DNA of 64,000 nucleotides, taken from positions 1 through 64,000 of the forward strand of contig SCRN01000025.1 in assembly GCA_004322045.1 (NCBI GenBank), read 5' to 3'. Shown one piece after another: positions 1 to 64,000 of this stretch. Source of the DNA: Paraburkholderia sp. Its GTDB lineage: Bacteria; Pseudomonadota; Gammaproteobacteria; Burkholderiales; Burkholderiaceae. Under the pieces are notes generated by a model. The model ran no database searches. It was not told the origin of the DNA and saw nothing but the letters and a program-made list of their open reading frames with translations. A program made the translations under genes and the position numbers. Every line of letters starts with the position of its first letter. Within the stretch, counting starts at the first letter, position 1.

Positions 1-119
1 TCGTCATCAATGCGCAGAACTGCGTGCATTGCAAGACATGCGATATCAAGGACCCGACGCAGAACATCGTCTGGGTTACGCCCGAAGGCGGTGGCGGGCC
101 GAACTACGCGAACATGTGA
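1..119 (+). CDS. Electron transfer flavoprotein-ubiquinone oxidoreductase, C-terminal end (5' truncated by window)
   Basis: The reading frame is open from base 3 and stops at 117-119. The 38 visible residues contain [13 protein letters not shown], the last cysteines of the 4Fe-4S ferredoxin-like domain that closes ETF:ubiquinone oxidoreductases, followed by the usual [16 protein letters not shown] tail. The enzyme passes electrons from electron transfer flavoprotein to ubiquinone at the inner membrane, linking acyl-CoA dehydrogenases to respiration. The FAD-binding part lies to the left of the window, so length and start cannot be judged. It converges on aroC. Confidence 0.9.
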
Positions 120-128
120 GTGCGACGA

Positions 129-146
129 GCCGCCCTCCTGGGCGGC
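129..146 (+). terminator. Putative terminator hairpin after the ETF-QO gene
   Basis: A perfect 7-bp GC stem, GCCGCCC / GGGCGGC with a TCCT loop, starts 9 nt after the ETF-QO stop codon and is followed by CTCGGTTTACC. The T-run is weak, so termination may be partial. Confidence 0.4.
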
Positions 147-272
147 CTCGGTTTACCGCGGTTTACATTGGCTCGTGTGCCCTGTCGCCATGTCGCCAGG
201 GCGGCGCCCCTTGCGTTGAACCGGGCCGGCGCCGCCAACTATCTCGCCTTTCTCTCCTGGCGCGCCGAGGGC

Positions 273-1373
273 TCATTCCGCCTGGGCCGCGATCCTCGGC
301 GTTGCGACGTGAACGTCGCCGCATTGCGCGCGATGGCGCAGCGCGTGGTCGATCAGAACGAGCGCGAGCATGGCTTCCGCAATCGGCGTCGCACGAATAC
401 CGACGCAGGGGTCATGGCGTCCGAACGTCTCGACCATGACGGGATTCCCATGCTTGTCGATCGACCTGCGCGGCGTGCGGATACTGGAGGTCGGCTTGAT
501 CGCGATCGAAACCGTAATGTCCTGCCCTGTCGATATGCCGCCGAGCACGCCGCCCGCGTGGTTTCCGATGAAGCCGCCCGGTGTCAACTCGTCGCCATGG
601 ACCGAGCCGCGTTGAGCCACGCTCGCGAATCCGGCGCCGATCTCCACGCCCTTGACCGCGTTGATCCCCATCATGGCGTGGGCAATGTCCGCGTCCAGCC
701 GATCGAACAACGGCTCGCCCCAACCTACCGGGACGCCGCTCGCCACGACGGCGATCCGCGCGCCAATGGAATCGCCGTCCTTGCGTAGCGCATCCATATA
801 GGCTTCGAGTTGGGGCACGACTTGCGCATTCGGTGCGAAAAAGGGGTTTTGTCGAACTTCGGACCAATCGACAAACGGAATGTCGATTTCGCCGAGCGCG
901 CTCATATAGCCACGCACTTGCACACCGAACTTCTCGCTCAGCCATTTCTTTGCGACCGCGCCTGCGGCGACGGTCGGTGCCGTCAACCGCGCGGACGAAC
1001 GCCCGCCGCCGCGAAAGTCGCGCACGCCGTACTTGTGCCAGTACGTGTAATCGGCATGGCCGGGGCGAAACGTTTCGGCGATGTTGCCGTAATCCTTGCT
1101 GCGTTGATCCGTATTGCGGATCAGAAGCGCGATAGGCGCACCCGTAGTCGTGCCTTCGAACACGCCCGATAGGATTTCGACTTTGTCCTCTTCTTGCCGC
1201 TGCGTGACGTGGCGCGAGGTGCCTGGCTTGCGACGATCGAGTTCGGCTTGGATGTCGGCCTCGACGAGCGCCATTCCCGGCGGGCAGCCGTCGATCACGC
1301 AGCCGATCGCCGGCCCGTGCGATTCGCCGAACGTCGTGACGGTGAACAGCGTGCCGATAGTGTTGCCGGACAT
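273..1373 (-). CDS. aroC: Chorismate synthase
   Basis: The 366-residue protein is full length for AroC. It converts 5-enolpyruvylshikimate 3-phosphate to chorismate with reduced FMN, the last step of the common aromatic pathway, in the cytosol. Signature stretches visible are [18 protein letters not shown] near the N-terminus, [11 protein letters not shown] and the [10 protein letters not shown] basic loop in the first third, and RCDPCVGIR-type sequence ([18 protein letters not shown]) near the C-terminus. The start is the only methionine in front of the conserved [19 protein letters not shown]. It is a single gene, 115 nt downstream of the MFS/acyltransferase gene on the same strand, and could be co-transcribed with it. 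Confidence 0.97.
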
Positions 1374-1488
1374 GAGCGTTGCCTCAGAGAAAAATGGATG
1401 AGCAAGCCGCTATTATGCCTTGCCGCGACAGGCATACGTCTAGGGCCTGCTCGCGCGCCGAGGGGCCACGACGCGCTTTCTAACGCGC

Positions 1489-3426
1489 CTAGCGGCGCGC
1501 GCCGCGCAAGTCGGCGACGATGCGCTGCAGCGTCTCGGGCGTCGCTGCCTCAGGGGGCAGCGGCTCCCCCACGGCCAGCGTGAGACGACTCATCATGCCC
1601 TTTTTGATCGGACGTGGCCAACGCGCGTCGGCATGACGCGAGAACACGCTGCCCCTCAGCCCGCGCAACGCCACGGGAATGACCGGCACCGGTGTGCGCG
1701 CGACGATCCGCGTAACGCCCTGGCGGAAGGGGTTGATTTCGCCGTCGCGCGTGAGCTTGCCTTCAGGGAAGATGCAGACGAGCTCGCCTTCGGCCAACGC
1801 CGCGGCGCACGCATCGTATGCGCGCTCCAGCATCGCGGCGTCCTCGTGCGCCGGCGCGATCGGAATCGCCTTTCCATGGCGAAACAGCCAGCCGGCAAAC
1901 GGCGTGCGGAAAATACGGTGGTCCATGACGAACCGGATCGGCCGCGGGCTCTCGGCCATGATCACGACGGCATCGACATAGCTGACGTGATTGCAAACGA
2001 GCACGGCGGCGCCCTCTTCCGGAATGCGCTCCGCATGCACGAGCCGAATCCGGTAGAAGGTATGGACGAGCAGCCAGGCGATGAAGCGCAGCAAAAATTC
2101 GGGCACGAGCGAATAGATATAAGCCGCGACCGCGATGTTGAGCAAAGCCGTAACGGCAAACAGGCCGGGAATGCTGACGCCTGCGGCAGTGAGCGCAATC
2201 GCCATGAGCGCCGAGACGATCATGAAGAACGCATTGAGGATATTGTTCGCGGCGATGATGCGCGCGCGGTGGGTCGACTGGCTGCGGCTTTGGATCAGCG
2301 CGTAGAGCGGCACGCTATAGAAGCCGCCGAACATCGCGAGCAGGAAAAGATCGGCGAGAATGCGCCAGTGGCGGGCATGCGCCAGAAATTCCCCGACGCC
2401 GATCAGCCGCCCCGGCAACGGCAGCCCGCGACTCGCCCAATACAGATCGAGCGCGAATACGCTGATGCCGATCGAGCCAAGGGGCACGAGGCCGATCTCG
2501 ACGCGCCGCTTCGATAGCCGCTCGCACAGCAGCGAGCCCGTCCCGATACCGACCGAGAACGTGGCGAGCAGCACGGTCACGACGTCCGGATCGGCAGACA
2601 GCACATCCTTGGCGTAACTGAAAAACGACGTGAGGAACGTCGCGCCGACGAACCAGAGCCACGAAATGCCGAGCAAGCTCAGAAACACGGTGCGGTTTTG
2701 CCGAGCGAGCGCCAGGTTGCGCCAGGTCTCGGTGATGGGATTCCAATTGATCCGCAATTGCGGCTGAGGCGCGGGCGAGACCGGCACCCAACTCGACGCC
2801 GACCGCCCTATCAGCGCAACGACGAGGCAGGTGCCCGCCAGCAGCCATGCGCCCAAATCGGAAGCCGCCGCCGCGGCGCCGCCGACGATCGTGCCGATCA
2901 GAATGGCGACGAACGTGCCCATTTCGACGAGGCCGTTGCCGCCGACGAGTTCGCGATCATCCAGGTGCTGAGGCAGATAAGCGTATTTGACCGGACCGAA
3001 GACGGTGGAATGCACCCCCATCAAGAAAGTGCAGAGGTAAAGCAGCGGCGCGTGATGGGTGACGAAGCCGGCGCCGCCGATCAACATCACGGCGATCTCG
3101 AACGTCTTGACCCAGCGCGTGAGCTTCGCTTTGTCGTACTTATCGGCGATTTGCCCCGACGTAGCCGAGAACAGAACGAACGGCAGGATGAATATGGCGG
3201 AAATCAGGAACGCCGCGGTCTTGGCGTCGACGCCCGAAAACCGCGCCGTCTGAAACGTCACCAGCGAACTGAACCCAACCTTGAAAACGTTATCATTCAG
3301 CGCGCCGAGAAACTGCGTCCAAAAGAACGGCGCAAATCGCCGCTCGCCGAACAACGTGAACTGAGAATGGGTTTCGCGCGGAGCGCGGCGCGGCAACGGA
3401 GCGGCGGGCAGCGGTTGATCACTCAT
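1489..3426 (-). CDS. MFS transporter fused to PlsC-type acyltransferase (LplT/Aas-like)
   Basis: A 645-residue fusion. Residues 20 to about 415 form a 12-TM major-facilitator domain of the lysophospholipid transporter kind (FFWTQFLGALNDNVFK, then GQIADKYDKAKL). The C-terminal 210 residues are a PlsC domain with CNHVSYVDAV as the NHxxxD catalytic box (His replaced in order as N-H-V-S-Y-V-D) and FPEGKLTRDGE as the acyl-acceptor box. Known relatives flip lysophospholipids inward and re-acylate them at the inner membrane. There is no AMP-binding acyl-ACP synthetase domain as in full three-domain versions. I chose the ATG at 3426, 23 nt after the CBS gene; an in-frame ATG at 3486 would add 20 arginine-rich residues and overlap the CBS gene. 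Confidence 0.85.
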   Translation of the reverse strand: MSDQPLPAAPLPRRAPRETHSQFTLFGERRFAPFFWTQFLGALNDNVFKVGFSSLVTFQTARFSGVDAKTAAFLISAIFILPFVLFSATSGQIADKYDKAKLTRWVKTFEIAVMLIGGAGFVTHHAPLLYLCTFLMGVHSTVFGPVKYAYLPQHLDDRELVGGNGLVEMGTFVAILIGTIVGGAAAAASDLGAWLLAGTCLVVALIGRSASSWVPVSPAPQPQLRINWNPITETWRNLALARQNRTVFLSLLGISWLWFVGATFLTSFFSYAKDVLSADPDVVTVLLATFSVGIGTGSLLCERLSKRRVEIGLVPLGSIGISVFALDLYWASRGLPLPGRLIGVGEFLAHARHWRILADLFLLAMFGGFYSVPLYALIQSRSQSTHRARIIAANNILNAFFMIVSALMAIALTAAGVSIPGLFAVTALLNIAVAAYIYSLVPEFLLRFIAWLLVHTFYRIRLVHAERIPEEGAAVLVCNHVSYVDAVVIMAESPRPIRFVMDHRIFRTPFAGWLFRHGKAIPIAPAHEDAAMLERAYDACAAALAEGELVCIFPEGKLTRDGEINPFRQGVTRIVARTPVPVIPVALRGLRGSVFSRHADARWPRPIKKGMMSRLTLAVGEPLPPEAATPETLQRIVADLRGARR

Positions 3427-3449
3427 GCGTTGAATGGACCACGCCTCGC

Positions 3450-3908
3450 TCAGCGCGTATCGCGCGCCTGACCGTCTTCGGGCCAATCGCGGATGTATGC
3501 CTTGAGCATGCGGTTCTCGAAGCTTTGTTCCTCGACGACGGCCTTGGCGACGTCATAGAACGAGATGACGCCCATCAGCGTGCGACTCTCCATGACGGGC
3601 AGATACCGGACGTGGTGCTCGAGCATCATGCGGCGCACTTCGTTGACGTCCGTTTCGGGAGTGCAGGTGATCGGGTGGTCGTCCATCACCTTGCGGATCG
3701 TGGTCGTGCCAACGGTGCCGTTGTTCTGCTTGAGCGTCAGGATGATTTCGCGAAACGTCAGCATGCCGACGAGATCGCCGAATTCCATGACGACGAGCGA
3801 ACCGATGTCGCGCTCGGCCATCGTGCAGACCGCCTGGCCCAGCGGCGTATCGGGCGTAACCGTATACAACGTGTTGCCCTTGACCTTCAAGATGTCGCTG
3901 ACTCTCAT
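3450..3908 (-). CDS. CBS-domain pair protein
   Basis: A 152-residue stand-alone protein made of two CBS motifs (about residues 8-60 and 72-125; LVVMEFGDLVGMLTFREI and RYLPVMESRTLMGVISFYDV end the two units). Such Bateman modules bind adenosyl nucleotides and regulate partner proteins; the partner cannot be told here. The ATG at 3908 is preceded at 7 nt by GGGAG and begins the typical MRVSDIL. It lies directly upstream of the MFS/acyltransferase gene in one transcript and diverges from the sulfhydrylase gene. Confidence 0.85.
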   Translation of the reverse strand: MRVSDILKVKGNTLYTVTPDTPLGQAVCTMAERDIGSLVVMEFGDLVGMLTFREIILTLKQNNGTVGTTTIRKVMDDHPITCTPETDVNEVRRMMLEHHVRYLPVMESRTLMGVISFYDVAKAVVEEQSFENRMLKAYIRDWPEDGQARDTR

Positions 3909-4089
3909 GGCGCTCTCCCGACAAAGCTTCAATGTATCGGTCGATCCTAGCGGAAAGGTCCGCAAAAGGAAAGCGATGCGCGAGGTCCTAGGACTGATGG
4001 AACCCCGTGCGAGAGAGGTCCGGCCATCGGCAAGCCGGTGTACGATGGCCGCCACTGCAACCTTTGCCGGGCGCCGCCCGGCCGACGCC

Positions 4090-5409
4090 ATGTCCGCCAA
4101 CCGCTTCGACACGCTAGCCGTGCATGCCGGCGCGGCCCCCGACCCCGCGACGGGGGCACGCGCCACGCCCATCTATCAAAGCACCGCCTTCGTCTTTCGC
4201 GATGCCGACCATGCCGCCGCCCTGTTCAACATGGAGCGCGCCGGCCACGTCTATTCGCGCATCTCGAATCCGACCGTCGCGGTATTCGAGGAGCGCGTCG
4301 CCGCCCTAGAGAACGGCGTCGGCGCGATCGGCGCCGCCAGCGGCCAGGCAGCGCTGCATCTGGCCATCGTCACGCTGATGGGCGCGGGCTCCCATATCGT
4401 CGCCTCGAGCGCACTATATGGCGGCTCGCACAATCTGCTGCATTACACGCTGCGACGCTTCGGCATCGAGACGACGTTCGTCAAACCGGGCGAGCTCGAT
4501 GCCTGGCGGGCCGCTGTTCGCCCCAACACCCGTTTGCTGTTGGGCGAAACGCTCGGCAATCCGAACCTGGACGTGCTCGACATCGCGGCGCTCGCCGAGA
4601 TCGCGCACGCGCACGCAATTCCGCTGCTCGTCGATTCGACCTTCACGACCCCGTACCTCATCAAGCCGTTCGAGCACGGCGCCGATCTCGTCTACCACTC
4701 GGCAACAAAGTTCTTGGGCGGGCACGGCACCACCGTCGGCGGCGTGCTGGTCGACGGCGGCACGTTCGATTTCGCCGCGTCGGGGCGCTTTCCCGAATTC
4801 ACCGAGCCCTACGACGGCTTCCACGGCATGGTATTCGCCGAAGAAAGCACGGTGGCGCCATTCCTGCTGCGCGCACGCCGCGAAGGCCTGCGCGATTTCG
4901 GCGCATGCCTGCACCCGCAGGCCGCGTGGCAGTTGCTACAAGGCATCGAGACCTTGCCGTTGCGCATGGAGCGGCACGTCGCCAACACGCGCAAAGTCGT
5001 CCAATTTCTCGCGGCCCAGGCTGCGGTGGAATCGGTCGCCTACCCCGAGTTGGAATCGCATCCCGATTACGCGCTGGCTAAACGCTTGCTGCCGCGCGGC
5101 GCCGGCGCGGTCGTCAGCTTCAACTTACGGGGCGATCGCGCCGCAGGGCGCCGCTTCATCGAAGCCTTGACGCTGTTCTCGCATCTAGCCAATGTTGGCG
5201 ATGCGCGCTCGCTCGTCATTCACCCCGCTTCCACTACGCATTTCCGCATGGACGCCGCCGCACTCGCCGGCGCCGGTATCACCGAAGGCACGATCCGCCT
5301 GTCGATCGGCCTCGAGGATCCGGACGATCTCATCGACGATCTCAAACGCGCACTCAAAGCCGCGGGCAAAGCCACGACCGGCGGATCTGCAAAAAAGGAG
5401 ACGACATGA
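4090..5409 (+). CDS. metY: O-acetylhomoserine sulfhydrylase (MetY type), PLP-dependent
   Basis: A 439-residue member of the Cys/Met metabolism PLP family. FDTLAVHAGAAPDPATGA plus PIYQSTAF are typical of O-acetyl/O-succinylhomoserine sulfhydrylases. YSRISNPTV, DSTFTTPYL (PLP-binding Asp) and SATKFLGGHGT (Schiff-base Lys) are all present. The length and the insert around FPEFTEPYDGFHGM fit the MetY subgroup rather than the shorter MetZ subgroup. It makes homocysteine from an activated homoserine and sulfide in methionine synthesis. The start chosen is the ATG at 4090, just before the conserved N-terminus; an in-frame ATG at 4045 is possible. Its stop overlaps the next ATG (ATGA), so the hydrolase is translationally coupled. 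Confidence 0.9.
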   Translation: MSANRFDTLAVHAGAAPDPATGARATPIYQSTAFVFRDADHAAALFNMERAGHVYSRISNPTVAVFEERVAALENGVGAIGAASGQAALHLAIVTLMGAGSHIVASSALYGGSHNLLHYTLRRFGIETTFVKPGELDAWRAAVRPNTRLLLGETLGNPNLDVLDIAALAEIAHAHAIPLLVDSTFTTPYLIKPFEHGADLVYHSATKFLGGHGTTVGGVLVDGGTFDFAASGRFPEFTEPYDGFHGMVFAEESTVAPFLLRARREGLRDFGACLHPQAAWQLLQGIETLPLRMERHVANTRKVVQFLAAQAAVESVAYPELESHPDYALAKRLLPRGAGAVVSFNLRGDRAAGRRFIEALTLFSHLANVGDARSLVIHPASTTHFRMDAAALAGAGITEGTIRLSIGLEDPDDLIDDLKRALKAAGKATTGGSAKKETT

Positions 5410-6245
5410 TCGTGACCGTTGAGGGCAAATCCGCCTACGCCTATACCGGCGGCAAGCGCTTTGACGCGGCGTTGCCCACCGCCGTGTTCGTCCACGGCGC
5501 GCAGCACGACCATAGCGTGTGGGCGCTGCAAAGCCGCTACTTTGCGCATCACGGCTTCAACGTGCTCGCCGTCGATCTACCCGGACACTGCCGCAGCGAA
5601 GGCCCCGCGAAAACCACGATCGAGGCGCTGGCCGATTGGCTGGCCGACCTGCTCGACGCCGTCGGCGCCCCTGCCGCGCTCGTCATCGGCCATAGCATGG
5701 GCTCGCTCGTCGCGCTCGATTTCGCCGGCCGTCACCCTGCGCGAACGCTCGGCGCCGCCCTCGTGGCAACGGCCGTTCCCATGGCCGTGTCCGACGCGCT
5801 GCTCGCTGCCGCGCTCGAACGCGAGCCGGAAGCGATCGACCTCGTGAATCGCTGGTCGCACTCGAGCATCGCCGCGAAACCCTCTTGCCCCGGCCCCGGC
5901 TTTTGGCTCCACGGCGTGAACCAGCGCCTCATGGAACGCGTGTCGGCGCGCGGCGAGCCCCACCTGTTTCATACCGACTTCGCGGCTTGCAACGCCTACG
6001 CGCAGGGGCTCGAGTGCGCCGCGCACGTGCGCTGCCCAGTGCGCCTGGTGCTGGGCGCCAAGGACATGATGACGCCGCCGCGGGCTACGCGCTCGCTCGT
6101 ACAAGCGCTCCAGGCCGGCGGCGCGCCGGTGGACGTCGTCACGCTCGAGGCTGGACATGCGCTGATGACCGAGCAACCGGATGCCACGCTGGATGCGCTC
6201 TTCGCCTTCGCCCGTACCGTCGTTGCCGCGACGCAGCCGGCCTGA
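5406..6245 (+). CDS. Alpha/beta-fold hydrolase
   Basis: A 279-residue alpha/beta hydrolase. The oxyanion segment VFVHGAQHD, the nucleophile elbow GHSMGS (Ser about residue 98), the acid in LGAKDMMTPP and the His in EAGHALMTEQ form a complete catalytic set. The substrate cannot be read from sequence. It overlaps the metY stop by 4 nt, with an AAGGAG ribosome site inside the end of metY. Relatives occupy the same place after this sulfhydrylase in other Burkholderia, which suggests a role in handling an acyl or ester by-product; that is inference. Confidence 0.85.
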   Translation: MIVTVEGKSAYAYTGGKRFDAALPTAVFVHGAQHDHSVWALQSRYFAHHGFNVLAVDLPGHCRSEGPAKTTIEALADWLADLLDAVGAPAALVIGHSMGSLVALDFAGRHPARTLGAALVATAVPMAVSDALLAAALEREPEAIDLVNRWSHSSIAAKPSCPGPGFWLHGVNQRLMERVSARGEPHLFHTDFAACNAYAQGLECAAHVRCPVRLVLGAKDMMTPPRATRSLVQALQAGGAPVDVVTLEAGHALMTEQPDATLDALFAFARTVVAATQPA

Positions 6246-6429
6246 CGCGCGGCGATGGCCGCGTCTGCGCCGATAGGCCGTTGGGCCCGGTTGCGCCTTC
6301 GCGGCGATCGCCGGACAATGGGTTTTATCAGTCCAGGGCGGCTCGCGGCCGTGGCATGCTCTCGTGCCCCGCGCGGCGGCGCTCGTCCCGGCGCGCACAC
6401 GCGTGCGCAACCGCGAACGGGAGGATGCG

Positions 6430-6750
6430 ATGGCTCACAGCGCTCATACGGCCCATTTCGGCAGCTTCACCGAGTTTTATCCCTTTTATCTGGGCGAGCA
6501 CCGCAACCCGATCTGCCGCCGCCTGCATTTCGTCGGCTCGCTCGGGGTGATCGGCTGCTTGGCCATGGCGGTCGCGACGATGGCCTGGCTGTGGCTGCCC
6601 GCGGCCGTCGTCTGCGGTTACGGGTTCGCGTGGGTGGGCCATTTCTTCTTCGAGAAGAACCGCCCCGCCACGTTCCGCCATCCGCTTTACAGCCTCATGG
6701 GCGACTGGGTGATGTTCAAGGATATTTGCGTCGGCAAAATCGCGCTCTAG
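6430..6750 (+). CDS. DUF962 / Mpo1-like membrane protein
   Basis: A 106-residue protein with an N-terminal FGSFTEFYPFYLGEHRNP motif, followed by RRLHFVGS, two hydrophobic segments (about 40-75) and GHFFFEKNRPATFRHPLYS. The H-x4-G and histidine pattern is that of the DUF962 family, which includes yeast Mpo1, an iron-dependent fatty-acid 2-hydroxy dioxygenase. The bacterial function is unproven. The ATG at 6430 is preceded by GGGAGG. The 184-nt gap before it holds no recognisable signal. Confidence 0.85.
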   Translation: MAHSAHTAHFGSFTEFYPFYLGEHRNPICRRLHFVGSLGVIGCLAMAVATMAWLWLPAAVVCGYGFAWVGHFFFEKNRPATFRHPLYSLMGDWVMFKDICVGKIAL

Positions 6751-6870
6751 GCGCGAGCCGGAGTTCGTAGAACGCCCCGGCGCGCCGTGCGCGTGCGGCG
6801 GGTGACCGGCGGCGCAGCGGCTGCCTTTTAGCGGCTACCTTTACAACACAGCGCGGCGATCGCCTAGCCG

Positions 6871-9285
<2,415 letters not shown>

Positions 9286-9393
9286 CCGCGCGCGCCGCCT
9301 CGTACACGACTTGACGCGCGCTCTCGTGCGCGTCGTTTCGACACCCTCGGCTCACCTGCTATCGCGCATCTTGCCCAGGAAGGACGAACCATC

Positions 9394-10830
9394 ATGACCG
9401 ACACGCCTTCACCTGCGCGCGACACATTCGTCGCCGCATGCCGCGCCGCAATCGGCGCGGCCAACGTTCTCACCGAACCGAACGACACCGCGCCGTTCCT
9501 CACCGATTGGCGCCACCGCTACACGGGCGCCGCTTGTGCCGTGCTCCGCCCCGGCACGACACAAGACGTCGCCGCTATCGTCAGGCTCGCTGGCGAGCAT
9601 CGGGTGCCGCTCGTGCCCCAAGGCGGCAACACCGGCCTCGCGGGCGGCGCAACGCCAGACCGCACGGGAACGCAAGCTATCGTCAGCCTCGCCCGCTTGA
9701 ACCAAGTTCGCGCACTCGATCCCCACAACAACACGATCACCGTCGAGGCCGGCGTCGTGCTGGCGCAGGTGCAGGACCACGCGCGCGCGGCCGGACGCCT
9801 GTTTCCGCTGAGCCTCGCCGCCGAAGGCAGTTGCACGATCGGCGGCAACCTCTCGACCAACGCCGGCGGCACCGGCGTGCTGCGCTACGGCAACACCCGC
9901 GAGCTGTGCCTCGGTCTGGAAGTCGTCACCGCCCAAGGCGAGATTTGGGATGGGTTGCGCGGTCTGCGCAAAGACAACACCGGTTACGATTTGCGCGATC
10001 TCTACATCGGCGCGGAAGGCACGCTCGGCTTCATCACGGCCGCCGTTATGAAGCTGCATCCCCTGCCCGCCGCGCGCGTCACGGCGCTCGCGGCCCTCGC
10101 CTCGCCACAGACCGCGCTCGACTTCCTGGCGCTCGCCCAGCGCCGCGCCGGTCCGCTGCTGACGGGATTCGAGTTGATGTCGGATTTTTGCTTGCGGCTG
10201 GTCGGAAAGCATTTTCCGCAGATGCGCTATCCGTTCGACCAAACGCACGCGCAAATCGTCCTTCTCGAGCTATCGGACAACGAAAGCGAGGACCATGCGC
10301 GGGCGCTGTTCGAACAAATGATGGAACAAGCCCTCGAGTCGGGACTCGTCGAAGACGCAGTCGTCGCCGAAAACCTCGCGCAATCGAAAGCTTTTTGGGA
10401 TCTGCGCGAGCACATCCCGCTTGCGCAGGCCCAAGAAGGCTTGAACATCAAGCACGACATCGCGGTGCCTATCTCGCGCGTGGGCGCATTCGTCGAACAA
10501 ACCGATGCCGCGATTGCACGCGAAGTGCCGGGCGCACGCATGGTCACGTTCGGTCATTTGGGCGACGGTAACCTCCACTACAACGTGCAGGCCCCCGAAG
10601 GCATCGATGCGAAAGCGTTCCTCGCGCAGCATCAAGCGCAATTGAATCGCATCGTGTATGAGAGCGTGCATCGACACGGAGGCACGTTCAGCGCCGAGCA
10701 TGGCGTCGGCCAACTCAAAGTGCCCGAGCTGTCGCATTACAAATCCGCCGTCGAAGTGGGCATCATGCGGGCGATCAAAGCAGCGCTGGATCCGCTCGGC
10801 CTGATGAACCCCGGCAAAGTGCTAGGCTAA
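9394..10830 (+). CDS. FAD-binding oxidase/dehydrogenase (D-2-hydroxyglutarate / D-lactate dehydrogenase type)
   Basis: A 478-residue member of the VAO/PCMH flavoprotein family. Residues 35-215 are the FAD-binding PCMH domain with PQGGNTGLAGGA and GGNLSTNAGGTGVLRYGNT; the C-terminal half is the FAD-oxidase C domain with GHLGDGNLHYN (metal and substrate histidines) and SAEHGVGQLK. It oxidises a D-2-hydroxy acid. The close match to D2HGDH-type motifs makes D-2-hydroxyglutarate likely but D-lactate cannot be excluded. AGGA lies upstream of the ATG. It stands alone, 91 nt before a phosphoesterase gene. Confidence 0.88.
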   Translation: MTDTPSPARDTFVAACRAAIGAANVLTEPNDTAPFLTDWRHRYTGAACAVLRPGTTQDVAAIVRLAGEHRVPLVPQGGNTGLAGGATPDRTGTQAIVSLARLNQVRALDPHNNTITVEAGVVLAQVQDHARAAGRLFPLSLAAEGSCTIGGNLSTNAGGTGVLRYGNTRELCLGLEVVTAQGEIWDGLRGLRKDNTGYDLRDLYIGAEGTLGFITAAVMKLHPLPAARVTALAALASPQTALDFLALAQRRAGPLLTGFELMSDFCLRLVGKHFPQMRYPFDQTHAQIVLLELSDNESEDHARALFEQMMEQALESGLVEDAVVAENLAQSKAFWDLREHIPLAQAQEGLNIKHDIAVPISRVGAFVEQTDAAIAREVPGARMVTFGHLGDGNLHYNVQAPEGIDAKAFLAQHQAQLNRIVYESVHRHGGTFSAEHGVGQLKVPELSHYKSAVEVGIMRAIKAALDPLGLMNPGKVLG

Positions 10831-10921
10831 GCACCGTCCGCGCCGCCGCGCCACGCCCATCGACGCCGCGGGCGGCGGTTGTCCAACCATCATCGAACCG
10901 ATTGCGCAAAGAGGCGTTCCC

Positions 10922-11770
10922 GTGAAAATCCGCGTGTTGTCCGATCTGCATCTCGAGTGCGACGAGCCCGAGGTCATTCCGCATACCGAGGCCGATCTCA
11001 TCGTTCTTGCCGGGGACATCCACAATCACGCCGAGGGTATCCGCTGGGCAGCGCAAACGTTCGGCGGGCAAACGCCCGTCGTCTACGTGCCCGGCAACCA
11101 CGAGTATTACGACGGCGAGTTCGGCGCACTCGAAGTGGCGATGCGCGACGCCGCGGCGAGCGTCGATCAAGTGCATTACCTCAACAACGCGGCTTTGGTC
11201 GATCCCGACGGCCGCTGGCGCGTGCTCGGCACGACGCTGTGGACGGACTTCGCGTTGTTCGGCGCGAGCGATGAAGCAATCGACGCATCGATCGCCGCGG
11301 CTCAAAAAGTCATGCTCGATTTCCGCGGCCCGATACAAGTGACATGGCCCTCGAGCGCGGCGGCCGCGGGCGAAGCCGGTAAAGCTGAAGAAGCGGGCAC
11401 AGGGCCGCGGCTGTTCGCACCGGCCGACACGCTCGTTTTGCACCGCCACGCGCGCGAGTGGCTAGAGAAAGAACTACGCAAACCGTTCGGCGGCCAAACC
11501 ATCGTCGTCACGCATCATGCGCCCCATCGCTCGAGCCTCGCCGAACGCTTCGCCCAAGATCTCGCTTCGGCCGGCTTCATCAGCCATCTGCCCGAGTTGC
11601 TCGGGCCGCCCGTCGCGCTATGGATTCACGGGCATACGCATACCCCGTTCGATTACGTCGTCAATGGAACACGCGTTGTCTGCAACCCGCGCGGCTATAT
11701 CGATCGACGCCGCAATCGGCTGGAGAATCCCCTATTCGCCTGGGACAGAGTCGTCGAACTAGGGCCTTAG
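10922..11770 (+). CDS. Calcineurin-like metallophosphoesterase
   Basis: A 282-residue single-domain phosphoesterase with the full metal-binding set: SDLHLE (D-x-H), LAGDIHNH (GD), VPGNHEYYDGEF (GNHE), THHAPH and WIHGHTHTPFDY (GHxH). Position 143-160 holds a low-complexity Ala/Glu/Gly insert (AAAAGEAGKAEEAG). No signal peptide is seen, so it is cytosolic. Substrate unknown. A GAGG sequence lies 8 nt before the ATG. Confidence 0.88.
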   Translation: MKIRVLSDLHLECDEPEVIPHTEADLIVLAGDIHNHAEGIRWAAQTFGGQTPVVYVPGNHEYYDGEFGALEVAMRDAAASVDQVHYLNNAALVDPDGRWRVLGTTLWTDFALFGASDEAIDASIAAAQKVMLDFRGPIQVTWPSSAAAAGEAGKAEEAGTGPRLFAPADTLVLHRHAREWLEKELRKPFGGQTIVVTHHAPHRSSLAERFAQDLASAGFISHLPELLGPPVALWIHGHTHTPFDYVVNGTRVVCNPRGYIDRRRNRLENPLFAWDRVVELGP

Positions 11771-11831
11771 CTTGGCGATCTGCAGAAAAATTGCGCGCGG
11801 CAGACTTCCCGGTGGCGCGCAGACGGCGCCC

Positions 11832-13574
11832 TCAGGCGCATGGTCCGGCTACGCCTGCGCCCACGGTAGGATCGAGGCGCACGCTAACTGGAATGCGCAC
11901 TTCGATTGTCGTTCCGTGTCCCGGCGAGGACTCGATGTCAAGTTCGCCCTCGACGAGATAGGCGCGCTCGCGCAAGCCGGCCAACCCGAACGAACCCGTC
12001 TTGCGTGGCAGCGTCGGGTCGAAGCCGATACCGTTGTCTCGAACCGTCAACAGCACGCGATCGCGTTCGCGAGCGACGCACACCTTTACGTGTGAGGCCT
12101 GCGCATGCCGAGCCACGTTCGTCAGCGACTCCTGCAACATGCGGAACGTCGCCGTGGCGTACGGTTCGTCGAGTTCGAGGTCTACCGGCTCGACGGTGAG
12201 CTCGCAAGCCACCCCGCTGCGCTGCGTGAAGTTCTGCACGAGCCATTGCATCGCGGGGACGAGGCCGAGATCATCGAGCACGAGCGGCCGCAAGTCCGAT
12301 GCGATTCGCCGCGTCGATGCGACCGCGTCGTCGAGCAACGCCCGCATCCCGGCTAGCCTTCGCTCGTCCATCGCGCTGCCTTGCGGTCCGGAAGCCGCGT
12401 CGCGCAACCGGTCGGTTTCAATACGCAAGGTAGCGAGGGTTTGAGCGAGTTCGTCGTGCAGTTCTCGCGAAATGCGCCGCATCTCTTGCTCCCGCGCCGA
12501 ACTGCCGATAGCCGCGACTTCTCGCAGTTCCTCTTGCGACGTCATGAGCGCCGTCTCGGCGCGCTTTCTTTCGGCCACTTCGTGCTGTAGTTCGCGATTC
12601 GACTCCGCGAGTGCAGCCGTGCGGGCCGCGACGCGCGCTTCGAGCAGCGCCTTCGCCTCGTTCAATTGCGCCGTGCGCTGCTGCACGAGCCGGTGCTCAG
12701 CCCGTTCGCGGTCGAAGGCCTGAACGACACGCGTGTAAAGCTTGATATTGTCGAAGGTCAGAGAAACGAGGACGAAGCTCGACGCGATCAAGCCGTAGAT
12801 GCGCCCGGCGTAAAACCCGAGGTCGAAACGGGCGTGATTAAAGACGGCGGAAAGCGCAATGTCGAAAATCCACGCGCAGACGACCACGATCATCCATAGG
12901 TCGAGGACCGTGCGCGCGCGCCGGAAAATCAACGATGCGAGCGCGGCGAAGTTGATAAGCCATACGATGGACACGACCCAGACGATCGCCCCCGCCTCTT
13001 GCGAACCGCTCATAATAGGGGGCAACCAGGCATGGCCGAGCGTCGCGACCGCGGTCATCAAGCCGGCGATCGCGACCGCGATCACGACGCAAAGCAACGC
13101 CGCGCCCCAAGGCGCCTTCGGCCGCCGGCCCTCGCCGGGCGGTCGTGCGCGCGCGTACGCAATCACCGCGAGCGGAAACGCGCCATGCCACATCATGTAA
13201 AGCCAAGCGGTGGTCTGCGGGCCGGCCCCCAGCGCGCCCGTGGGCGTGAACAGCCCAGGAAACGACAGCGTATGGGCAATCGCCATGCAAGCGCTCAGTA
13301 GGTAACCGCCCGCAAGCATCAGCAACGCCGGAGAAAAGAGAATGCCGTACTGCCCGATAAACAACGCGGCGGTCAGCAGATCGCACACGGCGAGCGCCGA
13401 CTGGTAAATCGGCACGAACGCCCAAACCGGGGCGAGTTGTGTTTTGGCGAACGGCACCGCCGCTGCGAACACAGCAATCGTCACCGCGATGGCGGCCAGC
13501 GCAAGCAGGCGCTCGCGGCGGTCCGGCCTCAACGTCGAGATGAATACGCGTGCCTCGTCGGTCGACTCACCCAC
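11832..13574 (-). CDS. Orphan sensor histidine kinase, MASE4 - HisKA_3 - HATPase
   Basis: A 580-residue membrane sensor kinase. Residues 20-275 hold about eight hydrophobic segments of the MASE4 type; a coiled coil covers 285-345. The dimerisation/phosphoacceptor domain is HisKA_3 with His373 in RELHDELAQTL, and the ATPase domain has DNGIGFDP and GLAGLRERA. This is the NarX/DegS-like class that pairs with LuxR/FixJ-type regulators, but no response regulator gene is adjacent, so the partner must be elsewhere. The ligand of MASE4 is not known. The 294 nt between it and tRNA-Pro hold no gene that I can see. Confidence 0.9.
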   Translation of the reverse strand: MGESTDEARVFISTLRPDRRERLLALAAIAVTIAVFAAAVPFAKTQLAPVWAFVPIYQSALAVCDLLTAALFIGQYGILFSPALLMLAGGYLLSACMAIAHTLSFPGLFTPTGALGAGPQTTAWLYMMWHGAFPLAVIAYARARPPGEGRRPKAPWGAALLCVVIAVAIAGLMTAVATLGHAWLPPIMSGSQEAGAIVWVVSIVWLINFAALASLIFRRARTVLDLWMIVVVCAWIFDIALSAVFNHARFDLGFYAGRIYGLIASSFVLVSLTFDNIKLYTRVVQAFDRERAEHRLVQQRTAQLNEAKALLEARVAARTAALAESNRELQHEVAERKRAETALMTSQEELREVAAIGSSAREQEMRRISRELHDELAQTLATLRIETDRLRDAASGPQGSAMDERRLAGMRALLDDAVASTRRIASDLRPLVLDDLGLVPAMQWLVQNFTQRSGVACELTVEPVDLELDEPYATATFRMLQESLTNVARHAQASHVKVCVARERDRVLLTVRDNGIGFDPTLPRKTGSFGLAGLRERAYLVEGELDIESSPGHGTTIEVRIPVSVRLDPTVGAGVAGPCA

Positions 13575-13868
13575 ATTTGCTCCCGTATTCGATCGCCTAC
13601 GGTACTCGTTATGGATACTCGCTATCGCGCTTGACGATTCTGTAGCTTACGTATTATGTGACGCCATCACGCGCGAGGGAAGCGGGAAACTACGAGTGCG
13701 ACGGGGGCCGGTGGGGCCGATCTTAGTGCCCTAGGGCGGACTCGCAACTCGAGTGGCGAGGTGACAACGATCCCGGTTGGCGCTTGCCAGTCGGTGATTG
13801 ATTGAAGAAGAGCTTTGCCAAGCGATTAGGAAAACGAAAACACGCTACGCGCAAAGCCTTGTATATAG

Positions 13869-13945
13869 TGGTCGGAGCGATAGGATTCGAACCTACGACC
13901 CTCTGATCCCAAATCAGATGCGCTACCAGGCTGCGCTACGCTCCG
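13869..13945 (-). tRNA. tRNA-Pro (anticodon UGG)
   Basis: On the minus strand a complete 77-nt cloverleaf runs from CGGAGCG to CGCTCCG-ACCA. The anticodon arm reads CTGAT-TTGGGAT-ATCAG-like with TGG at the anticodon, and the T arm contains GGTTCGAATCC. The CCA end is encoded. The neighbouring genes sixA (plus strand) and the histidine kinase (minus strand) lie on either side. Confidence 0.96.
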
Positions 13946-13956
13946 ACGAATCCGAG

Positions 13957-13986
13957 ATTCTAGCCGTCTTGTCGATGGTCGGTCAA
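13957..13986 (-). promoter_or_regulatory. Sigma-70 promoter of tRNA-Pro
   Basis: On the minus strand TTGACC (13986-13981) and TAGAAT (13962-13957) are separated by 18 nt and lie about 12 nt upstream of the tRNA 5' end, as expected for a stable-RNA promoter. Confidence 0.75.
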
Positions 13987-14115
13987 TCTCGGCGCGAAGA
14001 AGATTTCAGCGTCGTTCGGCGCACCCAGCTAATATTCACTTTGTGGCATATCGCAGTTTTTGCATCCGATGACCGATGGCGCGCTTGTGCGCCCCAAGCG
14101 ATAGGAGGCAACGAC

Positions 14116-14574
14116 ATGGATTTGATCCTTTGGCGTCATGCGGAAGCGGAAGACGCCGCACCCAGCGACGCTGCCCGCCAACTCACCCCGCGCGGACGCA
14201 AGCAAGCGCAAACCGTGGCCAAATGGCTCAGGCAACGGCTCAGTGCCGATGCCGTGATTCTGGCCAGCCCCACCGCCCGCACCATCCAAACCGTCGAGGC
14301 GTTGACGGACCAATACCGCAGCGTGGATCGGATCGGCCCCGGCGCCGGGCCGGAAGCGGTGTTGGAGGCGGCCGGCTGGCCGGGCGGCCTCGCTTCGATG
14401 GTCGTCATCGTCGGGCATCAACCCACCCTGGGCCTCGTCGCCTCGCAGCTCGTCACCGCACAAAGCGCCGAATGGACGATCAAAAAAGGCGGCCTCTGGT
14501 GGCTCGCAAGCCGCGAGCGCAATGGCTCCGGACAGGTCGTGGTGCGAGCGGTCGTTTCTCCCGAATTGATTTAA
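14116..14574 (+). CDS. sixA: Phosphohistidine phosphatase SixA
   Basis: A 152-residue histidine-phosphatase-fold protein. RHAEAED carries the catalytic Arg7-His8, SPTARTIQT the second Arg, and VIVGHQPTLG the second catalytic His. The length and the RHAxAED motif identify SixA, which removes phosphate from phosphohistidine, for example on histidine phosphotransfer domains or PTS proteins. AGGAGG at 14103-14108 fixes the ATG at 14116. It is followed at 137 nt by olsB. Confidence 0.92.
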   Translation: MDLILWRHAEAEDAAPSDAARQLTPRGRKQAQTVAKWLRQRLSADAVILASPTARTIQTVEALTDQYRSVDRIGPGAGPEAVLEAAGWPGGLASMVVIVGHQPTLGLVASQLVTAQSAEWTIKKGGLWWLASRERNGSGQVVVRAVVSPELI

Positions 14575-14711
14575 CCCCGATGAAACGCGTGTGTCCGCCG
14601 CGCGACATGTCATCGCAGCGACACGCGTTTGCCATGCAAACGTCACCGCCTGTTACTACATTGGCAAAGACCCAGCATTCCTTTCATAGTCATTAGGAAC
14701 CAGGAACCCCT

Positions 14712-15515
14712 ATGCGAGATCTGCCGACGCCGACCCTGCCCTTCGCTTCGATCCCGCTCGATTCGCGCCGCCGTCTGCCACGCGAGAAAGAAACCGTCAC
14801 GCAGGAACACCGTCTGCAAGTGGCTTGGGCGCGCACCGATGAAGAACTGCGCGAGGCGCAGCGCCTGCGCTACCGCGTGTTCGCCGAAGAGATGGGCGCT
14901 AGCGTCACGGGCCCCGACGGGCTCGACGTCGATGCGTTCGACGCCTATTGCGATCATTTGCTCGTGCGCGACCTTGATACCCTGAAGGTGGTCGGCACTT
15001 ACCGCGTCCTGCCGCCGCATCAAGCCGCCCGCATCGGGCGCTTGTACGCCGAGGGAGAATTCGATCTCTCGCGCCTGGCGCATCTGCGCGCGAAGATGGT
15101 CGAAGTGGGCCGTTCCTGCGTGCACGCCGACTATCGCAGCGGTTCGGTCATCATGTCGCTGTGGGGCGGGCTCGGCACCTACATGATGCAAAACGGCTAC
15201 GAGACGATGCTCGGTTGCGCAAGCGTGCCGATGGCCGACGGCGGCCATTTCGCAGCGAACCTGTATGAGTCGTTGCGCGAGCAAGCGCTGACGAGCCCGG
15301 AATACCGCGTGTTCGCGCATACGCCGCTGCCCGTCGAGGAGCTGCGCACGGGTGTGCGCGTTGCGCCGCCGCCGCTCGTCAAAGGGTATCTGCGCCTCGG
15401 CGCGAAGATCTGCGGCGCACCGGCTTGGGACCCAGACTTCAACTGCGCCGATTTCCTCACGCTGTTCCGCCTGGCCGACATCAACGCCCGCTACGCGCGC
15501 CACTTCCTTGCTTAA
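14712..15515 (+). CDS. olsB: Ornithine lipid synthesis acyltransferase OlsB (GNAT, hemolysin-like)
   Basis: A 267-residue GNAT-fold N-acyltransferase. LRYRVFAEEMGA, YCDHLLVRD, VVGTYRVLPP and EVGRSCVHADYRSGSVIMSLW (quoted in part as VEVGRSCVHADYR) are the conserved blocks of the OlsB/hemolysin-like group. It transfers a 3-hydroxyacyl group from ACP to ornithine, the first step to phosphorus-free ornithine lipids. Its place next to ppx, ppk1 and the pst-pho cluster is the known Burkholderia arrangement and fits phosphate-starvation lipid remodelling. AGGAACC precedes the ATG. No convincing PhoB box was found in front of it. It ends before a strong bidirectional terminator. Confidence 0.88.
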   Translation: MRDLPTPTLPFASIPLDSRRRLPREKETVTQEHRLQVAWARTDEELREAQRLRYRVFAEEMGASVTGPDGLDVDAFDAYCDHLLVRDLDTLKVVGTYRVLPPHQAARIGRLYAEGEFDLSRLAHLRAKMVEVGRSCVHADYRSGSVIMSLWGGLGTYMMQNGYETMLGCASVPMADGGHFAANLYESLREQALTSPEYRVFAHTPLPVEELRTGVRVAPPPLVKGYLRLGAKICGAPAWDPDFNCADFLTLFRLADINARYARHFLA

Positions 15516-15560
15516 AGCAGCACACCATCGCCCCCGCAGGGCACGCCGTCGGCCATAGAG

Positions 15561-15600
15561 AAAAAGCGGCCCACGCTCGGCATCGAGCGTGGGCCGCTTC
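15561..15600. terminator. Bidirectional terminator between olsB and ppx
   Basis: A perfect 15-bp stem (15564-15578 with 15585-15599, AAGCGGCCCACGCTC and its complement) with a 6-nt loop sits between two convergent genes. The A-run at 15561-15565 gives a good U-tract for ppx transcripts on the minus strand; the plus-strand tract is weaker. Confidence 0.88.
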
Positions 15601-15645
15601 GCTTGTTCGACTATCGGCTATAGCGCTTGTTTCGAATGCAATCGC

Positions 15646-17157
15646 TTATTCGTCCGTGTATACGACGCGATAGCGGATCCCGACCTTCTCCCATTCGGCC
15701 GCTTCTTGGGTCAAGCTGTAATCGGTCAACGGATTGCCCGCGACCCATTCGTTCGGCAAGCGCACTTCGTAGCCGCCATGGGACTTGGTCAAGCGAATGC
15801 CCGGCAGGCCCACATCGGTGCGCCGGCGGCAAAGCAACGCCGCGAGCCGCAGGCAAAACAGCAAAGGCCACTCGACTTCGCGCGTTTGCGACAATTTGCC
15901 GAGCTTGCCCGCATGCCCGAGCACGAGCGCAGCGAGCCGCGCTTGATCGGTGCGCGAGAAGCCGGGCATATCGGCATTGCTCGCGATATAGGCGGAATGT
16001 TTGTGATATGCGCTATGAGAAATCGACAAGCCGATCTCGTGCAGTGCGGCCGCCCAGCCGAGAAAGACCCGCCCTTCTTCCAACTCTTCCCCATTCGCCG
16101 CGCCGAGTTGATCGTAGAAGCCGACCGCCAGTTCGCCGATGCGCTCGGCCTGTGCGCGATCGATGCCGTAACGGCGCATGAACCCCTCGACGGTGACCGC
16201 CCGCATGTCCTCGTGCTGCGTGCGCCCCAGCAAGTCGTATAGAACGCCGAGGCGCAACGCGCCGTCGGTCGTATCGACGTAATCGATCCCGAGTTCCTCG
16301 AACACGGCCAGCATGATCGACAAGCCGCCCGCGAGCACTGGCACGCGATCGGGCTTGAGCGCGACGAGCTTGAGCCGATTGACGTTTTCGGCTTTGATGA
16401 GCGCGCGCTTGAGCCGCTCGAGGCCGCCGCGCGAAATGCCGTGCGTCACGCCGGGATCGTTGAAGCCGTTGGCTTCGACGAGTTCGGCCAGCGCCCGGGC
16501 CGTGCCCGAGGAGCCGATCGCCTGATCCCATCCGGCCTGCTTGTACTCGCGCGAGATGATTTCAATTTCACGCTTGGCCGCCAGTTCGGCCTGACGCATC
16601 GTGTAATCGTCGACGTTGCCCGCGGGAAAGAACGTGCGGCTGTGGCTCACGCAGCCGATATAAAGGCTTTCCATCACGAGGGGCGTGTAGTGCTGGCCGA
16701 TGATGAACTCGGTCGAGCCGCCGCCGATATCGACGACGAGCCGCTTGCCCGAAATCGCGGGCACCGAGTGCGCGGCGCCGGCATAGATCAGCCGCGCCTC
16801 TTCGCGTCCCGCGATGACTTCGATCGGAAAGCCCAGCGCGTTTTGCGCTTCGACGAGAAATTCGCCGGCATTCTTGGCGACGCGCAGCGTATTGGTCGCC
16901 ACGGCGCGCACGTGGTCGGGATGAAAATCGCGCAGCCGTTCGCCGAAGCGCTTGAGCGCGTCCCACGCACGCACTTGCGACGCGCGATCGAGCATTTTGT
17001 CGGTCGAGAGCCCCGCGGCAAGCCGCACGGCCTCGCGCAGCGCATCGACTTGATAGATCTGCGCGCCGGCAGTCGTTTCCTCGACGCGCCCGACGATGAG
17101 CCGGAAACTATTCGAGCCGAGGTCCACGGACGCAAGAAGGTGCGGGGTATTGGGCAT
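15646..17157 (-). CDS. ppx: Exopolyphosphatase
   Basis: A 503-residue Ppx/GppA protein. SVDLGSNSFRLIV is the phosphate-1 motif, VATNTLRVAKN and GREEARLIYAGA follow, and VVDIGGGSTEFIIG is the phosphate-2 motif; the C-terminal third carries the HD-like helical domain (AALHEIGLSISHSAYHKHS). It removes terminal phosphate from polyphosphate, or pppGpp phosphate in GppA-type members; length and neighbour ppk1 favour Ppx. It diverges from ppk1 over a 286-nt region, so the two opposing activities can share control signals. That region holds no gene. Confidence 0.94.
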   Translation of the reverse strand: MPNTPHLLASVDLGSNSFRLIVGRVEETTAGAQIYQVDALREAVRLAAGLSTDKMLDRASQVRAWDALKRFGERLRDFHPDHVRAVATNTLRVAKNAGEFLVEAQNALGFPIEVIAGREEARLIYAGAAHSVPAISGKRLVVDIGGGSTEFIIGQHYTPLVMESLYIGCVSHSRTFFPAGNVDDYTMRQAELAAKREIEIISREYKQAGWDQAIGSSGTARALAELVEANGFNDPGVTHGISRGGLERLKRALIKAENVNRLKLVALKPDRVPVLAGGLSIMLAVFEELGIDYVDTTDGALRLGVLYDLLGRTQHEDMRAVTVEGFMRRYGIDRAQAERIGELAVGFYDQLGAANGEELEEGRVFLGWAAALHEIGLSISHSAYHKHSAYIASNADMPGFSRTDQARLAALVLGHAGKLGKLSQTREVEWPLLFCLRLAALLCRRRTDVGLPGIRLTKSHGGYEVRLPNEWVAGNPLTDYSLTQEAAEWEKVGIRYRVVYTDE

Positions 17158-17443
17158 TAGGAAAACGAGCTCCCGTGCGCGCGCACGACCGGCCGGGATC
17201 CATCGCCCAGGCGAGCGCCGCGCTGTTCAAAAACGTCATTGTAAGCACATAGTATTTCCCCACGGTGCATTGCATCAATGTGGCACCGCCTATGCGACAT
17301 CTTGGTCGTGTCCCCTTCGCCCGAGCGGCGCCCTGCGCCCTCGAACGACGCGCTCAATTCACACAATCGCCAAATTCGCGCCGAATCTCCGTAAAATGCC
17401 TAAAAAGTGACAGTATGACTTTTCACCGCAATGACACCGAATT

Positions 17444-19564
17444 ATGAGAATGTCCGAGCGTCCGTTCATTTCTTCATCCGACCCTTCTCATTTGCTGCCG
17501 ATGTCGCTGCGTTATCCCCTGCTGAACCGTGAGCTTGGCATTCTCGGCTTCAACGAGCGCGTCCTCGCGCAAGCCACCGACCCGTCCGTGCCGCTGCTCG
17601 AGCGCTTGCGCTTCATCTGCATCACGAGCAGCAACCTCGACGAATTCTTCGAAGTGCGCATGGCGGGACTGCAGGAGCAGATGCGCGACAACCCGGGCTC
17701 GCTCGCGCCGGACGGCATGTCGCTGCAGCACGTCTACGATCTGGTCGTCGAGCGCGCCCACAAGCTCGTGCATCGGCAGTACACGATGCTGCACGAGACA
17801 GTGCTCCCGGCACTCGAGCAAGAAGGCATCTATTTTCACAGCGCCGAGACGTGGACCGAAGCGCAGACCGAATGGGCGCGTCGCTACTTCGTCGACGAAT
17901 TGCTGCCGGTGCTCACCCCGATCGGCCTCGATCCCGCGCATCCGTTCCCGCGCGTGCTCAACAAAAGCTTGAACTTCGTGGTCGAACTCGAAGGCAAGGA
18001 CGCATTCGGCCGCCAGGCGGTAATGGGCATCGTGCAAGCGCCGCGCGCCCTGCCACGACTCGTGCACATGCCGCAGGAGCTTTCGGGCTTCACCTATGGT
18101 TTCGTGCTGCTCAGCTCGTTCATGCAGCGTTTCGTTCACGAGCTATTTCCCAACCTCACGATCCGAAGCTGCAATCAATTCCGCATCACGCGCAACAGCG
18201 AGTTATTCGTCGATGAAGACGAAATCACGAACTTGCGCGTCGCACTGCAAGGCGAGTTGCCCGCACGCCACCTGGGCAACGCGGTGCGCCTCGAAGTATC
18301 GGCCGATACGCCGCCCCACCTCGTGCGCCGGCTGCTCGACGAAAGCGGCTTGAGCGAGAAAGACTGCTACCGCGTGGATGGCTCGGTCAATCTCGTGCGC
18401 CTCATGCAGTTGCCCGAACTCGTCGATCGGCCCGACCTGAAGTTCGTGCCGCACGTGCCCGCCACGTCCCCCGCTCTCGCTAACGCCGCCAACCTGTTCG
18501 ACACGCTCGATCAGGGGGACGTGTTGCTGCATCATCCGTACGAGAGCTTTCAGCCCGTGTTGGAATTGCTGCTGCAGGCGGCGCAAGACCCGAGCGTCAT
18601 GGCGATCAAGCAAACGATCTACCGCACGGGCACCGATTCGCCGCTGATGGACGCGCTCATGCAAGCGGCGCGCAACGGCAAGGAAGTCACGGTGGTGGTC
18701 GAACTGCTCGCGCGCTTCGACGAAGAAACCAACATCAATTGGGCCTCGCAGCTCGAAGCCGTCGGCGCGCACGTTGTCTACGGCGTCGTGGGCCACAAGT
18801 GCCACGCCAAGATGATGTTGATCGTGCGACGCACGACGAACAACGGCAAGTCGACGCTCAAGCGCTATGCGCACTTGGGCACCGGAAACTATCATCCGCG
18901 CACCGCGCGCCTGTACACGGACTTCGGCCTGATGACGGCCGATCAGCTCATCTGCGAAGACGTTCACCACGTGTTCCAACAGTTGACGGGCATCGGCGGC
19001 GAATTGAGGCTGCACGAGCTTTGGCAATCGCCGTTCACGCTGCATCCCAAGCTCGTCGAAGCGATCTGTGCGGAGGCCGAGAATGCGCGCGCCGGCAAGA
19101 AAGCGCGCATCGTCGCGAAGATGAACGCCCTGCTCGAGCCGACGGTCATCGCCGAGTTGTACGAAGCGTCGCAAGCGGGCGTGAAGATCGATCTGATCGT
19201 GCGCGGCGTCTGCTCGCTGCAGCCGGGGGTCGAAGGGCTATCCGAGAACATCACCGTGCGCTCGATCGTGGGGCGCTTCCTCGAGCACCACCGCATCTTC
19301 TATTTCTTCGCCGATGGTCGGGAGCGCGTCTATCTGTCGAGCGCGGACTGGATGGATCGCAACTTCTTCCGCCGCGTCGAAGTCGCATTCCCGGTCAACG
19401 ATCGGCGCTTGAAACGGCGCGTCATCGCCGAGGGGCTGTCGGCCCTGCTCGGCGACAATCAAGCGGCTTGGGTGATGCAAAGCGATGGGCACTACCGGCG
19501 CAGCCGGCCCGGCAAGACATCGCGCAACGCTCAAGCCGGCTTGCTCGCGAAATTCGGCTGCTAA
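17444..19564 (+). CDS. ppk1: Polyphosphate kinase 1
   Basis: Up to 706 residues, full length for Ppk1. It reversibly polymerises the gamma-phosphate of ATP into polyphosphate. NRELGILGFNERVL and SSNLDEFFEVRMAG start the N-terminal domain. The two PLD-like catalytic regions contain YRTGTDSPLMDAL and GHKCHAKMMLIVRR (autophosphorylated His in the CHAKM block), and YLSSADWMDRN with VEVAFPV closes the protein. The conserved homology starts at MSLRYPLLNREL (ATG 17501); ATGs at 17444 and 17450 are also possible and lack a good ribosome site, so the first ~19 residues are uncertain. Confidence 0.95.
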   Translation: MRMSERPFISSSDPSHLLPMSLRYPLLNRELGILGFNERVLAQATDPSVPLLERLRFICITSSNLDEFFEVRMAGLQEQMRDNPGSLAPDGMSLQHVYDLVVERAHKLVHRQYTMLHETVLPALEQEGIYFHSAETWTEAQTEWARRYFVDELLPVLTPIGLDPAHPFPRVLNKSLNFVVELEGKDAFGRQAVMGIVQAPRALPRLVHMPQELSGFTYGFVLLSSFMQRFVHELFPNLTIRSCNQFRITRNSELFVDEDEITNLRVALQGELPARHLGNAVRLEVSADTPPHLVRRLLDESGLSEKDCYRVDGSVNLVRLMQLPELVDRPDLKFVPHVPATSPALANAANLFDTLDQGDVLLHHPYESFQPVLELLLQAAQDPSVMAIKQTIYRTGTDSPLMDALMQAARNGKEVTVVVELLARFDEETNINWASQLEAVGAHVVYGVVGHKCHAKMMLIVRRTTNNGKSTLKRYAHLGTGNYHPRTARLYTDFGLMTADQLICEDVHHVFQQLTGIGGELRLHELWQSPFTLHPKLVEAICAEAENARAGKKARIVAKMNALLEPTVIAELYEASQAGVKIDLIVRGVCSLQPGVEGLSENITVRSIVGRFLEHHRIFYFFADGRERVYLSSADWMDRNFFRRVEVAFPVNDRRLKRRVIAEGLSALLGDNQAAWVMQSDGHYRRSRPGKTSRNAQAGLLAKFGC

Positions 19565-19650
19565 GGGAGAAAGCTAGGGACCCGGCGGCCGCAGCGCCAG
19601 GGCTCGCTGCTCCGCCGAATTGCGCGCCTGGGTGGGCCGCTCTCGCTCGG

Positions 19651-20994
19651 TTAAGCGCCTGCATGCGCGGGTTGCCGGCGCAACGAGCGCTGCGCCGGGA
19701 AACGCACGCTGAACGTGCTGCCCTTGCCCTCTTCGCTCTTGACCTCGAGCGTCGCATCGTGCCGTTGCAGCACGTGCTTGACGATGGCGAGGCCAAGCCC
19801 GGTGCCGCCCGTATCGCGCGAGCGGCTACGATCGACGCGGTAAAAGCGCTCGGTCAACCGCGGGATGTCGGCCGACGGAATCCCGAAGCCCGTATCGGTC
19901 ACCGAGAACGACGCCTCGTTGCCCACCAGCTGCCAAGCGACATCGATCGTGCCGCCATCGGGCGTATAGCGAATGGCGTTCGTCACGAGATTGCCGAGCG
20001 CGCTCAAGATCTCCGTTTGGACGCCTGTCACGGTCAAGGTGTCATCGGCCGAGAACGAGATGCGATGGCGCCCGCCCGACAGCGTCGAGGCATCCTCACG
20101 CACGTGCGAAATCACGGCGCGCATATCGATGGGGCGATCGCTCGGCGGCTTGGCATCGCCTTCGAGCTTGGCGAGCACCAGCAAGTCGTCGACGATATTG
20201 CGCATGCGCGAGGCCTGCTGATCCATCAGCTCCAAGTAGCGTTCGCGATCGGCTGGCTCGAGCGGGATCTCGCGCAACGTTTCGAGAAAACCCGACAGCA
20301 CCGTGAGCGGCGTCTTCAGTTCGTGCGAGACATTCGCGACGAAGTCGCGCCGCATCGCATCGGTGCGCTCGAGTTCGGTGATGTCGGCCGACAGCACGAG
20401 CTTGCGATTTTCCCCATAGGGGAACCCTTGCACGGAAAGCACGTTCTGCCGCTTGTCGCCCATACCGCGCATGATGAGCATCTCGTCGTACTGATGCGAG
20501 TTCAGATAGCGCACGAAATCGGGATGCCGCACGAGATGGGTGATGTGCTGGCGCAGGTCGCGCTTCGCGTCCAAGCCGAAATGCTGCTCGGCGATCGCGT
20601 TGCACCACTCGATCTGGTCGTGATCGTCGAGCATGGCCACGCCGTTCGGCGACGCTTGGATCGCCTGGATAAAGCGCGAATGCTGCTGCTCGACTTGCCG
20701 CACTTGAGCGTGCCAGCGCTTGGCGAGCTTATGCAGCCGGTAGTAGATCTCGCCCCACACACCGGGCGCGCTCGGCACTTCACCGTAGACCGGCGCATCG
20801 AGCAAGCGCCACAGGCGCTCGGTGTGATAGGCGGAAAAGAGAATCTGCGCGACGAGCGCAACGACGGCGAAGATCAACGCCGCACTCACGCTTGCGACGG
20901 CCGCGATTGCCGCACATACGAGCGCGAGCAACAGCAGCGATACGATCGAGCGCGCCCAAATAATATTCATGAGGTCATGGGTGAATCGAATCAA
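19651..20994 (-). CDS. phoR: Phosphate regulon sensor histidine kinase PhoR
   Basis: A 447-residue kinase. Residues 12-56 carry two hydrophobic segments with almost no periplasmic part, as in PhoR. A PAS domain covers about 108-205 (IQASPNGVAMLDDHDQIEW). His224 lies in NVSHELKTPLTVL, and the ATPase domain has LGNLVTNAIRYTPDGG, DTGFGIP and GGTGLGLAIVKHV. It phosphorylates PhoB when phosphate is scarce and is kept quiet by PstSCAB-PhoU when it is plentiful. It is the last gene of the pst-pho cluster, 45 nt after phoB. Confidence 0.96.
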   Translation of the reverse strand: MIRFTHDLMNIIWARSIVSLLLLALVCAAIAAVASVSAALIFAVVALVAQILFSAYHTERLWRLLDAPVYGEVPSAPGVWGEIYYRLHKLAKRWHAQVRQVEQQHSRFIQAIQASPNGVAMLDDHDQIEWCNAIAEQHFGLDAKRDLRQHITHLVRHPDFVRYLNSHQYDEMLIMRGMGDKRQNVLSVQGFPYGENRKLVLSADITELERTDAMRRDFVANVSHELKTPLTVLSGFLETLREIPLEPADRERYLELMDQQASRMRNIVDDLLVLAKLEGDAKPPSDRPIDMRAVISHVREDASTLSGGRHRISFSADDTLTVTGVQTEILSALGNLVTNAIRYTPDGGTIDVAWQLVGNEASFSVTDTGFGIPSADIPRLTERFYRVDRSRSRDTGGTGLGLAIVKHVLQRHDATLEVKSEEGKGSTFSVRFPAQRSLRRQPAHAGA

Positions 20995-21039
20995 AAGCGC
21001 ACCGCGGTTTCCCCGCGCGGCGCACCCGGCGCTCCGGCA

Positions 21040-21741
21040 CTACGCGCTCTTGGCGAGACGATAACCGCTGCCGCGCACCGTTTCGATCATAGCATCGCAA
21101 CCGGCCGGCTTTAGCGCGGCGCGAAGCCGCTTGATATGGACATCGACCGTGCGCTCCTCGACGAACACATGATCGCCCCAGACCTGATCGAGCAGTTGCG
21201 TGCGGCTATGCACCCGCTCGGGGTGAGTCATGAAAAAGTGCAGCAGACGGAACTCCGTGGGGCCTAGATCGAGCTTGATCTCGCTTCCCGATCCATGCGC
21301 CGCGACCCGATGCGTGGCCGGATCGAGCTTGAGCCCGTTGATGGCCACCACGTCCTCGGTCAACTGCGGCGCGCGACGGCGCAGCACGGCCTTGATGCGG
21401 GCCATCAATTCCTTGGGCGAAAACGGCTTCGTGACGTAATCGTCGGCGCCGATCTCGAGCCCCAGCACCTTGTCTTGCTCATCGCCACGCGCCGTCAGCA
21501 TGATGATCGGGATGTGCTTCGTACGCTCGTTGTTGCGCAGATCGCGCGCGAACGCGATGCCCGACTTGCCGGGCAACATCCAGTCCAGCAAGACGAGATC
21601 GGGCAGCACGTCGCTGATCAACGCCTGGGCCTGCTCCGCGTTATAAGCCCGGATCGGGCAATGGCCCGCATGCTGCAGGTTGACCGAAATCAGTTCGGAA
21701 ATGGCGGGCTCATCTTCAATGATGAGAATGCTGCTCGTCAT
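21040..21741 (-). CDS. phoB: Phosphate regulon response regulator PhoB
   Basis: A 233-residue OmpR-type regulator. The receiver domain (1-120) has acidic residues in IIEDEPAIS and the phosphoacceptor Asp53 in LVLLDWMLPG; the winged-helix domain covers about 130-230, with FFMTHPERVHSRTQLLDQVW (only 20 residues quoted) and the RTVDVHIKRLR recognition helix of PhoB. It activates genes with Pho boxes such as the one in front of pstS. AGGTGACG precedes the ATG. It is 11 nt behind phoU. Confidence 0.97.
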   Translation of the reverse strand: MTSSILIIEDEPAISELISVNLQHAGHCPIRAYNAEQAQALISDVLPDLVLLDWMLPGKSGIAFARDLRNNERTKHIPIIMLTARGDEQDKVLGLEIGADDYVTKPFSPKELMARIKAVLRRRAPQLTEDVVAINGLKLDPATHRVAAHGSGSEIKLDLGPTEFRLLHFFMTHPERVHSRTQLLDQVWGDHVFVEERTVDVHIKRLRAALKPAGCDAMIETVRGSGYRLAKSA

Positions 21742-21752
21742 CGTCACCTCTA

Positions 21753-22457
21753 TTAACCCAGTGCTTCGCGTTCGAGGGCGTCGCGCGATTTGTGCCGTAC
21801 GTCCGTCCCCTTCACGATATAGATGATGAACTCGGCAATGTTCTTCGCATGGTCGCCGATACGCTCGATCGCCTTCGCGATGGTCAAGAATTCGAGCCCC
21901 GCGGAAATCGTGCGCGGATCTTCCATCATGTAGGTGACGAGCTTGCGCACGAAAGCGCGGAATTCCTCGTCGATGGCCTTGTCGTCGCGCACGATCTGAG
22001 CGGCCGCCACCGTGTCCAGGCGTGCGAACGCATCGAGTGCGCGACGCAGAATCGACACGGCCATCTCGCCCGAGACTTTGATCTCCGCGATGTTCACCGT
22101 GCGCGAGGCGCCGTCTTCCGTCAAACGTTTGACGCGCTTGGCGATCTTCTCCGCCTCGTCGCCCGCCCGCTCGAGGTTGGTGATCGTCTTCGAGATCGCG
22201 AGCAACAAGCGCAAATCGCGCGCAGCAGGCTGACGCCGCGCGATGACATTGCTGCACTCTTCGTCGATCACGACTTCCATCGTGTTGACCGTTTCTTCGG
22301 CCGCGATCACCTGATCGGCGATGCTCTCGTCGAACTCGTTGAGCGCCTGCATGGCACGCGTGATCTGCGCCTCGACGAGCCCGCCCATCTCGAGCACCTT
22401 CGACGAGACGAGGTTCAGATCCGCATCGAACTGGCTCGACAAATGTTTATCCGTCAT
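21753..22457 (-). CDS. phoU: Phosphate signalling protein PhoU
   Basis: A 234-residue all-helical protein with the two PhoU repeats; EECSNVIARRQPAARDLRLL and RIGDHAKNIAEF contain the metal-binding ExxxD/DxxxD signatures. It links the Pst transporter to PhoR and represses the regulon in high phosphate. I chose the ATG at 22457 because AAGGAG lies 6 nt before it; an in-frame ATG at 22475 would overlap pstB. It follows pstB by 10 nt. Confidence 0.96.
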   Translation of the reverse strand: MTDKHLSSQFDADLNLVSSKVLEMGGLVEAQITRAMQALNEFDESIADQVIAAEETVNTMEVVIDEECSNVIARRQPAARDLRLLLAISKTITNLERAGDEAEKIAKRVKRLTEDGASRTVNIAEIKVSGEMAVSILRRALDAFARLDTVAAAQIVRDDKAIDEEFRAFVRKLVTYMMEDPRTISAGLEFLTIAKAIERIGDHAKNIAEFIIYIVKGTDVRHKSRDALEREALG

Positions 22458-22467
22458 GGTTGTCTCC

Positions 22468-23316
22468 TTAGCCAAAGCGGCCGGTGATGTAATCCTCGGT
22501 TTCCTTGCGGACCGGCTTGATGAAGATCTTTTCGGTGTCGCCGAACTCGATCAATTCGCCAAGATACATGTATCCCGTGTAGTCGGAGCAACGTGCCGCC
22601 TGCTGCATATTGTGCGTGACGATGACGACCGTGTAATCGCTCTTGAGCTCGGCAATGAGCTCCTCCACGCGGCCCGTGGAAATCGGATCGAGCGCCGAGC
22701 ACGGTTCGTCGAGCAACAGCACTTCCGGGCGGATCGCAATGCCGCGCGCAATGCAAAGGCGCTGCTGCTGACCGCCCGACAAACCGTAGCCGCTTTGGCC
22801 GAGCTTATCCTTGACCTCGCTCCAGAGCGCCGCCTTCGTCAAGGCCCACTCGACGCGGTCGTCCATCTCCGAGCGCGAGAGCGATTCGAACATCTTCACG
22901 CCGAACGCGATGTTGTCGTAGATCGACATCGGAAACGGCGTCGGCTTTTGGAACACCATCCCGACGCGCGCGCGCAGCAACGAGATGTCGCGATGGGTCG
23001 CGAGCAGGTTTTCGCCGTCCATCATGATCGCGCCTTCGGCCCGCTGCTCGGGATAGAGCGCGAACATCTTGTTGAACGTGCGCAAAAGCGTGGACTTGCC
23101 GCAACCCGACGGGCCGATGAATGCCGTTACCTTGCCTTCGGGAATGGAAAGGTTGATGTTCTTCAGCGCATGGTATTTGCCGTAGAAGAAGTTCAAATTC
23201 TTCACTTCGATCTTCGGCGCGAGGGGCGCAAGCGACGGCTCGCCGGTGGCCGGCTCGTGGCCGGCGGGCGACGCGGGACGCTCGATTTGGGACAGGTGAC
23301 TCTCAGCCATGTTCAT
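22468..23316 (-). CDS. pstB: Phosphate ABC transporter ATP-binding protein
   Basis: A 282-residue ABC ATPase: Walker [11 protein letters not shown]-loop [10 protein letters not shown] (the PFPMSIYDN form is typical of PstB), signature [14 protein letters not shown], Walker [13 protein letters not shown] and H-loop [10 protein letters not shown]. An N-terminal extension of about 35 residues precedes [11 protein letters not shown]. It energises phosphate import through PstC-PstA. GGAG lies 6 nt before the ATG; a second ATG two codons on is possible. It is 16 nt behind pstA. Confidence 0.97.
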
Positions 23317-23332
23317 AAGGCGCTCCGTCGCT

Positions 23333-24229
23333 TTATTTCTTGCCGAACATCGTACGCGCCAGGATGTTCAATCCAAGCACGCCGAGCGTAATCAGGAATA
23401 CACCGGCCCACGCGAGCGATTGCCACTGCGGGAACGGGCTCATTGCAAACTTGAAGATCGTCACGGGCAAATTCGCGATCGGCTGATTCATGTCGACCGA
23501 GAAGAACTGGTTCGACAATGCCGTGAAGAGCAGCGGCGCCGTTTCACCCGCGATACGCGCCACGCCGAGCAGCACGCCCGTCATGACGCCGGACATCGAC
23601 GCCTTCAGCGTGATCGAGAGCACCATTTTCCACTTCGGCACGCCGAGCGCAAACGCCGCCTCTCGCAGCGCATTGGGCACGAGGTTCAACATGTTCTCGG
23701 TCGTGCGGATCACGATCGGAATCTGCAGCAGCGCGAGCGAAACCATGCCGGCCCAGCCCGAGAAGTGCCCCATCTTCGCCACGACGATGGCATAGACGAA
23801 CAAGCCGACCACGATCGAGGGCGCCGACAACAGAATGTCGTTGATGAAGCGCGTCGTGGCGGCCAGCCAGCCCTTGCGGCCGTACTCGGCCAAATAGACG
23901 CCGGCGAGCACACCGATCGGCGTGCCGACCACCGTTGCCGCGCCCACGAGCATCAGCGTGCCCACGATCGCATTGGCGAGGCCCCCGCCGTCCGTGTTCG
24001 GCGGCGGCGTCGATTGCGTGAACAATGCGAGCGACAAGCCGCCGACACCGAGGCTCAGCGTCGTATAAAGAATCCACACGAGCCAGAGCAGCCCGAACGC
24101 CATGGCGGCCATCGACATTGCCAGCGCGATGGCGTTGACCGTGCGGCGGCGGCGCTGCAAACGCTCGCGCGTGGCGGCGAACACTTCGGGGTTCGCCGCA
24201 CCCGGGATTTGCATCGATGGTCCGTTCAT
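23333..24229 (-). CDS. pstA: Phosphate ABC transporter permease PstA
   Basis: A 298-residue permease with six TM segments. The EAA loop region reads [20 protein letters not shown] (about 195-215), and the conserved [17 protein letters not shown]-like block is present as [16 protein letters not shown]. The start ATG overlaps the pstC stop by 4 nt (ATGA), so the two permease halves are translationally coupled, which favours equal amounts. Confidence 0.96.
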
Positions 24230-25209
24230 TTCGTGCCCTCCGCTTTCTGCAGACGCAGCAGCATCAGCTTGGAAATCGCAAGCACGATGAACGTGATGAC
24301 GAACAGGATCAAGCCAAGCTCCATCAACGCAGATGTATGCAAGCCGGGGCCCGCCTCCGCGAATTCGTTCGCGAGCGCCGAGGTAATGCTGTTGCCTGGC
24401 GAGAACAGCGAGACGTTATCGAGCAGATTCGTATTACCGATCACGAACGTGACCGCCATCGTTTCGCCAAGCGCGCGGCCAAGGCCCAGCATAACGCCGC
24501 CGATCACACCGCTCTTGGTGAACGGCAGGACGATCTTCCACATCACTTCCCAGGTCGTGCAGCCGATTCCATAGGCGGATTCTTTCAGCAGCACGGGCGT
24601 GACCTCGAAGACGTCGCGCATGACCGAAGCGATGTACGGGATGATCATGATCGCGAGAATGACGCCCGCGCACAGGATGCCGATGCCGATCGGCGGCCCC
24701 TTGAACAGTGCGCCGACGATCGGCAGCGGCCCGAGGGCAGAACCGAGCGGCGCCTCGAAGTAGGTGGCGAAGATCGGCGAAAACACGAGCAAGCCCCACA
24801 TGCCGTAGACGATCGACGGAATCGCAGCGAGCAATTCGATGGCGATGCCGAGCGGGCGGCGCAGCCAAACCGGCGACAGCTCGGTGAGAAAGAGCGCGAT
24901 GCCGAAGCTGACGGGCACCGCGATGATGAGTGCAATGATGGACGTGGCGATCGTGCCGTAGATGGGCACGAGGGCGCCGTAGACATCGCTGGGCGGATCC
25001 CAATCCGACGTCCAAAGGAAGCGCATGCCGAACTTTTCGATCGTCGGCAGCGATTCGACGATCAGCGAAACGATGATGCCGCCCAGCAGCACCAGCGTGA
25101 CGATCGCGGCCAAGCGCGCGAGATTGCCGAAGATGAAGTCGCCAAGCTGGCTCGGCGCGCGCTGAGCGTGCTCGGCTGGCGCGGTCGACATGAAGCGAGT
25201 GTCGGACAT
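24226..25209 (-). CDS. pstC: Phosphate ABC transporter permease PstC
   Basis: A 327-residue permease with six TM segments. [14 protein letters not shown] and the EAA loop [20 protein letters not shown] are PstC signatures; [18 protein letters not shown] carries the conserved charged pair used in transport. It pairs with PstA. It lies 205 nt downstream of pstS, and this gap holds a hairpin and a heptamer repeat, which may help keep its expression below that of the binding protein. Confidence 0.96.
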
Positions 25210-25259
25210 GTGAACCCGTGTGCTGGTGCCGCAGCCCCGATGGCGCGGCCGGTAGCCGT

Positions 25260-25289
25260 GCCCGGCAAAGCGCCTTCGCCTTGCCGGGC
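25260..25289 (-). other. Intergenic hairpin in the pstS-pstC transcript
   Basis: A 13-bp stem with one mismatch (GCCCGGCAAAGCG against CGCCTTGCCGGGC, loop CCTT) lies 50 nt before pstC. It has no U-tract in the direction of transcription, so it is more likely an mRNA stabiliser or processing site for the abundant pstS message than a full terminator. This role is inferred by analogy with other binding-protein operons. Confidence 0.6.
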
Positions 25290-25295
25290 CTTCCC

Positions 25296-25393
25296 TGCGT
25301 ACTGCTTACTGCTTACTGCTTACTGCTTACTGCGTACTGCGTACTGCTGACTGCGTATTGCTTACCTACTGCTTGATACGTTCTGCGTACTGC
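25296..25393. repeat. Heptanucleotide tandem repeat (TGCTTAC/TGCGTAC) between pstS and pstC
   Basis: Ten uninterrupted 7-bp units run from 25296 to 25365: TGCGTAC, four TGCTTAC, two TGCGTAC, TGCTGAC, TGCGTAT, TGCTTAC. Degenerate units continue to 25393. It is non-coding and inside the pstS-pstC gap, ending 21 nt after the pstS stop. Such arrays change copy number by slippage. Confidence 0.9.
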
Positions 25394-25414
25394 CTGTGGC
25401 TTCTTCTCGCCTGC

Positions 25415-26446
25415 TTACTCGGCGATTGCCTTGCCCGAGGCATCCTTCACGTTGGCCTTCCATTGCTTTTCGATTTCAGCCGTCACCGACTGCGGCAGCG
25501 GGATGTAGTCGAGCGACGTCACGGCATCGCTGCCGTTCTTGAAACCCCAACTGAAGAACTTGAGCGCTTCCGCGCCTTGCGTGGGCTTGTCTTGCGTCTT
25601 GTGCAGCAGCACGAAGGTCGCGCCGACGATCGGCCAGGCTTGCGCGCCCGGCTCATTCGTCAGGATCTGATAGAACGACTTGTTCCATTCAGCCCCTTTC
25701 GCGGCGGCAGCAAACGTGGCCGTATCCGGCGTCACGACCTTGCCGTCGTGATTCTGCATCTTCGTGTAGACCATGTGGTTTTGCTTCACGTAGGCCCATT
25801 CGACATAGCCGATCGCGCCCGGCAGACGTTGAATGAACGCGGCGACGCCGTCGTTACCCTTGCCGCCCGTGCCCGTCGGCCAGTTGACCGTCGTGCCTTC
25901 GCCGATCTTCGACTTCCATTCCGGGCTCACCTTCGACAGATAGTCGGTCCAGATGAAGGTCGTGCCCGAGCCGTCGGCACGGCGCACCACGGCGATCGCC
26001 GTGTCCGGCAGCTTGACGCCAGGGTTCAGCTTGGCGATGGCCGGGTCGTTCCACTTCGTGATCTTGTTCAGGTAGATGTCGGCGAGGACTTCGCCCGACA
26101 GCGTCAGCTCGCCGGCCTTGATGCCGGGCAAATTGACCGCCGGCACGACGCCGCCGACTACCGTCGGGAACTGGAACAGGCCCTGCTTTTCGAGCTCGTC
26201 GTCCTTGAGCGGCATGTCCGAACCGGCGAAATCGACGGTCTTCGCCTCGATCTGCTTGATACCGCCCGACGAACCGATGCCCTGATAGTTCACCTTGCCG
26301 CCGCCGCTCTTCACATAGGAATCGGCCCACTTCGTGTACAGCGGTGCGGCGAACGTGCTGCCGGCGCCGGTAATGTCGGCGGCTTGCGCGGAAACGGCGA
26401 AAAGCACGCCGGCGAGGCCAGCGAACGCAGTCTGCATCAATTTCAT
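25415..26446 (-). CDS. pstS: Phosphate ABC transporter periplasmic binding protein
   Basis: A 343-residue binding protein with a signal peptide ([20 protein letters not shown], cut after AQA). [38 protein letters not shown] (phosphate-binding loop) and [20 protein letters not shown] are the PstS ligand blocks. It captures phosphate in the periplasm for PstCAB. It is the first gene of the cluster; a PhoB box lies 60-77 nt upstream. Confidence 0.97.
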
Positions 26447-26505
26447 GAAATTAACCCCCAGTGGTGTGGTCGTGGAATCGCGACACCGCGAAGATTAGGG
26501 CGAAA

Positions 26506-26523
26506 CTGTGACAGTACTGTGAC
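26506..26523 (-). promoter_or_regulatory. PhoB box upstream of pstS
   Basis: Two identical 7-mers (CTGTGAC on the plus strand, GTCACAG on the minus strand) lie exactly 11 bp apart, the spacing of Pho box half-sites (consensus CTGTCAT repeated with a 4-bp spacer). On the minus strand TAATCT at 26497-26492 lies 8 bp downstream and can serve as the -10. A further TGTCATGTGACA element lies at 26532-26545. Confidence 0.75.
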
Positions 26524-26649
26524 GATCGATGAATGTCACATGACAATAAGCTTTCTGTGTGAAAGAAACATCGCGCAATTAGCGACAAATAGAAGAAATT
26601 AGCGAAACATGAAGACAAAGCACGCTGCGCATCGGTCAAAGCATAGGAG

Positions 26650-26680
26650 AAAAATGCCGCTCAATGCGAGTCGAGCGGCA
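26650..26680 (-). terminator. Terminator of glmM
   Basis: On the minus strand an 8-bp stem TGCCGCTC / GAGCGGCA with a 10-nt loop is followed by TTTTTCTCC, 16 nt after the glmM stop. It separates glmM from the pstS promoter region. Confidence 0.85.
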
Positions 26681-26695
26681 ATTATTTCGCGACGG

Positions 26696-28054
26696 CTACG
26701 CGGTTGCCTGCTCGACGGCGCGAGCAATGTCTTGGGCGTGACGAACGGCCGCCTCACGCTGGCTGGCCTCGACCATGACGCGAAGCACGGGCTCGGTGCC
26801 GGAGGCGCGGATCAGCACGCGGCCGCTACCGTCGAGCGCGCGCTCGGCGCTCGCCACGGCCTGCTGGATCGCCTCGCTGTGCTTCCAATCGGCGCCTGGA
26901 CGCATCCTCACGTTGATAAGCTGCTGCGGGAACAGTGTGACGCCTTCCAGTAGTTCGCTGAGCGTGCGCCCGCTGCGTTTGATGGCAGCCAGCACGAGCA
27001 GCGCCGAGACGATACCGTCCCCCGTGGAATGGCGATCGAGCGACAAAATATGCCCCGAACCCTCTGCGCCGAGCTGCCAGCCGCGTTCATGCAATTGCTC
27101 GAGCACGTATCGATCGCCAACGGCCGCGCGCACGAAGGGCACCCCTTCGCGCTGCAGCGCGACTTCGATGGCCATATTCGTCATCAGCGTGCCGACCGCG
27201 CCGGGCACTCGGCCCTCGGTGGCCATGCGGTCCTTCACGAGCACGTAGAGCAATTCGTCGCCGTTGTAGAGCCGCCCTGCGGCGTCGACGACTTGCAGAC
27301 GATCGGCGTCGCCGTCGAGCGCAATGCCCAGGTCGGCGCGATTGGCCCGCACTGCTCGAACCAGCGCATCGGGCGCCGTCGCGCCAACGCCATCGTTGAT
27401 GTTGAAGCCATTGGGCGCGACGCCGATCGGCACGACGTCAGCGCCCAGTTCGTGGAACACATGGGGAGCGATGTCATACGCCGCTCCGTGCGCGCAATCG
27501 ACGACGAGCTTGAGCCCGTGCAAGTCGAACGCCGCAGGAAACGTGCTTTTGCAGAACTCGATATAGCGGCCAGCAGCGTCGTCGAGCCGCCGCGCCTTAC
27601 CGAGTTGTTCCGAGCTTGCGCAGACGAGCGGCTGCTCGAGCTGCTCCTCGATGCGCGACTCGACTTCGTCGGGCAGCTTGTTGCCGTCGGCGCTGAAAAA
27701 CTTGATGCCGTTGTCGTAGTACGGGTTGTGCGACGCGCTGATCACGACACCTGCCGCAAGTCGCAGCGCCCGCGTGAGATAGGCCACGCCCGGCGTGGGC
27801 ATCGGCCCCGCCAGCATCACGTCGACGCCCGCCGCCGAAAAGCCCGATTCGAGCGCCGCTTCGAGCATGTAACCCGAGACGCGCGTGTCCTTGCCGATCA
27901 GCACTGTCGGCCGCGTCGCGGCTTTGGCCCACCGGTCCGCTTGAGCGAGCACCTTGCCGGCCGCATAGCCCAGGCGCAACACGAAATCGGGGGTAATCGG
28001 CGCCTCGCCCACTTTTCCCCGAACGCCGTCTGTGCCGAAATATCGCCGTGCCAT
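26696..28054 (-). CDS. glmM: Phosphoglucosamine mutase
   Basis: A 452-residue alpha-D-phosphohexomutase. [12 protein letters not shown] opens the protein, the phosphoserine loop is [14 protein letters not shown] (catalytic Ser108), the metal loop is LDGDADRL, the sugar loop ends in GAEGSGHIL, and [14 protein letters not shown] binds phosphate. It converts glucosamine-6-phosphate to glucosamine-1-phosphate for UDP-GlcNAc, peptidoglycan and LPS. It follows folP by 61 nt in the common folP-glmM order behind ftsH. Confidence 0.97.
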
Positions 28055-28115
28055 CGTGAAATCCTTTGCTCTCGAATGATTGTTGAATAAATAAATGAAT
28101 GACCGTCGTCAGCCG

Positions 28116-28988
28116 TCAGCGAGCGGCGAGCTCCGCTTCGCGAACGGCCGCCCAGACCTTGAGCGCATCGACCGTTTCCGCGACATCGTGCACGCGCACG
28201 ATGGCCGCGCCGCGCTCCACCGCGCAAACCGCCGCGGCAATACTGGCCGCGACGCGCTCGGCCGGCGTCTTGCGCCCCGTTACCGCGCCGAGCATCGATT
28301 TGCGCGACATACCGGCCAGGATCGGGAACGGCGCGGCGCCGACGCCAGGGTCCGGCGCCGTCTCCGGCAGGCGCGCGAGCAACGCGAAATTGTGCTCGCG
28401 CGTCGCCTTACCGAAGCCGAAGCCCGGATCGACGCTGATCCGCCCGCGTGCGATGCCTGCTTGCGTCAGCGCATCGACGCGCGCTGCTAGAAACGCGCGC
28501 ACCTCGCCCACCACATCCGCATAATCGATCTGCCCGCGCTGCATGGTCTGCGGCTCTCCCAGCATATGCATGACGCACAGCCCGCAGTTCGTGTCGCGCA
28601 CCGCGTCGAGCGCACCGGGCCGGCGAAAGCCCCAGATGTCGTTGATGAGATCGGCGCCTGCGGCGAGCGCAGCGCGCATCACCTCTGGCTTGTACGTATC
28701 GATCGACAACGGCACGCCCGCGCCCACTAGCGCCTCGACGAGGGGCACGACCCGGTCGAGTTCCTCCTCGAGCGGCACGGGCGGCGCGCCGGGCCGCGTC
28801 GATTCGCCGCCGATGTCGATCATGTCGACGCCTTCAGCCACCATCCGCTCGGCTTGGCGCAGGGCTTCGTCACGAACCAGGAAGCGCCCGCCATCGGAAA
28901 ACGAATCGGGTGTGACGTTGAGAATGCCCATGACCCGCGGCCGCTCGAACGTGAGCGTAAAGCGGCCGCATACGAGCGGCTCAGGCAT
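28116..28988 (-). CDS. folP: Dihydropteroate synthase
   Basis: A 290-residue TIM-barrel enzyme: MGILNVTPDSFSDGGRF, DIGGESTRPGAPPV, DLINDIWGFR and SVDPGFGFGKATREH are the pterin and pABA-binding blocks; ILAGMSRKSMLG and the final VHDVAETVDALKVW complete it. It condenses pABA with dihydropterin pyrophosphate in folate synthesis and is the sulfonamide target. The ATG at 28988 starts MPEPLVCGRFTL; no strong ribosome site is seen, and the frame is open further upstream without homology. Confidence 0.95.
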   Translation of the reverse strand: MPEPLVCGRFTLTFERPRVMGILNVTPDSFSDGGRFLVRDEALRQAERMVAEGVDMIDIGGESTRPGAPPVPLEEELDRVVPLVEALVGAGVPLSIDTYKPEVMRAALAAGADLINDIWGFRRPGALDAVRDTNCGLCVMHMLGEPQTMQRGQIDYADVVGEVRAFLAARVDALTQAGIARGRISVDPGFGFGKATREHNFALLARLPETAPDPGVGAAPFPILAGMSRKSMLGAVTGRKTPAERVAASIAAAVCAVERGAAIVRVHDVAETVDALKVWAAVREAELAAR

Positions 28989-29186
28989 TGTGGGAAAGGA
29001 ATGGCGGGGAATCGACACGAGACGGCGAAAGCGAATAAGAAAGAAACGAAGACGATGCCGGAACAGGTGCCTTCGCGTTGCGCCATCGACGCACGAAACC
29101 AAGTTGCGCATCGCTGCGCGCCGGATGCGCGGCCCGCAACATGGAACGAAAGGAACGAAACGGCTGCGCCGGTGAGGCAAGCATCT

Positions 29187-29216
29187 TGGCACTAAATGGC
29201 ACCAAAGGGCACTAAA
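29187..29216. repeat. Three 10-bp direct repeats between ftsH and folP
   Basis: TGGCACTAAA, TGGCACCAAA and GGGCACTAAA follow one another without gap, immediately next to the ftsH terminator T-run. No function is known; it may be an operator or a replication-slippage product. Confidence 0.6.
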
Positions 29217-29249
29217 AAAACGGGCCGGTGCTGTTCGGCACCGACCCGT
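29214..29249 (-). terminator. Terminator of ftsH
   Basis: On the minus strand a 12-bp stem with one mismatch (29220-29231 with 29238-29249, loop of 6) is followed by a run of seven Ts, 19 nt after the ftsH stop. folP must therefore have its own promoter or rely on read-through. Confidence 0.9.
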
Positions 29250-29268
29250 TGTCTCTACCCGCCTAACA

Positions 29269-31158
29269 TCACGCCGGTGCAGTCGCGCTGCCCGGTCGCA
29301 CTTCGGCGCCCGGAGGCGTCCCGCCGCCCGACGAAGCATCGGTCGACGGCACGCTCTTGGGCGAGCGCGGCGGACGGCCGGCCATGATGTCGTTGATCTG
29401 GTCGGCGTCGATCGTCTCCCACTCCATCAGGGCTGCCGTCATGGCCTCGACCTTGTCACGGTTCTCATCGAGCAAGCGGCGCGCGAGGTTATATTGCTCG
29501 TCGAGCAAGCGGCGGATCTCAGCGTCGACCTTCTGCTGCGTCGCCTCCGAAATCGTGCGGGTGAAGCCGCGTCCGAACGGCGATGCATCGTTCTCGTCGT
29601 CGACATACACCATCGGGCCGAGCGCATCGGTCATGCCGAAACGAGCGACCATCGCGCGCGCCGTCTGCGTCGCTTTGTTGAAATCGTCCGAGGCTCCGGT
29701 GCTGACGAGGCTCAAGAACAACTCCTCGGCCACGCGACCGCCGAACAAAATGGCGAGCCGATCGAGCAGATAGTCCTTCGAGTACGTCTCGTTGTCATGC
29801 TCGGGCAACTGCCAAGTCACACCGAGCGCACGACCGCGAGGAATGATCGTGACCTTGTGCACGGGATCGGCTTTCGGCAACAGCTTGGCCACCACCGCGT
29901 GCCCCGCTTCGTGATAGGCCGTGGCGCGTTTGGCGTCCTCGCGAATCACGGCCGACTTGCGCTCCGGCCCCATGAAAATCTTGTCCTTCGCATCTTCGAA
30001 ATCCTGCATTTCGACGATGCGCTTGCCGCGTCGGGCGGCAAACAGCGCCGCTTCGTTGACGAGGTTGGCCAGATCCGCACCCGAAAAGCCCGGCGTGCCA
30101 CGCGCGATGACCGATGCATCGACGTCGTTGGCGATCGGCACCTTGCGCAGATGCACCTTGAGGATTTGCTCGCGGCCGCGAATGTCGGGCAGTCCCACAT
30201 AGACTTGGCGGTCGAAGCGGCCCGGACGCAGCAACGCCTTGTCGAGCACGTCGGAGCGGTTCGTCGCCGCGATCACGATGACGCCGGAATTGGCCTCGAA
30301 CCCGTCCATCTCGACCAGCATCTGATTGAGCGTTTGCTCGCGCTCGTCGTTGCCGCCGCCCATGCCGGCGCCGCGATGGCGGCCGACCGCATCGATTTCG
30401 TCGATGAACACGATGCAAGGCGCATGTTTTTTCGCCTGCTCGAACATGTCGCGCACCCGCGCCGCGCCCACGCCGACGAACATTTCCACGAAATCGGAAC
30501 CCGAGATGCTGAAGAACGGCACTTTCGCCTCGCCGGCGATAGCGCGCGCGAGCAACGTCTTACCGGTGCCAGGCGGCCCGACGAGCAACACGCCGCGCGG
30601 GATCCGGCCACCGAGCTTTTGGAACTTTTGCGGATCGCGCAGGAAATCGACGAGTTCGGAGACCTCTTCCTTCGCTTCGTCGCAGCCCGCGACATCGGTG
30701 AAATTGATTGCGTTGGTGTTCTCGTCGATGAGTCGCGCGCGCGATTTGCCGAACGAGAAGGCGCCGCCTTTGCCGCCTCCCTGCATCTGCCTCATCATGT
30801 AGAACCAGAAGCCGATGATTAGGATCGTCGGCCCCAGATAGTAGAGCGCAGAGACGAGCGCGTTGGGTTCCTCGTCAGCTTTGCCGCTCACTTGAACGCC
30901 ATACTTCATCAGATCGCCGACCATCCAAATGTCGCCCGGCGACACGATCTGGTACTTTTGACCGTCTGCGGGAGTGACCGTCAGATTACGTCCCTGGACG
31001 ATGACGCTCTTGACCTTGCCGGCCTTGGCATCGTCCATGAACTGCGAGTACGAGACGCCTTCCTGGACGCGGGGCTTGTCGAACTGCTTGAACACCGTAA
31101 ACAGCACCAGTGCGATGACCAGCCACACTGCTGCCTTCGAAAACATATTGTTGTTCAA
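29269..31158 (-). CDS. ftsH: ATP-dependent zinc metalloprotease FtsH
   Basis: About 629 residues. Two TM segments (about 6-25 and 103-122) flank a periplasmic domain. The AAA domain has [20 protein letters not shown] and the arginine-finger block RPGRFDRQV; the zinc site is [10 protein letters not shown]. It degrades membrane and regulatory proteins such as LpxC and RpoH in other bacteria. The likely start is a TTG at 31158 (GGAG 6 nt upstream) giving (M)[11 protein letters not shown]; an ATG at 31146 is the alternative. It lies 180 nt downstream of rlmE in the usual rlmE-ftsH order. Confidence 0.96.
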
Positions 31159-31338
31159 AGCCCACTCCTTCCTCATAGACGGGCGCCTACATTTACCTTG
31201 CGGCGCCACCAAAGCATTCTAATCCAGTCGGCTAGCCCCTGCCATAACGTTTCGCTACCGCGAAAATAGCGTTTTTCGGCATGCCGACGGGGCTTTCGCC
31301 ACCCGCGGCGAGGGATTTGCGCCGCGTTCCCGGTGCAG

Positions 31339-31989
31339 TTACCCGGGTCGCTTGAGCATCTTGCCCAAAATGAACGTTTCAGCCGATTTATCGCGCGACG
31401 CTTTGGGCTTGCGCGCGGCGACCGTTTTGAACTGGCGCTTGAACTTCTCCACGATCTGGCTGTAGCCGCTGCCGTGAAAGCATTTCACCAGCAACGCGCC
31501 CTCCGGCTTCAAATGCGCCTGCGAGAATTCGAGCGCTAGATCGCAAATATGTTCGATGCGCGCAGCGTCGGCGACGGCCACGCCAGACAGATTGGGCGCC
31601 ATATCGGAAATTACAAGGTCCACCCGGCGCTCGCCGACGACTTCTTCCAACTGCGCGAGCACATTCTCTTCCCGAAAGTCGCCCTGGATGAATTGCACGT
31701 CGGCGATGGGTTCCATCGGAAGAATGTCGAGCGCGATGATCGTGCCTTCGATGCCACCGCCCGGCCGCGCGCCCTGCGCGAGCTTGTTGCGCGCGTACTG
31801 GCTCCAACTGCCCGGCGCCGAGCCCAGATCGACGATGATCTGCCCCGGACGAATGAGCTTGTCCTGTTCGTCGATTTCCTTGAGCTTATACGCGGCCCGC
31901 GCGCGATACCCCTCGCGCTGCGCGAGCTTCACGTAAGGGTCGTTGATGTGATCGTGCAGCCACGATTGATTGAAGCGGTTTTTTGCCAT
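31339..31989 (-). CDS. rlmE: 23S rRNA (uridine-2'-O)-methyltransferase RlmE (FtsJ)
   Basis: A 216-residue Rossmann-fold methyltransferase. [12 protein letters not shown] is the SAM loop. Lys in [12 protein letters not shown], Asp in [11 protein letters not shown] and Lys in [11 protein letters not shown] with the final Glu in SAETFILG make the K-D-K-E catalytic set. It methylates U2552 of 23S rRNA. The ATG at 31989 begins [14 protein letters not shown], the conserved N-terminus. It diverges from yhbY. Confidence 0.95.
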
Positions 31990-32149
31990 CGAAAGGTGAT
32001 CTATTACTGCGTCAAACCGCACTTTTAGCGGATAATACGCGTTTTGCCGGCGCGCCGTCCGGTCCCGCCAGCCCTCGGTTCGGCCAGCCGGATCGTCCAC
32101 GCACTCCATGCGCGGCCGTCCCCATTTTAGTCGAGTCGTTCATCGCCCT

Positions 32150-32785
32150 ATGCCTGCCCTCAAACTCTCCCCCGCCCAACGCGCCGATTTGCGCTCCCAA
32201 GCCCATGCGCTCAAACCGGTCGTGCTGATCGGAGCCGAAGGGCTGAGCCCCGCCGTGCTCGACGAAATCAAAGTTCACCTCACGGCGCACGAGCTCATCA
32301 AGATCCGCGTATTCGGCGACGAACGGGACGAGCGCGTCGCCATCTACGATCAAATCTGCGACACATTGAGCGCTGCGCCCATCCAACATATCGGCAAGCT
32401 GCTCGTCGTTTGGAAGCCGCAGCGCGCGCCGGCAGCCAAAACGGCGCCTCGCGCGGCAACGGGCGCCAAGGGTGCCGTCGCAGGCCGCGCCAACGCCACG
32501 ACCGAGGGCCGCACCAGAGGCACGAGCGGCACGAGGGCGGGCACGAGCCGAGCCAAAACCGCCGCCCTGCCTACCGCGCGCGAAGCAGCGGACGGCACAC
32601 GCAAAGGTGGCGCCGCGCCGCGCATCGTCAAAGTGGTCAAGGTGTCGCAATCGAACACCGTGCGCAAGCCCAAGCCCGAGAAGGTGCTCGTACGCGGCAA
32701 CGAACGCGTCACGGCCGGCGGGACTGTCAAGCGCGCGAAAAAGCGCCAAACGAGCGCCAAGCGCCAGCATCAAGGCGCGAAGTAA
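32150..32785 (+). CDS. yhbY: YhbY family RNA-binding protein with long basic tail
   Basis: Residues 1-85 are a CRS1/YhbY (CRM) domain: LSPAQRADLRSQAHALKPVV, the GAEGLSP loop in GxxG position and HELIKIRVFGDER. YhbY binds pre-50S ribosomal particles. The protein has 211 residues, about twice the E. coli length of some 97; residues 90-211 are a low-complexity Ala/Thr/Lys/Arg-rich tail (net positive), a form seen in Burkholderia. The ATG at 32150 matches the family start; an upstream in-frame ATG at 32108 would add 14 unrelated residues. It diverges from rlmE, another ribosome-assembly gene. Confidence 0.88.
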   Translation: MPALKLSPAQRADLRSQAHALKPVVLIGAEGLSPAVLDEIKVHLTAHELIKIRVFGDERDERVAIYDQICDTLSAAPIQHIGKLLVVWKPQRAPAAKTAPRAATGAKGAVAGRANATTEGRTRGTSGTRAGTSRAKTAALPTAREAADGTRKGGAAPRIVKVVKVSQSNTVRKPKPEKVLVRGNERVTAGGTVKRAKKRQTSAKRQHQGAK

Positions 32786-32837
32786 GCATGAAGTGAGACG
32801 CTCGCCGCAGCGCCGCCTGCGGGCGGGCGCCGCCGGT

Positions 32838-33347
32838 TCATCCCGAATGAGCCGTGAGTCTACCGGGCTGCACCCCGCCTTCCGGCAGCCCCGCCGGCAA
32901 CATCCACACCAACGCCACGCCGAGCAAGGTCTCGATGAGATAAAACACGCTCGCGATGCCATGCAGTAGGCCGAACCGGGCCGCGTAGCGCGAATGCTCG
33001 ATGTCGAAGCCCCCCTCGCGCGCCGCGGTGCGCAGCGCGTCCATGAACGGCTGCAGGCCGAAATACCCAATCAACACGCACAACAGCATACCGGCCACGA
33101 GCCAGCGCACGCGACGATAGCCAAGCGCGCCACGGCGCACCAGGACGTTGCCGAGCGCGAGCGACAATACGCCGCAGGTGACGCCGACGAACGCTTCGAT
33201 CCGAAAGAGCCGCGCGGCGACATCGCCCGCCGTCGCACGCCCGAGCATGGCAAAAAGCGTGGGCGCGACGACGTAGCCGATCGTCAGCGCGCTGCCGACC
33301 CAGATCAGGACCAGCAGCCGAAACACGCGATGGGGAGCGGAGGACAC
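32838..33347 (-). CDS. DUF4149 membrane protein
   Basis: About 169 residues with four hydrophobic segments (FRLLVLIWVGSALTIGYVVA, VGVTCGVLSLALG, LVAGMLLCVLIGYFGL and LLHGIASVFYLIETLLGVAL). ALTIGYVVAPTLFAML and EHSRYAARFGLLHGI are DUF4149 signatures. Function unknown. The frame is open into greA, but no ATG lies in a sensible place; a GTG at 33347 starts just before the homology and avoids overlap with greA, 19 nt upstream. The start is uncertain. Confidence 0.75.
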   Translation of the reverse strand: MSSAPHRVFRLLVLIWVGSALTIGYVVAPTLFAMLGRATAGDVAARLFRIEAFVGVTCGVLSLALGNVLVRRGALGYRRVRWLVAGMLLCVLIGYFGLQPFMDALRTAAREGGFDIEHSRYAARFGLLHGIASVFYLIETLLGVALVWMLPAGLPEGGVQPGRLTAHSG

Positions 33348-33366
33348 GAGAGACGAACGCCGGCGT

Positions 33367-33843
33367 TCAGACGTAACGAACGGAGATGATTTCGTATTCG
33401 CGCACGCCGCTCGGGGCTTGCACGGCAGCCACATCGCCTTCGAATTTGCCGATGAGGGCGCGGGCGATCGGCGAGCTCACCGAGATGAGACCGTGATCGA
33501 TATCGGCTTCGTCGTCGCCGACGATTTGATAGGTGACCTTATCGCCGGAATCGAGATCTTCGAGATCGACCGTCGCGGCGAACACGATGCGGCCTTCGGC
33601 ATCGAGCGCGGACGGATCGATCACTTGCGCAGCGGCCAGTTTCGATTCGATTTCGGCGATACGTCCTTCGATGAAGCCCTGCTTTTCCTTCGCGGCGTCA
33701 TATTCGGCGTTTTCGGACAAATCGCCCTGGGCGCGCGCTTCGGCAATCGAATTGATGACGGATGGCCGCTCGATCGATTTCAAACGCTGCAGCTCGTCTC
33801 GAAGTTGATCGGCGCCCCGCCTCGTCAAGGGAATCGTGCTCAT
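33367..33843 (-). CDS. greA: Transcription elongation factor GreA
   Basis: 158 residues, the standard GreA length. The N-terminal coiled coil ends in the D-E loop [15 protein letters not shown], which carries the acidic tip residues that enter the RNA polymerase secondary channel; the C-terminal FKBP-like domain holds [13 protein letters not shown] and [10 protein letters not shown]. It promotes cleavage of backtracked RNA. The ATG at 33843 gives the conserved MSTIPLT start; an in-frame ATG 11 codons upstream is less likely. It lies behind the carAB terminator and just ahead of the DUF4149 gene. Confidence 0.95.
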
Positions 33844-33874
33844 AGACAGATCAGTAAACAAAAATACGGCATTC

Positions 33875-33943
33875 AAAAAAGCACCGCGGTTAAGTGCATC
33901 CCACCGGATAGGACAACTTTGGCGGGACGCCGCTTAACCGCGG
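33875..33943 (-). terminator. Terminator of the carAB operon
   Basis: On the minus strand the 11-bp perfect inverted repeat CCGCGGTTAAG / CTTAACCGCGG (33933-33943 and 33884-33894) encloses 38 nt that can pair further (CCCGCC with GGTGGG), and is followed by TGCTTTTTT. It lies 56 nt after the carB stop. Confidence 0.85.
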
Positions 33944-33998
33944 CATGGGGGGTGTGATGCGACCCCAGCTTCGATAGAGGAATCGAGCAATCGAAGGG

Positions 33999-36900
33999 TT
34001 AGTTTAGGCGAGCATGTAGTCCTTGTAAATCATAGACTTCCAAGTTCTTCAGGTAACGCAGCCCTTCGACGGCGGCGCGCGCGCCCGACATCGTCGTGTA
34101 GTACGTGACTTTGTTCGCCTGTGCGCTCATGCGAATCGAGCGCGAATCGGCGATCGCGGCGCGCGTTTCGTCGACCGTCGTGAACACGAGCGCGATCTCG
34201 CCGTTCTTGATCATGTCGACGATGTGCGGGCGGCCGTCCTTCACTTTATTGACGACCTTGACCGGCACGCCGGCCGCTGCGATCGCCGCCGCCGTGCCCT
34301 TGGTTGCGACGAGCGGATAGCCGAGCTCGTGCAACATCGCCGCCACCTCTACGGCCTTGTGCTTATCGGCGTCCATCACCGTGAGCAGCACCGTGCCCGA
34401 TTCGGGCAGACGCGAGCCCGCCGCCAGCTGCGACTTGAACAGCGCCTCGCCGAAGGTCTGACCGACGCCCATCACCTCGCCCGTCGAGCGCATCTCGGGC
34501 CCGAGCACCGGATCGACCGTCGGGAATTTGACGAACGGGAACACGGCTTCCTTCACGCTGAAGTACGGCGGCTCGATTTCCTTCGTCACGTTCTGGCTCG
34601 CGAGCGTCTGCCCCACCATCGCGCGCGCCGCGATCTTGGCGAGCGGCAAGCCGGTCGCCTTCGATACGTACGGCACCGTGCGCGATGCGCGCGGATTCAC
34701 TTCCAGCACATAGATGACGTCGTCGATCTTGCCGCTCGCGTCACGCACCTGCTGAATCGCAAATTGCACGTTCATGAGGCCGACGACATTGAGCGCCTTT
34801 GCCATCGCTGCCGTTTGACGCTTGAGTTCCGCCACCGTCGCCTTCGACAACGAATACGGCGGCAGCGAGCAGGCGGAATCGCCCGAATGGACCCCCGCTT
34901 GCTCGATGTGCTCCATCACGCCGCCGATGAACACGGCCGAGCCGTCGGAGATGCAATCGACGTCGCATTCGATCGCATCGTTCAGGAAGCGATCGAGCAA
35001 CACCGGCGAATCGTTCGACACTTTCACGGCCTCGCGCATATACCGCTCGAGATCGCGCGGCTCGTGCACGATTTCCATTGCGCGGCCGCCCAGGACGTAC
35101 GACGGACGCACGACAAGCGGGTAGCCGATTTCGTCGGCCAGCGCCAGCGCTTCGCTCTCGGCGCGCGCCGTGCGATTGGGCGGCTGACGCAAGCCGAGTT
35201 CTTGCAAGAGCTTCTGGAAGCGCTCGCGGTCCTCGGCTGCGTCGATCATGTCGGGCGACGTACCGATGATCGGCACGCCGTTCGCCTCGAGATCGAGCGC
35301 AAGCTTCAACGGCGTCTGCCCGCCGTACTGCACGATCACGCCGAGCGGCTTTTCCTTGTCGACGATTTCGAGCACGTCTTCGAGCGTCAGCGGCTCGAAG
35401 TAGAGACGGTCGGACGTGTCGTAATCGGTCGACACCGTTTCAGGATTGCAGTTGACCATGATCGTCTCATAGCCGTCTTCGCGCATGGCGAGCGCCGCGT
35501 GCACGCAGCAATAGTCGAACTCGATGCCCTGCCCGATCCGGTTCGGACCGCCGCCGAGCACCATGATCTTCTTGTTCGACGTAGGCTGCGCCTCGCACTC
35601 TTCCTCGTAGGTCGAATACATGTAAGCCGTCTTCGTCGCGAATTCGGCTGCGCAGGTATCGACGCGCTTATAGACCGGGCGCACGTTCAATTCGATCCGG
35701 CGGCGGCGGACATCGGCGGCATTCGCCTTCAACAGCTTGGCCAAACGCCGATCGGAAAAACCTCCGCGCTTCAGATACAGCAACTCGTCCTTCGACAGGC
35801 TCTCGAGCGTACGCCCCGCCAGCGCCTTCTCGTTGCTCACGATCTCTTCGATTTGCGCGAGGAACCACGGATCGATCGCCGTTTCCTCGAATACTTCCTG
35901 AAGCGTCATGCCAAGACGGAACGCATCGCCGACATACCAGATGCGCTCGGGGCCGGGATCGCCGATCTCGCGCACGACTTCGTCGCGGTCGGCCGTCTTT
36001 TCATCGAGACCGTCCACGCCCACTTCGAGGCCGCGCAGCGCCTTTTGGAACGACTCCTGAAACGTGCGGCCGATCGCCATGACTTCGCCGACCGACTTCA
36101 TTTGCGTCGTCAGCCGCGAATCGGCTTCGCGGAACTTCTCGAATGCAAAGCGCGGGATTTTCGTCACGACATAGTCGATGGTCGGCTCGAACGACGCCGG
36201 CGTCTGCCCACCCGTGATGTCGTTCTTGAGTTCGTCGAGCGTATAGCCGACGGCGAGCTTGGCCGCGACCTTCGCGATCGGGAAGCCTGTCGCCTTCGAC
36301 GCGAGCGCCGACGAACGCGAGACGCGAGGATTCATCTCGATGACGATAACGCGCCCGTCCTTCGGATTGATCGCGAACTGCACGTTCGAGCCGCCCGTAT
36401 CGACGCCGATCTCGCGCAAGACGGCGAGCGACGCGTTGCGCAGCAGTTGATATTCCTTGTCGGTCAGCGTTTGCGCTGGGGCGACCGTGATCGAATCGCC
36501 CGTGTGGATGCCCATCGGGTCCAAGTTTTCGATCGAGCAGACGATGATGCAGTTGTCGGCGCGATCGCGCACGACCTCCATCTCGTATTCCTTCCAGCCG
36601 AGCAGCGACTCTTCGATGAGCAACTCGCGCGTGGGCGACAGATCGAGCCCGCGGCGGCAGATTTCCTCGAATTCTTGACGGTTGTAGGCGATGCCGCCGC
36701 CCGAGCCGCCCAGCGTGAACGACGGACGAATCACAACGGGATAGCCCGGACCGCCCGTGAGCGCCGTGATCTCCGCCTGGACCTTGAGCGCCTCTTCCAT
36801 CGAATGCGCCGTGCCCGATTTCGCCGAACCGAGCCCGATCTTGGTCATCGCGTCTTTGAACTTTTGGCGGTCCTCCGCCTTGTCGATCGCCTCCGGCGAA

Positions 36901-37253
36901 GCGCCGATCAGCTCGACGCCGTACTTGGCCAGCACCCCGTGATGATGCAGATCGAGCGCGCAGTTCAGCGCCGTTTGCCCGCCCATGGTCGGCAAGATGG
37001 CGTCAGGGCGCTCCTTCTCGATGATGCGCTCGACGACTTCCCACGTGATCGGCTCGATGTAGGTGACGTCCGCCGTGTTCGGGTCGGTCATGATCGTCGC
37101 CGGATTGCTGTTCACGAGGATGACCTTGTAGCCCTCTTCGCGCAGCGCCTTGCAAGCTTGCGCGCCCGAGTAGTCGAACTCGCACGCCTGGCCGATGATG
37201 ATCGGCCCAGCGCCGATGATGAGAATGCTTTTGATGTCTGTCCGCTTGGGCAT
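33999..37253 (-). CDS. carB: Carbamoyl phosphate synthase large subunit
   Basis: A 1084-residue protein of the usual length with two homologous ATP-grasp halves: [20 protein letters not shown] starts the first and [17 protein letters not shown] the second. ATP-grasp loops [17 protein letters not shown] and [15 protein letters not shown] carry the carboxy-phosphate and carbamate phosphorylation sites; the last 150 residues form the MGS-like allosteric domain ([18 protein letters not shown]). It makes carbamoyl phosphate for arginine and pyrimidine synthesis with CarA. It is 78 nt downstream of carA. Confidence 0.98.
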
Positions 37254-37331
37254 AACGCTCTCGCTAATGTCTTTCGTCTTTCCGATGTATTCGATGGGCG
37301 GCGGCGCGACCGTGCGCGCCGCGACGCGGAT

Positions 37332-38480
37332 TCAAGCGGCGGCGCTGCCGCGCTTGGCGTCCATCAACGCCGTGAAGCGGTCGAACAGGTAGCCGATGTC
37401 GTGCGGCCCCGGCGACGCTTCGGGGTGGCCCTGGAAGCAGAAGGCCGGCTTGTCGGTGAGCTCGAAGCCTTGCAACGTGCCGTCGAACAGCGAGACGTGC
37501 GTGACGCGCGCATTCGCGGGCAACGAGGCCGCGTCGACCGCGAAGCCGTGGTTCTGCGACGTGATGACGACGCGGCCGTCGGCCAGATCTTTCACCGGAT
37601 GGTTCGCGCCATGGTGGCCCGTCTTCATCTTGACCGTCTTGCCGCCGAGGGCAAGCCCCATGATCTGCTGGCCAAGACAGATGCCGAAGGTCGGCACGCC
37701 GCGCTCGATGAATTCCTTGGTGGCCGCGATCGCGTAATCGCACGGTTCGGGGTCGCCCGGGCCATTCGAGAGGAACACGCCATCCGGATTGAGCGCCAGG
37801 GCGTCGGCCGCGCTCGCTTGCGCGGGCAACACCACGACGTGGCAGCCGCGCTCGGCCAGCATGCGCAGAATGTTGTACTTCACGCCGTAATCGAACGCGA
37901 CGACGCGATACTTGGGCGCACGCTGCGACCCGAAGCCCGAGCCCAGGCGCCATTCCGTCTGCGTCCACTCGTAGGGCTTGGCGGTGCTGACGACCTTCGC
38001 GAGATCCATGCCGGCCAAGCCCGGGAACGAGCGCGCGAGCTCGATGGCCTTCGCCTCATCCGTGCTGCCCGCGAGAATGCAGCCGTTTTGCGCGCCCTTG
38101 TCGCGCAAGATGCGCGTCAAGCGGCGCGTATCGATGCCGGCGATCGCCACGACGCCTTCTGCCTGCAGATATTGGCCGAGCGTGCGCTCCATGCGGAAGT
38201 TCGAGGCGCGCGCAGGCAAATCGCGCACGATCAAGCCCGCGGCGTGGACTTTCGTCGATTCGACGTCTTCGGCGTTCACGCCGACGTTGCCGATGTGCGG
38301 GTAAGTCAACGTGACGATCTGGCGGGCGTAGCTCGGATCGGTCAGGATCTCTTGGTAACCGGTGATCGCGGTATTGAACACGACTTCGCCGATGGTATGC
38401 CCGGCCGCGCCGATGGCATAGCCGCGAAAGATCGTGCCGTCGGCGAGTGCGAGCAGAGCGGGAGGGAAAGACGGCAACAC
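37332..38480 (-). CDS. carA: Carbamoyl phosphate synthase small (glutaminase) subunit
   Basis: A 382-residue protein: an N-terminal CPSase domain ([34 protein letters not shown]) and a C-terminal class I glutamine amidotransferase domain with the nucleophile Cys in [13 protein letters not shown] and His/Glu in [12 protein letters not shown]. The start is a GTG at 38480 with AAGGAG 6 nt upstream; an ATG seven codons earlier lacks such a site. It feeds ammonia to CarB. A strong promoter lies about 270 nt upstream. Confidence 0.97.
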
Positions 38481-38746
38481 GGGAAGCTCCTTCAGGAACA
38501 CCGCGCGCCGACCTGTTTATCCGGCCATGCGAACTGTCGCGGCGTTCCTCGCACACGCAATCGACGAGCGATTGGCGGCGGCGCGGCGCAAGCTCGCAGC
38601 AGCAGTGTCGGACGGTAGGTGCTCGAGGCCAATTCCACGAACGGAAAGAAGACTCGGCGGCACGGCTCGCAACGACTGCGCGCGGCGGATGAACGGGATG
38701 AGTGAGGTAGGCGCTAGGGTGCGGGTTGGATAGTGCAAACTTTCAA
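38481..38746 (-). other. Long untranslated leader of carAB
   Basis: About 260 nt between the predicted transcription start (near 38740) and the carA GTG. No ORF with a convincing ribosome site and no terminator/antiterminator pair with a U-run was seen, but the length leaves room for pyrimidine- or arginine-dependent control. Confidence 0.4.
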
Positions 38747-38776
38747 ATTATAGCTTGAAATGACCCACCCCTTCAA
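38747..38776 (-). promoter_or_regulatory. Sigma-70 promoter of carAB
   Basis: On the minus strand TTGAAG (38776-38771) and a perfect TATAAT (38752-38747) are 18 nt apart in an AT-rich patch of otherwise GC-rich DNA, pointing at carA. Confidence 0.7.
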
Positions 38777-38962
38777 TCCGAAGTGATCCGCCCCCGGGCG
38801 AGGCTTCTGCGGGGGCCTGCATGCCAAGCCGACAGCTACGATGCTACACCCGCCGGTCACTGCCGCACATTCCGGTGCGGGGCAGGCGCCGCGGGGCTCA
38901 CGCAGGCTTCGGCGCAGCATGCCTTATACCCTCGGACATCGCGCTCGGTCGCGCGCCGCAAA

Positions 38963-38989
38963 CAAAAACGCCGTCACTCGGTGACGGCG
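38963..38989 (-). terminator. Terminator of mltD
   Basis: On the minus strand the 9-bp stem CGCCGTCAC / GTGACGGCG with a 3-nt loop is followed by TTTTTGTTTG, about 80 nt after the mltD stop codon. Confidence 0.88.
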
Positions 38990-39068
38990 CTCGGAACGAC
39001 GAGAGATGAGTCGGAGCATCAACCGCGCGCTGCCCCCGCAGCGCACAGCTCACCTCGCGACAAGCCGC

Positions 39069-40733
39069 TTAGTTCTGCTTGGTGCTGCGCGTCCCGGCCG
39101 CGAGCTTTTCGCGGCTAGCCGCGACCTTGGTCGTCTTGACGGACGACTTCGACGATCCGGCGCGTGCCTTGGCCGACTTCTCTACATGGGTGGCAGCGAC
39201 AGCCTTGACCCCGGCCGTACGGCCATGGTGTTTGCCGCGCTTGTCCGCGCGCAACTTCGGCGCCACGTCGGTCGTCCTCGAATCGATCTTTTGTGCGCGA
39301 GCGCCTTCGGGGATTGTCGTTGCGATTCGTTGCGGACCGGGCTCGGCCGGGACGGACCGGCCGACAGGAACGTGAAGGACGATGACCTGCCCCGGCATCG
39401 CAACAGTACGATGGGTCTTGTTCCACGCGTTCAGTTGCCCGATCGAAACGCCGTAGCGCGCGGCGAGCGCCGCCATGGTTTGCTTGCGGCGCACGCGGAT
39501 CAACATCTTGCGCGTGTCGGGCACATCGGGTTCCATCGCCAATACAGCGCTTTCGGCCACGTCGGCGCTGATGTCCTCGTCGTCGTCATCTCCGCGCGGG
39601 ACGACCAGCGTCGAACCGGGCTTCAAACGCATCCCGGCGGGGATCTTGTTGACCGCCATCAGCGTCTGCGCGTCCACGCCGATTTTCTCGGCGAGCGCCT
39701 GCGGCCGCGTGCGCTCCGTCACGGTATAGGTGGTCCACGACGACAATTGGCCGTCGTAGCCTTTGAGGTTGCGCTCGAACGCGCTCGCGTTATCGAACGG
39801 CAGCAAGATCTGCGGCTGCGTGGCGCCGAGAATTACCGGCTTCTTGAACGATGGGTTGAGCGCACGGAATTCGTCCGTCGTCATGTTCGCGAGCTTCGCG
39901 GCGACGTCGACGTCGATATCGTGTGAAGTCGTCACCGTGACGAAGTACGGGTGATTGGGGATCGACGGCAGCGTCAAGCCGTATGTTTGCGGGTTCGCGA
40001 CGATATTCTTGACGGCTTGCAGTTTCGGCACGTAATTGCGCGTCTCGTTCGGCATGCGCAGGCTTTCGTAATCGGTCGGCAAGCCCGCCGCCTGATTGCG
40101 CGCAATGGCGCGCTGCACGTTGCCCTCGCCCCAGTTGTAGGCGGCGAGCGCGAGATACCAATCGCCGAACATATCGTGCAAGCGCGATAGATAGTCGAGT
40201 GCGGCGCCCGTCGAGGCCAGCACGTCGCGGCGCTCGTCCTGCCACATGTTCTGCTTGAGGTTGTACGTGCGCCCCGTGCCGGGGACGAATTGCCACATGC
40301 CCGCGGCCTTCGCGACGGAAAGCGCCTGCGGATTGTAGGCCGACTCGATGAACGGCAGCAGTGCGAGCTCGGTCGGCATATGTCGCGCTTCGAGTTCTTC
40401 GACGATGTAGTACAGGTACTTCTCCGAGCGCTCGGTCATGCGCTCGACGTAATCGGGGCGCTGCGCATACCAATTGGCTTGCATGCCCACGAGATCATTG
40501 TTCAGATCGGGAATCTGGAAACCGCGGCGGATACGCGCCCAAAGATCGGTGTCGGCGCTGGTGAGTTGGTCGACCGTGCTTTTGTCGACGTCGATGGTCT
40601 GCTTGGCGGCGGTAATGCGGACAGTATCGTTGACGGCGTTCGGATTGGAAGCGTCGGAGGTGGGGGCCATCGTTCCTTGACTTGCACAGGCGGCAAGCAT
40701 GAGAACCAATAGCGCGCTGAAGATAAATCGCAT
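39069..40733 (-). CDS. mltD: Membrane-bound lytic murein transglycosylase D
   Basis: A 554-residue lipoprotein: the signal peptide ends in the lipobox LAAC (Cys16). The SLT domain (about 115-240) has the catalytic Glu in LLPFIESAYNPQALS, AGMWQFVPGTGRTYNL and ALAAYNWGEGNVQRA. Two LysM-type segments follow (about 345-390 and 415-460, with TVTERTRPQALAEKIGVD and VRRKQTMAALAARYGVSIGQ as their cores), and the last 90 residues are Lys/Ala/Arg-rich. It cleaves glycan strands to 1,6-anhydroMurNAc in the periplasm, anchored in the outer membrane. Confidence 0.92.
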   Translation of the reverse strand: MRFIFSALLVLMLAACASQGTMAPTSDASNPNAVNDTVRITAAKQTIDVDKSTVDQLTSADTDLWARIRRGFQIPDLNNDLVGMQANWYAQRPDYVERMTERSEKYLYYIVEELEARHMPTELALLPFIESAYNPQALSVAKAAGMWQFVPGTGRTYNLKQNMWQDERRDVLASTGAALDYLSRLHDMFGDWYLALAAYNWGEGNVQRAIARNQAAGLPTDYESLRMPNETRNYVPKLQAVKNIVANPQTYGLTLPSIPNHPYFVTVTTSHDIDVDVAAKLANMTTDEFRALNPSFKKPVILGATQPQILLPFDNASAFERNLKGYDGQLSSWTTYTVTERTRPQALAEKIGVDAQTLMAVNKIPAGMRLKPGSTLVVPRGDDDDEDISADVAESAVLAMEPDVPDTRKMLIRVRRKQTMAALAARYGVSIGQLNAWNKTHRTVAMPGQVIVLHVPVGRSVPAEPGPQRIATTIPEGARAQKIDSRTTDVAPKLRADKRGKHHGRTAGVKAVAATHVEKSAKARAGSSKSSVKTTKVAASREKLAAGTRSTKQN

Positions 40734-41077
40734 GAACGTCTCTGCTTCCAAAGCTGGAAATTGCAGGCGATAGTACGAAAGCGAACGGCCCACGTCAACT
40801 GGAATAAGGGGGAAAAATCCTGTCAAATCCAAGACTTGCCGCGTTCTCTCCATCTTTCAAGCGAAAATTGCGCCGCATGCAACCCCTGGCAGAGCCTCGC
40901 TTTATCCCACCTCGCCCACCGAAAACACCGGCTCGCCGCGCTTTTTTGCTTGAAAGGACGCCGTTTGGCCCGTTCTGGAGCGAGATCGCCTCAGCGCCAA
41001 TCAAGCATGCGCCTCCCATCTCAGTAAAAAAAGCCGCCGACGAAAATAAATAGCCCTTTGCCGGGGCGTCACGCCGT
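40734..41077. other. Intergenic region between mltD and gloB
   Basis: 344 nt without a supported gene. It contains the mltD promoter region and, near gloB, a short minus-strand stem GCCC/GGGC followed by TATTTATTTTC (about 41,043-41,062) that may be a weak gloB terminator. Nothing else recognisable. Confidence 0.4.
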
Positions 41078-41875
41078 CTAACGAAAGCGATTCTTCCATT
41101 CGCGCATCAACGTAAAGGCGGTCAAGCGATCGGCCGCCGGTTCTTGCAACGCTTCGGCCAGCGCGCGTCGCACTGCCGGATCGCCCGTGCGCAGGAACGG
41201 ATTGACCGCGCGTTCGTGAGCGATCGTCGTGGGCAGCGTAGGGACGCTGCGCGCGCGCAGCGCCTGCGCTCGATCGCTCCACGCCAGTAACCGTTCGTTG
41301 TCGGGATCGCAGGCGAGCGCGAAACGAATATTGGACAGCGTATATTCGTGGGCGCAGTGCACCTGCGTCTCGCCCGGGAGGGCCGCCAGCGCATCGAGCG
41401 AGGCGAGCATCTGCGCGGGCGTGCCTTCGAACAAGCGCCCGCAACCGCACGCGAACAAGGTGTCGCCGCAGAACACGTGTGGCGTTGCGCCCGGCTGCCC
41501 CTGCCCCGCTTGAAAATAAGCGATGTGCCCGCGCGTATGACCCGGCACGTCGATCACCTGCAATTCGAGACGCGGCGAGGACAGAACGACGCGGTCGCCG
41601 CCCGATAGAGGGTGAGTCACGACGGCGATCCCTTCGGCGGCGGGGCCATAGACCGGGATAGGGGTATCGCCTATGAGCGCGGCTACGCCGCCGACGTGGT
41701 CGGCATGGTGGTGCGTGAGTAAAATAGCGCTCAGCCGCCAGCCCCGCTCGGCGAGCTGCGCCCTGACGGGAGCCGCTTCGCCCGGGTCGACGACGACCGC
41801 ATCGCGCCCGTCCGATACGAGCCAGATGTAGTTGTCAGCAAACGCCGGCACCGGCACGTATTCGAGCGTATTCAT
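41078..41875 (-). CDS. gloB: Hydroxyacylglutathione hydrolase (glyoxalase II)
   Basis: A 265-residue metallo-beta-lactamase-fold enzyme. LLTHHHADHVGG gives the dinuclear metal ligands, with VIDVPGHTRGHIAY, FCGDTLFACGCGRLFEG and VHCAHEYTLSN completing them; the C-terminal NPFLRTGDPAVRRAL and MREWKNRFR are typical GloB glutathione-binding ends. It hydrolyses S-D-lactoylglutathione in methylglyoxal detoxification. The ATG at 41875 gives the family start MNTLEYVPVPAFADNYIW; 18 nt separate it from the divergent methyltransferase gene. Confidence 0.95.
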   Translation of the reverse strand: MNTLEYVPVPAFADNYIWLVSDGRDAVVVDPGEAAPVRAQLAERGWRLSAILLTHHHADHVGGVAALIGDTPIPVYGPAAEGIAVVTHPLSGGDRVVLSSPRLELQVIDVPGHTRGHIAYFQAGQGQPGATPHVFCGDTLFACGCGRLFEGTPAQMLASLDALAALPGETQVHCAHEYTLSNIRFALACDPDNERLLAWSDRAQALRARSVPTLPTTIAHERAVNPFLRTGDPAVRRALAEALQEPAADRLTAFTLMREWKNRFR

Positions 41876-41893
41876 AGGCGACCACTCATCACG

Positions 41894-42739
41894 ATGTCTG
41901 ATCGAACGATTATAGACTGGCCCACTTGGACCGAATCGCCGGCCGGCCGCTACGTGCTGGATTGGGAACAAGCCCAGCTCGACGGCGTCGTGTCCGACAA
42001 ATTCGGCTACCACGCGCTGCAATTGGGGCTGCCGCAGCTCGATGCGCTGCGCGAGAACCGCATGCCTTGCCGCGCGCTCGTGCTCGACGCCGCCAGCGGC
42101 GCGAGCGCGCCTTATACTTACCCGCCGTCCTCGCGGCAGCCGGTTGCACCCCAGCCGCCGGCGTTGGTCGAGTTCGGGCCGCGACACGCGCCGGCGGACC
42201 GCACCACGCTTTGGTGCGACTTGCTCGACCTGCCGTTCGAAGCCCAGAGCGTCGACCTGCTCGTGATGCCGCACACGCTCGAGTTCACGCGCGACCCTCA
42301 TCGTCTATTGCGCGAAGCCGAGCGCGTGCTGGTGCCGGAGGGCCAACTCGTGATCCTCGGTTTCAATTCGCTGAGCTTATGGGGGGCGCGGCAGGCCTTC
42401 GGCAAGATGACGGGACGTCCGTTCGTGCCCGCGGCGCAAGATCTCATCGCCTTCACGCGAATCAAGGACTGGATCAAGTTGCTCGGGTTCGAGCTTGAAC
42501 GCGGGCGCTTCGGCTGCTATCGTCCGCCCCTTGCCCGCGAACACTGGCTCGAGCGCTTCGCTTTCATGGAAGCGGCCGGCGATCGCTGGTGGCCGATCTT
42601 CGGCGCGGCTTATATGGTGACGGCGGTCAAGCGCGTGCGCGGCATGCGGCTCGTCGGTCAGATCAAGGCGAAAAAGCCGGTGCTCGCACCGGGTCTTGCG
42701 CCGGCCGCGACGCACCAAACCCCTAACCCGAGACTATGA
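41894..42739 (+). CDS. Class I SAM-dependent methyltransferase (gloB-rnhA linked)
   Basis: A 281-residue methyltransferase-like protein. The middle of the fold is clear ([20 protein letters not shown] as motif [43 protein letters not shown]), while the expected glycine-rich SAM loop is poorly kept ([15 protein letters not shown]). The conserved gloB/methyltransferase/rnhA order of betaproteobacteria supports a real gene. The substrate is unknown. The next gene begins with GTG one base after its stop codon. Confidence 0.82.
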
Positions 42740-42740
42740 C

Positions 42741-43187
42741 GTGACGCCCGAGTTCATCGAAATCTTTACCGACGGCGCCTGCAAGGGCAATCCCGGCCCC
42801 GGCGGATGGGGCGCACTGCTTCGCTACGGCGCTCAGGAAAAAGAGCTGTTCGGCGGCGAGGCGAATACGACCAACAACCGCATGGAACTCATGGCGGTCA
42901 TCGCCGCGCTCGAGGCGCTCAAGCGCCCGTGCACCGCGATCGTCCATACGGACTCGCAATACGTGCAAAAAGGCATCAGCGAGTGGATCCACGGTTGGAA
43001 GAAAAAGAATTGGATGACGGCGGCAAAGACGCCGGTCAAAAACGCCGATCTGTGGAAGCGCTTGGACGAACTCGCGGCCCTGCATCAGATCGAATGGCGC
43101 TGGGTGAAGGGCCATGCGGGCCACCCTGAAAACGAGCGCGCCGACGCGCTCGCGAACCGCGGCGTCAGCGCGCTGGCCGAAAGCTGA
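42741..43187 (+). CDS. rnhA: Ribonuclease HI
   Basis: A 148-residue RNase HI with the four carboxylates in [14 protein letters not shown] (Asp), [11 protein letters not shown] (Glu), [12 protein letters not shown] (Asp) and [12 protein letters not shown] (Asp); the basic protrusion [10 protein letters not shown] is present. It cuts RNA in RNA-DNA hybrids. The start is a GTG at 42741, giving the normal [13 protein letters not shown] start; the ATG in front would add 15 residues from inside the methyltransferase gene. Confidence 0.95.
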
Positions 43188-43274
43188 AGATCAATTGCTG
43201 CTTCGCCTTCGGCGCGGCCCGAAGGCTCACCCGAGCCGTACCGTTTGCATCGCTCACACACGAGACAGAACTCT

Positions 43275-44030
43275 ATGCGTCAAATCGTTCTCGATACCGA
43301 AACCACAGGTCTTAACGCACGAACCGGCGACCGCATCATCGAAATCGGCGGCGTCGAACTCGTGAACCGGCGGCTCACGGGCAACAACCTGCACTTTTAC
43401 ATCAACCCCGAACGCGATAGCGATCCCGGCGCGCTGGCCGTGCACGGATTGACAACGGAATTCTTGAGCGACAAGCCGAAGTTCGCCGAGATCGTCGATG
43501 AGTTGCGCGACTTCATGCGCGACGCCGAGTTGATCATTCGCAACGCGCCGTTCGATCTGGGTTTCTTGGAAGCCGAATTCGCGTTGCTCGGCCTGCCCCC
43601 GTTCAACGAACACTTTGCGAGCGTGATCGACACGCTGGTGCAGGCAAAAGCCATGTTCCCCGGCAAGCGCAATTCGCTCGACGCCTTGTGCGACCGCTTC
43701 GGCATCAGCAACGCGCATCGAACGCTGCATGGCGCGCTGCTCGACTCCGAATTGTTGGCCGAGGTGTATCTGGCGATGACCCGCGGGCAAGAAAGCCTCG
43801 TCATCGACATGCTTGGGGACGCGCCGGCGCAAAACGCGCAGGCATCCACACGCAAGGCCGTGTCGCTCGAAGGGCTGGCGCTGCCCGTGCTCGCTGCCGA
43901 CGAAAGCGAGCTACAGGCGCATGAAGCCGTGCTGAACGATCTCGACAAAGCCATCAAAGGCACGAGCGTGTGGCGACGCGAGCCAGCGCAGGAAGCAACG
44001 GCCGACGCCGCCACCGCGCAAGCTGCATAA
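43275..44030 (+). CDS. dnaQ: DNA polymerase III epsilon subunit (proofreading exonuclease)
   Basis: A 251-residue DEDDh exonuclease: Exo I LDTETTGLN (Asp7, Glu9), Exo II RNAPFDLGFLEAE, and Exo III HRTLHGALLDSELLAEVYL (His, Asp). The C-terminal 65 residues are the linker and tail used for binding the alpha subunit. It follows rnhA at 87 nt, the arrangement that also neighbours rnhA in enterobacteria (divergent there). tRNA-Val lies 48 nt downstream. Confidence 0.95.
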   Translation: MRQIVLDTETTGLNARTGDRIIEIGGVELVNRRLTGNNLHFYINPERDSDPGALAVHGLTTEFLSDKPKFAEIVDELRDFMRDAELIIRNAPFDLGFLEAEFALLGLPPFNEHFASVIDTLVQAKAMFPGKRNSLDALCDRFGISNAHRTLHGALLDSELLAEVYLAMTRGQESLVIDMLGDAPAQNAQASTRKAVSLEGLALPVLAADESELQAHEAVLNDLDKAIKGTSVWRREPAQEATADAATAQAA

Positions 44031-44037
44031 AAATTGC

Positions 44038-44066
44038 TTTACGAACCGCCAGGCGTCTGACATAAT
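44038..44066 (+). promoter_or_regulatory. Promoter of tRNA-Val
   Basis: TTTACG (44038-44043) and CATAAT (44061-44066) are 17 nt apart; initiation would fall about 6 nt before the tRNA. Confidence 0.6.
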
Positions 44067-44078
44067 TCGAGGCTCTTC

Positions 44079-44153
44079 GGGTGGTTAGCTCAGCGGTAGA
44101 GCACTGCCTTCACACGGCAGGGGTCACTGGTTCGATCCCAGTACTACCCACCA
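44079..44153 (+). tRNA. tRNA-Val (anticodon CAC)
   Basis: A 75-nt cloverleaf from GGGTGGT to ACTACCC-ACCA. The anticodon arm is CTGCC-TTCACAC-GGCAG with CAC at 34-36; the T arm has GGTTCGATCCC. CCA is encoded. The accessory region with an integrase gene begins right behind it, so its 3' end is the natural candidate attachment site. Confidence 0.96.
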
Positions 44154-44185
44154 GATTCATGGGTATGTAGGAAGCCCGAAGAACA

Positions 44186-44218
44186 AAGGCCCTCTGGCGA
44201 AAGCCGAGGGCCTTTTTC
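44186..44218 (+). terminator. Terminator after tRNA-Val
   Basis: AAGGCCCTC pairs with GAGGGCCTT around an 11-nt loop, followed by TTTCA. It lies 33 nt after the tRNA. Confidence 0.88.
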
Positions 44219-44233
44219 ATTTGCGGCAACCGA

Positions 44234-44258
44234 GCCTAACTCGCTCACGACGCCATTA
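44234..44258. repeat. 25-nt direct repeat, left copy (upstream of the integrase gene)
   Basis: Reads GCCTAACTC-G-CTCAC-G-ACGCCATTA; the partner at 45349-45373 differs only at two G/A positions (23 of 25 identical). The copies enclose exactly the integrase gene. It may be an integrase-binding arm site, an attachment-type repeat or a partition-site relic (each copy contains ACTC). Confidence 0.85.
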
Positions 44259-44328
44259 GGCGGAAAAGTGGCGGAGTTGAAAATAGCCCCAGACACAAAG
44301 CAACACACAAAATTGTCTGGAGCAACTG

Positions 44329-45348
44329 ATGGCTGGAATCTGGAAGCGGGGAAAGTATTGGCGGGTCGAGATCCGCAGACTCGGCTACCCAACCCTCAAT
44401 CGTACTTTCGACTCGAAGGTCGACGCTGAAGCGTGGGCACGAAGTATCGAAGCCGAAATGGATCGAGGCATCTTCGTCGATCGAACCGAGGCCGAAATCA
44501 CCAGCTTCGGCGATCTGCTCAAGCGATACGCCGCGGAAATCTCCCCTCACAAAAAGGGCGGCGACGGAGAAATCCTGCGTATCCAGAAGCTGCGCAAGGA
44601 CAAGCTTGCAGAGTACAAGGTTTCGGCACTGACCGGCAAGGTCATGGCCGAATATCGCGATACCCGACTCCGACAGGTGACTGGATCCACAGTCAACCGT
44701 GAGTTGACCCTGATTGGTCACGTGCTTACGATCGCCCGAAAGGAATGGGGTTTTCCGCTTGAGGTCAACCCCGTGTCGATGATCCGCCGCCCAAAGGAAA
44801 ATCGAGCTCGAGCCCGCCGACTTTCCCCGGCTGAAGAAAAGCGCCTGCTTGCTGAGCTGACTCCACGCCCACGCGATGAAAACGGCCGTTTCGAGCCAGG
44901 CGGTTGCCGCAACGAATGGGTACTGCCCGCTGTGATCCTCGCCATCGAATCCGCCATGCGTCGCAGCGAAATCCTTTCGCTGCGCTGGCCTGACGTATTT
45001 CTCGATGACCGCTTCGTCCGGCTGCATGACAGCAAGAACGGTGAGGCACGAGATGTTCCACTCTCGACGCGTGCAGCCGCCACGCTGTCAGCCCTGCCCC
45101 GTCACCCATCTGGCCGCGCATTCCCGATCACCGGGGAAGCCCTCAAAAAGGCATTTACTCGTGCGTGTGAACGTGCCGGCCTCGAAAACATGCACTTCCA
45201 TGACTTGCGCCATGAGGCCACATCACGCATCGCGACCCGACTCGACAACATCCTTGAGTTGAGTGCAGTAACAGGCCACAAGACCGTCCAGATGCTGAAA
45301 CGGTACTACCACCCTCGCGCGACGGACCTGGCAAGAAAACTGGGATAA
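44329..45348 (+). CDS. Tyrosine-type site-specific integrase
   Basis: A 339-residue phage-type integrase. An AT-hook-free N-terminal arm-binding part (GKYWRVEIRRLGYPTLNRTF) and a SAM-like core-binding domain (about 58-150) precede the catalytic domain with Arg in AMRRSEILSLRW, Lys in DSKNGEARDVPL, His/Arg in HDLRHEATSR, His in VTGHKTVQML and the nucleophile Tyr in KRYYHPR. It would recombine the element with its chromosomal site, most likely at the adjacent tRNA-Val. GGAG 7 nt upstream supports the ATG. Confidence 0.92.
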   Translation: MAGIWKRGKYWRVEIRRLGYPTLNRTFDSKVDAEAWARSIEAEMDRGIFVDRTEAEITSFGDLLKRYAAEISPHKKGGDGEILRIQKLRKDKLAEYKVSALTGKVMAEYRDTRLRQVTGSTVNRELTLIGHVLTIARKEWGFPLEVNPVSMIRRPKENRARARRLSPAEEKRLLAELTPRPRDENGRFEPGGCRNEWVLPAVILAIESAMRRSEILSLRWPDVFLDDRFVRLHDSKNGEARDVPLSTRAAATLSALPRHPSGRAFPITGEALKKAFTRACERAGLENMHFHDLRHEATSRIATRLDNILELSAVTGHKTVQMLKRYYHPRATDLARKLG

Positions 45349-45373
45349 GCCTAACTCACTCACAACGCCATTA
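45349..45373. repeat. 25-nt direct repeat, right copy (downstream of the integrase gene)
   Basis: Begins in the last bases of the integrase stop codon region and matches the copy at 44234-44258 at 23 of 25 positions (GCCTAACTC-A-CTCAC-A-ACGCCATTA). Confidence 0.85.
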
Positions 45374-45470
45374 CGTTTCCGCGCACTGCCCCATAGGATT
45401 CGCTCAACGTAACTCAGCTCAGAGGAACGTGACTCAGACCGAAGGGACTCCAAAAAACGGCGGGGCACTC
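45354..45470. promoter_or_regulatory. ACTC-box array upstream of the parA gene (candidate centromere/operator)
   Basis: ACTC tetramers lie at 45354, 45358, 45412, 45432, 45447 and 45467; the middle ones are part of a 12-bp direct repeat AACGTRACTCAG (45406-45417 and 45426-45437, pitch 20 bp). In the TP228 ParFGH system the RHH protein ParG binds ACTC boxes in the centromere parH and in the operator just upstream of parFG; here the array is in the same place. The assignment is inference from the gene pair and motif. Confidence 0.55.
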
Positions 45471-45490
45471 AACTTATCGGAGGGTCGGCA

Positions 45491-46129
45491 ATGATTTTGC
45501 TGATCGCAGCGGAAAAAGGCGGCGTTGGCAAATCGACGCTTGCCACGAATCTGGCCGTTCACTTAGCTCATCGGGGCGTGGATGTCGTGCTACTCGATAC
45601 CGACGGGCAAGCGACAGCAGCCCGGTTTGTCGAGCGGCGTGACGGAGCCGGCGTCACGCCCGCCATACCGTGCTTTCAGCGTACGGGCGAAGTCGCCTCA
45701 ACCCTGCGGGACCTCGCTCGCCGGTATCAGGTTATCGTGGTTGATGCGGGAGGTCGCGATTCGCGCGAAATGCGCTCCGCAATGGCCGTCGCGAATCTAC
45801 TGCTTGTGCCGACCAAGGCCAGTCAGGCCGACCTAGAGACGTTCCCGAAAGTCAACGAGCTGATCAGCCTAGCACGCGGACTGAATCCGGAATTGAAGGC
45901 AGTAGCGCTCCTCTCGATCGCTCCATCCAACCCGGTGATTCGTGAAGTCGAAGACGCACGGGAGCTTCTAGCTGAGTTCGACCAGCTTGAACTGGCCGAC
46001 ACGATCATTCGCGACCGCAAGGTTTACCGCGATGCGCTCTTGGCTGGCAAGGGCGTAACCGAACTCGACAACAGCCAGGCACGCGCGGAAATCCAGCTTC
46101 TGGCGCAGGAATTCTTCGACCTTAGGTAA
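45491..46129 (+). CDS. ParA/ParF-type partition ATPase
   Basis: A 212-residue Walker-type ATPase without an N-terminal DNA-binding domain, like ParF (type Ib). The deviant Walker A KGGVGKST (residues 9-16), the A' motif LLDTDGQATA and Walker B VIVVDAGGRD are complete. It would segregate the element when it exists as a plasmid-like circle, together with the RHH protein encoded 11 nt downstream. GGAGGG lies 6 nt before the ATG. ACTC boxes flank the pair. Confidence 0.9.
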   Translation: MILLIAAEKGGVGKSTLATNLAVHLAHRGVDVVLLDTDGQATAARFVERRDGAGVTPAIPCFQRTGEVASTLRDLARRYQVIVVDAGGRDSREMRSAMAVANLLLVPTKASQADLETFPKVNELISLARGLNPELKAVALLSIAPSNPVIREVEDARELLAEFDQLELADTIIRDRKVYRDALLAGKGVTELDNSQARAEIQLLAQEFFDLR

Positions 46130-46140
46130 CCGAATTCACT

Positions 46141-46401
46141 ATGACCAGCAAATTCAAACTCCCACCGCACACAGCTCGGTCGGAACAGCGCCCCGCTAGT
46201 CGAGAGGAATTTTCCAATGATGCCGGAATGGTCCATTCGCAGCAGCCGCCTCGGCCTTTGAAACCCGTGCGGCTGAACATCGACCTAACGCCGGATTTTC
46301 ATGAACGGGTGAAACGACGTGCGGCCGATCTGCGGCTCACGGGAGCGCAGTATGTGCGGGAATTGATATCGAAGGATCTGCAAGACCAAATTCTGGAGTA
46401 G
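46141..46401 (+). CDS. Ribbon-helix-helix, ParG-like partition protein
   Basis: An 86-residue protein: a flexible polar N-terminus (about 1-38) and a C-terminal RHH fold, PVRLNIDLTPDFHERVKRRA then DLRLTGAQYVRELISKDL. This layout and the size match ParG, whose N-terminal tail stimulates ParF and whose RHH domain binds the centromere and represses the operon. The sequence is too short for a firm family call by eye, so context (ParF-type ATPase directly upstream, ACTC boxes on both sides) carries much of the weight. Confidence 0.75.
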   Translation: MTSKFKLPPHTARSEQRPASREEFSNDAGMVHSQQPPRPLKPVRLNIDLTPDFHERVKRRAADLRLTGAQYVRELISKDLQDQILE

Positions 46402-46405
46402 TGCC

Positions 46406-46444
46406 ACTCAACGCCGAGTTACGTAACTCAACTCAGTGCGGAGT
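46406..46444. promoter_or_regulatory. Second ACTC-box cluster with palindrome GAGTTACGTAACTC
   Basis: Directly after the RHH gene, ACTC occurs at 46406, 46426 and 46431, and its complement GAGT at 46416 and 46441. The perfect 14-bp palindrome GAGTTACGTAACTC spans 46416-46429. The spacing 46406 to 46426 is again 20 bp. It is a candidate second binding site for the RHH protein and may control the downstream gene run. Confidence 0.5.
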
Positions 46445-46520
46445 AGCGTAGCTCAACTTGCCTGCAAGGTCGGGCGCTGCCGAGCCGGCCAGACCATCGT
46501 CCACCTGACGGATTAAAGAC

Positions 46521-46976
46521 ATGAAGATCGAAAAGATTCTCTCGGAACGAGACAGATCGAGCATCGTGAAAGTCCTTCGTGAACTGCTCGAAGAGCGGAC
46601 TGACGGAGGCTTCATCGACCTGGAAACAAATAAAGTCGGCTTGGCATTCTTTCCCAAGTGTCACGCGCTCGTACTCGCAACCGGCCATACCGATTTCAAT
46701 CTGAGGAACAACCGGATGATTGCGCATTGGGGACCGGGTGCGCAACTTCAGGGCGGGGGAAATGAAGAGCTGGAATCGCTCCACCTACGGGAACCGATCG
46801 GGGAAGACGCCGACGACTATGAAACGAGATACCAGCAAAAAATGGACGACCCCGGTTGGGTTAGAGCGGTAGGCGGGAACATCCGCTCGCGCATGCTCAA
46901 AGAATCGGAACTGGAGAGGGTTGCGGACGAGTGCATCTTCGCGTGGGAAAGCTACCAAGCCGCGGAGCTGGGCTAA
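46521..46976 (+). CDS. Hypothetical protein (island)
   Basis: A 151-residue acidic protein with no signal peptide or TM segment. Visible: an N-terminal helix rich in charge (KILSERDRSSIVKVLRELLE), a possible beta region (VGLAFFPKCHALVLATG) and a Glu/Asp-rich C-terminal half. I do not recognise a family. It is the first of a same-strand run leading to the TraW/PilV/TraY-like genes; typical codon use and an uninterrupted frame support it as coding. Confidence 0.7.
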   Translation: MKIEKILSERDRSSIVKVLRELLEERTDGGFIDLETNKVGLAFFPKCHALVLATGHTDFNLRNNRMIAHWGPGAQLQGGGNEELESLHLREPIGEDADDYETRYQQKMDDPGWVRAVGGNIRSRMLKESELERVADECIFAWESYQAAELG

Positions 46977-47058
46977 CTCTGCGCAAACGGCACGACGACC
47001 GGCTAGCCCCGACCGCCGTGCCTAACCACAACCAAGATCTACTCTGGAGACCACGACC

Positions 47059-47280
47059 ATGGCTGCATCCATTCTAGCCCTTCCAACGCATCCTCTTGAC
47101 GGCTTGCCGCTCGATAGCGACCTGCTCCTAACGCTTGAACTGGAAGATCTCACGTTGATGCCGGCGAAGCGAATCGAGGAGGTGATCGCAGGGATACCGC
47201 CCGGCGAAATGCGGGGTTTCTTCTGGGGCGTGCTTCATATGCGCAATATGCTCGATGCCTGTGTGGGCTTGCTGCTATGA
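47059..47280 (+). CDS. Small hypothetical protein (island)
   Basis: A 73-residue protein rich in leucine (LPLDSDLLLTLELEDLTLMP) with a more hydrophobic C-terminus. CTGGAGA precedes the ATG. Its stop overlaps the start of the next gene by 4 nt (ATGA), which argues that both are translated. No family recognised. Confidence 0.6.
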   Translation: MAASILALPTHPLDGLPLDSDLLLTLELEDLTLMPAKRIEEVIAGIPPGEMRGFFWGVLHMRNMLDACVGLLL

Positions 47281-47576
47281 AGACTGTTCTTGCATGCCTC
47301 GCACTGCTCGCGGCCTCGCCTCTTCTAATGGCACAGTCCGCTGCGGACCCGCTCGGTGTGGAAGTCAACGCCGACCCGACCGAGCGCGCTGCGTGGGAGC
47401 GCTATTACGACACAACCGTCACGGCCTGCACTTGTGTGAACGGCGTCTCGACGTTCCACCAAACCACGATCAGGCAATACCTCGCGGAAGGCAAAGCTCT
47501 CGAGCGAAACGTAAAACTGTTCCAAGTGTTGGTCCCGACCACGCTTGCGATGCGTCTCGCGTCGAACTGTCACTAG
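47277..47576 (+). CDS. Small exported protein (island)
   Basis: A 99-residue protein with a clear signal peptide (MKTVLACLALLAASPLLMAQ, cut near AQS). The mature part has a CTC motif (TACTCVNGVST) and a final Cys, allowing a periplasmic disulfide. Translationally coupled to the gene before it. Its position just upstream of the TraW-like exported protein suggests a periplasmic accessory part of the same machinery; function unknown. Confidence 0.65.
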   Translation: MKTVLACLALLAASPLLMAQSAADPLGVEVNADPTERAAWERYYDTTVTACTCVNGVSTFHQTTIRQYLAEGKALERNVKLFQVLVPTTLAMRLASNCH

Positions 47577-47586
47577 GGGTGCCCCT

Positions 47587-48795
47587 TTGAAAGGAATCAA
47601 CATCAGATTGAGCACTACGCTCGCCGGTGCCGCACTACTCTCTCTCAGCAGCAGCGCGTTTGCCGTTTGCGACGGATGTGTTGTCGGCGCAGTCAAAGAG
47701 GCGGAAATAACCCTCCAGACGGCGATCGCCTCTCTCGGATCATCGCTAACTACCCTTCTCAATGAGATAGATACCGATATTGCCAGCATCGGGTCCAAGA
47801 TGTCCGACAGCGTCGTTCAGGCTGCGAACACACAGCGCGAAATGTCACTCGAAGTACAGCGGCAGCAGGAAATGGATCAGGTTGCCCGCGAAACGGAATT
47901 GCCACTCGACCCGTGCGCTACGTCTTCGAGCAACTATGCGGTGCAAGCCGTTAGCGGCGCTGCCTCTGTCTCGTCGTCGCTGCGTCCGGGTGGCGCACAC
48001 GTCAGCTATCCGCCACTCGACAAGGCGCTGAACTCGCCGGCCCCGTCTGTTGAGGCTTCGCGTCGCGCTTCGGCGAGCATTCACTCCGATAACTACTGCA
48101 CTCCGCTGGAGTTGCAGCTTGGCTACGCGGGCTGCAAGGCATCGCAAATGCCCGATGGCGACGCGGATGTGGACTCGGTTTTCATCGGTGCGGGCATGCC
48201 GGGAAAGGGCGTCGATCTGACGTTCACGCAGCAGCAGCAGGATGCGGCACGCGCCTACGCGCGCATGTCGATCGACCCGTCACCACCCGAGAGCATCAAC
48301 AAGGCCGAGGCAGCGACGGAGACCGGCAAGCTATATGTTGCGATGCAGAAGGCCTACCAAGCCAACATGTCATCGGCAATCAAGCCGATCAACGACCTCA
48401 TCGCTTCGCGTAGGCCGTTCGACGGCAGCAGCCAACTGGTTCAGGATCTCAAGCAGTCTGACGCTGCCGCTCAGTATTTCAACGCGACCGCATCCAGCGT
48501 CGCGAAGACCACCGGCAAGATGAGTTTCGCCGAACTTGAAGATTTCGAGGCCGGCCGCCGTTGGCGTAACCCGTACTGGCAAATTGAGTTTGGCGCGATC
48601 GCCGACCCAACCAAGCTCATGCGCGAACTGCTGTTCACCACGGCTTTCCTGGCCGACCAGACGCACGAGCATGTCGAGTTGCAAAGGAAAGCGAATGTGC
48701 TGTTGGGACAACTGCTTGCAAACAACGAGCGCGGAGCGGATCGCACCGCGATCGAAACGCAGCTACAGCGCGTGCGCGCGACGAACGCAAGGTAG
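47587..48795 (+). CDS. Exported TraW/IcmX-like conjugal transfer protein (tentative)
   Basis: A 402-residue protein if started at the TTG at 47587, which begins a textbook signal peptide ending SSSAFA; an ATG at 47545 would overlap the previous gene by 32 nt and put extra charge in front of the signal. Visible are CDGCVVG at the mature N-terminus, a coiled-coil-prone stretch (about 35-90) and four more cysteines. I infer TraW/IcmX from size, export, and its place ahead of PilV, TraX-like and TraY genes in I-type transfer regions; the sequence itself gives no strong motif. Confidence 0.6.
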   Translation: MKGINIRLSTTLAGAALLSLSSSAFAVCDGCVVGAVKEAEITLQTAIASLGSSLTTLLNEIDTDIASIGSKMSDSVVQAANTQREMSLEVQRQQEMDQVARETELPLDPCATSSSNYAVQAVSGAASVSSSLRPGGAHVSYPPLDKALNSPAPSVEASRRASASIHSDNYCTPLELQLGYAGCKASQMPDGDADVDSVFIGAGMPGKGVDLTFTQQQQDAARAYARMSIDPSPPESINKAEAATETGKLYVAMQKAYQANMSSAIKPINDLIASRRPFDGSSQLVQDLKQSDAAAQYFNATASSVAKTTGKMSFAELEDFEAGRRWRNPYWQIEFGAIADPTKLMRELLFTTAFLADQTHEHVELQRKANVLLGQLLANNERGADRTAIETQLQRVRATNAR

Positions 48796-48803
48796 CCAAC
48801 ATC

Positions 48804-50099
48804 ATGACGACGATGAAAATTTTTAATGTCCTGGCGGGGTCCAGGACCAGGCAACGTGGCTACTACGACCTGCTATCCATTGGCATCGGGGCAACGATCG
48901 CCATCGCATTCGCGACTGTTGGACTCTGGCAGAAGCGTGAAGAAATGCTCTCTCAGCAAATGGCGGCACAAGGGAATGTACTTGCCGACATTGGGAACAG
49001 CATCAACGGCAAATACCTCTCGATCTATTACTCGAATCTCGTCAACGGCACGGCCATACCAGGGATAGCGAACGAGTATGCGCCGACGATGGCCGAGCTT
49101 GAGGCGATCAATGTGGTGCCCGTTGGCTATTCCACAACGAGCACCTACGGAACGCCGTATGTCATTTCTCTTGCGAAGACGCCGGCCGGCTGCGCCGCGC
49201 CCAACTGTGATATCGCAGGAATGGTGTATATCGACGGCGCCATCACTGATCCTTCCACCGGACGACCGTTGACACTGGACGACGGAGCGGCTGCGATCGG
49301 CGGTGACGGCGGTTATTCGGATCTCATGACACCAGGCACCATATCCGGCCCGGATGGCGGATGGACGCAGCCTAACCCGTTGGGCAACGTCGCAGGCGTG
49401 CTCGCAATGCGTGTTGGCTATGGGTCGAGCGGCTGGTCGGCCTATGTCCGCCGCGATGGGTCGCTTCCGATGGAGGGCGATCTAAACTTCAAGGGCACGA
49501 CGGGCACGCTGCACAACATCGCGAACGCTGCAACGGTTAACGCGCAGAAGGTGGTTACTCCGGCAGGCAATGGCGTGCAAATCGGGAGTTCATTCCTCTA
49601 TGGGGACGGCGCAAATTCAGCGATCCGGCAAAACGGCGCGCTGTATGTCCAGAACTCGGCTGGGACAGAAGCGGCGGACGTTAATGCCGGGAATGTGAAT
49701 GCTTCTGCGAGCGTGAACGCATCGACTGACGTAAACGCAGCACGATGGGTTACGGCTGGCGGAGCGGTCACGTCGCCGTACTTGCATTCGACCGGGAATG
49801 CGCAGGTCGATGGAAGCATTTCGATAAATGCATATGTTCAGCCACACGGGTGGGCACCGCAGGGAGGAGGCTGCTCTCCGAACGGTTCGATGGGCACTGA
49901 CGGTACGCAGATGCTTTCTTGCAAAGACGGTGTGTGGATAACAGCTGGGGAAAGTCTGGCGTGGCGGTGCATTCAGTACGATTCTTTTTGGGCTTCGGGC
50001 ATCTTGCAGAACCACTACTTCAACATCTTCAACTCTCCGTCCGATGTTTCGGGCGGCAGCGAGGGCAGCGGGTGGGTCACTGTCTGCCGACAAAGCTAG
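48804..50099 (+). CDS. pilV: PilV-like type IVB minor pilin / pilus-tip adhesin
   Basis: A 431-residue protein. The N-terminus has a prepilin-like cleavage site (RQRG then YYDLLSIGIGATIAIAFATV, about residues 17-38) and a helix as in the constant part of shufflon-type PilV. The C-terminal 130 residues resemble PilV tip segments, with GGGCSPNGSMGTDGTQML and LSCKDGVW followed by a Cys-containing tail. The middle has NAGNVNAS-like repeats. PilV selects recipient cells by binding LPS in R64-type mating. No second, inverted C-terminal segment and no rci recombinase gene are seen, so the adhesin is fixed here. Confidence 0.8.
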   Translation: MTTMKIFNVLAGSRTRQRGYYDLLSIGIGATIAIAFATVGLWQKREEMLSQQMAAQGNVLADIGNSINGKYLSIYYSNLVNGTAIPGIANEYAPTMAELEAINVVPVGYSTTSTYGTPYVISLAKTPAGCAAPNCDIAGMVYIDGAITDPSTGRPLTLDDGAAAIGGDGGYSDLMTPGTISGPDGGWTQPNPLGNVAGVLAMRVGYGSSGWSAYVRRDGSLPMEGDLNFKGTTGTLHNIANAATVNAQKVVTPAGNGVQIGSSFLYGDGANSAIRQNGALYVQNSAGTEAADVNAGNVNASASVNASTDVNAARWVTAGGAVTSPYLHSTGNAQVDGSISINAYVQPHGWAPQGGGCSPNGSMGTDGTQMLSCKDGVWITAGESLAWRCIQYDSFWASGILQNHYFNIFNSPSDVSGGSEGSGWVTVCRQS

Positions 50100-50109
50100 A
50101 GGCGATGCC

Positions 50110-50427
50110 ATGAAACGGACTCTCAGTCATTTCACGCACGTCATCGCGGCCGCTCCCCGCATGATCTGCCGTCGCCGGGCACGGGGTCGACTAACCAGGG
50201 AACAATTTAAAGACGCCTGCCTGATTGTCCAGATCTGCGTACTCGTGCATTGCTTCGTGCTCGCCTCTTTGTGGTGGGCACGTAGCCACGAAGGCGACTC
50301 CGGGAGCTGGATGAACTGGCTCGGCGTCGCGATGGCTATCGCGTGGGTCATATTTTTCTGGTGCTTCCTCCTGAAGCAGGCATATAAAGCGCTCGAAAAC
50401 GCAGTGGCGCGGGAGATCCAACGATGA
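50110..50427 (+). CDS. Small two-TM membrane protein (island)
   Basis: A 105-residue protein with a basic N-terminus (RRRARGRLTREQF) and two TM segments (about 47-63 and 76-95). It lies 10 nt after pilV and overlaps the next gene by 4 nt (ATGA), so it belongs to the same translational unit as the TraX-like and TraY-like genes. No family recognised. Confidence 0.65.
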   Translation: MKRTLSHFTHVIAAAPRMICRRRARGRLTREQFKDACLIVQICVLVHCFVLASLWWARSHEGDSGSWMNWLGVAMAIAWVIFFWCFLLKQAYKALENAVAREIQR

Positions 50428-50948
50428 GCAACGAAACGAAGAAAACCAGCATCGGCCGCCGTGTCGCACGTGGGATCGCCTACAACATGGTCCCAGGCTA
50501 TCCGATCTACAAGGCGTTTTCGTCCGGCAAGGAAATGATCGTCGGCGGCGCAAAGACAGTGCTCGATCAATACAAAGAACTCGAACGGCAGCGGCCAACA
50601 AGCCGGATTGTGCGCACCTATCGCGAAGCGCTTGCACTCCGACCGGCCGACGCAGCGCCTCTGGAGTCGATCGCGCGGCATTGTCTCAATTGCAAGCGTA
50701 TGTGCCTCTTCGTCGCGTACCTGTGCCTCCTGTCGTTCATCTACGGGGTGGTCGGCAGGTACTTCCTGGTCGTGTTCATCAGTGTTTTTGCTGCCGAGCT
50801 CCCGTTGCTGTTCACGGTCAAGTACGAGCACCGTCTGTGGCAACTGGAGACCGGTCCTCTTCGGCCCGACGAACCGCTTGGCAGCTACGGTGATTTTTTT
50901 CGCTCTCGCGGCGCGCTCCTGCGGTTATTCAATCCGCGTCTCTTCTAA
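50424..50948 (+). CDS. TraX/IcmV-like inner-membrane protein (tentative)
   Basis: A 174-residue protein: a basic amphipathic N-terminus (GRRVARGIAYNMVPGYPIYK), a cytosolic stretch and two TM segments (about 95-135). IcmV/TraX proteins have the same size and layout and are encoded next to DotA/TraY. Here TraY follows at 13 nt. The call rests mainly on layout and context. Confidence 0.6.
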   Translation: MSNETKKTSIGRRVARGIAYNMVPGYPIYKAFSSGKEMIVGGAKTVLDQYKELERQRPTSRIVRTYREALALRPADAAPLESIARHCLNCKRMCLFVAYLCLLSFIYGVVGRYFLVVFISVFAAELPLLFTVKYEHRLWQLETGPLRPDEPLGSYGDFFRSRGALLRLFNPRLF

Positions 50949-50961
50949 CCGGAGTCCGGCG

Positions 50962-53166
50962 ATGCTCAAGCTCAACATGTTCAAGCGCGCAACCGTAGCC
51001 TTATCGCTCGTCCTTGTAGCGGCAACGGCATTTGCCCAACAGGCGAGGGTTTCGGTCGGCGACATCCAGAACGCGGCGAATCGCAGCGGCGACAAGTCGA
51101 TGTCACTGCTGGAACTGGTCTACGGCCCGATCATTCACAACCCGCTGCTCGCTGGAAGTGGATCGGGTGGCATGATGGCGCAACTGTTCCTCGTGCTGAA
51201 TGCATGCATGCTCGCGGTCGGCGCGGTTTGGGCCGGTTATCACTTCCTCACCGCGGCAATTGCGACGGGAGCGGACGGCGAGTTCATGGGCCAGAAAAAA
51301 TCGTCGCCCTGGTTCATGATCCGAACAGGGGCCGGCTTCACTGGCCTAGTTCCGATCTTTGCGGGCTACAACGGCGCGCAAGCCGTTATGCTTTGGGGAA
51401 CAATGTTCGGCGTTGGTGTTGCGAACCTGTCGCTCGATGCGGCGGTTACCGTGCTCAATAGCGGCGGTTCGATGATCGCGACGCCGGCCGCGCCGCAAGC
51501 AACGACCTTGGCAAAGGCTCTGTTCGAAGCGAACCTGTGCGCGCAGGCCGCAAACACGGCCATCGACGACATGCCCAACGACACGGGCGTGTCGGTTGAT
51601 CCCGCCGAGAAATTCATTTCGTCCGGGACCGGATCAAAGATCGTCTTGATAAACGGGCGTGGTCTTTCCTGCGGCGGGGCGGAAATTGGGATTTCGGCCC
51701 CGCCGTCGATCCCGCAATACGATGCCATGGGCATGGCCGTTTATATGAACGACCCGGCCCCGGAGTATGACAACCTGCTTTCCGCTCACCAAAGCGCGCT
51801 CAAGGCGGTGCAATCAACGCTGTCCGGTGCCGCGCAAGCCTACGTGTCAGCTATCGACAGGCAGGGTCAACCGGCCGACCCTGCGAACACCATCAATCAG
51901 GCCGCATTGCAATACCAGGCCACAATCACGAAGGCGCTCGCGGACTCGTCAAGCGGCATCAACCAGCTTGCAAGCGTCATCCAGTCGAACCTCCACCGTG
52001 ACGGCTGGATCATGACGGGTGCCTGGTATCAGACTTTCGCGCAAGCAAATTCGCAGCTAACAAGCCTCGCGAACGCGACAGCCGCAGCAGTGTCGGGAAC
52101 CAGCCCCGACAACCTGCCTTACCCGCAGTTGTACCGAAAAGTGAGCGCGGTCTACAGCCAGCAACTACAGTTAGACGCATCAGTTACGACCGCCCAAGGC
52201 TCCCTGCAAAACCTGACCACGGGCATTAGCGGCACAGACCCGAAAAGCCTCCTTGGCAAGCTTGTCGACACGCAGGGTCTTGTGAGATGGGCGGTCAACC
52301 TCAACTCGGGACAAGAGCCAAACGGATCGACCAATCCGCTGATCGGCATGAAGAACCTTGGCGACTACATTCTCGACGCTGGCTGGACCGCGCTCGGCAC
52401 GTATGGCGTCGTCAAGGCTACCGTGGGCGCGGCGAAAGAGAGTACGGCCGGGAAAATTGCCGATGTGGTCACCGGTGGCATTACAGGAGTGTTGACGGGC
52501 GCAGGCGACGGCCTGTTGAGCGCGCTCGCTCCGTTCATCGTGATAATCCTCGTCACACTGTTTTTCTTTGGCGCGATGCTGTCGATCTATATCCCAATGC
52601 TGCCGTTCATTGTGTGGTTCGGGGGCATTCTATCGTGGTATGCAGTGGTCGGCGAAAGCGTCGTTGCTGCGCCACTGTGGGCGTTTGCTCACCTTGATGG
52701 CGATGGCGAAGGCATGGGCCAGCGCACCACGCACGGCTACATCTTCCTTCTGAACGTGATGTTCCGCCCCGTCTTCATGGTGATCGGTTTCGTACTTGCC
52801 GGGGCCGGCGTGGTTGTGCTCGGCACGTTGCTCAACACGATGTTCGGAGTCGCATTGGCGAACGCGCAATTCGACTCGTCAACCGGGCTGGTGAGCATCA
52901 TCGGTTACATCGTTCTCTATGTCGGTATGTGCCAGACGTTGGTGCAAGGCACCTTCTCACTGATCCACGTTGTACCCGATCAGGTGTTCGCGTGGATCGG
53001 CGGGCAGATGACGGGTGCGGTTGGTCGTGACATGCACGACAGGTCCAAGGGAGTCTTTGACGCGGGTACGAAGCACGGGCAGGGAGCCGCTACGTCGCTC
53101 GGGCGTGGCTCTCCGAAACCGGCCGGTCCTGGGACCGTCGTACCGCCCCCACCAGCAGACGTTTAA
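50962..53166 (+). CDS. DotA/TraY family type IVB secretion membrane protein
   Basis: A 734-residue protein with a signal peptide (LVLVAATAFAQQ), a TM segment near residues 75-100, a large periplasmic domain (about 130-480) and a C-terminal membrane bundle (about 510-690: APFIVIILVTLFFFGAMLS, YIPMLPFIVWFGGILSWY, then two or three more). The IPMLPFIVWFGGILSW and PLWAFAHLDGDGEGMGQ blocks with GYIFLLNVMFRP are typical of DotA/TraY. In Legionella DotA is an inner-membrane channel component that is also secreted; TraY is its plasmid counterpart. GGAG 7 nt upstream fixes the ATG. A terminator follows. Confidence 0.88.
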   Translation: MLKLNMFKRATVALSLVLVAATAFAQQARVSVGDIQNAANRSGDKSMSLLELVYGPIIHNPLLAGSGSGGMMAQLFLVLNACMLAVGAVWAGYHFLTAAIATGADGEFMGQKKSSPWFMIRTGAGFTGLVPIFAGYNGAQAVMLWGTMFGVGVANLSLDAAVTVLNSGGSMIATPAAPQATTLAKALFEANLCAQAANTAIDDMPNDTGVSVDPAEKFISSGTGSKIVLINGRGLSCGGAEIGISAPPSIPQYDAMGMAVYMNDPAPEYDNLLSAHQSALKAVQSTLSGAAQAYVSAIDRQGQPADPANTINQAALQYQATITKALADSSSGINQLASVIQSNLHRDGWIMTGAWYQTFAQANSQLTSLANATAAAVSGTSPDNLPYPQLYRKVSAVYSQQLQLDASVTTAQGSLQNLTTGISGTDPKSLLGKLVDTQGLVRWAVNLNSGQEPNGSTNPLIGMKNLGDYILDAGWTALGTYGVVKATVGAAKESTAGKIADVVTGGITGVLTGAGDGLLSALAPFIVIILVTLFFFGAMLSIYIPMLPFIVWFGGILSWYAVVGESVVAAPLWAFAHLDGDGEGMGQRTTHGYIFLLNVMFRPVFMVIGFVLAGAGVVVLGTLLNTMFGVALANAQFDSSTGLVSIIGYIVLYVGMCQTLVQGTFSLIHVVPDQVFAWIGGQMTGAVGRDMHDRSKGVFDAGTKHGQGAATSLGRGSPKPAGPGTVVPPPPADV

Positions 53167-53171
53167 TGCAT

Positions 53172-53194
53172 AAGGCCCGTCGATGACGGGTCTT
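53172..53194. terminator. Terminator after the traY-like gene
   Basis: AAGGCCCGTC pairs with GACGGGTCTT around GAT, 5 nt after the stop codon, followed by ATTTCATT. It also lies at the end of the convergent minus-strand gene. Confidence 0.8.
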
Positions 53195-53197
53195 ATT

Positions 53198-53743
53198 TCA
53201 TTGTGACAGCGCTTCGTTGATCGTCTCGATGCGCCCCTCGAACAGCGCATCGGGAATGACGTTGCGATCTCTGAAAGCATCGTCCCGCGTCGCCCGCTCT
53301 GCCTCGATCAGCAGCCGAGCAAGCTCGACCAGTTCCGGGTATGGGCGCACGCTGGCCATCTGGTCATGCACGGTTTGCGAAAAAGCCGTTGCCTCGTGAG
53401 GTATGGCCGTTTTCGCGAGCAGCAGCGCGCCGGCGACAGCCCGTGTCGCGTCGCTCACCTGGCGCGCGCCGTGGTCGGTCGATGCGAACACTACAAGCCG
53501 GTCCATCAGGTCGCCATGCGTACCGTCCGAAAATAAATGCAGCACGGCGGCTTGCACGTCGGGGTCGGGCAGGTTGATGCGATAGCGGCGACCGTTGCCG
53601 ACGAGCCGCCCAGTTTCGCGGTCCCTGTAGACCGGCTGTATGCCTTTCGCTTCGAGTTCGCGAACCGCCTTTTCAACGGTGGCCTTGGCGCGCTCGAGAA
53701 AAAGCGGGCTTGTCATGTAGCGGCCCAGTTTGTCGGCTGGCAT
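53198..53743 (-). CDS. Hypothetical protein (island)
   Basis: A 181-residue soluble, mostly helical protein (KATVEKAVRELEAKGIQPVY, DRLVVFASTDHGARQVSDAT). A strong AAGGAGAGG ribosome site lies 7 nt before the ATG. It is transcribed against the T4SS-like genes. A copy of the 16-nt motif GCGCGACCAAATAACC lies 80 nt upstream. No family recognised. Confidence 0.75.
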   Translation of the reverse strand: MPADKLGRYMTSPLFLERAKATVEKAVRELEAKGIQPVYRDRETGRLVGNGRRYRINLPDPDVQAAVLHLFSDGTHGDLMDRLVVFASTDHGARQVSDATRAVAGALLLAKTAIPHEATAFSQTVHDQMASVRPYPELVELARLLIEAERATRDDAFRDRNVIPDALFEGRIETINEALSQ

Positions 53744-53823
53744 GGCGTCCTCTCCTTTGAGACAAGCATACGCCTACCGCCCGGACCCTCGAAAGCGTTG
53801 ATTTCTGTGGCTGCCGCGCGCAG

Positions 53824-53839
53824 GCGCGACCAAATAACC
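53824..53839 (-). promoter_or_regulatory. 16-nt repeated motif, copy 1
   Basis: GCGCGACCAAATAACC (minus strand GGTTATTTGGTCGCGC). Identical to the copy at 54446-54461 and 13/16 identical to one at 58666-58681. Copies 1 and 2 lie 80 and 100 nt upstream of two minus-strand genes, which suggests a shared operator or promoter element. Confidence 0.5.
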
Positions 53840-53997
53840 TCAATCAGCGGGCAAAATGGGGCTAAGATTTCGGGGCTTTGGAGCCGTTCGGCTGGCTTGC
53901 CGCTCCCCCGCCCTCCCCGATCGTCGCCGAGGGAACTACGGGGCTGTTTTAAAGCCGGGAGAGAACAGCCGGCAAACCTACTCGCTGTGATGCAGCC

Positions 53998-54345
53998 TTA
54001 TAGCTGCATCTGGGGTACGCGCGCCATCTTCAAAGCGGTCTCGACGATGGTGTTCCTGCGTTCTTTGGACACTAGCGGATTTGACGGACTGACCTTAGCG
54101 AGTTCGGCCGCAATCTTTCCCTGCAAGGCATCGAGTGCTTCGGCCCGCGCCTGCATGGCCTCCAACTTCTGACTCAAGGTGTCCCGTTCCTGCTCGACGG
54201 TTGAAAGTTTGGCCTTGAGCTTGCCAGCGTATGCCATCCACTGCTGAGCTACTTCACTATTCCGCTCTGCGACCTGTCTGTTTTGGTCAGCAATGCGTCG
54301 GTTACGTTGGGCAACGCCAAGCGTGTAGGGATCAATCTCAGGCAT
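53998..54345 (-). CDS. Coiled-coil hypothetical protein (island)
   Basis: A 115-residue protein. After MPEIDPYTLGVAQRNRRIAD it forms one long predicted coiled coil (about 18-80, heptads rich in Gln, Glu, Lys and Leu) and ends in a short basic segment (SKERRNTIVETALKMARV). It may be a small DNA-binding or scaffold protein, but no family is recognised. The frame is open upstream to 54498; the ATG at 54345 gives the shortest sensible start. Copy 2 of the 16-nt motif lies 100 nt upstream. Confidence 0.65.
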   Translation of the reverse strand: MPEIDPYTLGVAQRNRRIADQNRQVAERNSEVAQQWMAYAGKLKAKLSTVEQERDTLSQKLEAMQARAEALDALQGKIAAELAKVSPSNPLVSKERRNTIVETALKMARVPQMQL

Positions 54346-54445
54346 GATCAAGGCCCCGTAGTGTTTTCGACGGCGCGGTACTTCGCGAGCGCTTCGTCCA
54401 GTTATTGAGCTACGCCGTGTAGATACTGCGTCGACGACACCGGAA

Positions 54446-54461
54446 GCGCGACCAAATAACC
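54446..54461 (-). promoter_or_regulatory. 16-nt repeated motif, copy 2
   Basis: GCGCGACCAAATAACC, identical to copy 1, 100 nt upstream of the coiled-coil gene; similar bases continue to the right (CCCAGCAGCG against CTCAATCAGCG). Confidence 0.5.
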
Positions 54462-54587
54462 CCAGCAGCGCGCAGGTGTACGTCAGTAAACCATGCAATG
54501 GATTCTCTCATGACGCCGCCGAATCCCGCTACACTGCTCATGTCCACTGTCCGTCGATGATCCGACGGGCAACCGCAACCGGCCCCC

Positions 54588-54890
54588 TTGCCGTTCTCCC
54601 CGGAACCGGAGCTTGTCTTGGAGCTTGATATTCCGACCAACGGGCTTCATCAGTTCGTCGCCGACCTGGCGAAGCGTCACCGCGTGGTCTACGTCCGGGA
54701 TGGTTATAGCGTTATGGCCGAGGTCATTACTCGCCTGTCGGAGGATGACGTGGAACCGCTCGATGAAACCCGGACGCTGCTCATCGCGTTGACTCGCGCG
54801 AAGATCATCGACGGCCCGACAATGGTGACGCTTCTCAGCCGCCACTTAGACGAGACACGCGTTCTCGGTCGCTTCGGGGGAAGCACATGA
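54588..54890 (+). CDS. Small hypothetical protein (island), start uncertain
   Basis: Up to 100 residues. There is no ATG or GTG between the upstream stop (54558) and the conserved-looking part, so the start must be a TTG: 54588, or 54618, which has GGAG 6 nt upstream. The body (ELDIPTNGLHQFVADLAKRH, LSRHLDETRVLGRFGG) is soluble and helical. Its stop overlaps the next ATG by 4 nt, which supports translation. Family unknown. Confidence 0.55.
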   Translation: MPFSPEPELVLELDIPTNGLHQFVADLAKRHRVVYVRDGYSVMAEVITRLSEDDVEPLDETRTLLIALTRAKIIDGPTMVTLLSRHLDETRVLGRFGGST

Positions 54891-55339
54891 TTCAGGCGAG
54901 GGTCTTCTATGACCCGGTTCGCGATCTGCTGGTCGGCACGGTGCTCCCAACCGGGGCCACGCTCGAAGCACACGACGCGCACGAACTGGCCGATTTGCTG
55001 TTTGCCGCAGGCGTGCGGCATGGTCACGTCTCGATGCCAGACTGGCGAGAGGGTGACACGGCACAGGCAAAGGGTGACAAGATCGCGCTCAACGGGCATC
55101 TGAACCGGCTCGGCCAAGCCGAGGCTGCTGAACGCCTCGCGCTGCTCGATAAGGTGCCCGTCATCGCACGCAACGGTCGCCCGTTTGCCGTGCGTCTTTC
55201 TGATATTCCTGAACCCTGGCACAGCGAGTTTTCGCAGAGGCTACGCGGCTCGACTGTTCCTGTACCTGAAGACGGGAACGACCTTGCTTTCGTGTGGGAC
55301 TGGAAGCGCTTCATTAACCGCGATCCGTGGCCGTTGTAA
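54887..55339 (+). CDS. Hypothetical protein (island)
   Basis: A 150-residue soluble protein with a beta-rich start (ARVFYDPVRDLLVGTVLP) and the stretch HVSMPDWREGDTAQ. Coupled by ATGA to the gene before it. Similar small proteins occur in Burkholderia islands, but no function is known to me. Confidence 0.65.
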   Translation: MIQARVFYDPVRDLLVGTVLPTGATLEAHDAHELADLLFAAGVRHGHVSMPDWREGDTAQAKGDKIALNGHLNRLGQAEAAERLALLDKVPVIARNGRPFAVRLSDIPEPWHSEFSQRLRGSTVPVPEDGNDLAFVWDWKRFINRDPWPL

Positions 55340-55369
55340 TCGCGCCGCGAGCCTCATTCAAGGAATCCG

Positions 55370-55615
55370 ATGACCGTTGCCGAACTGATTGCCACGCTGG
55401 GCCGCCTTCCGCCCGATGCGCGAGTGGTCGTGCCGCATTTCTACAGCGGCTTCGATGACGTCGTCCGCGTACATACGCTGCCGATCAAACTCGGCACCGC
55501 GCAGTTGGGAAGGGGCGCGCACGAAGTGGAAAACATGTTTTCGGAGACGCCATTCGAGCCGGACGAAACCGCTGTCGTGCTCGATATCGAGAACGACGTC
55601 GAGGAAGCACCGTGA
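55370..55615 (+). CDS. Small hypothetical protein, paralogue of the next gene
   Basis: An 81-residue protein starting MTVAELIATLGRLPPDARVV, then a beta-rich part ending TAVVLDIEN. The next gene repeats the layout (TVHELIAKLNTPLPDARGIV ... EAVFLDSRR). AAGGAATCCG precedes the ATG. Function unknown; likely the small DUF that accompanies toxin-antitoxin or phage-exclusion clusters, but this is not shown by the sequence. Confidence 0.65.
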   Translation: MTVAELIATLGRLPPDARVVVPHFYSGFDDVVRVHTLPIKLGTAQLGRGAHEVENMFSETPFEPDETAVVLDIENDVEEAP

Positions 55616-55616
55616 C

Positions 55617-56081
55617 ATGTCACCCCATGACGACAAGCGCCCCACGCTTACTGTTCACGAGCTAATTGCGAAACTGAATACGCCGCTGCCAGATGCGCGC
55701 GGAATCGTCGATGGCTCTGAAGGCGGCGTCGATGAGGTGCTCGGCGCGAAGTTGTGCACGATCATTGTCGATGGTGACTATTGCGAGCACGACAGTCTGG
55801 GAATGATGCGCTACTCGCCGCGTGAAGATGGCGTGGAAGGAGAGCACCCCAAGGTCCACGAATCCGATCGCGATGACCCGGACTATGAGGAAGCGGTGTT
55901 CCTCGATTCGCGCCGCGCGCTACTAGCAAGGGATTGGTTTCCGGTCGTTCGTTCGGCCGAACGTCAATCCATACCCCGCGGCGTTCGGCTCGCCGCGTCG
56001 CCATCTCACGGCACCTCGGAGATAGAGGTATGCGTCTCTCTGTCGATTGCGCGTTCGCCGATTTCATCGACTGCGACCTGA
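55617..56081 (+). CDS. Hypothetical protein, paralogue of the preceding gene
   Basis: A 154-residue protein, 1 nt after the stop of its shorter paralogue. Residues 12-105 match its layout (TVHELIAKL, GSEGGVDEVLGAKLC, EEAVFLDSRR). The last 40 residues (from about RSAERQ) look like read-through into non-coding sequence and overlap the exoribonuclease gene by 52 nt, so an original stop near 55,930-55,950 may have been lost. Confidence 0.6.
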   Translation: MSPHDDKRPTLTVHELIAKLNTPLPDARGIVDGSEGGVDEVLGAKLCTIIVDGDYCEHDSLGMMRYSPREDGVEGEHPKVHESDRDDPDYEEAVFLDSRRALLARDWFPVVRSAERQSIPRGVRLAASPSHGTSEIEVCVSLSIARSPISSTAT

Positions 56082-56481
56082 TCAGCATCGCGCTCGTAAC
56101 GGACGACGGCCGCGAGTTGTACGGCGAGCGCTCGGACTTCGATGACGGGAGTTGCAACGCCGTCGTGCGCGAAGCCGTGCTGCCCCAGCTCGGCCAGCAC
56201 GCGGACAGGTATTCACGCGTGAGACGTTGCGCACAGCTCTGCTCGCCTGGCTCGAGCAATTCGCCGGCGAGGCCTATCGCTTTTTCTGGATAGGCTACGC
56301 GAGTGATTGGGATCTGTTGGTCGATCTGCTCGGTGAGGTGCCTGCGGGCTGGCAAGGCGTGCTCGTTGGCGAACTGATCGACTACGACCGAATGGAAACG
56401 TATTTCCGTGAGCGCGCCGGCCGACACCACACCCTCGGCGATGCCCGCGCGCTGCTCTACGCCAGGCAAGAACAACTGTGA
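56030..56481 (+). pseudogene. Frameshifted 3'-5' exoribonuclease (Rv2179c-like, DEDD family)
   Basis: The ATG at 56030 has GGAG 9 nt upstream and starts MRLSVDCAFADFIDCDLISI, the N-terminus of Rv2179c-like exoribonucleases. The frame then breaks near 56207: reading on in the +1 frame from there gives VFTRETLRTALLAWLEQFAG, ASDWDLLVDLLGEVPAGWQG and GRHHTLGDARALL, the rest of the family. One base (most simply a G in ACAGGTATTC) is missing. In addition the first catalytic DxE is DCAF, with Ala (GCG) where GAG codes Glu. Both changes point to a dead gene, unless the indel is a sequencing error. Confidence 0.75.
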
Positions 56482-56603
56482 GTGTTCCCCAACCGACCGA
56501 ACCCATCTCAGGCGTGGATCTCGAAGCCACGAGCGACGACCCTGCAACCGCATTCGACACGGAAACGGTTGAGGTCAGCGCGTTTGGATCGCGGGTGACG
56601 TAG
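56478..56603 (+). CDS. Possible 41-residue ORF coupled to the broken exoribonuclease
   Basis: GTG at 56478 overlaps the previous stop (GTGA). It encodes an acidic peptide (VSVPQPTEPISGVDLEATSD and DTETVEVSAFGSRVT). Only the coupling speaks for it; there is no recognisable family. Confidence 0.25.
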   Translation: MSVPQPTEPISGVDLEATSDDPATAFDTETVEVSAFGSRVT

Positions 56604-56856
56604 ACTGCATTGAAAGTGATAACCGACCAGGCGCTCGGCTAGCATGGCTGGCGACGGCGTGACACCGTCCAGTGACCGCGGTTCGAGCGAAGCACGGGCA
56701 GAAAATCCGTCCTGCTGCCAACCCCCGACGGCTGACTACGGGTGTCGGCCATCAGCAGTCGATTGCCGCATCATCCCCGATGCGGATGTTCGTGTTTGTG
56801 AGATCATCTCCAGTAGAAAAATCTTATAGGGAAGCCGTGAGCTTCAGGGGTATTTG

Positions 56857-57981
56857 ATGACGAGCAAGCTATCTTTACTCACATCGCCAGATGCCGTAAA
56901 AGCCGCGATGGCGGAATGTGACCAACTCGGTCGTGACGACTTTCTCGAGCAATATGGCTATAAACGCTCGCGGCTTTACCAGCTTCACCACCACGGGAAG
57001 ACTTACGACTCGAAAGCTATCGCGGGCGTGGCCTACGGTAAGCAGCATGGTAGTGCGTTGAGGGCGAAGGATTTTTCTGGTGGAGCCGCAACGGTTGCTC
57101 GTGTCCTCGGTCGATTAGGATTTCCTGTCAACGAAACTCCGCACCCGATCGCTAGTCTCGTTAAAGGGGCCACCTATTTGAGGAAGAATTTGCTTGAACA
57201 ATACGGTGGCCAGCTCCAGAAGGGTATCTGGACACCGCGGGAATTTCCGGTTGTCTTCATCTTTACAGGCGACAGCGGCAAGGCCTACGGTTATAGCGAT
57301 GGATGGACTGAGGATGGCATCTTTCGGTACACGGGTGAAGGGCAATCCGGCGATATGACATTCACAACTGGGAATGAGGCAATTCGCGGACATCGCAAGA
57401 ATGGCAAAGACCTACTTTTGTTTGAAGACCTTGGGAAGGGTAAGGGTGTCCGCTATACCGGCTTGTTTGAGTGCGCCTCATGGGACGAGATGAGCGGGAT
57501 CGATAAAGAAAAGAAGTCTCGCAAGATCATAGTTTTCAATCTGATCCCGGTGAAGACCGCCGCTATAGATACTGACATTCCCTTCGAAATTGCTCTGCCT
57601 AACGAAATCCAATCTCTCGATGAACTTAGGGAAGCGGCATATGCTGCATCAGTCGTTGAGAAAGCAATCTCGAAAGCTGGCAATACCAAGCGGTCATGGT
57701 ATGAACGAAGCGCTAAGGTGCGCGCCTATGTACTCGCCCGATCGAAAGGAATTTGCGAAGCTTGTGATGAACCAGCGCCATTCCGCAAAAAGGACGGCAG
57801 CCCCTACTTGGAACCCCACCACACTAGTCGATTAGCGGATGAAGGACCTGATCATCCGGCGTGGGTAGGAGCAATTTGCCCTACGTGCCACAGGCGCATT
57901 CACTCTGGAATAGATGGAACGAACTGGAATAGGCTGCTTCAGGAACGGCTAGAAGCAAAGGAAACGCACAGTCATTCTTGA
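56857..57981 (+). CDS. SRA-like / HNH endonuclease (ScoMcrA-like, type IV restriction candidate)
   Basis: A 374-residue protein in three parts. Residues 1-90 (FLEQYGYKRSRLYQLHHHGK, YDSKAIAGVAYG) match the N-terminal head domain of ScoMcrA-like proteins. Residues 100-240 look like an SRA/YDG-type modified-base reader (YGYSDGWTEDGIFRYTGEGQ, then GDM, GNEAIRGHR, LLLFEDLGKGKGVRYTGLF). Residues 285-365 are a zinc-bound HNH nuclease (CEACDEPAPF, LEPHHTSRLADEGPDHP, CPTCHRRIHSG). It would cut DNA carrying methylated or otherwise modified bases. No methyltransferase is adjacent, as expected for type IV. AGGGG precedes the ATG. The gene is AT-richer than its neighbours. Confidence 0.85.
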   Translation: MTSKLSLLTSPDAVKAAMAECDQLGRDDFLEQYGYKRSRLYQLHHHGKTYDSKAIAGVAYGKQHGSALRAKDFSGGAATVARVLGRLGFPVNETPHPIASLVKGATYLRKNLLEQYGGQLQKGIWTPREFPVVFIFTGDSGKAYGYSDGWTEDGIFRYTGEGQSGDMTFTTGNEAIRGHRKNGKDLLLFEDLGKGKGVRYTGLFECASWDEMSGIDKEKKSRKIIVFNLIPVKTAAIDTDIPFEIALPNEIQSLDELREAAYAASVVEKAISKAGNTKRSWYERSAKVRAYVLARSKGICEACDEPAPFRKKDGSPYLEPHHTSRLADEGPDHPAWVGAICPTCHRRIHSGIDGTNWNRLLQERLEAKETHSHS

Positions 57982-58885
57982 CCTAACCTACCAGATTCTG
58001 TGGACGGAAGCGGGCGCTTCTGGTCGCGGCCCGACCGTCTAGACGGCGTCGTCGATCGGGGTGCGACCATAAGCCACCCTTCGTCGACGACTGCTTCGCG
58101 GCGGCCTATGGGGATACCAGATGCCCTTGACGGCCCGCACTGACTGTCACATCCGCTGCGTCACTGCTCTATCAGCCGGTGTCCCGCCAGACAGGAGCTG
58201 GTTGTGTCGTCCGATGCGCTGAAGGTTGCTTCCAACACTTGGAGTTCCGGGCCTGTGATGACGTACAACGTCATTTCTGTGACGATAGAACGACGCAGTC
58301 CGACATAAGCGCTGTTATGTCTCGCTTCGGCTACGAACGATCTAAACCTGTTCAGTTGCGCGTGGAGCATCCGTGTGAAATGCGCCAGCACCCTTGTCTA
58401 GCGCAGGTTTTCCCAGTGCAGAATTTTTCGCGAAACATCGCTGACGTTTTCGGCAACGCTGCCAAGCAGCTATTTACCCGTATGGGGAGCTGCACATCGA
58501 CTTAGGAATCGACCTGCAATCGCGCCTCCCGCCTCCCTCTACCGGTATACCGCATGGATATGGCTGCTGCCCAGGTCCAATGGAGCGGATCGACGCTTGC
58601 GCTTTTCCCGGCGCAGCCTCGCCCTAGCGCCTTCCGCCAGAAAAAATACACCGACGAGAGAGCGGACGCGACCATTTAACCTCAGTGCGGGGACGACGCT
58701 TCTGGCGTCGCGGAGGGGCGACACCGCTCACATGCCGAGCGCAACAACGGCGGTTCACGCCATTAACAAGCCAATGCATCGTCGTGACCACGCATCGAGA
58801 CGACGATCGCGACGTCAAACACGATTGAAACGCGACGGTCAAAGCGTACATAGCGAAACGGGCGACGGCTCGCGAAAGCGCCCCT
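57982..58885. other. Gene-poor region with palindrome and motif copy 3
   Basis: About 900 nt in which no frame looks coding. It holds an imperfect 14-nt inverted repeat (58021-58034 and 58056-58069, TGGTCGC...GCGACCA) around the perfect palindrome CCGTCTAGACGG (58035-58046), a small palindrome ATGACGT-ACA-ACGTCAT near 58,258-58,275, and a third, diverged copy of the 16-nt motif (58666-58681). Looks like decayed island DNA. Confidence 0.5.
58666..58681. promoter_or_regulatory. 16-nt repeated motif, diverged copy 3
   Basis: ACGCGACCATTTAACC followed by TCAGTGCGG; matches copies 1 and 2 at 13 of 16 positions. No gene with a sensible start lies downstream on the minus strand. Confidence 0.35.
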
Positions 58886-59006
58886 AAAACGAAAGTATCC
58901 TCCACTCGATTAGCAAGCCGGTCTTGCGAAGAAAGTCATCTCCTACAAGCATCAGCTTGCGCATGGAAAACAAACTCTCGGTGAATGTGTCGACGCCGCG
59001 CATCAT
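58886..59006 (-). pseudogene. Transposase N-terminal remnant (DUF772 / IS5- or IS1182-like)
   Basis: On the minus strand ATGATG at 59006 starts MMRGVDTFTESLFSMRKL, matching the typical first residues of DUF772-containing transposases common in Burkholderia. The similarity ends there; the frame runs to a stop at 58886 through unrelated residues. No terminal inverted repeat was found beside it. It is a short relic of an insertion sequence. Confidence 0.5.
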
Positions 59007-59150
59007 CTCCAGGGGACAAATGGGCGCCTTCCATCAACGCTTCAGGGGGCCCTCCGCGGTGTTGTTCAGTCCTTCAGCAGCCTGCTAGGCCGCCGATTGT
59101 GTACACTGGCATCCAACCAACACCTCTATTCGCCAGGACCACGCATAATC

Positions 59151-62100
59151 ATGAAAACGATTTGCCTACTTCACTTGTCAGATCTGCATTTGATGAACGC
59201 CTTATATGAGGACCAGCGGGTAGTTTTGAATGCACTTTTTAAAGACCTAAAAATACAACGAGATACCCTGGGGGAGGTGGATGCCATACTTTTTACTGGC
59301 GACCTTGTTGGGAAGGGAACATTCACTTCGGACGCCGTAGATTCGCTTAATGAAAAATTTATCCTGCCAATTCTACAGGGAAGTGGCGCCGCCGACGGCC
59401 GGATTTTCATGGTTCCCGGGAACCATGATGTCGAACAAGCAAAGCGGAGTCAGCTAGCAAAGTTCGCCATTGAGAGCCTAAAGACCATTGAGGATGTGAA
59501 CGGGACATTGGATGATCCGTCTAGTGTTTCTGCTTTATCGACCGCGTTTGACAGTTATTCGACCGTCCGCGACAGATTTGTAAAATCAAAGCGATTATTA
59601 TCCAATGGTCTGTACGAATCATATGAAATAGAAATTCATGGGAAAAAGATCGGAATCGCAGCGATCAATTCGGCTTGGTGCTCCTCAGGAAAATCCGAAA
59701 ACGCAGATTACGGAAAGCTGCTGATAGGTGGACGCCAAATCGAACAACTCGCTCGCAGTCTCATAGAGTGCGATCTAAAGCTTGCGCTTCTTCATCATCC
59801 ATTTCCTTGGCTCGCTGAATTTGATCAATCAAACGTGCAGCGAAAGATATACGACAGCTTTGATGCGGTTTTTTTTGGTCACAATCATCATAGCGACGCT
59901 TTGTCGCTGGCGAGGCCGTCGGGCAAGATTTTTGTTAGCAACGCCGGTTGTCTGTATCAGGGACGTGGATATTTTAATTCGTACTCCATAATCAAAGTTG
60001 ACATTGACAGTTCGCAATGGCAAGCGCACGTTAGAGAGTATTACGAAGATCGCGAGTCATTTGGGCCAAGCGAAAGATTTGCGCCAGGAGGTACGCAGAC
60101 ATATGATATGTCTGGGATGAAAGCCCAGGGGGCGATTAATGCGCTACCAACAGAAGAATTTCTTGTTGCGGCCGCAGAAGCAGCGAACAGCCAACTTCTC
60201 TCCATGTCTATTTCCGAGATCGCGCCTAGAAATCTCGCCCAGCTTTTTGTCGTCCCTCCTCTGCACACGGTTTCTGAGCGCCAACTGGGCGCGAATAACG
60301 CTGACAATCCAAAACGTGAACCCCTGCAACTTTCGAAGCTACTTGCCGGGGATGCAAGTGTCATATTTGTTGGCGCAAAAGAATCTGGAAAAACAACATT
60401 ACTAAACTACGTATGCACGCAGGCAAACGACCTGACATCGGGAAACCCCAGTAGTCTTGGCGCATACGTTAACCTTCACGCTCTCAGCAAGCAAACTCGA
60501 GCGGGAATACTTCAATCGATAGTAAATTTTTCGAACGGCGCCTACCCTCGATCCCATTTCATCAAGCTTCTCGAAATTGGGCAAATGTCCCTTTGCCTCG
60601 ATAACTTGGATCTTTTTGATGCACGTCTCGTTGCGATGGTGAAAGATTTCATAACGCAATACCCACGCAACAAATACTATATCTCTGTTCTAGATACTTT
60701 TCAAACTTCGTTGGCAGGCACATCTATCCCAAAGCTAGCCGACAAGCAAATGGTGGCATATATCCACTCGTTCCGTCGCAAAGAAACACGTGAATTGATG
60801 CAACGCTGGTTTCAAGGAAGCGACTCGGTAGCACCTGAAGATGTGGACAACATATTGGCGTCTCTGAAGAGGCTTAACATTCCTCGCACGCCTTTCCTGA
60901 TCTCTATCTTTCTTTGGGTGCATGAGCGAAACATCGCATTTGATCCGGTAAATCACGCGGAAGTTCTGGACACGCTTATTGATGGAATGCTGGACAAGTT
61001 TCATGAGTCGAAATCCCGCAGTCGCCTTGATTCGACCGCAAGGCGGCATTTTTTGAGCGACCTCGCGTATCACATGTATCAGTTGGGGCGCGACTACGTT
61101 ACATGCAATGAGCTAGAGATCTTCACGGCCTCATATTTTCAAAATAAGCTTTTGAGTGCGGCTAGCGCACCATTTATAGATGAACTCAGAGATAAAGGGT
61201 TGTTTATCGAGGTGGATGATGCTGTGTATTTCAAATTTGACTGTTTGCGAGCGTTTTTCTTATCCACAAGATTGCAAGAGTCATCGACATTTTTCAACGA
61301 AGCTTTTACCGCTGAAAAACTGTTAACTTTGAGCCAGGAAGTTGATTATTTTACCGGTAAGCAGCGTGGTAGGGAGGACGCACTGCGAGGTGCGCTGCGG
61401 ATACTAGATGAATATTACTCCCCGGTGAAATTGGATCTCGATCTTTCGCTCTTCGACAAAGTTGATGCAGGGGACCTACCCGTTAGCACGGAATTTCGCG
61501 ATGACCTCGAACGAGAGTTGTTTCCTCCGCGCCTCTCTGATGAGCACCGCGAAAACTTGCTGGACGAGGCAGACGCTCAGACTGCGCAGAATGCCCAGAT
61601 TCCTGAGCGCAAGCCTTCGCTCACGAGTTCCAAGGTTCCGGGGACGGTTCCGGATTTCATCCTAGCTTTGCAAATAGCGTCAGCGATTCTACGCAACTCG
61701 GAACTTATCGATGATGCTTCACTTAAACGGTCCGCCTACCAACGGATCGTGCGCTATTGGTGCGAAGTCTTGCTGGCGTCGATACTTACAGTTGATCTTA
61801 AGGACGACAATGAAGCCTTGCAGGATCTGAAGCGACATCTTCCAATGTTTAACGACGATCAATTTGGTCTATTGATGAAGCTTGTTGTACCAAATGTGAT
61901 CGGAAGCGTCATGTTTGAATATCTCGGAACCAGTCAGTTGGACCTTGTTATGAAGGAACATGCAGATCAAGCAGAATATTCCATTGAAAGATTGATGAGC
62001 ACTATGCTTCAAATTGATCTGTCGCTACCTGGCTCTCTCGATGCAGTTGAGCGCTTGATAAAGAGTGGCAAGGTTAGCAAATTTTCGATTGTAATCGTTT

Positions 62101-62300
62101 TGATGAAATTGCTGGAGAAATATCTTTTCAAGCCGATGCCAGCGACCGAGGCTGACAAGCTTCGCAGGCTTATAGGAGATACATTCTTATCGCAACGCCC
62201 CGGTGGCAGCACGAAAGAAAATATCCTTCAACGGGACCAATTCGTTACATTTATGTCTAGGAACAGAAAATCAAACCTAAACCAAGCGTCAACGGACTAG
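59151..62300 (+). CDS. Calcineurin-like phosphoesterase fused to STAND/NACHT-type ATPase (candidate defence protein)
   Basis: A 1049-residue protein. Residues 1-300 are a complete metallophosphoesterase: LSDLHL (Asp11, His13), FTGDLV (Asp51), PGNHDVE (90-93), LLHHPF (215-216), FFGHNHH (243-246). Residues about 395-640 are a STAND-type P-loop ATPase: FVGAKESGKTT (Lys414, Thr415) and LCLDNLDLFD as Walker B, followed by a winged-helix-like part (RTPFLISIFLWVH). Residues 640-1049 are helical and may be the sensor. The gene is visibly AT-richer than the core genome, stands alone and lacks a strong ribosome site. The enzyme head plus STAND switch plus sensor layout is that of bacterial NLR/Avs-like immune proteins; substrate and trigger are unknown. 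Confidence 0.85.
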   Translation: MKTICLLHLSDLHLMNALYEDQRVVLNALFKDLKIQRDTLGEVDAILFTGDLVGKGTFTSDAVDSLNEKFILPILQGSGAADGRIFMVPGNHDVEQAKRSQLAKFAIESLKTIEDVNGTLDDPSSVSALSTAFDSYSTVRDRFVKSKRLLSNGLYESYEIEIHGKKIGIAAINSAWCSSGKSENADYGKLLIGGRQIEQLARSLIECDLKLALLHHPFPWLAEFDQSNVQRKIYDSFDAVFFGHNHHSDALSLARPSGKIFVSNAGCLYQGRGYFNSYSIIKVDIDSSQWQAHVREYYEDRESFGPSERFAPGGTQTYDMSGMKAQGAINALPTEEFLVAAAEAANSQLLSMSISEIAPRNLAQLFVVPPLHTVSERQLGANNADNPKREPLQLSKLLAGDASVIFVGAKESGKTTLLNYVCTQANDLTSGNPSSLGAYVNLHALSKQTRAGILQSIVNFSNGAYPRSHFIKLLEIGQMSLCLDNLDLFDARLVAMVKDFITQYPRNKYYISVLDTFQTSLAGTSIPKLADKQMVAYIHSFRRKETRELMQRWFQGSDSVAPEDVDNILASLKRLNIPRTPFLISIFLWVHERNIAFDPVNHAEVLDTLIDGMLDKFHESKSRSRLDSTARRHFLSDLAYHMYQLGRDYVTCNELEIFTASYFQNKLLSAASAPFIDELRDKGLFIEVDDAVYFKFDCLRAFFLSTRLQESSTFFNEAFTAEKLLTLSQEVDYFTGKQRGREDALRGALRILDEYYSPVKLDLDLSLFDKVDAGDLPVSTEFRDDLERELFPPRLSDEHRENLLDEADAQTAQNAQIPERKPSLTSSKVPGTVPDFILALQIASAILRNSELIDDASLKRSAYQRIVRYWCEVLLASILTVDLKDDNEALQDLKRHLPMFNDDQFGLLMKLVVPNVIGSVMFEYLGTSQLDLVMKEHADQAEYSIERLMSTMLQIDLSLPGSLDAVERLIKSGKVSKFSIVIVLMKLLEKYLFKPMPATEADKLRRLIGDTFLSQRPGGSTKENILQRDQFVTFMSRNRKSNLNQASTD

Positions 62301-62560
62301 CCCATGTTAGCAAGCACTACAACGCGCAAGCCAGCCACGCCAACAAATCGCCGAATATACGTGCGCGCGTTACTCTACCAGCTCCTTCCAAATCCGCGCG
62401 CGACAGCCACGACGGACTCACCGCCGAGAAGCCGTTGACGAGCCCGTCCGGATGCGCGGTGCCGGCACCGCCACGGCCACCGCCGTTGCTGGCGCGGAGC
62501 TCGGCCGGCGGCAACCTCGGCAATGGCGGGAAACTCGGCATGTATTGTCGGCCCGCGTTC
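62301..62560. other. Intergenic region after the phosphoesterase-STAND gene
   Basis: 260 nt of GC-rich DNA. The minus strand has an open frame of 74 codons (62541-62317) with a Gly-rich start and the stretch NGFSAVSPSWLSRADLEGAG, but no homology or ribosome site that I recognise; possibly the end of a lost gene. No clear terminator. Confidence 0.35.
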
Positions 62561-62708
62561 GGCCGAGGCCGTGTGAAAACTCGAAACGAGCCGGTTTTCG
62601 GGTGTCACTTTACCCCTCCCGAACCGCTTCGAAGTCCGTACGCGGCGATCTAGTGAACCGAGTTCGTCGGTTCGCGCGTTCGAAATGGGTTTTCACACAG
62701 CCTCGGCC
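62561..62708. mobile_element. MITE-like element with 16-20 bp terminal inverted repeats
   Basis: GGCCGAGGCCGTGTGAAAAC at 62561-62580 is repeated inverted at 62689-62708 with one mismatch. If GGCC on each side is a 4-bp target duplication, the element proper is 62565-62704 (140 bp) with 16-bp ends GAGGCYGTGTGAAAAC. It has no ORF of note. The ends resemble those of IS elements that leave short palindromic target duplications, but the parent IS cannot be named from memory. Confidence 0.6.
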
Positions 62709-62842
62709 AGGAACGGTCGCGCCCGCGAATGCGTCGAAATCGACGCAAGTTCGACGCGTTTCGCCGGTGCATGGCGGCTGTGAGTGCTTGACGGACGTCA
62801 AACGACGCATAAACGACGCATCCGAACCCCGGCATAGGGAAT

Positions 62843-63565
62843 TCAATCCGCCTTGTGTTCGCGCCGCTTCGCGCTCGCCATTTTGAATCGAGCGAGGCGA
62901 TCAACTTTCGGCGAATGCTTGATAGGACGCACGGTGCTTACAAAAGGTACCTTAACCCGTTCGCCACGGCCTCTCCGGCCGTGGACTGCATGCCCATAGA
63001 CGCCGATGGAGTAATCGCTGAGGTGACCCATGACCTTGGCTGCCTGCTCCAGAGTTATTTCTCGGTCGAAGGTGGCAGCCTTCAAATCGGACGCTACTTG
63101 ATGGCGAAAACAATACGGACTGATCCGCGTCCGCAACTTTGGGAATGCGCTTCTGCCTAGGGCCACTACGCTGTTGTACAGGTAATCTTTGTTGTGCGTG
63201 ATCGTGTACTTGCCGGCCCCGTTGACAGTGTTCCGCCACGCAAGGGCGTGTAGAAAGCGTAATGCAGGGTTGCCATTAGCATCTACGCGAAATCCGATGT
63301 GCCGCGTCGGTTGACCGCGCTCTCGGCCACCCGCGTCCACACATTTCGCGCCCTTGATCTTGATCGCGAGTTGGTCGCGAGACGCGGCAAGCTCGATGCC
63401 CTGCTCGATTTCGGCAGGGCGGCATCCTGTGATCCAGAGCACGGCAAGCGCAGGCATTAGCTGCGGCCGTGATTGCTGCCATGCTGGCGCCGATGCCGCT
63501 ACCCATATGGATTCGCGCCAGTCTGGCGGCAGCAGCCTAAGTGCAGATTTCTTCGCTTTTCCCAT
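62843..63565 (-). CDS. Tyrosine recombinase, catalytic-domain-only integrase
   Basis: A 240-residue protein that starts directly with the catalytic domain: Arg in TGCRPAEIEQG, RHQ box as SPYCFRHQVASDL (Tyr stands where the first His of HxxR is usual), GH in AAKVMGHLSDYSI and the nucleophile Tyr in GVYGHAVHG. The arm-binding and core-binding domains of the integrase at 44329 are missing. Such short integrases with this RHQ variant occur in Burkholderia islands, so it may be whole rather than truncated. It points leftward, into the island, and could mark a second, nested element. Confidence 0.75.
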   Translation of the reverse strand: MGKAKKSALRLLPPDWRESIWVAASAPAWQQSRPQLMPALAVLWITGCRPAEIEQGIELAASRDQLAIKIKGAKCVDAGGRERGQPTRHIGFRVDANGNPALRFLHALAWRNTVNGAGKYTITHNKDYLYNSVVALGRSAFPKLRTRISPYCFRHQVASDLKAATFDREITLEQAAKVMGHLSDYSIGVYGHAVHGRRGRGERVKVPFVSTVRPIKHSPKVDRLARFKMASAKRREHKAD

Positions 63566-64000
63566 CGTTCACACCCCTATCAGATTGCTGCGCCTGTTTG
63601 ATTTCGGTCTTGGCTGGGTCCGGTGCTGTGAGATTTCGGACCAGAGGAAATCGGCCTAACACCACCCCCGAGTCGCTACGCGCCTCGACCCCTGAGGGGT
63701 TGGGGCTCGTCAGTTTTGGGCCGCAACACGCCATGCCTTCGCATGTCGGTGTTACGCCCCAAAACCGCCAAGCCCCCTCTTGTCCGACATCGCCGTCGGA
63801 CAAGAGACCGACACGATTTCTGCACGTTGGAAATCAGGATCGATCGGTGTTCGGCAGAGAAGGATTCGCGCGAATCGCGGCCGCAGCAGTTAGGTTGCGT
63901 TAATGACGTCCGCGACTCGCACACCGGCGTTGTGCTGCTGCTATCGCCGCTCCCGCGCCCGCCCGTGGACGGCTGCGCTGCCCACCCCGCGAGGGCGTGG
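63566..64000. other. Right edge of the window, no supported gene
   Basis: 435 nt. Several overlapping frames are open on both strands, as expected of GC-rich DNA, but none shows a family motif or a ribosome site. A search by eye for the 3' end of tRNA-Val (a possible right attachment site) was negative here. Confidence 0.4.

Follow-up and report, generated by a model that had tools for sequence, protein, structure and literature searches.

DS-8, which combines a metallophosphatase with a NACHT domain in one protein, has been reported to protect E. coli (DefensePredictor, Science 2026, PMC13092281). According to the same report this protection is lost on mutating phosphoesterase or ATPase residues, and its authors, who compare the head with SMPDL3A, leave the cyclic nucleotide that it degrades to be identified (PMC13092281). 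Calcineurin domains were listed among the heads of STAND proteins as early as 2021 (PMC8195603), and in a different conflict system, built around GTPases, calcineurin is the effector reported most often (PMC7159879). A related phosphoesterase domain occurs in DS-9, which differs in that it consists of two genes and includes a HAD phosphatase; the passage on DS-9 mentions no STAND NTPase (PMC13092281). PADLOC holds a single-gene candidate, PDC-S60 (PDLC05051). The name PDC-S60 was absent from the literature searched, the scope of which excluded subscription papers and preprints.

The present study concerns a protein of the same general kind in Paraburkholderia sp. The window, i.e. the whole stretch of DNA analysed, comprises 64,000 nucleotides of contig SCRN01000025.1. 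The gene under study, called here the MPE-STAND gene, is an uninterrupted frame with an ATG start and no internal stop codon. An alternative TTG start at 59097, 54 bases 5' of the ATG, would give a protein of 1067 residues. In a Caballeronia protein that is 69% identical, and that stays in register with the window protein over head and P-loop, a Met codon matches the position of the ATG, and its frame also extends upstream. A chance frame or a pseudogene was ruled out, since the frame is intact and is matched over almost its whole length by a family profile of 1027 positions (2e-106). The GC content of the gene is 46.8% as against 57.2% for the surrounding element and 63.5 and 64.3% for the flanks. 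The coordinates of the features are collected in Table 1.

Table 1. Features of the MPE-STAND gene and of the element that carries it. Positions are those of the window; conservation counts refer to the alignment of 14 proteins described in the text.
Feature	Position	Strand	Evidence
attL, perfect direct repeat of 57 bp that overlaps tRNA-Val in its 3' part	44109..44165	+	
Tyrosine integrase adjoining tRNA-Val	44329..45348	+	Phage_integrase 5.2e-22
ParA-type ATPase	45491..46129	+	Pfam MipZ and CbiA above cut-offs; NCBIfam ParA_partition 139 bits, cut-off 180
Conjugation protein TraW	47590..48795	+	243 bits, cut-off 100
DotA/TraY family conjugation protein	50854..53166	+	413 bits, cut-off 100
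McrA-like type IV restriction gene, separate cargo	56854..57981	+	ScoMcrA 5zmm 2e-23; EcoKMcrA HNH 6ghc 1.5e-15
MPE-STAND gene	59151..62300	+	1049 aa; PDC-S60 PDLC05051 2e-106 over residues 6-995
Calcineurin-like metallophosphoesterase head, residues 1-327	59151..60131	+	Pfam Metallophos 2.4e-13, residues 7-247
Motif I DxH (D11-H13)	59181..59189	+	14/14
Motif II GD (G50-D51)	59298..59303	+	14/14
Motif III GNHD (G90-D93)	59418..59429	+	14/14
Motif IV HH (H215-H216)	59793..59798	+	14/14
Motif V GHxH (G243-H246)	59877..59888	+	14/14
STAND-type P-loop NTPase core, about residues 400-560	60348..60830	+	Foldseek matches NLRP3, NOD2, NLRC4; weak profile matches NLRC4, NRC2
Walker A GAKESGKT (408-415), Lys414	60372..60395	+	Lys in 12/14; R in L019, S in L020
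Walker B LCLDNLD (481-487)	60591..60611	+	D484 in 14/14; following residue N in 10/14
nSTAND_NTPase4 subdomain (650-704)	61098..61262	+	Pfam PF24406 29.4 bits, gathering score 27
Helical tail, residues 716-1049, candidate sensor	61296..62297	+	Helices in models, partly low confidence

The architecture of the protein is confirmed as a phosphoesterase head, a STAND-type NTPase and a helical tail. An earlier, sequence-only reading had described an AT-rich gene coding for one chain of 1049 residues that joins a complete calcineurin-type active site to a P-loop ATPase and a helical C-terminal part. Composition and length agree with it, all three parts were found with their motifs at the residues quoted, and the quoted Walker sequences are exact. 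In the middle part both STAND features, the P-loop (G408-T415) and the Walker B Asp (D484), are present. That reading had proposed a profile search and a structure prediction for this part, and the outcome was mostly in its favour: the curated STAND model nSTAND_NTPase4 was passed (29.4 vs 27 bits) while Pfam NACHT (PF05729) stayed below its gathering score (12.6 vs 26.7 bits), and the NTPase of the AF2 models gave the NACHT of NLR proteins (NLRP3/NOD2/NLRC4) as the best Foldseek match while a second aligner gave a tie with Orc1/Cdc6. The family profile matched the solved NTPases of NLRC4 and NRC2 weakly (E 0.003-0.01). The predicted helices of the tail include stretches with pLDDT below 50 (772-796, 813-828 and most of 880-920), and the structural matches lie mainly in the NTPase.

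Conservation was followed in an alignment of 14 proteins, of which 13 belong to this branch and one is DS-8 (loci and genomes carry our own numbers, L and G). L021, L022 and L030-L035 were retrieved with patterns built from phosphoesterase motifs, and L004, L010, L017, L019 and L020 without such patterns. It was found that the Walker A Lys is replaced in 2/14 proteins, by Arg in L019 and Ser in L020, as against 14/14 proteins in which DxH, GD, GNHD, HH and GHxH are all kept, a figure that is partly so by construction because 8/14 were retrieved by phosphoesterase-motif patterns. ATP hydrolysis may be slow or dispensable in this branch. Identity to six distant relatives is highest in the head (26-31%), intermediate in the NTPase (19-27%) and lowest in the tail (17-22%). 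In the Caballeronia protein the corresponding identities are 66% for the head and 64% for the tail.

The kinship of the protein with the described systems is clear from profile searches. PDLC05051 gave 355 bits (2e-106) for residues 6-995 against profile positions 3-981 of 1027; the likeness to PDC-S60 is thus a near end-to-end match, and no difference was seen at the profile level. The NCBIfam model DS8_antiphage (NF053861) matched residues 8-710 with 195.3 bits (1.3e-57). L004, encoded in a different genome of this bacterial family, scored 1098.3 bits for the same model, and it is about 25% identical to the window protein over the part aligned by BLAST. Since L004 passes the curated equivalog cut-off of 790 and the window protein lies far below it, true DS-8 was ruled out and the window gene is a relative of DS-8. 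Six full-length relatives (L010, L017, L019, L020, L021 and L031) behave likewise, with 119.5-205.8 bits for DS-8; their PDLC05051 scores are 302.6-386.2 bits, except in L020 (152.6). The window protein resembles DS-8 in being a single protein with an N-terminal metallophosphatase, a central STAND/NACHT NTPase and an extra C-terminal part. Head and NTPase are homologous by HMM, NTPase and tail by profile comparison, and both active sites are kept. It differs in that it stands on a separate branch and that phage tests exist for DS-8 only. It is therefore well supported by homology that the window protein is a divergent-branch relative of the DS-8 / PDC-S60 type, a kind already known. The sequence-only reading as a stand-alone immune protein is backed by these two matches. 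It needs correction in that the architecture is not new: a list of 2021 already contained calcineurin heads on STAND proteins of bacteria (PMC8195603), and DS-8 was validated in 2026 (PMC13092281).

Other assignments fared less well. DS-9A (NF053862) shares the phosphoesterase domain with the window protein (3.6e-10). YydB (9a6c_B, an integrative model) differs in being a chain of 481 residues modelled with YydD. No PADLOC model named Avs (AVAST) was matched at E up to 1, the three listed being two PDC-S60 models and one Endonuclease effector, and Avs membership was dropped on this ground. PADLOC does contain Avs models, and Avs proteins bind phage terminase or portal through their tail. An ordinary SbcD-like housekeeping phosphoesterase was also ruled out, because an NTPase and a tail follow in the chain and because the family counts as a candidate for defence.

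The NTPase and tail of the DS-8 profile (from about position 290) are present without the phosphoesterase in L005, L006, L007 and L009. The heads of L007 and L009 match PADLOC ThsB-type TIR models (1.8e-51 and 1.4e-27), and alignment to L007 gives L005 and L006 a TIR-like N-terminal sequence. L004, which is a DS-8, aligns significantly with these four proteins only from residues 314-353 onward, i.e. behind the head. The NTPase-plus-tail profile of the window protein was compared with a profile of the DS-8 group, made of the four TIR-headed proteins, L004 and the fragment L008, and the two aligned over 608 columns (probability 99.7, E 7.7e-27). By this profile-profile comparison the window chassis is remotely homologous to that of the DS-8 group, which carries TIR or phosphoesterase heads. 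The TIR-headed STAND proteins (PDLC05050) are thus alike in NTPase and tail and different in having a TIR head in place of the phosphoesterase. If the head is the effector, such an exchange of heads on one chassis is what one would expect to see. A search of 398 genomes with the NTPase-tail alignment of this branch found no head other than the phosphoesterase in the branch; the 4/398 genomes matched gave the phosphoesterase proteins of G000 and G685, a partial match to the TIR-headed L007 protein and one fragmentary match. Head swapping is shown for the DS-8 side only.

The MPE-STAND gene lies in an integrated element. A tRNA-Val gene is present at 44079-44153, and the second copy of the 57-bp repeat, attR, was found at contig positions 67030-67086, beyond the end of the window. 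The element between the repeats measures 22.9 kb and contains also a RepA_C gene. The insertion site was matched in 10/10 other genomes of the genus that were searched. Five of these were examined. In four the right flank begins within about 1.7 kb of the left flank, too close for the element to fit between them, and the element is thus absent there; the 7 kb examined of the fifth (L065) gave no match to the right flank. From the repeats, the integrase, the conjugation, ParA and RepA_C genes and the element-free relatives it follows that the MPE-STAND gene is cargo of an integrative, plasmid-like element.

In the sample of the bacterial family 4/398 genomes matched the protein at 1e-15, and beyond the window's own genome only G237 had a full-length match, with the same identity as L030 of Caballeronia temeraria (69%). 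In the genus sample the one match among 11 genomes was the window's own. In the phylum sample 2/398 genomes matched PDLC05051 at 1e-40, namely the window's own and G685. Scanning with motif patterns gave 18 loci in genome contigs (six full-length) and nine in IMG/VR viral contigs (two full-length). L018 contains a shorter copy (869 aa) of the L022 protein. Among plasmids 15 records were matched, three of them covering at least 80% of the query, and there were no matches among 50,697 records of named phages. The same architecture was seen in Burkholderiaceae, alphaproteobacteria and Bacteroidota and on viral contigs. In a viral structure library the matches at E 0.001 or better bore mostly phosphoesterase/SbcD-type or ATPase names, and one was NLR-like (A0A8S5V3T3, 3.4e-7).

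The next recognisable gene upstream of the MPE-STAND gene is the McrA-like gene. The sequence-only reading had described the gene as solitary, adjoining a restriction-type gene and resembling the cargo of a defence island. The restriction neighbour stands, and the setting is an integrated plasmid-like element and not a classical multi-system defence island. A neighbourhood survey of homologues, proposed with that reading, gave a clear defence-type gene within 10 kb in at least six of 12 full-length loci with flanks (the window, L010/L074, L017, L019, L020, L021, L022, L030, L031, L032, L033 and L035), to be read against a control that is unmatched. L034, which has no flank, contains N and is also outside the structure alignment, and L018, the copy of the L022 protein, were left out of this count. 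In the window this is the McrA-like gene; near L017 there are Vsr and HNH genes together with a cytosine methyltransferase (4e-93). Further cases are Tmn (3.3e-75) near L020, a PDC-S35 TIR protein (1.4e-121) near L022, a CBASS/Pycsar-type TIR (2e-41) near L030 and a type IIG enzyme (7.4e-287) directly downstream of L035. Outside the six-locus count are a HEPN-nucleotidyltransferase gene at L031 (PDC-S09, 1.7e-6), a VapC pair at L019, an ankyrin protein at L021 (PDC-M72A, 8.3e-18) and a GajB-like helicase at L033 (5.3e-14). At L032 there was no defence gene in the one neighbour scanned singly, and at L010/L074 none was seen by eye. The gene beside this relative, which belongs to G685, was recognised by eye and we take it to be uvrB.

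The survey covered 118/148 neighbouring ORFs. The 30 short or overlapping ones were left out by eye, of which L030:8766-9575 was scanned later; 25 of 99 families were listed in the group scan, by family and not by matching member, and 20 genes chosen by eye were scanned singly. In a control region of the same chromosome the 56 proteins matched 17 PADLOC families at 1e-10, most strongly mad3 (3.3e-153, two proteins), and no restriction or methyltransferase model was among the 17. As the control also yields matches, PADLOC matches of the neighbours have to be discounted; the two sets are unmatched, with control ORFs of at least 150 aa (n=56) and neighbours of at least 110 aa.

We consider it likely that the window protein works on its own as an antiphage switch of the DS-8 / PDC-S60 kind, in which a cue would act through the STAND NTPase on the phosphoesterase so that phage growth is stopped. 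The tail, or another part of the protein, could detect the cue of infection. The STAND NTPase would then change its nucleotide state and oligomerise, and this could bring together or unmask the N-terminal metallophosphoesterase. The latter may hydrolyse a phosphodiester substrate, either nucleotide or nucleic acid, and phage growth would be halted, probably at the cost of the cell. This reading is supported by the matches to PDC-S60 and DS8_antiphage, the homologous chassis with its TIR heads, the NLR NACHT structures matched by Foldseek, the stronger conservation of the head, the element missing from four relatives, the defence-type genes near six loci and the reported DS-8 mutants. For the window protein we infer the trigger, the oligomerisation, the substrate and the outcome; protection that needs both active sites has been reported for DS-8.

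Compatible with this switch is the idea that the head is a DNase or RNase and not a nucleotide phosphodiesterase, which when switched on nicks or degrades DNA like Mre11/SbcD or the bacterial MPE endonucleases; we regard this as quite possible and hold it tentatively. A different proposal, which to us appears rather unlikely, is that phosphoesterase and TIR heads do equivalent work. Here the phosphoesterase would not cut DNA but drain a pool of some essential nucleotide, much as TIR does with NAD+, ATP binding and not hydrolysis would be the switch in this branch, and members without the P-loop lysine would signal without nucleotide. That one NTPase-plus-tail chassis takes a TIR or a metallophosphoesterase head suggests such equivalence, the Asn after the Walker B Asp in 10/14 proteins suggests binding as the switch, and the loss of the P-loop lysine in 2/14 suggests nucleotide-free signalling.

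In another reading the head is no killing effector and removes a signal by acting as a cyclic-nucleotide phosphodiesterase; the signal could be one made by the phage, or its removal could restrain a signalling system encoded nearby. The fold of the head is similar to SMPDL3A and Rv0805 in structure comparison, a CAP12/Pycsar-type TIR gene adjoins L030 and L022, and a HEPN-nucleotidyltransferase gene adjoins L031, all of which fit such a role. However, TIR effectors in the head slot of the related DS-8 chassis fit an effector better than an eraser, no cyclase is named among the neighbours listed, which are a part of all neighbours, and DS-8 is reported to act as one protein (PMC13092281). We thus take signal clearance to be decidedly unlikely. 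Still less probable is a function of the mobile element itself, for instance in keeping out rival plasmids or in controlling the element. The TraW, DotA/TraY, ParA and RepA_C genes of the integrated plasmid-like element and the relatives on plasmids and viral contigs would point to it. Against it stand the phage protection reported for DS-8 (PMC13092281) and the G685 relative, which is alone in DNA of about 35% GC within a GC-richer chromosome; inspection by eye of about 9 kb on its upstream side and 5 kb on its downstream side (L074) showed no conjugation gene.

Among the results on the window protein, the location on the element, the McrA-like neighbour, the homology of the chassis over 608 columns and the motif counts in 14 proteins are new here. 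Phosphoesterase heads are poorly understood effectors of STAND proteins, and in the case of DS-8 the substrate is left open by its authors (PMC13092281). A divergent branch together with a related chassis that carries TIR heads offers a route to ask what the head destroys, by head swap, and what the tail senses, by means of the diverged tails. It is the substrate of the head that would raise the interest of this protein beyond the known DS-8 / PDC-S60 kind.

A plasmid-like integrated element of 22.9 kb is enclosed by perfect 57-bp direct repeats at tRNA-Val. Its conjugation gene set is partial: TraW and DotA/TraY are present, and TraX is matched weakly, at 20.6 bits where the cut-off is 100. 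The element also contains a ParA-type gene and RepA_C. A 240-aa frame in the window resembles by eye a tyrosine-recombinase catalytic domain. Pfam gave DUF4166 alone for this frame, and weakly (0.11), with no NCBIfam match and no PDB match at 0.1.

Coordinates of the features
Feature	Location	Strand	Remark
57-bp direct repeat, left copy	window 44109-44165		tRNA-Val
57-bp direct repeat, right copy	same contig 67030-67086 (= L048:3030-3086)		beyond the window
240-aa frame	window 62846-63565	-	judged by eye
Solitary MPE-STAND relative	L074 (G685:C1:3622000-3641000)
1268-codon open frame	L047:5291-9094		Bradyrhizobium diversitatis
CAP12/Pycsar-type TIR gene	L030:8766-9575	-
CAP12/Pycsar-type TIR gene	L022:14130-14963	-

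Two further observations concern relatives of the metallophosphoesterase-STAND (MPE-STAND) protein. The L074 relative is solitary, next to a gene judged by eye to be uvrB, and the relative's GC content is about 35% against mostly 60-72% in the chromosome stretch around it. Plasmid record CP079755.1 (L018), labelled Klebsiella grimontii, carries the protein of viral contig L022 in a version 869 aa long, against 1050 aa on that contig. The genes around it look Gram-positive by eye, one being annotated YueH, and the species label may be wrong.

TIR-headed proteins with the NTPase-tail chassis of DS-8, the published metallophosphatase-NACHT antiphage protein, were found at four loci (L005, L006, L007, L009) in genomes of the same phylum. 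In the Bradyrhizobium frame a phosphoesterase motif begins at about residue 932, which looks like a head placed C-terminally. Two of the 12 relatives examined, those of Caballeronia temeraria (L030) and the viral contig, adjoin a CAP12/Pycsar-type TIR gene, about 0.4 kb and 1 kb off respectively; these genes are possibly partners, or possibly there by chance.
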